DNA of 39,665 nt from an unicellular cyanobacterium SU3 (GTDB lineage: Bacteria > Cyanobacteriota > Cyanobacteriia > Cyanobacteriales > Microcystaceae), in assembly GCA_002172675.1 (NCBI GenBank), contig NETF01000191.1, forward strand, positions 1 through 39,665, in the 5' to 3' direction. Position 1 is the first letter of the stretch, and each line of letters opens with the position of its first letter. Both the position numbers and the translations under genes were made by a program. Below, one piece after another: positions 1 through 39,665 of this stretch. The notes beneath the pieces are model-generated. The model was not told the DNA's origin, did no database searches, and saw only the letters and a list, made by a program, of their open reading frames with translations.

Positions 1-277
1 ACCTATTTAAGCATCAAATCTCCTTAAAAGCAACCTACATAAAGCTTTTACTTATTATTCTCTTGTCTTTATACTTTTAAAAATACGTTTTTATTTTTGT
101 AATTTACATGACAAGTTCGGTAGAACCCGAAAATCTATTGTAGTTGACTTAAACAAGATAAGTTAATCTATATACTTAAGTATCTTAGTAAATATAGTTC
201 CGTAACTTTTCGGTAGTCGAGGATTTTTAAGAATGTATAAAATATATTTATCATCATTTTCTACAGAATAATTTTTT

Positions 278-529
278 ATGGAACTAATAGGAACAATTGC
301 AGCAACTCCTCTTAAAACTATATGGAGTTGGATATCTGAATCAGCTGATCAAATTGCTAGTGAATCCAATATTTTGGCAAAAGGATGGCATCTTTTTGCA
401 ATTTTGTTTATGCTATGTATTCTCGTTTTTGCCTTTGCCTGGTTTATCGTTGTCAAAACGACTCAAATCACCCTTGTTTTTGCTGTAGGAGCTTTATCGA
501 GCACTATGCTGTTAGGCACAGATGGATAG
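278..529 (+). CDS. Small hypothetical membrane protein (83 aa)
   Basis: I do not recognise a family. The protein has an amphipathic start (MELIGTIAATPLKTIWSWIS), a polar stretch, and a strong hydrophobic segment at about residues 38-60 (LFAILFMLCILVFAFAWFIVV), then a second weaker hydrophobic stretch to the C terminus. This predicts one or two membrane spans. The start is ATG at 278 without a convincing Shine-Dalgarno. An overlapping frame (297-488) looks like a shadow. The roughly 277 bases before it are AT-rich and I see nothing else in them. It stands alone, on the same strand as the following toxin-antitoxin pair but more than 100 bp away. Confidence 0.5.
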   Translation: MELIGTIAATPLKTIWSWISESADQIASESNILAKGWHLFAILFMLCILVFAFAWFIVVKTTQITLVFAVGALSSTMLLGTDG

Positions 530-640
530 TAGTCACTAATTTCTCTATTACACAATAACTAATTCTTTAGGTGTGTTGATTTGAATATCTCGCACCTAAT
601 TTGAGTTAGAATTAAAATAAGAATTGTAAGGTAAGAACTT

Positions 641-871
641 ATGCGTTCTATCGAAGAATTAACAAAAGAAATTTTAGCCCTTCCTAGTGTATCTAGAGAA
701 CTTTTAGTAGAAAAATTAGTAGAAAGTCTTGAAGTAGAAAGTGATCCAACTATACAAACAGCTTGGATAACTGAAGCAAAGCAACGACGAGATGAAATTC
801 GCAACGGTATTGTTCAACCCATTTCAGGACAAGAAGCACTAGAGCAAATTAGACAGATGCTAAAACCATGA
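641..871 (+). CDS. Addiction-module antitoxin (TIGR02574-type)
   Basis: This 76-residue acidic protein has the pattern of the 'addiction module component' family, small helical antitoxins encoded directly upstream of RelE/ParE-type toxins. The N-terminal half has the typical LTKEILALPSVSRELLVEKL segment and the C-terminal part has the EAKQRRDEI motif. It would neutralise the downstream toxin by direct binding and probably autorepress the operon. Its stop overlaps the toxin start by 4 bp (ATGA), which implies translational coupling. Length is normal for the family and there is no sign of decay. Family assignment is from sequence pattern only. Confidence 0.8.
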   Translation: MRSIEELTKEILALPSVSRELLVEKLVESLEVESDPTIQTAWITEAKQRRDEIRNGIVQPISGQEALEQIRQMLKP

Positions 872-1158
872 AATATGTTTTTCATCCTGAAGCTCTCACA
901 GAATATGCCCAAGCTGTTGAATATTACCTACAAAAAAATCCTAAAATAGCACAAGCATTTATTGATGCTGTGGAAGAAACAGTTTCTCGAATTCGAGAAA
1001 CTCCGACTCGCTACTCTATTTTTGATGAAGATATTCGCCGATGTATGACACGAAAATTTCCCTATAGTGTCCTTTACACCATTGAGCAAGACTCTATTCT
1101 CATTTTAGCTATTATGCACTTTAGTCGAAAACCTGGGTATTGGAAAAATCGGAAATAA
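868..1158 (+). CDS. RelE/ParE-family toxin
   Basis: This 96-residue basic protein begins YVFHPEALTEYAQAVEYYLQ, the N-terminal strand and helical hairpin of ParE/RelE-fold toxins. It continues with an arginine-containing central part (RIRETPTRYSIF) and the conserved strands FPYSVLYTIEQDSILILAIMH. The C-terminal RKPGYWKNR is typical of this family. RelE relatives cleave mRNA on the ribosome, ParE relatives inhibit gyrase; the sequence alone does not decide which. The ATG overlaps the antitoxin stop. Full length, so the pair is probably functional, unlike the module at 11.6-12.2 kb. Confidence 0.85.
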   Translation: MKYVFHPEALTEYAQAVEYYLQKNPKIAQAFIDAVEETVSRIRETPTRYSIFDEDIRRCMTRKFPYSVLYTIEQDSILILAIMHFSRKPGYWKNRK

Positions 1159-1352
1159 TGCGATCGCCTTAATCTTAACTTTTCAAGTAATTACACCAAG
1201 GTTTCAAAACACTTTAAAAACATTCTGTTAAGGTCTTTTACTGAAAATGCCCTAAGTTTGCGCTCTAAATTTTAAGCTTTATTCCAAAGTGTTCTACAAT
1301 ACAATTTTCATTGCTAGGATAAGGATCTTGAGAATTCTATCGAAAAAATCCT

Positions 1353-1844
1353 ATGAATCAAGCTGTCGTTGCTGTTATGGATGGAACCAAAGCCCGTTTC
1401 TTTACCCTAGAAGAGGCTGAATTTCCCGAATACGAGTCAAGTCCAAATTTAGTAGAACACGAATGTTTAACCAATACGGCTAAAGAAATGGCAGGACGAG
1501 AACTATGGGCCAATACCAAAGGCCGTAACCGAGGTGCGCGTACTCAAGGCCATGGTTATGATGATCATCGTAGTAACCATCTCAGTGAATATGAACGCAA
1601 CTTTGCTAAGGATATTAGTCAGAAAATTACAGACTGTCTTCACGAATGGGACTCTCGTTTTATTCTCTTAGTGGCCGAACCCCAGATGTTAGGATTAGTC
1701 CGTGAGTCTTTATCTCCTAATCTCCCCAAAGGTATTAAACTCGAAGAATTAGCAAAAGACCTTTGTAAACTCAAAACCTCAGAACTCCATGAATATTTAG
1801 CCCACAAAAATTTAGTCCCTGCCCGTAAAGCTGTGGTACTTTAA
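1353..1844 (+). CDS. Host-attachment / baeRF-type protein
   Basis: This 163-residue protein resembles the 'protein required for attachment to host cells' family (Host_attach), which belongs to the bacterial/archaeal eRF1-like (baeRF) superfamily. Signs are the N-terminal VVAVMDGTKARFF strand, the central GRNRGARTQGHGYDDHRSNHL-type loop (written here only as a description of a basic Gly/His-rich loop), and the C-terminal FILLVAEPQMLGLVRESL segment with the acidic AKDLCKLKTSELHEYL helix. Its cellular role in cyanobacteria is unknown; a ribosome-linked role is only suggested by the superfamily. Monocistronic, followed by a strong nested hairpin. Confidence 0.75.
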   Translation: MNQAVVAVMDGTKARFFTLEEAEFPEYESSPNLVEHECLTNTAKEMAGRELWANTKGRNRGARTQGHGYDDHRSNHLSEYERNFAKDISQKITDCLHEWDSRFILLVAEPQMLGLVRESLSPNLPKGIKLEELAKDLCKLKTSELHEYLAHKNLVPARKAVVL

Positions 1845-1852
1845 AAACTTGC

Positions 1853-1926
1853 CCCCACTATAACGGACATCTCACGGGGCGGAACCGCTTCCGCCCCCGT
1901 GTCCTCAACTTTTTGGTGTAGTGGGG
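1853..1926 (+). terminator. Nested hairpin after the host-attachment gene
   Basis: An outer stem CCCCACTA (1853-1860) pairs with TAGTGGGG (1919-1926), GGACA (1865-1869) pairs with TGTCC (1900-1904), and an inner GC-rich stem CACGGGGCGG / CCGCCCCCGTG lies at 1873-1901. A TTTTT run lies just after the inner stems. It could terminate the upstream transcript. The outer stem is unusual for a simple terminator and may mean a small repeat element. Confidence 0.5.
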
Positions 1927-1980
1927 TCTTTTTACAAATCCTTTACAATTAAGAGGTAACTGATCCCTGGTAACTGAGAT

Positions 1981-2775
1981 ATGATGAGCGATCGCTTAAC
2001 TCAAACCTGGCAATGGCAGTCTGCCGAAGGGTTGCCCTATTTAACTTGTTCTCTGCTCAAAGCCTGGCCTCATGGGTTTTTTACTCAACCGTTTTATCCG
2101 AGAACTCCTGACGACTTAAGCAAAATTCTTGATCCTGAAGCCCATAGCTACCGAGTCAAACAAGTTCATGGCAACCGTGTTTTGTCTACCAGTGAAATTA
2201 TAGAAGAGACGACCGAGGATAGTTTTCCCCCGGCTGATGGCATCATTGCTAACCTTGAAAAGCAAGCGATTTGGGTGGCTAGTGCTGATTGTACCCCAGT
2301 GTTAATAGGGGATGAAGTAACGGGCAATATTGCAGCCATTCATGCAGGATGGCGAGGCACGGCTAAACGCATCGTACCCGAAGCGGTCGCACGTTTGCAA
2401 GCTTGGGGAAGTGCGATAGAAAATTTACGTATTGCTATGGGGCCGGCTATCAGTGGAGAAGTGTATCAGGTGTCTGAAGAGGTGGCAGCAGAAGTAGGAG
2501 AGAGTTTGTTTAAAAAAGAGAAAATAGATACTTTAGAGGGCATTTTAAAGCCTTTAGAAAAGATTTCGACCCCCCCCATCCTACCTGATCCCGAACCAGG
2601 AAAAGTGCGTTTAGATGTGCGTCGTATCAATCAATTACAACTCGAACAATTAGGGATTAAAGTTGAACAAATTAGCATCGCTCCTTATTGTACCTATCAA
2701 TCTCCGTCTCATTTCTTTTCCTACCGACGAACCCAAGAAAAAAAGGTGCAGTGGTCAGGAATCTTAAAAAATTAA
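1981..2775 (+). CDS. pgeF: Peptidoglycan editing factor PgeF (YfiH/DUF152)
   Basis: 264 residues, the usual length of the YfiH/PgeF 'multi-copper polyphenol oxidoreductase' family. In E. coli the protein hydrolyses L-Ser wrongly built into UDP-MurNAc precursors; older annotations call it a laccase. The metal-site motifs are visible: VKQVHGN in the N-terminal third, SADCTPVLI in the middle, AAIHAGWRGT directly after it, and the C-terminal APYCTYQSPSHFFSYRR. The start is ambiguous (ATGATG at 1981); a HIP1 octamer overlaps the first codons. It converges with prs, and the two share a palindromic repeat at 2804-2820. Confidence 0.92.
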   Translation: MMSDRLTQTWQWQSAEGLPYLTCSLLKAWPHGFFTQPFYPRTPDDLSKILDPEAHSYRVKQVHGNRVLSTSEIIEETTEDSFPPADGIIANLEKQAIWVASADCTPVLIGDEVTGNIAAIHAGWRGTAKRIVPEAVARLQAWGSAIENLRIAMGPAISGEVYQVSEEVAAEVGESLFKKEKIDTLEGILKPLEKISTPPILPDPEPGKVRLDVRRINQLQLEQLGIKVEQISIAPYCTYQSPSHFFSYRRTQEKKVQWSGILKN

Positions 2776-2803
2776 TAATGAATAATTGATTGAAAAATAG
2801 TAA

Positions 2804-2820
2804 GGTGGGCATTGCCCACC
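2804..2820. repeat. Palindromic repeat GGTGGGCATTGCCCACC
   Basis: A 17-bp palindrome between the convergent pgeF and prs genes. A reverse-complement copy with matching flanks (AAGGTGGGC...CCCACCCTAC) lies at 10623-10639, so it is a dispersed repeat. It may also act as a bidirectional transcription barrier. Confidence 0.7.
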
Positions 2821-2841
2821 CTACTGATATTAAGATAAAAA

Positions 2842-3834
2842 TTAACGGAACATACTACTAACGGAAGTATCCTCATGAATGCGCCAAATAGCTTCCCCTA
2901 AAAGATTTGCTACAGACAACACAGTTAATTGTTCAAAACGATGTTCTTGAGGAATAGGGATAGTGTTAGTAACAATGACCTCTTCTAATACCCCACTAGA
3001 TAAACGAGAAACCGCAGGACCTGAAAACACCGCATGGGTAGCACAAGCATAAACTTGTCTAGCACCTTCTTCGCGGAGTAATTTCGCCCCTTCAGTGATG
3101 GTTCCGGCTGTATCAATCATATCGTCCACTAAAACAGCCGTTTTGCCCTTAACATCCCCAATGACATTCATGACTTCGGCCACATTATGGGACTGACGAC
3201 GTTTATCGATGATGGCTAAAGGTGCATCATCTAATTTTTTAGCAAATGCTCTTGCCCTAGCAACCCCTCCCACATCTGGAGAAACAATGACAATATCAGA
3301 GAGATCTTTAGTGGCAAAATAATCGAGTAAAACTGGTGTACTGTAAATATGATCAAAAGGAATATCAAAATAACCTTGTATTTGGGCTGAATGTAAATCC
3401 ATAGCCAACACCCGATGGGCCCCTGCTTCTACAATTAAATTAGCGACTAATTTAGCGGTAATGGATTCACGGCCCGCCGTTTTGCGATCAGCCCTAGCAT
3501 AACCATAATAGGGAATAACGGCAGTAATTTGCCTAGCTGATGCTCTGCGACAAGCATCAATCATAATCAATAATTCCATAAAATGGTCATTGACGGGGTT
3601 ACAACAGGGTTGGATTAAATAAACATCACACCCTCGTATTGATTCTTGAATTTGGATATATAATTCACCGTCAGCGAATCGTTTACGAATCATCGGCCCG
3701 ATGTCCATCCCTAAATAACGGGCGACTTCTTGGGCTAATGCGATATTAGACGATCCACAAAACAGACTCAGACGGTTATTATCTGACAATGAAGACACTG
3801 CCAGATGTGGCATTAATGTTGGAGTATGACTCAC
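2842..3834 (-). CDS. prs: Ribose-phosphate pyrophosphokinase
   Basis: Makes PRPP from ribose 5-phosphate and ATP, feeding nucleotide, His and Trp synthesis. The 330-residue protein has the family's flexible ATP loop (YARADRKTAGRESITAKLVAN region), the phosphate-binding PDVGGVARA segment, and the PRPP-binding signature AVLVDDMIDTAGTI. The N-terminal extension before RLSLFCGSSN is usual in cyanobacteria. The start is ATG at 3834. Its 5' side is unusual: a group II intron in the same orientation ends 68 bp upstream, so the gene's original promoter has been separated from it or is now upstream of an intron-containing leader. Confidence 0.97.
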   Translation of the reverse strand: MSHTPTLMPHLAVSSLSDNNRLSLFCGSSNIALAQEVARYLGMDIGPMIRKRFADGELYIQIQESIRGCDVYLIQPCCNPVNDHFMELLIMIDACRRASARQITAVIPYYGYARADRKTAGRESITAKLVANLIVEAGAHRVLAMDLHSAQIQGYFDIPFDHIYSTPVLLDYFATKDLSDIVIVSPDVGGVARARAFAKKLDDAPLAIIDKRRQSHNVAEVMNVIGDVKGKTAVLVDDMIDTAGTITEGAKLLREEGARQVYACATHAVFSGPAVSRLSSGVLEEVIVTNTIPIPQEHRFEQLTVLSVANLLGEAIWRIHEDTSVSSMFR

Positions 3835-3908
3835 AGCAGACTCTTGACCCTTAACTCATAGCAATTCTATCATCTCAGGTTTTTGATTGTCTGATCAGAT
3901 TTGTTAAA

Positions 3909-5819
3909 CTAAGCCAGGCTGTCACCAGCCCGACTCGTCTTCAAAACCGTGCTTGCGACTTTCACCGCACACGGCTCCTCTGTTAATAGGCTCTTGTTAT
4001 GAGTACCATTAACCAGTGAAGGTGAGCCGTTATTCCATTCCCATTTCCCTGAGAAAAAATGAGATTTGAATTCTTTTTGGATTTTATTCCAGGTTTTTAG
4101 GCTTTTGTAGGCATTAATATCCTGTAAGTCCTTCTTGGTTTTTATGTCATGGCAATGAATATGTAGTGCCTGGAGATTGTCGGTTTGATTGTTACCTCCT
4201 GCTTTGAGGGGTATTATATGGTCGATTTCGATTTTGTCTCCAGGTCTGAAGGTTAATCCGCAATGGTTACATTTGCCTCCTTGCTTTTTGAGCTTGGATG
4301 CGGTTGTTTTTTTCATTTCTGGATGTTTACCCATTCTTGTAGCCCAGTAGTTAGTGTTTCCATCGTATGGGCTTGATTTGCCTTTTACTTTGATGTGCTT
4401 CACTATTTTTGTTTGGCTGTGTTTGGGAAGGATATATTCTTTTCCTTTTTCTTTACATCCGAAATTCCATCTACTTAATTCCTTAGATTGCCAGTATTTA
4501 TTTATCACCCAGTATTTAGCTTTGTTAGAGTGTCTTTTTAACGCCCACCTGTAGAGCTTCAACCATAGTAAATAGTCGAGTTTTGAAAAGGTTTTTGAAC
4601 TACATCCAGTTTTATAGTAGTTTGTCCATCCCCTTATAATTGGTATTAATTGTGTTATTAATGCCCTCTGAGGTGATGCTTTGTGTTTATCTACTATTTT
4701 TGCTAGTTTTTTGTAGTATTCGTTTATCTTTTCTTTGCTCGGTTCGGTGATTGTTTTGAACCCCAGTTTTTCTCCATGAGTATTTTTTCCAGAATGATTT
4801 TTTCCTATTTTGTATTGTCTGATGTGGAACCCTAAGAAATTCAACCCTGGTTTCTTTCCTTTATATTCTTCTAAGGTATGTAGTATTTTGGTTTTTTCTT
4901 GGTTTAATTTCAGACCTATGGGATTTAACCAGTCCTGTATTATTTCCTGACAGGTTTCAATTACGTTCAGGTTTTCGTGAATTATAATAAAGTCGTCTGC
5001 GTATCTTATAAGGGAGATGGATCTTATATTTTCCTTCTTTGTCCCTTTCCATGTGGCAGCATACTTTTTAATCCTTTCTTCCATCCCGTGTAGAGCTATG
5101 TTGGCTAATAATGGTGAGCAAATGCCACCTTGAGGGGTTCCTTCTTCTGGAAATATGGTTTTTCCCTGATCTAGAATACCTGCTTTTAGCCATGCTCTTA
5201 TTTGTCTCCTTAGTGTCGGGAATGTATTTATTTTCTCAAGGAGTTTTGAGTGATTTATGCGGTCAAAGCATTTACTTATGTCAGCATCTAGAACATATTT
5301 TGCCTTATATCTGATTTGATTAAAAATCGCCTCAACTGCATCGTGACAGCATCTTCCAGGTCTGAATCCATAAGAATTTTCTTCAAACCTTGCTTCCCAT
5401 TCGGGTTCTAATGCTGATTTGACTAGGGCTTGTTTTGCTCTATCTTGCATGACTGGTATTCCCAAGGGTCTTTGTTTACCGTTAGCTTTAGGTATCCAGA
5501 CTCTGCGAACAGGTTTGGCTTTGTTCCCTAGCTTTAGGTTTTGGGCTAAATTCAACCTTTGTTTTGGTGTCAATGATTTGACTCCATCGATTCCGGCTGT
5601 CTTCTTACCTTTATTTTCCTGGGATATTTTTCTGACCGCTAATAACTTGGCGTAGTAGGAGTTCAGGAGTGTTTTTTGTAGTTTCCTAACCTTCTTAATA
5701 TCACCATTGACGCTGGCTTGATAGATTCGTTTTTGAAGTTTGAACACAGCTTTTTCGACTTTACGCCAATTTATCTGGTTCCATTCCACCGTATTTGATT
5801 TCAAATCAGTCTTAGACAT
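3909..5819 (-). CDS. ltrA: Group II intron reverse transcriptase/maturase with HNH endonuclease
   Basis: The 636-residue intron-encoded protein has RT blocks from about residue 70 (ending with the catalytic YADDF at 273-277 and EGTPQGG at 226-232), a maturase X domain around residues 390-450 (GWTNYYKTGCSSKTFSKLD), and a C-terminal HNH endonuclease at about 517-562 (CNHCG, EIDHIIPL, NLQALHIHCH). It would splice the intron RNA and support retrohoming by target-primed reverse transcription. The frame runs on beyond the HNH through domain V (residues about 613-625 translate domain V) and stops within domain VI. The last 25 or so residues are therefore ribozyme sequence read as protein. Confidence 0.95.
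   Translation of the reverse strand: MSKTDLKSNTVEWNQINWRKVEKAVFKLQKRIYQASVNGDIKKVRKLQKTLLNSYYAKLLAVRKISQENKGKKTAGIDGVKSLTPKQRLNLAQNLKLGNKAKPVRRVWIPKANGKQRPLGIPVMQDRAKQALVKSALEPEWEARFEENSYGFRPGRCCHDAVEAIFNQIRYKAKYVLDADISKCFDRINHSKLLEKINTFPTLRRQIRAWLKAGILDQGKTIFPEEGTPQGGICSPLLANIALHGMEERIKKYAATWKGTKKENIRSISLIRYADDFIIIHENLNVIETCQEIIQDWLNPIGLKLNQEKTKILHTLEEYKGKKPGLNFLGFHIRQYKIGKNHSGKNTHGEKLGFKTITEPSKEKINEYYKKLAKIVDKHKASPQRALITQLIPIIRGWTNYYKTGCSSKTFSKLDYLLWLKLYRWALKRHSNKAKYWVINKYWQSKELSRWNFGCKEKGKEYILPKHSQTKIVKHIKVKGKSSPYDGNTNYWATRMGKHPEMKKTTASKLKKQGGKCNHCGLTFRPGDKIEIDHIIPLKAGGNNQTDNLQALHIHCHDIKTKKDLQDINAYKSLKTWNKIQKEFKSHFFSGKWEWNNGSPSLVNGTHNKSLLTEEPCAVKVASTVLKTSRAGDSLA
3944..3977 (-). ncRNA. Domain V of group II intron 1
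   Basis: This 34-nt hairpin on the minus strand starts GAGCCGTGTG and ends GCACGGTTT. The catalytic-triad-bearing lower stem, GAAA tetraloop-like tip (GTGAAAGTC) and bulge are recognisable. It is the most conserved part of the ribozyme and fixes the intron's orientation. Confidence 0.9.
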
Positions 5820-6102
5820 ATTAGCCTCTACTAACTCAGCTATCTTCCTATAAACAGTCAGTACGTCAGCTTATCCTTGGCATTACCCTTCTGTTACCTT
5901 TGTTTCGGTAAAGCGATACTCGTCATTTCGAGTTAAGGCATTTGCTTCTTACTGAATCCTACTCCCCCTATGACCTCCATTTTTTAGGAGATTTTGCATC
6001 TTGGTTGATTACTCAGAAGTTTTCGACCATTTTCTGAGAGTCATAGGGGGGTTTCCCCGTTCCGAATATCCGTTGATATGAATCGTTAGGATGTGTCTAT
6101 TC

Positions 6103-6337
6103 ACCGAGAGGCAATTAGTGTTGTATTACTTGCAGTGATATCAAGTAACAATTTTATTTTCCTCTGTTGACTTTTGTCTGTAGCCTGATCAGTCTATTTG
6201 GCTACTTTTAAATAACGATGATTTGACTTTTAACCTGTCTACCGAGTGCTATTAGTGTTGTGTCTCTTCTGAACTAATAAAGAGATAATATTATGCACTT
6301 TTACTTTTTTGTGTAGCTTTTCAGTCTATTTAGCTAC
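6103..6337 (-). repeat. Imperfect tandem duplication in domain I of intron 1
   Basis: Two related copies, about 6103-6205 and 6241-6337, are offset by 132-138 bp. On the plus strand both run ACCGAG, then ATTAGTGTTGT, then GTAGC, then CAGTCTATTTxGCTAC. The closing stem is GTAGCC/GGCTAC in one copy and GTAGCT/AGCTAC in the other, which is a compensatory base-pair change. Confidence 0.8.
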
Positions 6338-6838
6338 TCCGAAGTCACGATAGTTTTGGTACTTTGGGCAATAACGCTCTATCCATAGATTCTTGCTTGA
6401 GGTTAACCGAATTAGACTTTCCGTTAATACCCCTTTTAACCCTGCTTTGTGGATTGATGACCAGTCGCTACCACAAGGGTTATGCTTTTACTCCCAACAC
6501 CGAGAGAGGAGGGCTTGAGATTTTAAGGTTTTGTTATTATTTACCACCTATTTTATTTGTGCTATGACCTTTCAATAGGCATTCTCACCTCCACGGGTAT
6601 TCAGTTATCATGGTTCCAATAAATCAGTTCCATGCTAGTCCCACCAAGGCTTTTAGCCTTGTTTTGGACTAAACGGGTCGCACATCACTATTTTAATCAT
6701 ACCGACATTGAGATTAAAACAGCGAAATTACACAGAAATTTAGGCTTTCCCACCAAATAAATAGGCTGATAATAGTCTTAACTGAAACTTAATGATTAAC
6801 CGCATTCTAGAAAATCATGTTATTGTAATAAGGTATGT

Positions 6839-6911
6839 GGACACGTAGCTCAGTGGATAGAGCACCAGGTTCCGGTCCTGGGTGTCGGGGGTTCAAATCC
6901 CTCCGTGTTCG
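6839..6911 (+). tRNA. tRNA-Arg (anticodon CCG)
   Basis: A complete 73-nt cloverleaf: acceptor stem GGACACG/CGTGTTC with discriminator G, D arm GCTC...GAGC, anticodon stem CCAGG/CCTGG with loop TTCCGGT (anticodon CCG, decoding CGG), and T arm GGGGG-TTCAAAT-CCCTC. CCA is not encoded. Group II intron 1 starts about 155 bp upstream on the other strand. Confidence 0.97.
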
Positions 6912-7247
6912 TTAGCTTTAAAACCTGACTGTATAAAGGTTAGATAATGCCTTACTACTCATCAGGGATTTACTTTACTCAGTAGTTACTCGATTGTAGC
7001 TTATCTGACAGAGATAATTTAGTAACGTTACGAAATAATTATAAAGTCACTACATACAGGAATCAGAGTTTAGTAACGTTACTTTTTACGTCATTTTTTT
7101 AGCCGTTTTTCGCTTTTTTCTTTTACTTTGATTTTCGGAGAGTGACAGAAGAGGGATATCATGAATATAAACATAATAAAAGGCATAATATTATTATGCC
7201 CCTACAGTATGATAAAAAATGTAAGGTGAAAAATTTACACCCGAAAA
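6912..7247. other. Intergenic stretch with two GTAACGTTAC palindromes and an AT-rich repeat
   Basis: No gene seen. It holds two copies of TTTAGTAACGTTAC, whose palindromic cores are at 7022-7031 and 7073-7082, and a palindrome GGCATAATATTATTATGCC at 7182-7200. The latter resembles a piece of the element at 19836-19856. The downstream part lies just past the hemE stop. Confidence 0.6.
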
Positions 7248-8312
7248 TTAAACAGAAACAGTTAATAACTGATCCACTTGCTTCGCGGTTTCAAAGAAGC
7301 AACGAACATTATCTTCAGGCGTTCCCACTAAAACACCGTGACCTAAGTTTAAAATATGGCCACCTCTTCCTGCTTTGCGTACTGTGTCGAGAATACGCGC
7401 TTTAATGAAGTCTTGGGACCCGAATAAGACACCGGGATCAATATTACCCTGTACCTTCATCTCTCTCCCTAAACGCTGTCTTCCTTCAGCCATATCCACG
7501 GTCCAGTCAAGACTAACAATATCTACCCCAGACTGTCCCATTCTCTCTAAAACGCCAGCACTACCACTAATATACAGAATTAACGGAGTATTGGGATGGG
7601 TTTCTTTAACCTGACGCACTACCTGTTGTTGATAGGGTAAGGCGAAGGTTTCATAATCTTGGGGACTGAGTTGACCGGCCCAGGAGTCAAACAATTGTAC
7701 CACTTGTGCGCCACAATCGATCTGATATCTAACATAAACAGCGATCGCATCGGCTATTTTGCTCAAGAAACTATGGAGGATCTCAGGTTGAGAAAACGCC
7801 ATATTCTTGATGATAGCGTAGTTTTTAGAGCTTTTCCCTTCAATAGCATAAGCAGCCAAAGTCCAGGGTGATCCCACAAATCCTAACACAGTGGACTGAT
7901 TACCCACTTCTTGACGTAAACTTTGTAAGATAGTTTTGATGAAGGGTAAAGATTCTTCTGGATCAAGAGGACGTAAGTTATCTACTTGCTCTTTAGTGCG
8001 AATAGGTGGATCAATAACAGGCCCTTTGCTTTCGACAATATCGAAAGGTATACCCATTCCAGGTAAAGGGGTTAAAATATCAGAGAACATGATGACCCCA
8101 TCCGGTTGAAACGCTCGCCAAGGTTGCAGAGATATTTCGATGGCAAGGTCAGGATTTTCGGATCTTTCACGAAAACTGGGGTATTTTTCTCTTAAATCCC
8201 GATATACTTTCATATAGCGTCCAGCTTGTCTCATCATCCAAACAGGTGGACGATCTAAGATTTCTCCTCGTGCAGCACGAAGAAGATAGGGTGTATCGTT
8301 AGCTCCTGTCAT
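7248..8312 (-). CDS. hemE: Uroporphyrinogen decarboxylase
   Basis: Decarboxylates the four acetate side chains of uroporphyrinogen III to give coproporphyrinogen III, the shared step to heme and chlorophyll. 354 residues, normal length. The family's N-terminal signature ([20 protein letters not shown]) and second signature ([15 protein letters not shown]) are present, as is the C-terminal [19 protein letters not shown] with the conserved His. The start is ATG at 8312. It is the third gene of a minus-strand run after the TIR-GUN4 and Rpn proteins. The gap of about 158 bp to the Rpn gene suggests its own promoter. Confidence 0.97.
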
Positions 8313-8404
8313 TATGGCTTTCCCCAGTAATAAGCGTGCATTGTTCAGCCTATCATTAGGGGCGGCCTGTGTTATAGCATTTGTAACGAATGTTTATTAA
8401 CTGG

Positions 8405-8439
8405 AGTTCGGGGTTCGGGATTCGGGGTTCGGAGTTCAG
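8405..8439. repeat. Heptanucleotide tandem repeat (5 x RRTTCGG)
   Basis: Five consecutive 7-bp units: AGTTCGG, GGTTCGG, GATTCGG, GGTTCGG, AGTTCAG. This matches the short tandemly repeated repetitive (STRR) sequences typical of cyanobacterial intergenic regions. It lies between hemE and the Rpn gene. Confidence 0.8.
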
Positions 8440-8470
8440 AGTGAGAATATTAATTCATTCTAATCGCTTA

Positions 8471-9289
8471 TTAATCAGATTCTACAATGTTTCTAACTTG
8501 TTCAATTTCTAGTTCTAATGCTTGAGCAATTTGTTCTACACTTAATCCTAATGCTACCAAACGAGGAATAGATGATATTTTAGCCACTAATTCTCCCTCT
8601 TGTCTCCCTTCTTGTCTTCCTTCTTGTCTTCCCTGTTCGATACCTTCCTCTAATGCTTCTTGATACACTTTAGTTTCTCTAAGATCGCTTAAACTAAACA
8701 TTTTTTCTATCTCCTGACGACTGATTAATGGTAGTTTATAGACAAGAATTGTCTCTATTAATTGTAAAATATTTTCTTGCTGTTTGCTATCGTTAAATTC
8801 TTGCTTAACTTGTTCAATTAATCCTTTTCCTCGTTCAATGGCTTCTTTTTGAGGACTAATAATTAATTTTAATGTTTTTAGTCCAACTGATTCTATGTTA
8901 TCTAATTCATTGAGATAAAATCGTTTAACTCTTTCTGAGTTTAATAATTCTTGATAACGGGAGATATTACTGGTTTCGACTTTACGGTTAGGATAAATGA
9001 CAACGCCTTGCCAATTATTGGTTAATTTTGTTTGATGTAAATACAAGAATATTTCACTAAAGAAACGAGAATAAAATGACTCATCTTTTTGAAATTGTAC
9101 TTCCACAAAATAGATGAGTTTATCCCCAGTATCAGGGAGAAATACTCCATCGATACGAAAAGCTAATTGTTTGATTTCGACAGAAGAAAATTCATACTCA
9201 TTGACGGTATTTTCTGGCAGGTTGAGTAAGTCAAAAAAGCAACGGGGAAAGGTTTGAAAGAGTTGATAAAAGATGCTGTCAGTTTTCAC
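8471..9289 (-). CDS. Rpn/DUF2887-type PD-(D/E)XK family protein
   Basis: The 272-residue protein matches the cyanobacterial DUF2887/Rpn-like families (related to 'recombination-promoting nuclease/putative transposase'). The nuclease core is near the N terminus: FRIDGVFLP at about 44-52 gives the Asp, and YFVEVQFQKDESF at about 60-72 gives the ExQ in place of ExK. The C terminus has a (REGRQEG) tandem repeat at about 220-235, common in this family, followed by a short helical tail (VEQIAQALELEIEQV). Biological role unproven; relatives promote RecA-independent recombination. Start ATG at 9289. It lies between the TIR-GUN4 gene and hemE, same strand. Confidence 0.8.
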   Translation of the reverse strand: MKTDSIFYQLFQTFPRCFFDLLNLPENTVNEYEFSSVEIKQLAFRIDGVFLPDTGDKLIYFVEVQFQKDESFYSRFFSEIFLYLHQTKLTNNWQGVVIYPNRKVETSNISRYQELLNSERVKRFYLNELDNIESVGLKTLKLIISPQKEAIERGKGLIEQVKQEFNDSKQQENILQLIETILVYKLPLISRQEIEKMFSLSDLRETKVYQEALEEGIEQGRQEGRQEGRQEGELVAKISSIPRLVALGLSVEQIAQALELEIEQVRNIVESD

Positions 9290-9362
9290 ATCATATTGAG
9301 GTTAAGTTATTTTGGCTTTTGCCTTTTGCCTTCTACCTTTTAACTTTGCGAAGCGCGTGGTG

Positions 9363-10517
9363 TTATATTCTACAGGTTGCAAGTCTTTGCTCATAAAACT
9401 TCCTACCCCGACGATGTCGACTCCCCTCATGTAAAGCCCATATCTTCGGTAGGTGTCCCACTGATGTAGTATCTAGTAATTCAAAGGTGAGGTCTCTATA
9501 ACTCACATAGTCTACTCCTTTTCTCCAACCGACACGATCGCAAAACTCGTACCAGATTTTTTCATTATAGTCTCTTGTCCCTCCTAATTCATCCACATAG
9601 ATTTTTCTCTGGACACTGAAGCCAAACTTACCTTTACTATACTTAACCCAAAGTTGATCGATAGTGCGTAAGTCATCACAGGGGAAGTTATCCATATCCT
9701 CAACGTCTAACCATCTCTCTGAGACTCGGTTTGCAGCTTGAAGCATTACGTCAAAGGTTTCTTCGTCAGCTTCTTTCCATTGCCCTGCTGCGAGGAGATC
9801 ACGGAGTTTAGTATAGTCTACCCCTTTTTCGCTTTTGAGTTCTATTTCTGTGTTTATCGTTGAGTGAGAAGGTTTTGTTAGGTCATCTATTTGTTGTCGA
9901 AGTTGATTAATTAATAATTCTTTTTCGGTAAGTTTTTCATGATATAATCTTTCATTACTTTGCAATTTCTCTTGAAGTTCTTTTATCTGTTTTTCATATT
10001 GTTCATTAGGATTAGGACGTTTAGACTGCCAAGCTTTAAAACATGAAATAAAATCATCGATTTTGCGTTGTATCCGTCGATTATAGGGAGTTTGTTCAAT
10101 ATTTAGTTTTTTCGCTAATTGATGAATGGCTGCATTAATTTGGTCAGAAACTTGTTCATCAAGCATCCGAATACTTAACCAACCTTTGAGAGGTCCAGGT
10201 AACTTATCAGGAGTTAAATCGCTGCCCAAAAAGATAATAATTGGTTTATCAGTTGGCCAAAAAGAACCCACTTCAAAAGGAATCCAAGCAGAATTTAAAC
10301 TATCAGGAGTGATTAAAACAATTAAAGCTTCTGCATTTTTAAGATTTTCTTTTAATTGATTACTAATGGTATCAGAACCAAAGGTTAACCCCGATTCAGG
10401 ATCGGATGTACATAAAATATCTTGTTCTTCAATTTTTAAAGCATAAATAAGAAAGTCAAACAAAGAATCTGCGATCTCTTGATCTGAATGACTATGACTA
10501 ATAAAAATACGTTTCAT
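9363..10517 (-). CDS. TIR - coiled coil - GUN4 fusion protein
   Basis: A protein of about 384 residues. An N-terminal TIR domain starts MKRIFISHSHSD and includes SAWIPFEVGSFW, with the glutamate at the position used by TIR NADases (Glu82 from this start). A charged coiled-coil-like linker follows at about 170-215. A complete C-terminal GUN4 domain runs from DYTKLRDLLAAGQWKEAD to GHLPKIWALHEG and includes FPCDDLRTIDQLWVKYS and FGFSVQRKIY. GUN4 binds protoporphyrin IX and Mg-protoporphyrin and stimulates Mg-chelatase; bacterial TIR domains cleave NAD or act as scaffolds. I chose ATG 10517 over 10550 because family TIRs start at the KRIFIS strand and AGAGAAC lies just upstream. It lies upstream of the Rpn gene and hemE on the same strand. 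NADase activity and porphyrin control are inference. Confidence 0.9.
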   Translation of the reverse strand: MKRIFISHSHSDQEIADSLFDFLIYALKIEEQDILCTSDPESGLTFGSDTISNQLKENLKNAEALIVLITPDSLNSAWIPFEVGSFWPTDKPIIIFLGSDLTPDKLPGPLKGWLSIRMLDEQVSDQINAAIHQLAKKLNIEQTPYNRRIQRKIDDFISCFKAWQSKRPNPNEQYEKQIKELQEKLQSNERLYHEKLTEKELLINQLRQQIDDLTKPSHSTINTEIELKSEKGVDYTKLRDLLAAGQWKEADEETFDVMLQAANRVSERWLDVEDMDNFPCDDLRTIDQLWVKYSKGKFGFSVQRKIYVDELGGTRDYNEKIWYEFCDRVGWRKGVDYVSYRDLTFELLDTTSVGHLPKIWALHEGSRHRRGRKFYEQRLATCRI

Positions 10518-10560
10518 AAGTTCTCTAAATATGTCACGGAGTGCAAGCATCTTGCTTGCT

Positions 10561-10725
10561 ATTTTTGTAGTAAGTGAGCAAGATAATCACATATTGTTAC
10601 CTTATTATAGTTGAACTTGTAGGGTGGGCAATGCCCACCTTATAGTAATGTCCTAATCTTTGTTTATACTGCTATATTTTTGTAGTAAGTGAGCAAGATG
10701 CTCACATTCCTATTATCTCATTATA
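10561..10725. repeat. Duplicated intergenic repeat around a palindrome
   Basis: Two roughly 50-bp copies (10561-10610 and 10676-10725) share ATTTTTGTAGTAAGTGAGCA and the ending CATTATAG/TTATTATAG. They flank the palindrome GGTGGGCAATGCCCACC at 10623-10639, which also occurs inverted at 2804. The arrangement looks like a composite of dispersed cyanobacterial repeats. It lies upstream of the TIR-GUN4 start and past the end of znuB. Confidence 0.75.
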
Positions 10726-10769
10726 GCTGTGTTAGGCGACTCCTTAATATTTCCTTGAGCAATAATTTC

Positions 10770-11585
10770 TTACTTTTGTAATATTTTGAGTCCTAAACTG
10801 ATTAAATAACTAAGCCCAGATACTAAAATAATAGTCGCCCCAGATGTTACATTAAAAAAGTAAGATATCATTAATCCTGCTGTTGTAAATAACATCCCTA
10901 AAACCATAGAAACTAACATAATATATTTAATATCTTTGAGAAATTGACCTGAGATCGCAGCCGGAATAGTTAACAATGCAATCACCAAAATTAACCCGAC
11001 AACCTGCATTACCATCACCACCGTTAAAGCGATCGCACCCACTAATAATAAATATAAACTATCCACAGGAACATTACGAGTTATGGCAAAAGTGGGGTCA
11101 AAAGAAATAGCTAAAAATTCTTTATAAAATAAACTTACAATTACAACAATAATGAAATCTAACACCAACATGATCAGTAAATTTTCTTTAGAAACGGTTA
11201 AAATACTGCCAAATAAATAACTCATTAAATCTGCTTTATACCCTGGTGTCAAATCAATTAAAATAATACCAATTGCCATCCCAACAGCCCACATGACTCC
11301 AATCAAACTATCAGCCCTTTGTTCAGTTTTTCTTACCACTAAACCCATACCAAAAGCCGATAATAAAGCAAAAAAAATCGCCCCAATAATAGGATTAAAC
11401 TTTAAAAAATAACCCATTCCAATACCACCATAAGCAGCGTGAGCAATTCCCCCACTAATAAAAACAATGCGATTAATAACGACAAATGTTCCAATAATTC
11501 CACAAGCAATGCTAACTAATACCCCTGCAAAAAGAGCATTTCTCATGAAATCAAATTGTAATGATTCCCAAATTGTTTCTAACAT
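10770..11585 (-). CDS. znuB: Zinc ABC transporter permease ZnuB
   Basis: The 271-residue polytopic membrane protein belongs to the ABC-3 permease family (Zn/Mn). Eight or so hydrophobic segments are visible, with the family's GGIAHAAYGGIGMGYFL region near residues 45-60 and VVMVMQVVGLILVIALLTIPAAIS at about 190-215. It forms the channel for metal delivered by ZnuA, powered by ZnuC. Start ATG at 11585. It is separated from znuC by a 660-bp insertion that carries a toxin-antitoxin module, so its expression may depend on read-through. Confidence 0.92.
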   Translation of the reverse strand: MLETIWESLQFDFMRNALFAGVLVSIACGIIGTFVVINRIVFISGGIAHAAYGGIGMGYFLKFNPIIGAIFFALLSAFGMGLVVRKTEQRADSLIGVMWAVGMAIGIILIDLTPGYKADLMSYLFGSILTVSKENLLIMLVLDFIIVVIVSLFYKEFLAISFDPTFAITRNVPVDSLYLLLVGAIALTVVMVMQVVGLILVIALLTIPAAISGQFLKDIKYIMLVSMVLGMLFTTAGLMISYFFNVTSGATIILVSGLSYLISLGLKILQK

Positions 11586-11606
11586 TAATGATAGTGAAAA
11601 ATAAAC

Positions 11607-11885
11607 TTATTTGGTAGTTACGACTGGTTCAATGGAAATTTGCAATCCCAAAGCCTCTAAAATGTTTTGTATGGTTGAAAATTGCAGATTTTCTGACTTT
11701 GAAAGTGCCTTATAAAGACTTTCCGTTTCTTGACTCATCCCTTGATTAGCTCTGATAATATTCCTTAAGGTAAGATAAAATTCTTCTAGTGAACCTTCAC
11801 GTAGAGCATCATTGAGATAGATAGCTACATATTCTGGATCTTGTAAATCATGATCCAAACTTTCGGACATATTTTTCAGCTTCAT
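11607..11885 (-). CDS. HI1420-type (HigA-like) antitoxin
   Basis: A putative addiction-module antidote of the TIGR02684 (HI1420) family, 92 residues from this start: LQDPEYVAIYLNDALREGSLEEFYLTLRNI, then a helix-turn-helix region ending NILEALGLQISIEP. Start chosen at ATG 11885 because GGAGGC lies just upstream and the family begins near SESLDHDLQDPEYV. The longer upstream frame to 12014 is the toxin region. The antitoxin overlaps the toxin 3' end by 38 bp, the normal order for this type (toxin first). It is intact although its toxin is broken. Confidence 0.85.
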   Translation of the reverse strand: MKLKNMSESLDHDLQDPEYVAIYLNDALREGSLEEFYLTLRNIIRANQGMSQETESLYKALSKSENLQFSTIQNILEALGLQISIEPVVTTK

Positions 11886-12204
11886 TTTTATATTGCCTCC
11901 ATAGAGCTTTAGCTTGGTTGATATCCTTATTTTGGGTACTTTTATCACCACCTCCAACAAGAACAATAATTGTGTTGCCAATACGGGTAAAATAAACTCT
12001 ATATGCTGACCCAAAATGTAATCTTAGTTCGTAAACACCGTCCCCTACTGAAGAGGTATCACCAAAGTTACCTAGTTCGATTCGATCTAAACGCCGTCTT
12101 ACTCGCACTTTAGTTACTTTATCCTTAAGGGAATCCTACCATTCCTCAAACGGGACTTTTCCTTCATCAGTCTCTAGGACTTTAATATCAATCTTTGATT
12201 CCAT
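11848..12204 (-). pseudogene. HI1419-type toxin, broken by an in-frame TAG
   Basis: The conserved C-terminal part reads RRRLDRIELGNFGD, then GVYELRLHFGSAYRVYF and IVLVGGGDKSTQNKDI, a near-perfect match to the TIGR02683 'addiction module killer' family. The frame continues upstream to ATG 12204 with MESKIDIKVLETDEG and FEEW, then a TAG at 12136-12138, then DSLKDKVTK joining the conserved part without a frameshift. Family members usually have a sense codon (Leu or similar) there, so one substitution inactivated the gene. A GTG at 12108 could restart an 86-residue product without the first helices. Its activity is doubtful. Confidence 0.88.
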
Positions 12205-12250
12205 TTCGGCATTGTATCTTACAGGATGCAGTATAGCGTCAAATTATGAA

Positions 12251-13027
12251 CTATTCATGATAGTGTAACGGACAATCATGGTCAGAAAGAACCCGATGAG
12301 AAACTCCATGAGCGATCAAATCGACAGGACATTGATAGGTTTGTTCTATTGCTTCCTTACTCAAAGGGGGATCACCATGAAAAAAGAGACGATGGTTAAG
12401 ACATCCCACAGTTTTAACATAAGCTGAAATAGCTCCAATATCATGAGAAATCATGATGATAGTAATTAATTGATTTAATTCTTTCAATAACTCATAAATG
12501 CTGGTTTGTCGTTGCGGATCGACACTGGCCGTCGGTTCGTCTAATAATAGTATACGGGGTTCTGATGCCAATGCCCGCGCAATATAAACCCGTTGACGTT
12601 GACCCCCAGAAAGTTCAGCAATGGTTTTATTCCGTAATTCTAGCATTCCTACCTGTTCTAAGGTACGATTGACAATCATTTCATCTTTAGCGTTGTAACG
12701 CTGCAATAACCGTCGTTTTCCGAGTCTTCCCATCCGTACTACTTCAGCAACACTGATAGGAAACTCTCGATCTAATTCTACTAATTGAGGAACATAACCA
12801 ATATAACGCCTTCCTTTACTAACAGCATTCCCTAAAATTTGTACAGTTCCTTGATAGGGTTTCATAAGTCCTAATAAGACTTTAAATAAGGTGGTTTTTC
12901 CTCCCCCATTAGGACCAATTAAGCCCACGAAATCACCTTCATAAATTGTCAAATTAATGTCTTCTAAAATGGGATTTTTATTATATTTTGCCCACACATG
13001 ACTAAGATTAATCACTTCAGTTGTCAT
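12251..13027 (-). CDS. znuC: Zinc ABC transporter ATP-binding protein ZnuC
   Basis: A typical ABC ATPase: Walker A GPNGGGKTT, Q-loop VPQLVE, signature LSGGQRQR, Walker B RILLLDEPTASVD, and H-loop MISHD. It hydrolyses ATP to drive metal import through ZnuB. The C-terminal tail (CPVDLIAHGVSHRVLSDHDCPLHYHE) is rich in His and Cys, which is common in Zn transporters of this class. The start is set at ATG 13027; a TTG at 13039 directly after the znuA stop is possible. It is coupled to znuA and separated from znuB by the toxin-antitoxin insertion. Confidence 0.94.
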   Translation of the reverse strand: MTTEVINLSHVWAKYNKNPILEDINLTIYEGDFVGLIGPNGGGKTTLFKVLLGLMKPYQGTVQILGNAVSKGRRYIGYVPQLVELDREFPISVAEVVRMGRLGKRRLLQRYNAKDEMIVNRTLEQVGMLELRNKTIAELSGGQRQRVYIARALASEPRILLLDEPTASVDPQRQTSIYELLKELNQLITIIMISHDIGAISAYVKTVGCLNHRLFFHGDPPLSKEAIEQTYQCPVDLIAHGVSHRVLSDHDCPLHYHE

Positions 13028-13039
13028 AAGTTTACACAA

Positions 13040-14023
13040 TTAATTGTTGTCTTCTTTTAAAGCTTTGGCAAAAGTCTGAGAAACTTCTAGTAAATTATCA
13101 GACCAATCTTGACCAAGAGGGCTAATTAATAATACTTCTCCATTAATTTCTTTGGCTATGGTTTCTGCTGATTGACTACTTAATTCTGGTTGAGCGAAGA
13201 TAACTTTTATATTTTCTGTTTTTGCTTCTTTGATTAAGTTGCTTAACTCGGCTGCACTGGGTTCTTGTCCTCCTACTTCAACAGGTACTTGAGTTAAGTT
13301 ATATTCTTCGGCAAAATAACCCCAAGCAGGATGAAAAACAATAAATTTACGTTGTTCTAAGTTAGCTAAATTATTTCTAATTTTATTATCTAATTCGTCT
13401 ATTTCTTGTAAAAAATTATCGAGATTGGTTTGATAAGTTTCTTGATATTTTGGATCAAGTTCAACTAAGGTTTCATAAATTTTTTGTGCTTGAATTTTTA
13501 CTAATCTTGGAGATAACCAAACGTGAGGATCAAGGTTGCTTTCTTCTTCATTATGATTGTGATCATGGCCGTGATCATCATGACCATGATCATGATCAAC
13601 CATCGTTAATTTTTCAATTCCTTCGCTTGAGTCCACCGTTAACATTTCAGGGTTGGCTTGACTAATGCGATCCATCCATACCTTTTCAAAAGGTACCCCA
13701 GTAGCAATATAAGCCTCTGCTTCACTTAAAGCTTGTAGTTGTTGCGGTTTGGGTTCATAGGTATGGGGAGTTACCCCTGGTTCTACCATTACGTTAACAT
13801 CAACGCGATCGCCCCCAATTTTCTTAACAAAATATTTCTGGGGAATAATACTCACGGTAATGTCTAATTGATCTTGATCGTTAGTTTCTTCTTGGTTATT
13901 ACTGTTGCTAGTCTCAGAATTGATAGTATCTGTTGTATCTGTAGAACTACATCCTATTATACTACTTATTCCTAAAATTAGGGGTAAAATAGTCATTGAT
14001 AGCCATTTGTGAGAAAGTTTCAT
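13040..14023 (-). CDS. znuA: Zinc ABC transporter substrate-binding lipoprotein ZnuA
   Basis: The 327-residue cluster A-I solute-binding protein has a lipoprotein signal (lipobox SSIIGC, Cys25), the family start IPQKYFVKKIGGDRV, metal-ligand His in TPHTYEPKP and DPHVWLSP, and FHPAWGYFAEEY with the third His. Between the first two ligands a histidine/aspartate-rich loop (about residues 143-158, HDHGHDDHGHDHNHN) points to zinc rather than manganese. It captures periplasmic Zn2+ for ZnuB/ZnuC. First gene of the operon, with a Zur-type operator just upstream. Confidence 0.94.
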   Translation of the reverse strand: MKLSHKWLSMTILPLILGISSIIGCSSTDTTDTINSETSNSNNQEETNDQDQLDITVSIIPQKYFVKKIGGDRVDVNVMVEPGVTPHTYEPKPQQLQALSEAEAYIATGVPFEKVWMDRISQANPEMLTVDSSEGIEKLTMVDHDHGHDDHGHDHNHNEEESNLDPHVWLSPRLVKIQAQKIYETLVELDPKYQETYQTNLDNFLQEIDELDNKIRNNLANLEQRKFIVFHPAWGYFAEEYNLTQVPVEVGGQEPSAAELSNLIKEAKTENIKVIFAQPELSSQSAETIAKEINGEVLLISPLGQDWSDNLLEVSQTFAKALKEDNN

Positions 14024-14037
14024 ATATACTCTTTAAA

Positions 14038-14064
14038 ATGATAACAAGAATCATTATCATTATT
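14038..14064. promoter_or_regulatory. Putative Zur/Fur-type operator upstream of znuA
   Basis: An inverted repeat ATGATAA (14038-14044) / TTATCAT (14054-14060) overlaps a minus-strand half-site of the TGATAATGATT type. It lies 15-41 bp upstream of the znuA start. Zur boxes of cyanobacteria contain TGATAAT-ATTATCA-like palindromes. With a zinc-uptake operon downstream, repression by Zn-Zur is the natural reading. Confidence 0.6.
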
Positions 14065-14070
14065 AAAGCA

Positions 14071-14103
14071 TAAAAAGAACAGACAGGGTTAAATCTGTCT
14101 GTT
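14071..14103 (-). terminator. Rho-independent terminator of petC-petA
   Basis: Stem AACAGACAG (minus strand) pairs with CTGTCTGTT over an 8-nt loop and is followed on the minus strand by CTTTTTA. It lies 35 bp past the petA stop and before the znuA promoter. Confidence 0.75.
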
Positions 14104-14137
14104 AAAACTAGAAGTATGAAACTAAAATTAAACTTAA

Positions 14138-15112
14138 TTAAAAGTTCATTTCAGCAGCTTGCACTCGCTCGACTTGTTTCTTCTTAATGACTAAAAGAAT
14201 TTGGGCTAACATGATACCAGCTAAGAAGAGCATTAACCCTTTAATGCGGCCAGGACTTTGTAAGACGACTTCTGTATCTTTTTGTCCAAAACCACCCACA
14301 TTAGGATTATTGGTTAACGCTTGTCCTGCTTCAACTTCCATGCCTTCAGAAACCATTAATTGAGGACCAGCGGGGATGGTTTCGTCTACATCGCCTTCAG
14401 CAGTGGCAATGGTGACAACGTAGCTACCATCTTCTTGATCGCTAATTTTGCTAATGGTTCCAGCGTTAGAAGCTTTAAAGACGTTATTATTGCTAGGTTG
14501 TCCTGTGGGATAAATTTGGCCTCGGCCACGGTTAGCCCCTAAATGAACCTGGTACTTACCGAAGTTAACATTTTTATCCTGAGAGGGATTAGGAGATAAG
14601 ACAGGGAAGATAATTTCTTGGTATTGATCTCCAGGTAAAGGACCAACGAGAACCACATTTTCTTGATCTTCGCTGTAGGATTGGAAGTAGACACTACCCA
14701 TCTCTTCCTTTATTTCTTCAGGAATGCGCTCATCAGGAGCAATTTTAAATCCGTCAGGTAGCATTAAAACAGCCCCAACATTGAGGCCACCTTTCGACCC
14801 ATCTCCTAGAACTTGTTGAGAGTCGAGATCATAAGGAATTTTTACCACAGCCTTAAATACTGTGTCAGGTAAAACAGATTGAGGAATTTCTACCTCAGCA
14901 TCTTTTTCTGCTAAGTGACAGTTAGCGCAAACAATGCGTCCTGTTGCTTCTCTGGGGGTTTCTGGGGCGGTTTCTTGCGCCCAGAAAGGATAAGCATTAG
15001 CACTTTGCACATTACCTATGAATAAGGTAGCCGTTGCTACTACGATCAACAGCGATCGCAGAAAAATGTGCTTACCCTTAGACCAAATTGCCGAAAAATC
15101 GGATATTCTCAT
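14138..15112 (-). CDS. petA: Cytochrome f (apocytochrome)
   Basis: The c-type heme subunit of the cytochrome b6f complex; it passes electrons from the Rieske centre to plastocyanin or cytochrome c6. 324 residues with an N-terminal signal ending near SANA, then the mature YPFWAQ, whose Tyr amino group is the axial heme ligand. The heme motif CANCH is at about 59-63. The C terminus has a single membrane anchor (LMLFLAGIMLAQILLVI) and KKKQVERVQ stroma tail. It lies downstream of petC with 119 bp between, the usual petCA operon, and ends at a hairpin terminator. Confidence 0.98.
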   Translation of the reverse strand: MRISDFSAIWSKGKHIFLRSLLIVVATATLFIGNVQSANAYPFWAQETAPETPREATGRIVCANCHLAEKDAEVEIPQSVLPDTVFKAVVKIPYDLDSQQVLGDGSKGGLNVGAVLMLPDGFKIAPDERIPEEIKEEMGSVYFQSYSEDQENVVLVGPLPGDQYQEIIFPVLSPNPSQDKNVNFGKYQVHLGANRGRGQIYPTGQPSNNNVFKASNAGTISKISDQEDGSYVVTIATAEGDVDETIPAGPQLMVSEGMEVEAGQALTNNPNVGGFGQKDTEVVLQSPGRIKGLMLFLAGIMLAQILLVIKKKQVERVQAAEMNF

Positions 15113-15194
15113 TGCTCAGTCAAATTTATGTAATTTTTAAACAGTACAGGGGGTTTATCAGTTATTAGAAATTTAGAATTTAGAATTAATCAAA

Positions 15195-15229
15195 CATTCT
15201 GCATTCTGCATTCTACATTCTTAATTCTG
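15195..15229. repeat. Heptanucleotide tandem repeat (CATTCTG type)
   Basis: Five 7-bp units: CATTCTG, CATTCTG, CATTCTA, CATTCTT, AATTCTG. It lies in the petC-petA intergenic region, 2 bp past the petC stop. A second STRR-like array of a different sequence is at 8405. Being in the transcribed spacer, it could affect mRNA processing. Confidence 0.8.
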
Positions 15230-15231
15230 TT

Positions 15232-15774
15232 CTAAGCCCACCAAGGATCTTTTTCAGTACGGAAGTCCGTTTCACTCCACTCACTGAAGACAACTTTATC
15301 GCCCTCAGTTACATTCACATGGGCTAAAGCCAAAGAGAGAGGAGCCGGGCCTCTTACCACTTTACCCTGAGCATTGTATTGAGAACCATGACAGGGACAG
15401 ATAAACTTATCTTCGCTGGCATTCCAAGGAACCACACAGCCTAAGTGAGTACAAACGGCGTTAATACCGTAGTCAGCGATGGCATTTTCTCCTTCTACCA
15501 CCAGGTAAGTGGGATCACCTTTTAACCCTTGGGCTAACACGCGATCGCCTGCATTATGCTCTGCCAGAAAGTTACTGGCCATAATGTCATTACCGAGGGC
15601 ATCTTTAGCCGTGATACCACCGCCAGCACCACCACTCGAAGGGGGGATAAAATATTTCACCACAGGATACAACGCACCAGCAGCGACTCCGGTGATGGTT
15701 CCAAAGGTGAGTAAGTTCATAAATTGGCGACGCCCCATATCGGGGACATCAGAGGAACCAGATACTTGTGTCAT
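15232..15774 (-). CDS. petC: Rieske iron-sulfur protein of the cytochrome b6f complex
   Basis: 180 residues. The N-terminal membrane anchor ([25 protein letters not shown]) carries a twin-Arg-like GRRQFM start. It is followed by a Gly-rich hinge (SSGGAGGG) and the 2Fe-2S ligands in CTHLGC and CPCHGS, two Cys and two His. It oxidises plastoquinol and passes electrons to cytochrome f. Start ATG at 15774. First gene of petC-petA. Confidence 0.98.
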
Positions 15775-16201
15775 AACGATTGATGGATGGATCTAGAGTT
15801 GGTAAGTTGAGAAATCAATCTCATTGATAATTACAGGTTGTACGCTTTTAAAGAATATGATGGCAACCATGTTTTAGACAAGCTTCCTGACCAAAATTTT
15901 CCTTTCTCTTAAAAGAGAGGTTCGGGTCGTCTACAAAGTCCACCTTAAATTATTACAGAAATTCGTTAACAATACATAAGAACTTTACTGATTTGACCCA
16001 GGTAAAGACCCTATTATGAGAAATTTTTGTTAAGAATTATGAAGTTTGCCAGATATAGAGAATCAATTTTTAGCTCTAGAAAAATCCCCCATTCCCCATA
16101 GATAAGGGAAGTTTAAGGATCATGAATTATGGTATCGTTGATATTGCCGTAATGCGTGCAAAGATTAATATACCCACAAAATCATAATTTGCAGGAGAAC
16201 A
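15775..16201. promoter_or_regulatory. Divergent control region between petC and psbV
   Basis: A 427-bp AT-rich stretch without genes between two divergently read photosynthesis genes; it must hold both promoters. I see a good Shine-Dalgarno for psbV (AGGAGA, 16192-16197). I cannot place the -10/-35 boxes with confidence and see no repeat. Confidence 0.5.
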
Positions 16202-16687
16202 ATGGTGAAACGATTTATTCTGATGGCGATCGCTGCTATCTTTTTCTTTTTACAATTTCCCATCCATCAAGCCAGTGCCTTAGAATTAACCGAAGAAACT
16301 CGGACAGTTCCTTTGACTGAAGAAGGAGAGACAACCACTTTAACCAGTGAACAGATCACCAATGGTCAAAGACTATTTATTCGTGAATGTACCCAATGTC
16401 ACTTACAAGGAAAAACCAAGACCAATAATAATGTTAGTTTGGGATTAGAAGACTTAGCCCTGGCTGAACCTCCTCGTGATAATGTATTAGGCTTAGTTGA
16501 TTATTTGAAATATCCCACCAGTTACGATGGAGAAGACGACTATACCGAATTACACGTAAATGTGAGTCGTCCTGATATCTATCCAGAATTAAGAGACTTT
16601 ACCGAAGACGATCTTTATGATGTGTCTGGTTATGTTTTAGTAGCCCCCAAATTAGATCCTTACTGGGGTGGATCAATTTACTTCTAA
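16202..16687 (+). CDS. psbV: Photosystem II cytochrome c550
   Basis: The extrinsic PSII subunit that stabilises the Mn cluster and its Ca/Cl on the lumen side. 161 residues: a signal peptide (KRFILMAIAAIFFFLQF, cleaved near QASA), then mature LELTEETRTVPL, heme motif CTQCH, and LHVNVSRPDIYPELRDFTEDDL, which contains the second axial His. The C-terminal DPYWGGSIYF is the family end. Full length and monocistronic, followed by a strong terminator. Confidence 0.98.
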   Translation: MVKRFILMAIAAIFFFLQFPIHQASALELTEETRTVPLTEEGETTTLTSEQITNGQRLFIRECTQCHLQGKTKTNNNVSLGLEDLALAEPPRDNVLGLVDYLKYPTSYDGEDDYTELHVNVSRPDIYPELRDFTEDDLYDVSGYVLVAPKLDPYWGGSIYF

Positions 16688-16727
16688 ACCAAGTCATAGA
16701 GGCAATTTAGTTCAGTTTCGTAATCTT

Positions 16728-16757
16728 CTCTCTAGCTTGTCTAGAGAGATTTTTTTG
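16728..16757 (+). terminator. Rho-independent terminator of psbV
   Basis: Perfect 8-bp stem CTCTCTAG (16728-16735) / CTAGAGAG (16741-16748) with loop CTTGT, followed by ATTTTTTT. Confidence 0.92.
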
Positions 16758-16839
16758 TTTCCTGGAAACTCTCACAAACGAAATGTTAAGCTAAGTTAAC
16801 GTAAAAAAAACTAATCATTTTACTTCTGACTTCTGCAAT

Positions 16840-17550
16840 ATGGTTCCTTTAAATGATAATAACCCCACCCAAAGAACAGCCTATGTTACTTATGGATTGA
16901 TTATTGTTAATATTTTAGTTTTTTTCAAAGAACTGAGTTTAAGTTCTGAGGAACTATCGCAATTTTTTCAATATTACGCCATTGTACCGAAACAGTTAAC
17001 TGCAGGGTTTAGTGGAGTGGATTTTTATCATCCGATTCCTGAATGGATGACCCTGATTACTTCCCAATTTCTCCATGCTGGCTTTTTACATATTGGCGGA
17101 AATATGTTGTTTTTATGGATTTTTGGTAATAACGTTGAGGATAAATTAGGTCATGTGAAATACTTATTGTTCTATCTAACTTGTGGCGTATTAGCTGGTT
17201 TAAGTCAATGGTATTTTGCCCCCTATTCTGAAATTCCTTCTTTGGGAGCTAGTGGGGCGATCGCAGGAGTGATGGGAGCCTATATTTTACGCTTTCCCCA
17301 GGCACAAGTTTTAACCTTACTTCCCTTAGGTATTTTTATCACCACCATTAGAGTTCCGGCGGTCTTCTTTTTGGGATTTTGGTTTTTGCAGCAAGCGATC
17401 TATGGTTTTGCCAGTTTAAATGTTCAAGCCAATGTAGGAATGGAAGGCGGTGGCGTGGCTTATTGGGCCCACGCTGGAGGCTTTGTATTTGGATTTATTT
17501 TAGGCCCATTATTAGGATTATTTAACGATAAAAATCGTTCAATTAAATAG
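16840..17550 (+). CDS. Rhomboid-family intramembrane serine protease
   Basis: The 236-residue polytopic protein has the rhomboid catalytic elements: HIGGNMLFLWIFG (oxyanion His/Asn) at about 86-98, the nucleophile in GASGAIAGVMG at about 141-151, and the catalytic His in AYWAHAGGFVFGF near residue 212. Six to seven membrane segments are visible. It cleaves membrane proteins within the bilayer; the substrate is unknown. Start ATG at 16840. It converges with the TrkH gene and overlaps its 3' end by 8 bp. Confidence 0.93.
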   Translation: MVPLNDNNPTQRTAYVTYGLIIVNILVFFKELSLSSEELSQFFQYYAIVPKQLTAGFSGVDFYHPIPEWMTLITSQFLHAGFLHIGGNMLFLWIFGNNVEDKLGHVKYLLFYLTCGVLAGLSQWYFAPYSEIPSLGASGAIAGVMGAYILRFPQAQVLTLLPLGIFITTIRVPAVFFLGFWFLQQAIYGFASLNVQANVGMEGGGVAYWAHAGGFVFGFILGPLLGLFNDKNRSIK

Positions 17551-18883
17551 CAACATCCTCTTCTACTGCTCGGAGCGTTTCTGTTGATTCATTGGTAAAT
17601 AATGCAATTCCAAAAGATAAGGCACCCACTCGACCAATAAACATTAGAACAATAACGACTAATTTACCCCAGGTGTTTAAATCTGAGGTAATTCCTCTTG
17701 ATAAACCCACGGTTCCTAACGCTGATGCTGCTTCAAACAAAACATCTTCAAATGATTGTGTTTGTAAAAGGAGCAAAATACTAGAACTAATTAAAAAAGC
17801 AAGGACATAAAATACTAAACCAGCAAAAGCAGTAATTAATCGTTGCTCAGGTATTCTTCTTCCTAGAAAAGCGATAGACTTTCTTTTCCTTAAAGAACTC
17901 CACATGACAGCCAAAGCAACAAAGATTGTCGTTGATTTTAGTCCGCCTCCTGTTCCCGATGGTGATGCTCCAACAATCATTATAATAATGGTTAATAAAG
18001 CTCCAAATGCGCTTAATGTTCCGATAGGATGGGTGTTAAATCCTACCGTTGTTAGGGCTGTCATCGATTGAAACCAAGCACCCAAAACCCGTTCTCCCAA
18101 GGTAAGAGACTTAAAGGAACTATCAAAGAATAATAGTAATAAAAATCCGATAACAATGAACCACGTTGTCATGTAAAGAATAACTTTAGTGGTGAAAGTT
18201 GTTCCTTGTTTTCTTCCGCTTAAACTTTGCCAAATATCAGAAATCACTAAAAAGCCGATCGCTCCCAAGATACTTAAAATACTGACAATTAAGTTAACCC
18301 AAAAGTCACCTCGAAAGTCCTCTAAACTATTCGGAAAAATACTAAATCCTGCAGTACAAAAAGCAGAAACAGAATGAAAGATGGCAGCCCAGACAGGATT
18401 TTCTACATTAGCTCGTAAAAAACAAAAATAGAGGGCAATGGCTCCTATTATTTCTATAATAAAAGTAAAAATTACTGTATGTTGCAGAAACAATTTTAAA
18501 TTAAATCCTTCAGGAAGTGCAAAAACTGAACTACCCACACGACGATAAAGATAAGGGAGAGAATTTTTAGCAGAAAGTAAGACAAATGAGCCTAACGTCA
18601 TGTAACCCAATCCTCCCACCTGAAAAGCACACATAATAACCAATTGTCCAAAAAAATTGTAGGCATCAGGAGTATTTACCGTTACTAAACCTGTTGTACT
18701 CACAGCAGAAGTAGCAATAAATAAATTATCTAAAGGATTAACAAAATTTTCTTTCCAACTGATAGGTAAACATAGCAAAATCCAAGGAATAAAAATATAG
18801 AAAGCATAACCCCAAAGAAGTAGTTTAACAGGTTGTGAATGAGCCGTTTTTCTCATCCACCTGTCCAAAAAATTTGTTTTCAT
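17543..18883 (-). CDS. ktrB: K+/Na+ transporter membrane subunit (TrkH/KtrB family)
   Basis: The 446-residue integral membrane protein has four selectivity-loop repeats, seen as AVSTTGLVTV (first), FCTAGFS (second), TTVGFNTHP (third) and LGTVGLSRG (fourth), separated by membrane pairs. The GASPSGTGGGLKSTT loop before the fourth repeat is typical of KtrB/TrkH. In cyanobacteria KtrB with KtrA and KtrE takes up K+ for osmotic adaptation; no ktrA gene is adjacent. Start ATG at 18883. Confidence 0.9.
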   Translation of the reverse strand: MKTNFLDRWMRKTAHSQPVKLLLWGYAFYIFIPWILLCLPISWKENFVNPLDNLFIATSAVSTTGLVTVNTPDAYNFFGQLVIMCAFQVGGLGYMTLGSFVLLSAKNSLPYLYRRVGSSVFALPEGFNLKLFLQHTVIFTFIIEIIGAIALYFCFLRANVENPVWAAIFHSVSAFCTAGFSIFPNSLEDFRGDFWVNLIVSILSILGAIGFLVISDIWQSLSGRKQGTTFTTKVILYMTTWFIVIGFLLLLFFDSSFKSLTLGERVLGAWFQSMTALTTVGFNTHPIGTLSAFGALLTIIIMIVGASPSGTGGGLKSTTIFVALAVMWSSLRKRKSIAFLGRRIPEQRLITAFAGLVFYVLAFLISSSILLLLQTQSFEDVLFEAASALGTVGLSRGITSDLNTWGKLVVIVLMFIGRVGALSFGIALFTNESTETLRAVEEDVAI

Positions 18884-19503
18884 TATTGTAAGATTTTGTT
18901 GTCAGATTGATTATTCAAAATAAATTTGACTATCCTATCATCGACGTTTTTAAAAGTCTATCTATCTTAAGGTATAATTTTCAATGAAACAAAGTTGCCT
19001 TGAAAAGTAAAATAAAAAGAGAGTATTTTTCCGTTAATAACTACTTTTGATCTTTTTTCCGTGTTTTTGACCGAGGCAGAAACCTCGTGGCTCCTGACTT
19101 TCAACTCCTGCCTTCTTTTAACACTCATGTACTCAAATCGAATTAATCTTTAACTTGATTTGATTAGATATTTCACTCCTATTCTGATAATATTTTTTTC
19201 CAATCTTTTCAACCAAACAATTTGGCATAAAATAGGATCCATTTTTTGGATGTTTAAATTACATAATTGGCCAATATAGAATTTTTTCTCACTAATAATA
19301 ATTAATTCGCAACCACTAATTAATACTATTATCAGAGATAATACAATTATCGATAATGGTTTTTCATCTGGCAATTAGGCAAATCACTGATAATTTGTTA
19401 CTTAGATTACAATTTTTCTCTATTAAAGAGTGTAAGTATCTCCATCTTGACAAGTGACCTTGTTTCAGGAATAATTACTGGTGTATATATACTTAAAAAA
19501 AAC
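18884..19503. other. Long intergenic region with one weak remnant
   Basis: 620 bp between the KtrB start and the Pmp3 gene. It holds a small hairpin around GAGGCAGAAACCTC (19074-19087) and the possible PilZ remnant listed separately; otherwise I see nothing. Confidence 0.5.
19150..19374 (-). pseudogene. Possible PilZ-domain remnant
   Basis: A 74-codon frame opening with TTG right after an in-frame TAA. The C-terminal part (FYIGQLCNLNI, CQIVWLKRLEKNIIRIGVKYL) has the strand pattern of the end of a PilZ (c-di-GMP-binding) domain, but the N-terminal RxxxR and D/NxSxxG parts are absent or degenerate. I read it as a decayed gene end; it could be a chance frame. Confidence 0.3.
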
Positions 19504-19662
19504 ATGGATGTCGTTCGCATTATCTGTGCCATTATTTTGCCACCACTAGGCGTTTTCCTACAAGTGGGTATTGGACCACAATTCTGGATCAATATTTTGT
19601 TAACGTTATTAGGTTATATTCCTGGTATTGTTCACGCAGTATGGGTCATTGCTAAAAAATAG
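19504..19662 (+). CDS. Pmp3/YqaE-family small membrane protein
   Basis: A 52-residue protein with two membrane helices: MDVVRIICAIILPPLGVFLQ, then INILLTLLGYIPGIVHAVWVI. The motif ILPPLGVFLQVG and the ending GYIPGIVHA are diagnostic of the Pmp3 (UPF0057) family, which is involved in membrane potential and salt/cold stress in plants and yeast. I set the start at ATG 19504 because this gives the family's exact length; an upstream TTG at 19447 in the same frame adds 19 unrelated residues. Confidence 0.9.
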   Translation: MDVVRIICAIILPPLGVFLQVGIGPQFWINILLTLLGYIPGIVHAVWVIAKK

Positions 19663-19755
19663 TTGATTCTAGAAACTACAATAATCATCATATTTTTTTC
19701 GGGCAAGTTTATTTTATGGACTTGTCTATTATGGTAATGATAGTTGCATCTTCAA

Positions 19756-19892
19756 CTATAGCAATCAAGTTTCAGTTGTGAGAAAATATTAAGCAGGGTT
19801 TAACATTGTTAAACCCCTACAGAAGTGATTTGTAGGGACATAATATTATTATGTCCTGAGCAGTTCTCATATATCATTCCTGATTGCTATAG
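19756..19892. mobile_element. MITE-like element with 12-bp terminal inverted repeats
   Basis: Ends CTATAGCAATCA (19756-19767) and TGATTGCTATAG (19881-19892) are perfect inverted repeats. Inside lie two palindromes, GGGTTTAACATTGTTAAACCC (21 bp, 19796-19816) and one centred on ATAATATTATTAT (19836-19856). The rest of the 19663-20211 gap shows no gene. Confidence 0.65.
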
Positions 19893-20211
19893 GTTAAAAC
19901 CAGTGAATGAGTTAATAAAACTTTTTAGGATGGGAGTTTTCGCTTTTTTAACCTCGGTTGTTTAAACTATGTTTGTTCAATTTTTTTACTGGTACAAGAT
20001 AGGAGAAGAAATAACAAAAAGAGATTAAACTATTGTTGATCATACTTTTATATCAATTCTCAAAAAAGAAGATAACCAACCACGAGACTATAGGAGTGAG
20101 TCTCTCTAGAAAAATGTCTTGTTGACACTGAGAGAATTGATATTCAGTCACTTTATCGGATTAGCTAGAATAAAGCTTAATTGTCTGACTAGGGCAATAA
20201 GAGGGGGTACC

Positions 20212-21798
20212 GTGTCATCATTACTCAACTATCGTTATCAAGTCGTAGAAAGTTTGGCAAAAGGGGGATTTGGAGAGACATTTCTCGCCATTGATACTCA
20301 TATGCCCTCAGAAAGAAAATGTGTTATCAAACAACTTAAACCGGCGGTTCAATCTCCTGTGATACCTGACTGGTTAAAAGAAAGATTTGCCAAAGAAGCA
20401 GCTATCTTAGAAGAATTAGGAGAAAAACATCCTCAAATCCCTAGCCTATACGCCTATTTTTCAGAGGGGGGAGATTTTTATTTAGTACAAGAATGGATTG
20501 AAGGGGAAACCTTAACCCAGATTCATCAAAAACAAGGGAATTTATCACCCGAACAAGTCAAAGAAATATTAATCGGCATCTTAGGGATTCTTGATTATGT
20601 TCATCATTGTCGCATTATTCATCGTGATATTAAACCAGATAATATCATTATTCGTAGCCATGATAAAAAACCTGTTTTAATTGATTTTGGCATTGTTAAA
20701 GAAACAGTCGCTACGATGGTTCACAGTAATGGTAATACTCCCTATTCAGTAGGATTAGGAACCCCTGGTTACATGGCCTCAGAACAAGCTGCCGGTCGTC
20801 CCATTGTTTCTAGTGACTTATATAGTTTGGGACTGACTGCAGTGTTTTTACTCACGGGAAAAACTCCCCAATATTTAGCCACAGATCCCAATACTGGGGA
20901 AATTTTATGGCGAAAAGAAGCCCCAGACATTCAGTCTAGTTTGGGTAATATTATTGATCGTGCCATTCGTTTTCATCCCCGCGATCGCTTTTCTACGGCT
21001 AAAGAAATGATCAAAGCCCTAGAAATTGCTCAGACTCCCCCCACCGCAGCAACGATAGCGGTTGGACGACAACATCCATCTTTATCCAGTTCTCTGAAAA
21101 CTACCACCACCACCACTAACTTACCAGAAACAGAAACAGAAGCAGACACCCCTTGGGCCTTGTTGGCCTTAGGTTCATTTTTGGCGGCCAGTGCGATCAT
21201 TGGTGGGTTGGTCTTCGGGATTATGTTGGGAACAAAAGAGCGATCGCAACCGACATCCTCCCCCTCTGCGTCTCCTGAGTCCTTAGAAAGTCCTCAACCA
21301 GAATTTTCCCAACCTACACCGAAATCTCCTCAACCTATTCGCCGTCCTCGGCGATCGCAACAGTCTCCGACTCCAACCCCAGAACCGTCTCCGACTTCAA
21401 ACCCAGAATCTTCTATTACTCCAGAGGATAATTCCTCTGGGAATTTCACCCCAGAACCCTCTACGACTCCAGAGGGTAAACCGTCTCCGACTCCAACTCC
21501 AGAACCTTCTGCTACGCCAAAAGCTCAACCGTCTCCCAATTCCACCCCGATTCCTGAACCGACTAAAATCGTACCGATTCCTGTCGAACCGCCTCCCCAG
21601 GTATCTGAACCCAAAGAAAACACGAATGAACATAGTTCAGAACCGCCCTTACTCATTCCCAATATTCCTCCCAAACCAGCGGGGGAAAAGCCCCCAAAAG
21701 AAGAGGAAAATAAATACAATATTCAAAAATATTTTGAGTCTGATGGAGAACAAAATAAACCTAATATCAAACAATATTTTGACTCTGACAGACCCTAA
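20212..21798 (+). CDS. Serine/threonine protein kinase with a membrane anchor and Pro-rich tail
   Basis: Hanks-type kinase: Gly loop LAKGGFGETFL, VIKQL lysine, catalytic HRDIKPDNI, DFG-loop as DFGIVKE, and GTPGYMASEQ (APE equivalent). The domain covers about residues 1-270. A membrane span follows (WALLALGSFLAASAIIGGLVFGIML, described; about residues 345-370), then a roughly 120-residue Pro/Ser/Thr-rich tail with PTPTPEPS repeats. The C terminus carries two copies of an NIxxYFxSD motif. I chose GTG 20212 over the TTG at 20119 because AGAGGGGG precedes it and the family begins SSLLNYRYQVV. The target and signal are unknown. Confidence 0.9.
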   Translation: MSSLLNYRYQVVESLAKGGFGETFLAIDTHMPSERKCVIKQLKPAVQSPVIPDWLKERFAKEAAILEELGEKHPQIPSLYAYFSEGGDFYLVQEWIEGETLTQIHQKQGNLSPEQVKEILIGILGILDYVHHCRIIHRDIKPDNIIIRSHDKKPVLIDFGIVKETVATMVHSNGNTPYSVGLGTPGYMASEQAAGRPIVSSDLYSLGLTAVFLLTGKTPQYLATDPNTGEILWRKEAPDIQSSLGNIIDRAIRFHPRDRFSTAKEMIKALEIAQTPPTAATIAVGRQHPSLSSSLKTTTTTTNLPETETEADTPWALLALGSFLAASAIIGGLVFGIMLGTKERSQPTSSPSASPESLESPQPEFSQPTPKSPQPIRRPRRSQQSPTPTPEPSPTSNPESSITPEDNSSGNFTPEPSTTPEGKPSPTPTPEPSATPKAQPSPNSTPIPEPTKIVPIPVEPPPQVSEPKENTNEHSSEPPLLIPNIPPKPAGEKPPKEEENKYNIQKYFESDGEQNKPNIKQYFDSDRP

Positions 21799-21810
21799 TT
21801 ATTAATTGTT

Positions 21811-22131
21811 TTAAATTTCTTCTACTTCTAGCTTAGCGGAGGTAACTGCAGCAAAGGCAAACGCAAAAATAATGGGCATTGGATTCTGTAATAGATAACT
21901 CAAACCAACAGACATGATTGAGATTAAAATGGCTGATCCTAACCAAGTTTTTTCTTCTGCACAAAAGCCTTTTGTTGCTTTAATTAATCTTAATACTTCT
22001 GAGGGAATAGGTTCTGGCATAACTGCGCCAGGAGGAAATGCCCAGTAGTGATTATAACGTTCTCTAAATAAATCTGTCCATCCATTTTCTTCACACCATT
22101 CTTGTATCCATTCATCTCGAAAATGTTTCAT
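21811..22131 (-). CDS. Conserved-looking small membrane protein
   Basis: A 106-residue protein I do not recognise. N-terminal half: a polar, Trp-rich part (FRDEWIQEWCEENGWTDLF, then YWAFPPGAVMPEPIP), then a helix and two hydrophobic stretches (AILISIMSVGLSYLL and MPIIFAFAFAAVTSA). Two membrane spans are predicted. It converges with the kinase gene, 12 bp apart. Coding statistics look normal for the window. Confidence 0.7.
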   Translation of the reverse strand: MKHFRDEWIQEWCEENGWTDLFRERYNHYWAFPPGAVMPEPIPSEVLRLIKATKGFCAEEKTWLGSAILISIMSVGLSYLLQNPMPIIFAFAFAAVTSAKLEVEEI

Positions 22132-22282
22132 AATTTCTTTAGTTCCCTTAATTTATCATTAATTTTTATATAAATTAATCTATTTTTCATAAATTAATCT
22201 ATAGTTTAGGAATAGTTATCATTCATATTAACAAAACTATTTTGGGTTATTGAGCAACTTAATAAATCTTAATTTAGAGAAA

Positions 22283-22849
22283 TTAAGTAGATATGCTTAT
22301 GATTTTATTTTCTGTACAAATTGCTTGTAATTGTTGGTCCCAGGGTTCACAAGGAAGTTGAGGAAATAGGGCAAATTCAAAGATAATGCCAACCGTAGGA
22401 ATAGAAGACCATTGAGGAGAATTTATTAAGCGATCATAATAGCCTCCACCATAGCCTAAGCGATATCCATTGTAATCACAAGCTACAGCAGGAACTAAGA
22501 TTAAATCGACTGTTTCGGGGGTTAAAATTGGAGCATTAGCAGAAGGTTCTAGAATGCCATATTTTCCAGGAATTAAAGGATCTTTAGGTCGCCAAGAATG
22601 CCAGATTAAAGACTTTTTAACGCAGCGAGGAAATCCCCAATTATGATTAATTGAAACTAGGGAAGTTAAATCAGGTTCTTGACGAATAGAAAAGTAAGCG
22701 AGGATGGTTTTTGATTGTTTAAATAAAGGATATTTTTGCAGGTTTTTACATATTTTTTTACTGTTGTTTATATAATCTAATTTTGATAATTTTTCTCTTT
22801 CTTGAATAAGTTTTTGCCTGAGTTGTTTTTTAGTTTCTTTTAAATTCAT
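22283..22849 (-). CDS. 5-formyltetrahydrofolate cyclo-ligase
   Basis: Converts 5-formyl-THF to 5,10-methenyl-THF with ATP. 188 residues, normal length. Seen: the basic N-terminal KKQLRQKLIQEREKLS, the ILAYFSIRQEPDL segment, and the signature GYRLGYGGGYYDRLI at about 127-141 with the phosphate/ATP-binding Gly-rich loop. The C-terminal PCEPWDQQLQAICTENKII is typical. Start ATG at 22849. Confidence 0.93.
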   Translation of the reverse strand: MNLKETKKQLRQKLIQEREKLSKLDYINNSKKICKNLQKYPLFKQSKTILAYFSIRQEPDLTSLVSINHNWGFPRCVKKSLIWHSWRPKDPLIPGKYGILEPSANAPILTPETVDLILVPAVACDYNGYRLGYGGGYYDRLINSPQWSSIPTVGIIFEFALFPQLPCEPWDQQLQAICTENKIISIST

Positions 22850-22972
22850 AATAGTTGATTATTATCTTGATTCACAAAATACTTTATAGAAAATTAGCTA
22901 CGCGGTATGGAGTGCATGGGACTACAGTTTTTGTTTAATCAATTTTGTGTATTGACTTATTATAATTTTAAA

Positions 22973-23437
22973 TTATAGAAATCGGCTTAGATCAAATTCA
23001 TCTTCCGTGGTATTACTGGGAAATCTCTCTAAATTTAATAATAATAATAAATGGTCTGAATAATCAACAATTCCTTTTAATTCTTCTTGTAATTGTTCTA
23101 GTCCACCATTAGCATATTCTTCAAAGATTTGTACTCTTTGATTTTCTGCATCAGTGTCATAAAGAGAAAGAATATGAGGGTCATTTTTTTCTGCGATCGC
23201 TAGTAATTTTATAATAGTATCATAACCCCTAGAAACAAAGATATCTAAACTAATAGGTGCCGGTTCTTTTGACACAATATTAAGAGGAATGCGTTTGTTA
23301 TATTTTGCTCCTAATGTGGCTGCAAAAGCGATAACATCTGCATAGGTTTGAAAGGGACCAACCCCTCCACCAAAATCGACTAAGGACTTAACTAAGTCTG
23401 ATTTATCTTTACTAATTCTAATACGATTAATTGCCAT
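22973..23437 (-). CDS. Dnd phosphorothioation-associated protein 4
   Basis: A 154-residue protein with the features of the 'DNA phosphorothioation-associated protein 4' family: N-terminal RIRISKDKSDLVKSLVD, YADVIAFAATLGAKYNKR, and the very characteristic IFEEYANGGLEQLQEEL at about 109-125. The family is found next to dnd sulfur-modification genes; I see no dndA-E genes in this window, so this is an orphan. Its role is unknown. It sits next to a type II R-M system on the other strand, consistent with a defence island. Confidence 0.75.
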   Translation of the reverse strand: MAINRIRISKDKSDLVKSLVDFGGGVGPFQTYADVIAFAATLGAKYNKRIPLNIVSKEPAPISLDIFVSRGYDTIIKLLAIAEKNDPHILSLYDTDAENQRVQIFEEYANGGLEQLQEELKGIVDYSDHLLLLLNLERFPSNTTEDEFDLSRFL

Positions 23438-23631
23438 TTTTTCTTTGATTTTTAATTATCATTAATTAGAATTGCTTTATTTTTAAATGTTCTAAATAAT
23501 ATGTTATTCTGTAAAACGTAAGTTTAAATAGTATGAGACCTTACCTTTATTATACACTACTGTGATTATCAACACGCTAAACCAGTAAAGCTCGAGGTCA
23601 CGGTAGATAGATAAACACAAAATATTCGTAA

Positions 23632-24150
23632 AATCAAGTAAGATATAGAATAAAAAACTTAATTTTAGATAAATATATAGAAGCAATTAATAAGCTTTTT
23701 AATTATTTAAAAGGTGATCTTAAGATAATAATCAAAAAATACTTAACTAAAAAAATACACGCGGAAGGTTTTTCAGAATTCTTAACACCTAGTGTAATTC
23801 ATAATATAATAACTAATCAAAATGAACTATTTTTTCTGTGTTACTCACAAAAAAAATATAGTGATTGGATTTTGCTTGATATTATAAATAATTTAGAAGA
23901 ATTGATGTTTATAAATGAGTTAGTTCCTGGTTTAATTAAATTACCTGAATTTTTATCAACAGATATTGATAATCTTATTTCTCAATCAGATATTACGTGG
24001 AAAATAAAACTAACTCAAAAAATAGATGCTTGGTTATTTGCAACTTTTGTTTATGAAGGTTTCGGTTTAAATACTAAGCAATTGACCAATATATTTAATA
24101 ACTTAGACATTAATAATACTTTACAGAATATGTATTTTTCTAAGGAATAA
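23632..24150 (+). pseudogene. Open frame without a start codon (172 codons)
   Basis: The frame is open from just after TAA 23629-23631 to TAA 24148-24150 and contains no in-frame ATG or GTG near its 5' end; the only usual start is TTG 23872, which would give 92 residues. The upstream part (KLFNYLKGDLKIIIKKYL, HAEGFSEFLTPSVIHNII) looks protein-like, so I read it as a gene that lost its 5' end, or one that uses ATA/ATT. Lys/Ile/Asn rich and AT-rich. I do not recognise the family. Confidence 0.4.
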
Positions 24151-24164
24151 TATATCTTTTTTTA

Positions 24165-24193
24165 TTGAAAATAGTATAAATGTTTGCTATAAT
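24165..24193 (+). promoter_or_regulatory. Sigma-70-type promoter of the R-M operon
   Basis: TTGAAA (24165-24170), a 17-bp spacer, then TATAAT (24188-24193) preceded by TGC (extended -10). It lies 28 bp before the GTG start of the methyltransferase. This is close to consensus, the best promoter I can see in the window. Confidence 0.75.
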
Positions 24194-24220
24194 TAAAATT
24201 GTTATTTTTTGAGAGCAAAA

Positions 24221-27200
24221 GTGAACAATCCAATCATAAAACCTTTTTTAAAGTGGGCAGGTGGAAGTGCGATTCGTTAGGTCGAAACCGTTATATAACG
24301 GGGGATGACCTGGGCTTTTTCTAACAAGAAAAGTCACAACTGGAGAGAGTTTCTAGGTTAAAATCCTAGCATCGTGATGTTTCGATTGACTCCATTATCC
24401 CTGTCAAAGAGACTGGTTATCAAATTGGCAAAGCGGGATAAAAAGCAAGTAACAGCCAACCTATCTAAAGCTAAATCCTTGCGAGGGAGGTTGAAAGGGT
24501 AAACGAAAGTGAACTGACGTTTGAAGCGTCGTCAGCCCAAGACTACGGACACGATAGGTATTGTTCATGTCAACTATGAATGGGAAACAGCGAATTTCCT
24601 CTTGTTGTTTAAACATCCAACTCTTACCCATAAGAGCATTCATCGGCGTATAGTCAGTACCCAACCCAACCAGACAAAACCTCTTCGGAACGAAGTAACC
24701 CTGATAAAGTTCTCTTTTGAGTAGGCAACCAAGCCATAAACCTTATTAGGGAAGGATGATGCCAGAAGCCAACGCCTTAAGTAATGTCAAGGATATGCAG
24801 ACGGGCATCCCTAAGTCTAGAGAGTAGAAACTTAGTAAGAAGTAAAATGACCAATACGAGTGAAATAACTACGGTGGAAATGAAATGGCGTGATGTTAAC
24901 TGGAAATCAGTTAACAGAGCCGTATTTCGACTTCAGAAAAGAATCTACAAAGCGTCACAAGGTGGTGACATCAAAACTGTCAGGAAACTCCAAAAGTTAC
25001 TGGTAAAATCCAAATCAGCAAAACTCATTGCGGTTAGGAAAGTTACACAGGACAATACGGACAAGAACACTCCAGGAATAGATGGTGTAGCCAAAATAGC
25101 TCCCAATCAAAGACTAGAGCTAGTTCAAAACCTCAAATTTGATGGAAAAGCCAAACCTGTCAGAAGGATTGAAATCCCGAAGCCTGGAAAAAAGGAGAAA
25201 GCGGATGCGCCATCGGCGAGGTTTCCTCGCCAAAGAAGCGCGCACCAAGAAAGACCACTAGGCATTCCTGTAATGGAGGACAGAGCAAAACAGGCACTAG
25301 CCAAACTTGCTTTGGAACCAGAATGGGAAGCAAAGTTTGAAGCCAATTCCTATGGCTTTAGACCTGGAAAAAGTGCCAAAGATGCTATTGCAGCAATCTA
25401 CAGTGACATCAATAAAATGAGTTACTATGTTCTAGATGCTGACATAGAAAAGTGCTTCGACCAAATAAACCATAAAAGACTACTGAACAAACTCAATACC
25501 TACCCAGGTATGCGTCGTCAAATAAAAGCATGGCTCAAATCAGGAGTTATAGAACAGGATGTCTTTTATAAAACAGAAAGTGGAACTCCTCAAGGTGGTG
25601 TAATTTCCCCTTTATTGGCTAACATAGCCTTACACGGGATGCAGGAGGCGTTACATGACGCTTTCCCTAAGAAATACACTACAAAAGCAATGGCACAGAT
25701 GTACGGAATCAGACCCGACATTTTATTCAATCCCCCTCTATTTCATAGATATGCAGATGACTTTGTTATCCTACATAAAAGCAAGAAAGTTATAGAGGAA
25801 TGCCGTGAATTAATCAATGATTGGTTAAATCTTATGGGTCTAAAACTTAAAGACTCTAAGACAAGAATTGCCCATACCCTTGGTGATGGAAAAGTCCAAC
25901 CAGGATTTGACTACCTAGGGTTCAATGTAAGGCAATACCCAGTTAAAGATATAAATAGCGCAACTGATAGAAGAGGTAACAAATTAGGCTTCAAAACCTT
26001 AATTAAACCATCAAAAGAAGCGATAAAACGTCATACTAAAGTCCTAAAACAAACAATCCGACAATACCGCAATGCCCCACAAGAGAAATTAATAGAAAAA
26101 CTTACCCCCAAAATTAGGAGATGGAGTAACTATTATGACTCAGTGGTAAGCTCCAGAGTCTTCGGTAAACTAGACAACATCTTATACCACCAACTTCTCA
26201 GATGGGGTTACTACCGTGCGCCCATGCAAGAAAAAAAGCACACAGTAAACAGATACTGGGGAGTAGATAGAGGTTTAGGATGGGTATTCATCACTCCAGA
26301 TGGAAAACAACTCAGAAGACATAAAGACACCCCCATTAAACGAGTCATAAGACTAAAAGGACAAAAATCACCTTATGACGGTGATTAGGTGTACTGGACA
26401 CAACGACTCTCCAAATATACAACAGTTAAGAGGGAAGTCATAATGTTGATGAAAAAGCAAAAAGGTAAATGCACCTTATGCAATCAATACTTTACCAGTG
26501 AAGATAATTTGGAAATAGACCATATAATCCCCCAGATATCAGGAGGAAAAAACAATATGGCTAATAAACAACTTCTGCACAACTATTGTCATCACAAGAA
26601 GACTACCAGCGATGGTAGCCGTGAACGTAAATCAAACTAGCTAGGAGGAGCCGAATGAAGGGGAACTTTCACGTTCGGTTTTGAATGAGAGTTTGGGATA
26701 GCGATATCCCATTCGACTCTAACAAAGGCAATTAATAGCTCAGATCAAGAAAAATATGCCTGAAAAATATAATAAATATTATGAAGTTTTTCTAGGTGGA
26801 GGGGCTGTATTATTTACAATTCAGCCTTCTCGTGCTGTTATCAATGACAGTAATAAGGAATTAGTTAATTGTTATAAAGTTATTCGTGATCATGCTGACG
26901 ACTTAATTGAAGAATTAAAAAAACATAAAAATGATAAAGATTATTTTTACGAAATTAGAGGATTAGATAGAAATACAAAAAAGTATAGTAAATTATCTAG
27001 TATTCAAAGAGCTTCAAGAATTATTTACTTAAATAAAACTTGTTATAATGGTTTATTTAGAGTCAATTCACAAGGAGAGTTTAATGTCCCATACGGAAAA
27101 TATAAAAATCCTGATATTGTTAACGAAGCTGTGATTAAAGCTGTGAGTAAATATTTGAGTGATAATATTATTGATATTTTAAATCAAGATTTTGCTGAAG

Positions 27201-27517
27201 CTTTGACTTCAGCAACAAAAGGAGATTTTGTTTATTTAGATCCTCCTTATGATCCTGTGTCTGATACAGCTTCGTTTACTGGATATGATATTAATGGTTT
27301 TAATAAAGAAGATCAAAAAAGACTCAAAGAATTGGTTGATCAGCTTCATGAGAAGGGCTGTAAAATTTTGCTGAGTAATTCTTATACAGATTTTATTCGT
27401 GATTTATATAAAGACACTTATTATAAACACATAAAAATTTCTGCTATCAGATCCATTAACTCACACGCTAATAAAAGAGGTAAAGTAGACGAGATTCTAG
27501 TAAAAAATTATGAATGA
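24221..27517 (+). CDS. D12-class N6-adenine DNA methyltransferase, split by a group II intron
   Basis: Exon 1 is 24221-24266, GTG start: (M)NNPIIKPFLKWAGG plus one base. Exon 2 is 26724-27517. Joining GGTGGAA to AAAGGCAATTA gives GG-K-R-Q-L-I, restoring the family's N-terminal KWAGGKRQLI (motif X). Motif I follows as EVFLGGGAVLF, then the conserved LNKTCYNGLFRVNSQGEFNVPYG, and motif IV DPPYDPVSDTASF. About 279 residues after splicing, normal for Dam/DpnM relatives. It methylates adenine to protect host DNA from the adjacent endonuclease; target sequence unknown. If unspliced, internal ATG 26756 would give a protein without motif X. The stop overlaps the endonuclease start by 8 bp. Confidence 0.93.
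24847..26388 (+). CDS. ltrA: Group II intron RT/maturase, truncated before the HNH domain
   Basis: From ATG 24847 (513 residues) the protein has RT blocks with KPVRRIEIPK, RPLGIPVMEDRAKQAL, YVLDADIEKCFDQI, GTPQGGVISPLLAN and the catalytic YADDF, then maturase domain X (WSNYYDSVVSSRVFGKLD). A frame upstream to TTG/ATG 24784 looks like ribozyme sequence. The protein ends at TAG 26386-26388 after KSPYDGD, where intron 1's protein continues into its HNH. Between IPKPGK and RPLGIP there is an extra segment of about 17-18 residues (EKADAPSARFPRQRSAHQ) that intron 1's protein lacks; its DNA is GC-rich with a 17-bp palindrome. Splicing activity looks preserved; mobility may be reduced. Confidence 0.92.
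   Translation: MTNTSEITTVEMKWRDVNWKSVNRAVFRLQKRIYKASQGGDIKTVRKLQKLLVKSKSAKLIAVRKVTQDNTDKNTPGIDGVAKIAPNQRLELVQNLKFDGKAKPVRRIEIPKPGKKEKADAPSARFPRQRSAHQERPLGIPVMEDRAKQALAKLALEPEWEAKFEANSYGFRPGKSAKDAIAAIYSDINKMSYYVLDADIEKCFDQINHKRLLNKLNTYPGMRRQIKAWLKSGVIEQDVFYKTESGTPQGGVISPLLANIALHGMQEALHDAFPKKYTTKAMAQMYGIRPDILFNPPLFHRYADDFVILHKSKKVIEECRELINDWLNLMGLKLKDSKTRIAHTLGDGKVQPGFDYLGFNVRQYPVKDINSATDRRGNKLGFKTLIKPSKEAIKRHTKVLKQTIRQYRNAPQEKLIEKLTPKIRRWSNYYDSVVSSRVFGKLDNILYHQLLRWGYYRAPMQEKKHTVNRYWGVDRGLGWVFITPDGKQLRRHKDTPIKRVIRLKGQKSPYDGD
25201..25249. repeat. In-frame GC-rich palindromic insertion in the RT gene
   Basis: The segment contains GGCGAGG-TTT-CCTCGCC at 25215-25231 and is absent from the related protein of intron 1. 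It adds about 17-18 codons without a frameshift. The limits are approximate, set by protein alignment. Confidence 0.65.
26389..26640 (+). pseudogene. Detached HNH endonuclease domain of intron 2
   Basis: In the same frame as the maturase and directly after its TAG, starting GTG: VYWTQRLSKYTTVKREV, then the zinc-type HNH with CTLCNQYF, LEIDHIIPQISGGKNN and LLHNYCHHKK. It aligns to residues about 490-560 of intron 1's protein. The TAG-GTG adjacency could allow re-initiation and a separate 83-residue endonuclease; otherwise the domain is lost. No Shine-Dalgarno is obvious. Confidence 0.8.
26648..26681 (+). ncRNA. Domain V of group II intron 2
   Basis: A 34-nt hairpin starting GAGCCGAATG and ending CGTTCGGTTT, the catalytic core. 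Domain VI (about 26682-26720) follows with stem GGGATA/TATCCC. Confidence 0.9.
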
Positions 27518-28817
27518 TTCTGAAAATATTAAACTAACAAAAAATGATGAAGCATGGAAAAGAATATTTGACAAATACAATATCCTTGAACAGTTGAAAA
27601 CTAATGGACATTTTATAATTAAATCAGAGCAAATAAATGAATTTAGAGAAACTCGCTTAATGGTAAAATTTGACCATAAAACCACATTACCCAAAATTTT
27701 TAAAGATAATCGATTATCTATATTACCAATTTCTAGATGTGAATATTTTATTGGACATTTTGATACTCATTATAAAGTTGATTATGATGAAGAACGATCA
27801 GAAACTCGTGTTGAATTTCCTTCGTTTATTCAAACCATAGATTATACTAATATATCTAGTGAAAGTTTAGCTTTACATTGTGCTTTTAATGCTGGAATAA
27901 TAGCAGCTTTACTATCAGACTTATTAGAGATTACAGAGCCTTTATGCTATCATACCTTATTCGGTAGAATGTCAACGGGGAGATTTTCCTTTAAAATTGA
28001 AAATGTCTTATCAAATAATCTGTATAATTTATCAGTAGATAGTTCTCAGTGTGAAATTGATGGTGGATTTGAAACAGAAGATTGTTTATTAATTATTGAA
28101 GCTAAAAATAGAATTGTTGATGATTTCTTAGTTCGTCAGTTATATTATCCCTATCGATTATGGAAAGATAAAATTAGCAAAAAAGTAATTCCAGCCTTGA
28201 TGACTTATTCTGATAATTTATTTAGTTTTTTTATTTATGATTTTTCTAATCAAGAAGAGTATAATTCTATTAAATTAGTTGAAGAATATCACTATAGTTT
28301 CTCACCAGAAGAAATTGACACTCAAGAGGTTAGTGATATCTTCAATAAAGTCATAATAAAAGAAGAGTCGGTTGATGGTGTTCCTTTTCCACAAGCTAAT
28401 GTATTTCCCCGGATTATCGAATTACTTTCTTTATTATGGAAACAAGAATCATTAAGTAAAGAAGAAATTAGTAGTTATTATGGATTTGCTATTAGACAAG
28501 CTGACTATTATTCTAATGCAGGTAAATATTTAGGTTTAATTATAGAAAATGAGTCCTCCTCATCTACATTATTGGAATTAACAGATGAAGGATTATCAAT
28601 TTTTCGTCGTAGTTATAAAGAAAAAATCTTGTTTTTAATTGAAAAAATATTAGAACACAGAATTTTTTATGAAGTTTTTAATATCAGCTTGATTTCGGGA
28701 GAAATTCCGACTAAAGAGGAGATTATAGAAATAATGAAAGAACACTTCAATTTAGATCATTTAAGCGATAAAACAATTAAGAGACGTTCAACAACTGTTA
28801 AAAAATGGATAGAATAG
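27510..28817 (+). CDS. Type II restriction endonuclease (PD-(D/E)XK)
   Basis: The 435-residue protein is encoded right after the methyltransferase with an 8-bp overlap. Its central part has the nuclease core SSQCEIDGGF (Asp184) and LLIIEAKN (Glu197, Lys199), in the E-x-D...E-A-K form. The N-terminal half is a large Asp/Phe-rich domain. The C-terminal part (SKEEISSYYGFAIRQADYYSNAGKYLGLI) looks like a winged helix, which may read DNA. Recognition sequence not predictable. Full length and without stops. Context makes the R-M role much more likely than any other. Confidence 0.82.
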   Translation: MNDSENIKLTKNDEAWKRIFDKYNILEQLKTNGHFIIKSEQINEFRETRLMVKFDHKTTLPKIFKDNRLSILPISRCEYFIGHFDTHYKVDYDEERSETRVEFPSFIQTIDYTNISSESLALHCAFNAGIIAALLSDLLEITEPLCYHTLFGRMSTGRFSFKIENVLSNNLYNLSVDSSQCEIDGGFETEDCLLIIEAKNRIVDDFLVRQLYYPYRLWKDKISKKVIPALMTYSDNLFSFFIYDFSNQEEYNSIKLVEEYHYSFSPEEIDTQEVSDIFNKVIIKEESVDGVPFPQANVFPRIIELLSLLWKQESLSKEEISSYYGFAIRQADYYSNAGKYLGLIIENESSSSTLLELTDEGLSIFRRSYKEKILFLIEKILEHRIFYEVFNISLISGEIPTKEEIIEIMKEHFNLDHLSDKTIKRRSTTVKKWIE

Positions 28818-28973
28818 ATTTGGTCACAAGTTGATTAAGATATTCTTCTTAAAGAACCACAAAAATCAATCAGTTTTTACCTACTCCTTCCAATACCCAG
28901 CACCCAACAGCACCCTTTTGCTCATTTTTGTGAGAGAATACGTAACTAAATAGGGGTTGTCTCTTTCAATCTA

Positions 28974-29498
28974 ATGGTTTTTTGGAAACGATTGTTTAAT
29001 AATACAGATATATCAAACACTGATCAGAAGTCCCAGTTTAAAGGGGAACCGGTCAACTTAAAAGGCCAGACTGACAGCCAAACGCGCATTTTTTTCACCA
29101 GAGAAAGAGAGATTGATCTCTATGAACTCGAAGAATTATGCGATGCGGTAGGATGGGCCCGTCGTCCCTTACGGAAAGTTAAACGCGCACTCACCTATAG
29201 TTTTATGGTGGTGTCAGCGTGGGAAGTGAAAGGAAACCGTAAGCGGTTAATTGGGTTTGCTCGCGCGACTTCAGATCATGCCTTTAATGCCACAATATGG
29301 GATGTAGTTATACATCCGAGGTTCCAAAGTAAAGGACTAGGTAAAGGGATGATGAAGTATATGATTCGTCAATTAAGAAGCGAAGATATTAGTAATATTA
29401 CCCTCTTTGCTGACCCCCAAGTGGTAGACTTTTACCGTCGTTTAGGGTTTGTGCTAGACCCGGAAGGAATTAAAGGGATGTTTTGGTATCCCGATTAG
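28974..29498 (+). CDS. GNAT acetyltransferase (Ycf52/NSI-like)
   Basis: 174 residues. The acetyl-CoA site is [16 protein letters not shown] (R/QxxGxG). The segment [22 protein letters not shown] before the GNAT fold and the ending [22 protein letters not shown] match the plastid/cyanobacterial Ycf52 (GNAT/NSI) family, which acetylates proteins or serotonin in plants. In cyanobacteria the substrate is not settled. Start ATG at 28974. The spacer before it holds CAGCACCC-type short repeats. Confidence 0.88.
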
Positions 29499-29532
29499 GG
29501 ACAATTTAGGTTATAATGAGAAAGAAACGTTA

Positions 29533-29606
29533 CGGGATGTAGCGCAGCTTGGTAGCGCGCCTGCTTTGGGAGCAGGATGTCGTAGGTTCAAATCCTGCCA
29601 TCCCGA
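29533..29606 (+). tRNA. tRNA-Pro (anticodon TGG)
   Basis: 74 nt: acceptor CGGGATG/CATCCCG with discriminator A, D arm GCGC...GCGC, anticodon stem CCTGC/GCAGG with loop TTTGGGA (anticodon TGG), T arm GTAGG-TTCAAAT-CCTGC. CCA not encoded. Confidence 0.97.
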
Positions 29607-29697
29607 TTGATTCACTCTTATAGATAACTTATGTCAGCAAACTTCTCCAAGATGGTGTATCTTCATTGAGACAGGTAGGATACAACGAATTTAGAGA

Positions 29698-30582
29698 ATG
29701 GAAACATCAGAACTGATTTTAAGAACAGCACAAAACTTATTTGATGGCTTAGCCATTGGTAGTGTCATTGCTCTGGCTGCAGTAGGGTTAACCCTGACTT
29801 ATGGTATTTTACGGCTTTCTAACTTCGCTCACGGCGATTTTCTGACCCTAGGAGCCTATTTAACCTGGTTAGTGAACACCCAAGGGTTAAATTTAGGATT
29901 ATCGGTGATCGTTGGGGCCATGGGAACCATAGTGGCCATGTTAATTTCAGAATTTTTATTATGGAAACCCATGCGCGATCGCAGAGCAACATCAACCACC
30001 CTCATTATCATTTCCATTGGCTTAGCCTTGTTTTTGCGTAACGGCATTTTAATGATTTGGGGAGCAAAAAATCAACGGTATGATATTCCCTTGGTTCAAG
30101 CTCAAAAATTTTTAGGGTTACAATTAGCCACCGATCGCATTTGGGCAATTATCTTATCAATTGTCGCGATCGCGGTTTTACATTTAGTGTTACAAAACAC
30201 AAAAATTGGTAAGGCCATGCGAGCCGTAGCTGATAATATTGATTTAGCTAGGGTTTCAGGAATTAACGTCGAACAAGTCGTCCTTTGGACTTGGGTAATT
30301 ACGGCTATTTTAACCACCTTAGGCGGTGTCATGTTGGGATTAATTACCAGTACCGTACGACCCAATATGGGATGGTTCTTGATTTTACCCATGTTTGCCT
30401 CTGTCATTTTAGGGGGTATTGGCAACCCATACGGTGCGATCGCTGGAGGCTTAGTGATTGGAGTTGCTCAAGAGTTAAGTGTGCCTTGGTTGGGCCCTGA
30501 TTACAAATTAGGAGTGGCTTTATTCATTATGATTTTAATTCTTTTAATTCGTCCTCAAGGCATCTTTAAAGGAACCCTTTAG
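29698..30582 (+). CDS. Branched-chain/neutral amino acid ABC permease (LivH/NatD type)
   Basis: A 294-residue polytopic protein: FDGLAIGSVIALAAVGLTLTYGILRLSNFAHGDFLTLGAY is the N-terminal signature of LivH permeases. KAMRAVADNIDLARVSGINVEQV is the cytoplasmic EAA-like loop and FASVILGGIGNPYGAIAGGLVIGVAQE is the Gly-rich late segment. In cyanobacteria the NatD subunit of the N-I neutral amino acid transporter is of this type. No partner genes lie beside it; the subunits are commonly dispersed in cyanobacteria. Start ATG at 29698. Confidence 0.88.
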   Translation: METSELILRTAQNLFDGLAIGSVIALAAVGLTLTYGILRLSNFAHGDFLTLGAYLTWLVNTQGLNLGLSVIVGAMGTIVAMLISEFLLWKPMRDRRATSTTLIIISIGLALFLRNGILMIWGAKNQRYDIPLVQAQKFLGLQLATDRIWAIILSIVAIAVLHLVLQNTKIGKAMRAVADNIDLARVSGINVEQVVLWTWVITAILTTLGGVMLGLITSTVRPNMGWFLILPMFASVILGGIGNPYGAIAGGLVIGVAQELSVPWLGPDYKLGVALFIMILILLIRPQGIFKGTL

Positions 30583-30668
30583 CGAATAATCAATCAAGGG
30601 CAAACTTAACCATTTTTTAAAGATAAAGACGCTAATTGAAAAAAAATCGAAGAAATTAGGAACACTCC

Positions 30669-31022
30669 TTAATTCTTACTGAATTGAGCAGCAATATCAT
30701 CCGTTCTGGCAGCCATGATAAAATCGTTACGATGTAATCCGTTAATGGCATGAGTCCACCAACTCACTGTTACTTTTCCCCATTCTGTTAGTAAGGCTGG
30801 ATGATGTCCTGCTTCTTCGGCAGATTCTCCGACTTGTTGGGTAAACGCTAATGCCTTTTGAAAATCTGGGAATTTATAAGCTCGTTCTAAATGTAGTTCT
30901 TCAGAAACTTCTTTAACGTCCCATTGAGGAATTTCTTTTAATAATTCATTCATTTCTTCTTGTGTAACTTTTGCGGCGTTACCGGTACAAGGGATACAAT
31001 TTTGTTTTGATAATGGTTCCAT
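30669..31022 (-). CDS. Pterin-4a-carbinolamine dehydratase
   Basis: 117 residues. Signature: LLKEIPQWDV, then AYKFPDFQKALAFTQQVGESAEEAGHHPALLTEWGKVTVSWWTHAINGLHRNDFIMA, whose parts include the catalytic HHP and the later His residues. It dehydrates the 4a-hydroxy-tetrahydropterin made by pterin-dependent hydroxylases; in photosynthetic organisms it also acts in pterin recycling (phhB type). Start ATG at 31022. Confidence 0.93.
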   Translation of the reverse strand: MEPLSKQNCIPCTGNAAKVTQEEMNELLKEIPQWDVKEVSEELHLERAYKFPDFQKALAFTQQVGESAEEAGHHPALLTEWGKVTVSWWTHAINGLHRNDFIMAARTDDIAAQFSKN

Positions 31023-31191
31023 TGGACTTTAATTATTCTTCTTTCTTTATGTTAGCAATAACTTAAAATAAAAGTTATAAACCTGTCTATAATAAACGTA
31101 GTATTTACCCGAAATACAATGAGTAGTTATATTATGTAGTCATATTATAACGAAAATATTATCATTTGAAATGGCCAGAGGATAATTATTT

Positions 31192-31788
31192 ATGACAACT
31201 ACCCCTATTTTACCCTTGAGTCTTGAAGACTTTCTCAACAAAACCAATATTGATGAATTGCCGACGTGGGAATATATTAATGGGGAAATACTACAAAAAC
31301 CAATGCCTCAAAGACAACATAGTAAACTTCAATATAAACTCTGCGAAACGATTAACCAAGTTGCTGAAAATTCCAACATTGCTTATGCTTTACCTGAGTT
31401 ACGTTGTCGTTTTGGCGATCGGTCTATTGTTCCTGATGTTAGTATCTTTTATTGGGAAAGAATTCCGATTACAACCGAGGGAGAAATTGCTAATCAATTT
31501 AATTCTTTTCCCAACTGGACAATAGAAATTCTATCCCCTAATCAAAAACCAACTAAAGTTATTGATAATATTTTACATTGTTGAGACAATGGTAGTCAGT
31601 TAGGTTGGTTAATTGATCCTGATGAAAAATCAATTATCGTTTTTCAACCCCAACAAACCCCTAAAATTTATAAAGCTGATTTATCTAATAATGAAATACA
31701 ACAAAAAACTTTACCCAGTTTAGATAAAATAGAATTAGAGTTAACGGCTAATAAAATCTTTAGTTGCTTAAAAATGAAAGTAAAATAA
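31192..31788 (+). pseudogene. Uma2-family endonuclease, broken by an in-frame TGA
   Basis: Uma2/DUF820 proteins are PD-(D/E)XK-fold proteins abundant in cyanobacteria. N-terminal WEYINGEILQKPMPQRQHSKLQ and SIVPDVSIFYW, then NWTIEILSPNQKPTKV are typical. The frame stops with TGA (31582-31584) after ILHC, then continues with DNGSQLGWLIDPDEKSII and VFQPQQTPKIYK to TAA 31786-31788, exactly the expected C-terminal part. Family members have a Leu at that position, so a TTA-to-TGA change is likely. Confidence 0.88.
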
Positions 31789-31794
31789 TTAATT

Positions 31795-33948
31795 ATGATT
31801 GATTACAACGAAGTTATTGCGACCGAATTATCTTTAAGGCAGCAACAAGTTAATAATACCCTTGAATTATTAATTGAAGGGGCAACTGTTCCTTTTATTG
31901 CACGTTATCGTAAGGAAAAAACCAGCTCATTAAATGAAACTCAAATTAGGGATATTTGGGAACGCTACACTTATTTAACTGAGTTAGAAAAACGAAAAGA
32001 AACGATTTTAGAATCAATTAAAAGTCAAGATAAATTAACCGATAAATTACAGCAAAAAATAGAAGCTTGTTTATCGAAAACAGAACTAGAAGACTTATAT
32101 TTACCCTATAAACCGAAACGAAGAACAAAAGCTACGATCGCCAGAGAAAAAGGCTTAGAAAACTTAGCAGAGTCAATCAAATCTCTCAATCATCCTAACG
32201 CTAAACCTCAATCTTTAGAAACATTAGCACAAGACTATATTTCAACCGAAAAAGGAGTAAATACCGTCGAAGAAGCGTTAAAAGGTGCATCGGATATTTT
32301 AGCTGAAGAAGTAGCAGAAAAAGCAAATTTAAGGGCTTATCTAAGAGACTATTTAATGCAAGAAACTGTCTTTATTTCTAAAATTAAAAAAGATTATCCT
32401 GAAGGCAGCACAAAATACGAAATGTATCGAGAGTTTCAGGCAAGTGTCACTAAAATTGCCCCTCATAATGTCTTAGCTTTATTTAGGGGTGAAGCCGAAA
32501 AAATTATTTCTCTTGAGATTGATTTTGATGAAGATTTTGTACTTACTTATCTAGAAAACCAAGAAATTAAAACTAAAAATAAACAAATAAAATCCTTTTA
32601 TCAAGAGATGCTTAAAGATTCATTTAACCGTTTAATTAAACCTTCTTTACTCAGAGAAGTTAGAGGAGATCGAAAAAATTGGGCTGATATAGAATCCATT
32701 AATACCTTTGAAATTAACTTAAGAGAATTATTGTTATCTCCCCCTGCAGGAATGCAGCCAACTTTAGCTATTGATCCAGGGTTTCGTACAGGATGTAAGG
32801 TAGTCATTTTATCAGAAACCGGTCAATTTTTAGAGTATCAAGCTATCTTTCCCCATAGTGGAGATAGTAAACAAAAAGAAGCAAAAAATGTCCTAGGAAA
32901 ATTGATTAAAAAGTATAATATTAAATTAATTGCGATTGGAAATGGAACTGCTTCTAGGGAAACCGATCAATTTGTTGGAGAAGTAATTAAACCATTAGAA
33001 AATAAACCTATTAAAGTGATTGTAAATGAGTCCGGTGCATCTATTTATTCAGCGAGTGAGATAGCAAGGGAAGAATTTCCAGACTTAGATATTACTGTTA
33101 GAGGTGCCATTAGTATTGGTAGAAGATTACAAGATCCTTTAGCAGAATTAGTTAAAATTGATCCTAAATCGATTGGTGTAGGACAATATCAACATGATGT
33201 CGATCAAAAATTATTAAAAAAGAACCTAGAGAAAACAGTCGAAAGTTGTGTTAATTATGTCGGTGTTGATCTCAATACTGCGTCTAAACAACTCCTAATC
33301 TTTGTATCAGGGATAACCCCAACTATTGCCAATAATATAGTTAATTACCGCGATAAAAATGGAAGATTTAAGAACAGAAAAGAACTGTTGAAAGTATCTA
33401 AATTAGGACCAAAAGCTTTTGAACAAGCAGCCGGCTTCTTGAGAATTAGAGGTGGAAAAAACCCCTTAGATAATACCGCAGTGCATCCAGAAAGTTATGA
33501 ATTAGTAGAAACGATTATTAAACAATTAGGGGTATCATTAACTGATATTAATAGAGTAAGCGATCGCTTAAAGTCTCTAGATTTAAACACCTTTGTAACC
33601 GATACTATTGGTTTACCTACCTTAGAAGATGTTATCACAGAATTAGAAAAACCAGGACGAGATCCTAGAGAAGAATTTAAGTATGCAACCTTCAAAGAAG
33701 GGGTGACAGAAATTACTGATTTAACTGAAGGAATGATACTAGAAGGGGTTATTACTAATGTAGTTAATTTTGGCGCATTTGTTGATATTGGAGTCCATCA
33801 AGACGGATTAATTCATATTTCTCAACTCGCTAATTATTTTGTTAGTGATCCCAAAGAGGTTGTCAAAGTGGGGGAAGTTGTCAAAGTGAAAGTGTTAGAA
33901 ATTGATGAGAAATTAAAACGAATTAGTTTATCGATGAAAGAAGTTTAA
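31795..33948 (+). CDS. tex: Tex-family RNA-binding transcription accessory protein
   Basis: 717 residues in the standard order: helical N-terminal region (ATVPFIARYRKEKTSSLNE), YqgF/RNase H-like domain (PTLAIDPGFRTGCKVVIL at about 323-340), helix-hairpin-helix motifs (VDLNTASKQLLIFVSGI and NRKELLKVSKLGPKAFEQAAGFLRI), and a C-terminal S1 domain (EGMILEGVITNVVNFGAFVDIGVHQDGLIHIS at about 643-675). It binds RNA and affects transcription. Start ATG at 31795, 6 bp after the Uma2 stop. Confidence 0.95.
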   Translation: MIDYNEVIATELSLRQQQVNNTLELLIEGATVPFIARYRKEKTSSLNETQIRDIWERYTYLTELEKRKETILESIKSQDKLTDKLQQKIEACLSKTELEDLYLPYKPKRRTKATIAREKGLENLAESIKSLNHPNAKPQSLETLAQDYISTEKGVNTVEEALKGASDILAEEVAEKANLRAYLRDYLMQETVFISKIKKDYPEGSTKYEMYREFQASVTKIAPHNVLALFRGEAEKIISLEIDFDEDFVLTYLENQEIKTKNKQIKSFYQEMLKDSFNRLIKPSLLREVRGDRKNWADIESINTFEINLRELLLSPPAGMQPTLAIDPGFRTGCKVVILSETGQFLEYQAIFPHSGDSKQKEAKNVLGKLIKKYNIKLIAIGNGTASRETDQFVGEVIKPLENKPIKVIVNESGASIYSASEIAREEFPDLDITVRGAISIGRRLQDPLAELVKIDPKSIGVGQYQHDVDQKLLKKNLEKTVESCVNYVGVDLNTASKQLLIFVSGITPTIANNIVNYRDKNGRFKNRKELLKVSKLGPKAFEQAAGFLRIRGGKNPLDNTAVHPESYELVETIIKQLGVSLTDINRVSDRLKSLDLNTFVTDTIGLPTLEDVITELEKPGRDPREEFKYATFKEGVTEITDLTEGMILEGVITNVVNFGAFVDIGVHQDGLIHISQLANYFVSDPKEVVKVGEVVKVKVLEIDEKLKRISLSMKEV

Positions 33949-34403
33949 CCCATATAAAGAATGATTAGAAGGAAACTGTTATTGCGAGGAGGCAAAACTG
34001 TGACCAAAGGTTTTATAGATTGCTTCGGGGGTATAATGACAATAAATCAAGCTATAGTAGTCGTTCACACCCCTCGCAATAACAATCAAGAAATGTTATT
34101 ATTTCTTAGTATTTAACTATTAAATCTTTATCTCTGAAAGTAAAAATTAACTTTTATAAACAAAACCACAAAATTTAATCAATCATTCGTTAACCTAGAA
34201 GTAGGGAGTGACTCAAGGGACGGCGTCATCTCATGGTCTAGACTGATGAGATTCACTCTTATTTCTAAATATTATTAGAGTGTTTTTCCCTATGTCTAAA
34301 GTTAGAACAGTCGAGATTAATTAGTATAAGAAGTATAGCTTGTGAATTTGATAATTGAATAACCTTTTAAAATTTGGACAAAAAAGAAGAAAAGCGAGAG
34401 TAA
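33949..34403. repeat. Intergenic region with a 12-bp inverted repeat element
   Basis: GTTATTGCGAGG (33978-33989) and CCTCGCAATAAC (34072-34083) are perfect inverted repeats about 106 bp apart, which looks like a small non-coding element. The remainder is AT-rich; no gene seen. Confidence 0.6.
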
Positions 34404-34622
34404 ATGATGAATAATAGCCAATTACTTGAAAAAAATGCTTACAAACCTATTGAGACACGCAATGGTGATAAATATGAAAATCAACACGAAAGCAGTCTTT
34501 ATTTAGAAAATCGGCCAGTTTGTCCCTGTTGTTCTTATCACTTACTACGTCATATTAGTTTAGAAGGGATTTACTGGTATTGTAGTCACTGTCATCAAAA
34601 AATGCCCCCGGCACATCACTAA
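34404..34622 (+). CDS. Small zinc-ribbon-like protein
   Basis: 72 residues. The C-terminal half has CPCC and CSHC pairs about 20 residues apart (VCPCCSYHLLRHI, YWYCSHCHQKMP), the layout of a small zinc ribbon. The N-terminal half is polar. Function unknown; possibly nucleic-acid or protein binding. GAAGAAAAGCGAGAG lies upstream. Confidence 0.7.
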   Translation: MMNNSQLLEKNAYKPIETRNGDKYENQHESSLYLENRPVCPCCSYHLLRHISLEGIYWYCSHCHQKMPPAHH

Positions 34623-34796
34623 CTTTTCTAACTAAATTGATAAGTTAAAACTTATTTCTTTCGATAGAAGTTATAAATATTATCTCTTGTTTAAATAAGA
34701 GATAGATATGAGTAAAAAGGAGATAATCAAATTATTTTGCTAGAAAAAACCCTAACATAAAGGCAAAAATTACAGACTATTAAGAGTCTTCCTTTC

Positions 34797-34913
34797 ATGA
34801 TAAGACTTTTAGTAATTGATAGTTTGAATGAAAGGGATAAATTTACCAAGCAACGAATTCTCATCGAGAGATTAGAAAATAAATTCAACATTCGTTTCGA
34901 TATTCAATTTTAA
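34797..34913 (+). CDS. Possible 38-residue protein upstream of the glycosyltransferase
   Basis: ATG 34797 to TAA 34913: IRLLVIDSLNERDKFTKQ, then RILIERLENKFNIRFDIQF. It ends 21 bp before the glycosyltransferase start and has balanced codon use, so it may be a real small protein or a leader peptide. I do not recognise it. The rest of the 34623-34934 gap shows nothing. Confidence 0.35.
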   Translation: MIRLLVIDSLNERDKFTKQRILIERLENKFNIRFDIQF

Positions 34914-34934
34914 AAATAGATAGGAAGTTTGATA

Positions 34935-36038
34935 ATGAAAATTGCCCAAATTGCTCCGTTAGCCGAATCCGTTCCCCCGACTGCTTATGGCGGTATTGAA
35001 TTAGTCATTAGTTTATTAACCGATGAATTAGTTCGGCGAGGCCATGATGTCACCTTATTTGCTACAGAAGACTCTCAAACCTTAGCCAACCTTGTACCTG
35101 GGGCAAAAACCGGACTTCGTCGTTTGAATCTGAGTCCCGAAGAATGTATGGTTTACCTAGAGATGCAATTAAGTCGGGTATTCGAGCGGGCCGATGAATT
35201 TGATCTGATTCATTCTCACGTCGGTCAAGATGCACTGCCTTTTGCTGAATTGATTAACACTCCGACAGTCCATACCATTCACGGTTATTTCCCTGCCTTG
35301 AGTAAGAAATTGTTTGAGCAGCATCCTCATCAAAACTTTGTCAGTATTTCTGAGGCGCAACAGGACTATATCAAAGAATTAAATTATGTCAGGACTGTAT
35401 ATAATGCGATCGACATTGATCAATATAACTTTCACCCTGAACCCGATACCCCACCTTACTTGGCCTTTTTAGGTCGAATGTCTAAATGTAAAGGGCCTCA
35501 TGTTGCCATTGAAATTGCCAAACGGGTCGGTATTCCCCTAAAAATAGCGGGGAAAATCGATCACCTTAATGAAGACTTTTACTACAAAACCGTCGAACCT
35601 TTAATTGACAATGAACAGATTATTTTCGTCGGAGAATTGACTAGCAAAGAAAAAAATCAATTTTTAGGCGGGGCCTTAGCAACCCTATTCCCCATCAGTT
35701 GGAATGAACCCTTTGGTTTAGTAATGATTGAATCAATGATTTGCGGAACCCCCGTTATTGCCAGTATCAATGGCTCAACCCCCGAAATTATGGTAGACCG
35801 TAAAACCGGTTTCTTGTGTGACGAGGATGACATCGAAGGAATGTGTGCAGGGGTGTGTCGTATTAGTGAGATCAACCGTGAGGATTGTCATCGTCATGTT
35901 ATCAACAACTTTAGCGTTAAACGCATGGTAGATGGTTACGAACAAGTTTACGAACAATTACTCAAACAATCATCCTCTAAAAATGAGAATGTGTTATCGA
36001 TGGTGTCCAACGTAGTGAATGAACTATCAGCCAAGTAG
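34935..36038 (+). CDS. Glycosyltransferase family 4 (GT-B)
   Basis: A 367-residue retaining glycosyltransferase. N-terminal half: KIAQIAPLAESVPPTAYGGIE with the Gly-rich loop, DLIHSHVGQDALP, and VHTIHGYF. C-terminal half: YLAFLGRMSKCKGPHVAIEIAKR (nucleotide-sugar binding) and the EPFGLVMIESMICGTPVIA acid-base motif (E-x7-E). Donor and acceptor unknown; the neighbouring debranching-type gene suggests glucan or compatible-solute metabolism. Start chosen at ATG 34935 (AGGAAG upstream) over TTG 34929. Confidence 0.9.
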   Translation: MKIAQIAPLAESVPPTAYGGIELVISLLTDELVRRGHDVTLFATEDSQTLANLVPGAKTGLRRLNLSPEECMVYLEMQLSRVFERADEFDLIHSHVGQDALPFAELINTPTVHTIHGYFPALSKKLFEQHPHQNFVSISEAQQDYIKELNYVRTVYNAIDIDQYNFHPEPDTPPYLAFLGRMSKCKGPHVAIEIAKRVGIPLKIAGKIDHLNEDFYYKTVEPLIDNEQIIFVGELTSKEKNQFLGGALATLFPISWNEPFGLVMIESMICGTPVIASINGSTPEIMVDRKTGFLCDEDDIEGMCAGVCRISEINREDCHRHVINNFSVKRMVDGYEQVYEQLLKQSSSKNENVLSMVSNVVNELSAK

Positions 36039-36201
36039 ATGTTAAGTGAAGTTATGTTAAGGTCGTGTCACTTCAACCCGCGACAAACTTAACTTTGTAT
36101 ACAGGATAAGGACATTGGTTGAAGCAATGATTAGTTAGAGTTGATGTTCTTCTCCTCCCCATCCTATGCACCGATGAGGTTGATTTTCTATAAATTTTGA
36201 A

Positions 36202-38493
36202 ATGAGTGAACAAGCTATCAACAATACTAAAGACAAACAACCCCTGAAACTTCTAAATCTCGGTGGTAGAACCTTTGCCCCCTCCGAACAAGTTCCCATT
36301 CCCGAATGGCCTTGTACGACCACCCAACGAATGCAACCGACGTTAACCCTCAAAGATGATGATTTATTCTTAATTACAGATCAATTAGGGAATATTAGCG
36401 GTTGCCAACCGAATCACGCTCATCTCAGTTTAGGACTCCTTTGCAAAGATACCCGTTTTCTCAGTCGCTTAGAATTGCAAATAGAAGGACAGGCACCGAT
36501 TTTGCTCAGTAGTACCGCTAGACAAGGGTTTGCCCTATCTGCTTTATGTGCGAATCCCTACATTGAAGGGAAAATTGAAGCCGAAACCATTGGTGTTGAG
36601 CGAAATATTGTCTTACAAGGGGCGTTATTTGAAGAATTAACCCTAACCAATTACAACACCGAACCAGTTGACTTTGAGATTAGTGTCAGTTTTGATGCTG
36701 ATTTTATTGACTTATTTGTCATTCGCGGGGCTGTTCGCCACGCCAACGGAACCATTATGCGTTTGGTGGGCAAAAGCGAGATGGATTTTAATCATGCTTC
36801 CCACGATATTCACGGCGTTGTCCAAGAAACCGGAGAATTAACCTTAGCTTATCAAGGGTTAGATGGGATTTTAATGGAATCTCGTATCCGCTTTGATCAC
36901 CGTCAACCCGACTATTTTAAAGGTTATACCGCTATTTGGCGCATACAATTAAACCCCCACGAAACTCAGTCGGTTGGTTATTGTTTACAGCCCTATATTG
37001 ATGGTCAATTAGCCTCTGCTGTTAGTCCTCCTGCTAACCTGAAACAAGCCTTAGCAGCCGAATTAAGCGAAGAACAAAAATGGCGCGATCGCGCTACAAA
37101 AATCCGCACTGATAACCAAGAGTTAAACTTAATTATTGAACGGGCTGAAGAAGATATCTATCTGTTAGGTCAAACCTTTGGCGAGGGGAAAGTTCTCTCT
37201 GCCGGGGTTCCTTGGTTTTCTACGTTATTTGGTCGTGATTCGATCATTGCAGCAGCCCAAACCCTGATCTTTTCCCCAGAAATTGCCCGTGACACCCTAT
37301 TAACTTTAGCAGCTTATCAAGGTCAAATTGACAACGAATGGCGAGAGGAACAACCTGGTAAAATTCTCCACGAAATTCGTTTCGGAGAAATGGCCCGATG
37401 TGGAGAAGTTCCCCATACCCCTTATTACGGGACGGTGGATGCTACGCCATTATGGATATTATTGTATGCTCAATACTATAGCTGGACCCATGACGATGAA
37501 CTCCTAAAGGGACTCTGGGATAATGCCTTAAAGGCCATGGACTGGATTGATCGCAACTGTAAAGAAACCGGTTATCTTGGCTATCAGTGCAAGTCCCCAG
37601 GAGGTTTAGAAAACCAAGGATGGAAAGATTCGGCCAATTGTATTGTGGATAGTCAAGGCCGTTTAGCAGAAGGTAATATCTATCTTTCAGAAGTGCAAGG
37701 CTATGTCTATGGGGCAAAAATGGCTTTGAGTGGGTTGGCGAGATTGAGAAAAGAGCATGATTTAGCTAATCGGTGGGAAAAAGAAGCCCATGACTTGAAA
37801 ATTCGCTTTAATGAGGATTTTTGGTTGCCTGAAGCAGAATATATTGCCCTGGGATTGAATGATGACGGTAAACCCATTGATAGTATTACCTCGAACCCTG
37901 GTCATTGTTTAGGGTTGGATATTTTGTTACCAGAAAAAGCCCAAAGTGTGGCCGAACGGTTGCAGGGTCCAGACTTATATAGTGGTTGGGGAATTCGTAC
38001 CCTTAGCAGTCTGTCTCCTGCTTATAACCCGATGGGATACCATTTAGGGTCTGTTTGGCCCCATGATAACGGTATCATTGCGGCCGGTTTGCGATCGCTG
38101 AATCGGGTGGAACAGTCCCTAGAATTAGCCCAGGGAATTATTGATATGACGGTTCATCAGCCTTATTTGCGTCCCCCTGAACTGTTTTGCGGTTATACTC
38201 GTCTTCCTAATAGCAGTCCGGTGCGATATCCAGTCGCTTGTACGCCTCAAGCTTGGGCAACCGGAACGATTTTCCAATTTTTGCAGATTATGGCTAATTT
38301 AATCCCTGATGCTGCTAATAATTGTTTATACATTGTTCATCCTTCTTTGCCAGATTCAATTCAATTTTTATGTTTAGAAAACCTGAAAATTGGTCAAACG
38401 TTATTAGATTTGGAGTTTGAACGGTCGGGTAATGCGACCGCTTGTCGGGTGGTTCGTAAACGGGGTAATTTAAGGGTGATTATTGAAGCTTGA
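36202..38493 (+). CDS. Amylo-alpha-1,6-glucosidase / glycogen debranching-type enzyme
   Basis: 763 residues. An N-terminal beta domain (LKDDDLFLITDQLGNISG through FDADFIDLF) matches the GDE_N_bis family, and a C-terminal six-hairpin glycosidase domain runs from about 290 to 750 (WFSTLFGRDSIIAA, DATPLWILLYAQYY, GYHLGSVWPHDNGIIAAGL). It probably hydrolyses alpha-glucosidic branches. In the same orientation as the GT4 gene, with a 163-bp gap. Start ATG at 36202. The stop runs directly into an IS605-type hairpin. Confidence 0.92.
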   Translation: MSEQAINNTKDKQPLKLLNLGGRTFAPSEQVPIPEWPCTTTQRMQPTLTLKDDDLFLITDQLGNISGCQPNHAHLSLGLLCKDTRFLSRLELQIEGQAPILLSSTARQGFALSALCANPYIEGKIEAETIGVERNIVLQGALFEELTLTNYNTEPVDFEISVSFDADFIDLFVIRGAVRHANGTIMRLVGKSEMDFNHASHDIHGVVQETGELTLAYQGLDGILMESRIRFDHRQPDYFKGYTAIWRIQLNPHETQSVGYCLQPYIDGQLASAVSPPANLKQALAAELSEEQKWRDRATKIRTDNQELNLIIERAEEDIYLLGQTFGEGKVLSAGVPWFSTLFGRDSIIAAAQTLIFSPEIARDTLLTLAAYQGQIDNEWREEQPGKILHEIRFGEMARCGEVPHTPYYGTVDATPLWILLYAQYYSWTHDDELLKGLWDNALKAMDWIDRNCKETGYLGYQCKSPGGLENQGWKDSANCIVDSQGRLAEGNIYLSEVQGYVYGAKMALSGLARLRKEHDLANRWEKEAHDLKIRFNEDFWLPEAEYIALGLNDDGKPIDSITSNPGHCLGLDILLPEKAQSVAERLQGPDLYSGWGIRTLSSLSPAYNPMGYHLGSVWPHDNGIIAAGLRSLNRVEQSLELAQGIIDMTVHQPYLRPPELFCGYTRLPNSSPVRYPVACTPQAWATGTIFQFLQIMANLIPDAANNCLYIVHPSLPDSIQFLCLENLKIGQTLLDLEFERSGNATACRVVRKRGNLRVIIEA

Positions 38494-38497
38494 CACT

Positions 38498-38518
38498 CCC
38501 ACGCCTAGAAGTCGTGGG
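38498..38518 (+). mobile_element. IS200/IS605-type end hairpin (remnant)
   Basis: CCCACG (38498-38503) / CGTGGG (38513-38518) with loop CCTAGAAGT, followed by ATTCTT. CCTAGAAGTCGTGGGATTC-like sequence is the usual right end after tnpB genes. No transposase is present here, so it is a leftover end or serves as the terminator of the debranching gene. Confidence 0.6.
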
Positions 38519-38623
38519 ATTCTTTCCTCACAGACTCTTATCTAGCCAATCAAGGATTGACCCCGATAGAACGTCTCCGAAAGCATTTTCATTCACGGGC
38601 TGTCCGACCGCTACTATGTAACT

Positions 38624-38769
38624 GGAAGCATAACTTTGCCATTAGAGGAAGCATAACTTTGCCACAACAAGGTCTAAAATCACTGTTTTACGCTGAACAT
38701 CTTAAACCATTTTTGATTGAAAAGAAGCATAACTTTGCCGTAAGTTTTTAATGGAAGCATAACTTTGCC
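38624..38769 (+). repeat. Four copies of GGAAGCATAACTTTGCC
   Basis: Copies at 38624-38640, 38647-38663, 38724-38739 (first G replaced by A) and 38753-38769, all in one orientation. The spacing is uneven (23, 77 and 29 bp). No gene is supported in 38519-38804; a frame there (38557-38751) is made mostly of these repeats. Confidence 0.85.
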
Positions 38770-38804
38770 ACGAGTTATAATAGTGTTGTAAGTGCGGACA
38801 TCCC

Positions 38805-39182
38805 TTACTTATTAGGCGATGAACGATACTGAAGAAAAGTAAGGTGATTAAACTGGGCTAATAATTGTTGCTCAATTTTCGAGATTACTTCGTAGCGATC
38901 GCACTCAATCCAAAAGACTTCTATCTTTGATTCTGCACTCTGTACTGCTACTTCGGTCTCAAATTGCTGTATTTTTTCCAAAAAATTCAAATCATCAAAT
39001 CTTTTCTTTAAGTTGGTACTGGAACCTATGTAAGCAAATTGGGCAAAATTGGTTACTAGAAACGCTCCCATTGTTTCAGGTAAGCGATCGCATTCTGTTA
39101 GCGGTAAAGACTGGATTGGAGAAATAACAAATTTATCATTTAAAGTTTGAGTTTGCCGAAGTTTAAAGTTTATTTTTGCCAC
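38805..39182 (-). CDS. GIY-YIG-like nuclease-fold protein
   Basis: 125 residues from a GTG. GAFLVTNFAQFAYIGSSTNLKKRFDDL is the GIY-YIG core (the first motif as AFLV, the second as YIGSS, with the Arg in KKRF). The C-terminal part (IEVFWIECDRYEVISKIEQQLLAQFN) has the conserved Glu and Asn. Family members occur near restriction genes in cyanobacteria; here a fragment of hsdR lies just upstream. The frame is open further upstream (to about 39268, RFLDNDFIRVLEDW) but has no start, so the N terminus is uncertain and may be lost. Confidence 0.7.
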   Translation of the reverse strand: MAKINFKLRQTQTLNDKFVISPIQSLPLTECDRLPETMGAFLVTNFAQFAYIGSSTNLKKRFDDLNFLEKIQQFETEVAVQSAESKIEVFWIECDRYEVISKIEQQLLAQFNHLTFLQYRSSPNK

Positions 39183-39250
39183 CCAATCTTCTAAAACCCT
39201 AATAAAATCGTTATCTAAAAATCTTAAAACACCTCTTTTTTCAAGTTTGA

Positions 39251-39550
39251 TTAGGCAATTTCTTTAAGAGAATAATCAGCCTTTTGATTAAATGCTTTTA
39301 CCAAAGCTACAATTTCATCTGCTGCATCGTCGTCAAACACCCCATCCAGCCCTTCGTCGTGAATATCGGTAAACGGCGGTTCGTAAAGTAAACCTGGATT
39401 CATTACGCCGTTCTGAGTTAGGTAATCGATGATGTTCTCAACAAAGCGAATTTGGTTGCCACTAAAGTTACCACCCTCCAGGTATTTGGCAAAGGCAGCT
39501 TTGGCAGCGTTACGATCTAGTCCAACGATCTGACGGATAAATGGTTTAAA
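39251..39550 (-). pseudogene. hsdR: C-terminal fragment of HsdR (type I restriction subunit R)
   Basis: On the minus strand the frame reads FKPFIRQIVGLDRNAAKAA, then FVENIIDYLTQNGVMNPGLL, YEPPFTDIHDEGLDGVF and ends DYSLKEIA-TAA (stop 39251-39253). This is the end of the type I R subunit. An in-frame TAG at 39551-39553 and unrelated sequence beyond 39555 show the gene is cut off, leaving 99 residues. No ATPase or nuclease domain is present. Confidence 0.85.
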
Positions 39551-39665
39551 CTATAATCAAAATTAATTAAAAGCTGATTAATTAGTTCATTTGTTTTGCT
39601 ATTAGTAAATAAGGACAAAAAAAGCGACAAAAACTGCCTCAGCAGTTTAGAAAGATTGACAACTA

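Follow-up and report, generated by a model that had tools for sequence, protein, structure and literature searches.

Can a restriction-modification (R-M) system come to depend on RNA splicing? A locus in the unicellular cyanobacterium SU3 raises this question: on contig NETF01000191.1, of which the 39,665-nt stretch analyzed is referred to here as the window, a group II intron lies inside a DNA methyltransferase gene.

24165..24193, + strand: promoter-like site, TTGAAA-17-TATAAT, upstream of the methyltransferase gene; a consensus match only
24221..24266, + strand: methyltransferase exon 1, from a GTG start to the first base of a Lys codon (..PFLKWAGG/K)
24267..26723, + strand: group II intron, 2457 nt, GTGCG...CTAAC
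26724..27517, + strand: methyltransferase exon 2, D12 class, DPPY present

Joined, the two exons (24221-24266 and 26724-27517) translate as a single 279-aa frame, ...PFLKWAGGKRQLIAQ..., with the intron in phase 1, splitting the Lys codon of KWAGGK after its first A. The initial annotation had placed the intron in the KWAGGK codons between exons that join in frame, and this reading is borne out: the same junction is common to relatives, and all 20 of the 20 intronless homologues from f2, a family other than that of the window genome, show the empty site, a contiguous GGK, so the junction is not a product of chance. Exon 2 matches MethyltransfD12 in a domain search (E 1.6e-66), and the protein classifies as a D12 (Dam) adenine methyltransferase by its KWAGGK, FxGGGA and DPPY motifs, together with a TIGR00571 score of 303 bits (cut-off 114.85). 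Its closest solved structure is M.DpnII (E 8e-82), and the enzyme is predicted to modify GATC. The KWAGGK end forms part of the SAM-binding site; because exon 2 alone lacks it, a defence gene of this kind could escape gene finders. Promoter-like patterns such as the one upstream occur 33 times in the scanned region against 24.6 expected.

24253..24257, + strand: candidate IBS2 (GTGGG), pairing with CCTAT, 2/5 pairs G-U; assigned by eye
24261..24266, + strand: candidate IBS1 (GTGGAA), 5/6 pairs with EBS1; assigned by eye
24460..24464, + strand: candidate EBS2 (CCTAT), 5/5 pairing with IBS2 (two G-U)
24596..24601, + strand: candidate EBS1 (TTCCTC), in the loop of hairpin 24588-24607
26646..26680, + strand: ribozyme domain V, RF00029 match; z -3.1
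26683..26723, + strand: ribozyme domain VI and 3' end, RF00029 match; z -4.9

These parts identify the insertion as a group II intron. It has a GTGYG 5' end, an AY 3' end, domains V and VI, and EBS1 and EBS2 that pair with the 5' exon (by-eye assignment); the Rfam RF00029 match to domains V-VI (54.6 bits, gathering score 40) ends exactly at 26723. The single EBS1-IBS1 mismatch of the window copy falls on a synonymous Gly third position, and the copy in genome G353 has two mismatches. Across seven aligned introns, read by eye, compensatory changes preserve the stem of hairpin 24588-24607.

24847..26388, + strand: intron-encoded protein (IEP), 513 aa, with RVT_N, RVT_1 (YADD present) and maturase domain X
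25201..25251, + strand: 17-aa in-frame insert in the RT region, containing a small palindrome; lacking in the nine relatives aligned
26386..26388, + strand: in-frame stop (TAG), separating the HNH domain from the IEP
26389..26640, + strand: cut-off HNH endonuclease domain (Pfam HNH, E 1.3e-10)

The window IEP scores as an RT-maturase protein (NCBIfam group_II_RT_mat, 303.3 bits, cut-off 300). Only its HNH part is severed; the RT motifs are still present, alongside the 17-aa insert, and with YADD retained it does not classify as a maturase-only (MatK-like) protein. In the G353 IEP, too, a stop occupies the codon that ends the window frame.

From these features we consider it very probable that the intron homed into the methyltransferase gene and that methylation and immunity would now require the predicted splicing. 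A mobile group II intron would have inserted by homing at the Gly-Gly-Lys codons of the Dam/M.DpnII-type adenine methyltransferase motif; the ribozyme, aided by its own maturase, would then leave the mRNA and restore GGKRQ. Because excision restores this sequence, methylation and immunity to the cognate endonuclease should need splicing, which presumably occurs and whose loss would presumably be harmful.

The intron is found at this codon in 11 of the 388 genomes screened in the order, a count taken over the stronger, fuller intron matches. Both exons abut the intron in eight of these genomes, an extra intron intervenes in one, and one exon was seen in two. The exon-1 pattern is found once each in 10 of the 11; in the remaining genome, G359, it is absent and exon 2 stands without exon 1. 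One relative carries a different intron one nucleotide away from the shared site, and in G336 introns are nested at the methyltransferase site. The exact site pattern, searched in 386 genomes of the phylum, occurs in two (G000 and G195), both already known. On viral contigs scanned by the same pattern, the four matches all read through as KW[AV]GGS, and no viral source of the intron was found. The proposal that KWAGGK might be a broad target in D12 enzymes is too wide: its codons are a recurrent homing target, but every insertion seen falls within a single Dam-type subclade spread over two cyanobacterial families.

Immediately downstream lies the putative partner of the methyltransferase.

27510..28817, + strand: putative restriction endonuclease, DUF6996/6997/7226, uninterrupted, with a GFE..IIEAK stretch and an 8-nt overlap with the methyltransferase stop

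As first annotated, this gene has no intron, and its open reading frame is uninterrupted; a methyltransferase gene beside a putative nuclease gene is the arrangement of a type II R-M system. The domain search assigns the protein to DUF6997 and not to the DpnII family. No solved relative was found by sequence, and a literature search for DUF6997 gave 0 papers. The E[AS]K stretch occurs in 14 of the 16 nuclease homologues tried, partly by construction, as the script kept only frames with the stretch. We infer that the DUF6997 protein is the cognate nuclease of the methyltransferase. Given the overlap of its start with the methyltransferase stop, RNA left unspliced may yield neither protein, and loss of both may soften any poisoning.

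Whether protection depends on splicing turns on what other methyltransferases the cell has. Elsewhere in the window genome are a second DpnII-type D12 gene and its DpnII endonuclease, both broken or decayed, which rules out an intact second Dam-type enzyme that would make splicing unimportant; a third D12 is distant (27%). In nine f2 relatives (draft genomes, one of them 83% complete), no second D12 gene was found at E 1e-10. Because the other close D12 is broken and none was found in the relatives, DNA protection plausibly depends on intron splicing, as the initial annotation had proposed.

That annotation went further, to an addiction-like arrangement. In its strict form, strains that lose splicing would be killed, and the restriction gene would so stabilize a captive intron. 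One part stands: within f2 the nuclease, intact or fragmented, accompanies no other methyltransferase type (24/29 versus 0/29 genomes). In keeping with strict addiction, five genomes of genus g121 keep an uninterrupted nuclease on a separate contig, the sole D12 gene detected in them being the intron-bearing one, and G359, in which exon 1 is missing, has a broken nuclease. The rest finds less support. The nuclease is uninterrupted in 7/9 cases with the intron and in 12/20 without it (p 0.43; the latter count excludes G357, whose frame is interrupted, and includes G324, although its frame escaped the script). Three genomes of genus g94 have the intron and three do not; G340 combines the intron with a split nuclease; and outside f2, distant nuclease homologues sit beside the other D12 type (G034, G040, G046, G048 and G067). 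In five f2 genomes the methyltransferase is present with no nuclease match, which suggests that it is retained for itself. Further, precise intron loss would restore protection rather than endanger it. Because intron presence is not associated with an uninterrupted nuclease and varies within a genus, strict addiction is not supported, and we regard it as unlikely.

If the insertion had disabled the methyltransferase, the gene would be a pseudogene and the endonuclease silent or inactive. The damaged window IEP, the broken endonucleases of G340 and G359 and the decayed DpnII-type remnants elsewhere in the window genome fit such a history. Against it, the exon 2 frame is open both in the window and in 9/9 relatives, exon 1 is in phase, and the window nuclease frame is open. 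Further, three non-overlapping pairs of intron-bearing relatives without YADD indicate strong purifying selection on exon 2 (w 0.17, 0.12-0.24), and the same pairs give a w of 0.26 (0.19-0.34) for the whole IEP, also under purifying selection, and 0.18 (0.10-0.30) for domain X. Simulated neutral evolution produced a mean of 7.1-9.5 stops per IEP pair versus 0 seen in the compared stretch, an absence that is partly by construction, as IEP frames were read to the first stop, which follows domain X. We judge a pseudogene improbable.

The IEPs at this site differ in what they have kept. The RT active site (YADD) is lost in 7/9 relatives (G340, G195, G322, G317, G282, G328 and G336), which belong to two genera and conserve domain X, and so class as maturase-only. 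By contrast, the G359 intron, with its exon 1 missing, is a full-length RT-maturase-HNH copy. Copies at this site seem to lose mobility stepwise, the HNH domain and then the RT active site, with the maturase kept because the host gene is needed. These data suggest that splicing outlives mobility at this site.

Did the intron enter once or several times? Between G353 and G340, of the same genus, dS is 0.22 for the exon and 0.93 for the IEP (CI of the difference 0.51..0.98); between G359 and G353, of different genera, the order reverses (0.61 and 0.28; CI -0.56..-0.14). For the window and G359, the CI of the dS difference includes zero. The window intron shares 83-84% identity with its counterparts in G353 and G359, compared with 67-68% for exon 2. 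A clade of the three g94 introns was not rejected in the IEP tree (AU p 0.325) or the whole-intron tree (AU p 0.295), so the case for independent entries rests on divergence, not topology. Because the intron and its host gene have diverged to discordant extents, repeated entry into the site is probable. Transfer of the whole R-M locus and its intron as a unit, with no separate homing, is very improbable: R-M loci are known to move and the two components lie side by side in the window and G353, but the closest kin of the window methyltransferase are intronless genes from its own family (a supported clade, 100/98), and comparisons among relatives show the intron distance now above, now below the exon distance.

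Repeated homing followed by dependence on splicing is consistent with a broader scenario, which we offer tentatively and consider rather doubtful: R-M systems may domesticate selfish introns. The nuclease would make splicing indispensable, mobility would be lost and the maturase would become a dedicated splicing factor, a MatK-like bacterial route taken repeatedly at a single codon, with further introns added on top. More firmly, this cyanobacterium probably has a defence system that relies on RNA splicing. The relatives span a full-length RT-maturase-HNH copy (G359) and splicing-only copies, with empty sites as controls; because this series lies in a gene whose failure a nuclease should punish, the transition of a selfish element into a splicing-only intron becomes testable in bacteria.

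No literature turned up on an intron in such a methyltransferase; PMC8547433 and PMC4487195, in the passages checked, concern other topics. Like M.DpnII, Dam and cyanobacterial GATC methyltransferases, among them the Anabaena enzyme named DmtA, the window enzyme belongs to the D12 family (PMC4390886); unlike M.DpnII and Dam, it is interrupted by an intron, and its putative nuclease is DUF6997, not of the DpnII family. GATC nucleases are predicted in ten cyanobacteria, with clearly nonfunctional ones in six more (PMC4390886). Group II introns of bacteria are considered to persist chiefly through their mobility and to reside for the most part outside housekeeping genes (PMC4424553), and their ORFs often lack the endonuclease or keep the maturase domain only (PMC4649490). 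The Trichodesmium twintron in Tery_4732, a conserved cyanobacterial gene, is spliced in vivo (PMC4649490). As there, group II introns, nested in G336, occupy a conserved protein gene; that study found no intron in the Tery_4732 gene outside the genus (PMC4649490), whereas the codon described here is occupied in two families, within an R-M methyltransferase gene.

A 2022 survey found about 30% of bacterial IEPs to be non-canonical, counting stop-interrupted and shortened ones (PMC8919778), and TeI4h, with YAGD, is another bacterial example of a degenerate IEP (PMC2882425). The closest parallels are O.i.I2 of Oceanobacillus, in radC, and chloroplast MatK, in which YADD is likewise lost, the frame and domain X are kept and the host gene is presumed functional; O.i.I2 is given as the only bacterial case in that 2015 review (PMC4424553). 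Unlike O.i.I2, the condition here extends to seven genomes in two genera, with selection measured, and the window copy still has YADD.

The window, which we take to be cyanobacterial from ORFs resembling cytochrome b6f and cytochrome c550, encodes a D12 methyltransferase whose KWAGGK motif is split by a group II intron, inserted between bases 1 and 2 of the Lys codon. The features of the intron are as follows:

24267-26723, + strand: group II intron, starting GTGCG and ending CTAAC
24460-24464: candidate EBS2 (exon-binding site), CCTAT, assigned by eye; pairs with GTGGG (two G-U pairs) or ATGGG
24596-24601: candidate EBS1, TTCCTC, assigned by eye; in a hairpin loop whose stem is retained through compensatory changes in seven aligned introns
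24847-26388, + strand: intron RT/maturase ORF, 513 aa
26646-26723, + strand: Rfam RF00029 match, 3′ end of the intron

Removal of the intron fuses 24221-24266 and 26724-27517 into a single frame (...PFLKWAGGKRQLIAQ...), and the joined product is a Dam-family enzyme (TIGR00571) whose nearest solved structure is M.DpnII (2dpm, E 8e-82), followed by E. coli Dam. The next ORF downstream (27510-28817) is intron-free and carries DUF6996/6997/7226. A search for solved relatives of this putative nuclease gave no convincing match; its GFE..IIEAK stretch looks like a PD-(D/E)xK site, and a stretch with E[AS]K is present in 14 of 16 DUF6997 nuclease homologues tried, among which only frames holding E[AS]K had been kept.

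Within the RT gene, 51 nt containing a small palindrome are inserted in frame at 25201-25251; the insert is missing from nine relatives, and we liken it to protein-coding palindromic repeats. A 37-nt part of it has an 89% identity match elsewhere in the window genome (G000:C7:55407-55443), and no second copy was found within the window. A second group II intron (3903-6683, - strand; 5′ end GTGCGACCC) is intergenic, adjoins a ribose-phosphate pyrophosphokinase-like gene and encodes a 636-aa RT/X/HNH protein with ~49% identity to that of the methyltransferase intron.

We searched for the methyltransferase intron at the same codon in 388 genomes of the order, using its first 580 bases as the query, and in 61 genomes of another family of that order (f2), and read the flanks. 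It occupies this codon in 11 genomes, all within the 388 and, apart from the window genome, all from f2. Both exons abut the intron in phase in the window, G353, G340, G195, G322, G317, G282 and G328; both are also found in G336, with a second intron ahead of the common-site one. G359 has exon 2 without exon 1 and G351 has exon 1 alone, at a contig end; the genomes are drafts, and these two are incomplete (83% and 85%, respectively). On contig C307 of G359 (L115 5084), the 5′ flank of the intron is intergenic and the 3′ flank is exon 2, which reflects either recombination between intron copies or misassembly; the gene ~239 bp before the intron is, we presume, opcA-like. The intron is single-copy in the window genome, where other introns match it in pieces only (~67-71%), and in the window's own family 49 further genomes yielded no close full-length copy, the best match being 84% over 172 nt (G002).

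Methyltransferases of the window type (60-66% identity) occur in 29 of the 61 f2 genomes and another D12 type (43-50%) in 29; none has both and three have neither, as if one Dam-type enzyme replaces the other. A 34% D12 relative is additionally present in two genomes of the window-type group. Outside f2 the two types can co-occur (e.g., G026 and G095, and the window genome, where one is broken). From homology and the mutual exclusion in f2, we infer GATC specificity for the window enzyme. The intron precedes exon 2 in 9 of the 29 window-type f2 genomes, and the GGK site is uninterrupted in 20; within genus g94, three genomes have the intron and three lack it.

Exon and intron divergence are discordant in both directions. 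Between the congeners G353 and G340, exon 2 diverges by 0.22 at silent sites and the intron ORF by 0.93 (difference, bootstrap CI 0.51 to 0.98), with identities of 93% for exon 2 and 80% for the whole intron; between G359 and G353, of different genera, the values are 0.61 and 0.28 (CI -0.56 to -0.14), and 79% and 91%. The exon tree rejects a G353+G359 grouping (AU p 7e-6). The intron tree does not reject a clade of the three g94 introns (AU p 0.325; 0.295), so the case for repeated entry rests on divergence. The window methyltransferase falls in a supported clade with those of intronless G021, G001, G044 and G026; the window and G359 introns share 84.1% identity and their exon 2 sequences 67.0%. 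Silent sites are close to saturated in this comparison, and the exon-intron difference in dS is not significant.

The candidate EBS1 complements GAGGAA, the codons GGA GGA A. By the same by-eye assignment, the window's mismatch (GGT) is at a synonymous Gly position; in f2, single mismatches at Gly third positions are seen in the copies of g121 and G340, and G353 has two, both likewise at Gly third positions. Copies outside D12 genes, six in G351 (of which only the first bases are known) and one in G336:C78, sit at look-alike sites with a TRGG core. G336 also carries a different intron, X, which has RT (YADD), maturase and HNH domains; it follows GGAGGT, one nucleotide upstream of the common site, and its RNA contains the matching ACCTCT. 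Two intron lineages have thus used these codons. A further intron is nested inside the first, and joining the outer pieces restores KWAGGKRQ; G317 has a nested domain V as well. One methyltransferase gene (G336:C55, L114) therefore holds three group II introns: 1 nt upstream, at the common site, and nested. In an excerpt of PMC4649490 (2015), the authors describe their twintron as the only one in a bacterial protein gene. The initial annotation's view of KWAGGK as a broad D12 target goes too far, as the insertions seen are limited to one subclade in two families.

It had also proposed that protection depends on splicing, in an addiction-like arrangement. The dependence is well motivated, although splicing itself is predicted: the DpnII-type methyltransferase and nuclease pair elsewhere in the window genome (G000:C208; L148 462-2310, - strand) is in pieces, both genes included, and a search at E 1e-10 of those nine f2 genomes that have intron and exon 2 gave no second D12. 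A distant D12 (27%) is still present in the window genome. Counting both whole and fragmented genes, the DUF6997 nuclease accompanies the window-type D12 in 24/29 f2 genomes and the other type in 0/29 (p 2e-11), consistent with a cognate pair. The pairing is less clean outside f2, where distant homologues (30-33%) adjoin the other D12 type in G034, G040, G046, G048 and G067. The nuclease does not predict the intron, being uninterrupted in 7/9 f2 genomes with it and 12/20 without (p 0.43). The five g121 genomes all have an uninterrupted nuclease on a separate contig, far inside long contigs in G336 and G282, and the flanks read in G336 contain no recognizable DNA methyltransferase; the nuclease is broken into three pieces in G359 (exon 1 missing) and two in G340. 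Strict addiction is possible but unproven; counter to it, a cell that lost the intron precisely would come to no harm.

Ten intron-encoded proteins (IEPs) were read, and the sole full-length RT-maturase-HNH protein among them (580 aa) is from G359. In the window IEP the RT motifs are intact, with a 17-aa insert and a stop ahead of HNH; G353 stops at the same codon, its HNH decayed. In G340, G195 and five g121 copies, YADD and the HNH frame are gone, and 467-499 codons including domain X remain open. Across three non-overlapping YADD-less pairs, dN/dS is 0.17 for exon 2 and 0.26 (0.19-0.34) for the whole IEP, with 0.30 in its RT part and 0.18 in domain X. Neutral simulation gave on average 7.1-9.5 stops per pair in the IEP and 6.1-6.6 in exon 2; none was seen, in stretches that had been cut at the first stop.

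Beyond the window IEP's stop, the HNH part (26386-26640) still matches Pfam well (E 1.3e-10) and, against G359, has dN 0.106 and dS 2.0, suggesting that the stop is young or sometimes read through.

Selection for splicing of the host gene, and none for mobility, would be expected to produce such IEPs, decayed but with domain X kept. The likeliest account is of an intron that homes into a gene that has to work and whose copies there turn captive. In excerpts of one paper, a cyanobacterial intron with YAGD is reported to be of very low mobility (PMC2882425). Decay of the IEP is not unheard of: as far as excerpts go, in a survey ~30% of bacterial IEPs are non-canonical (PMC8919778).
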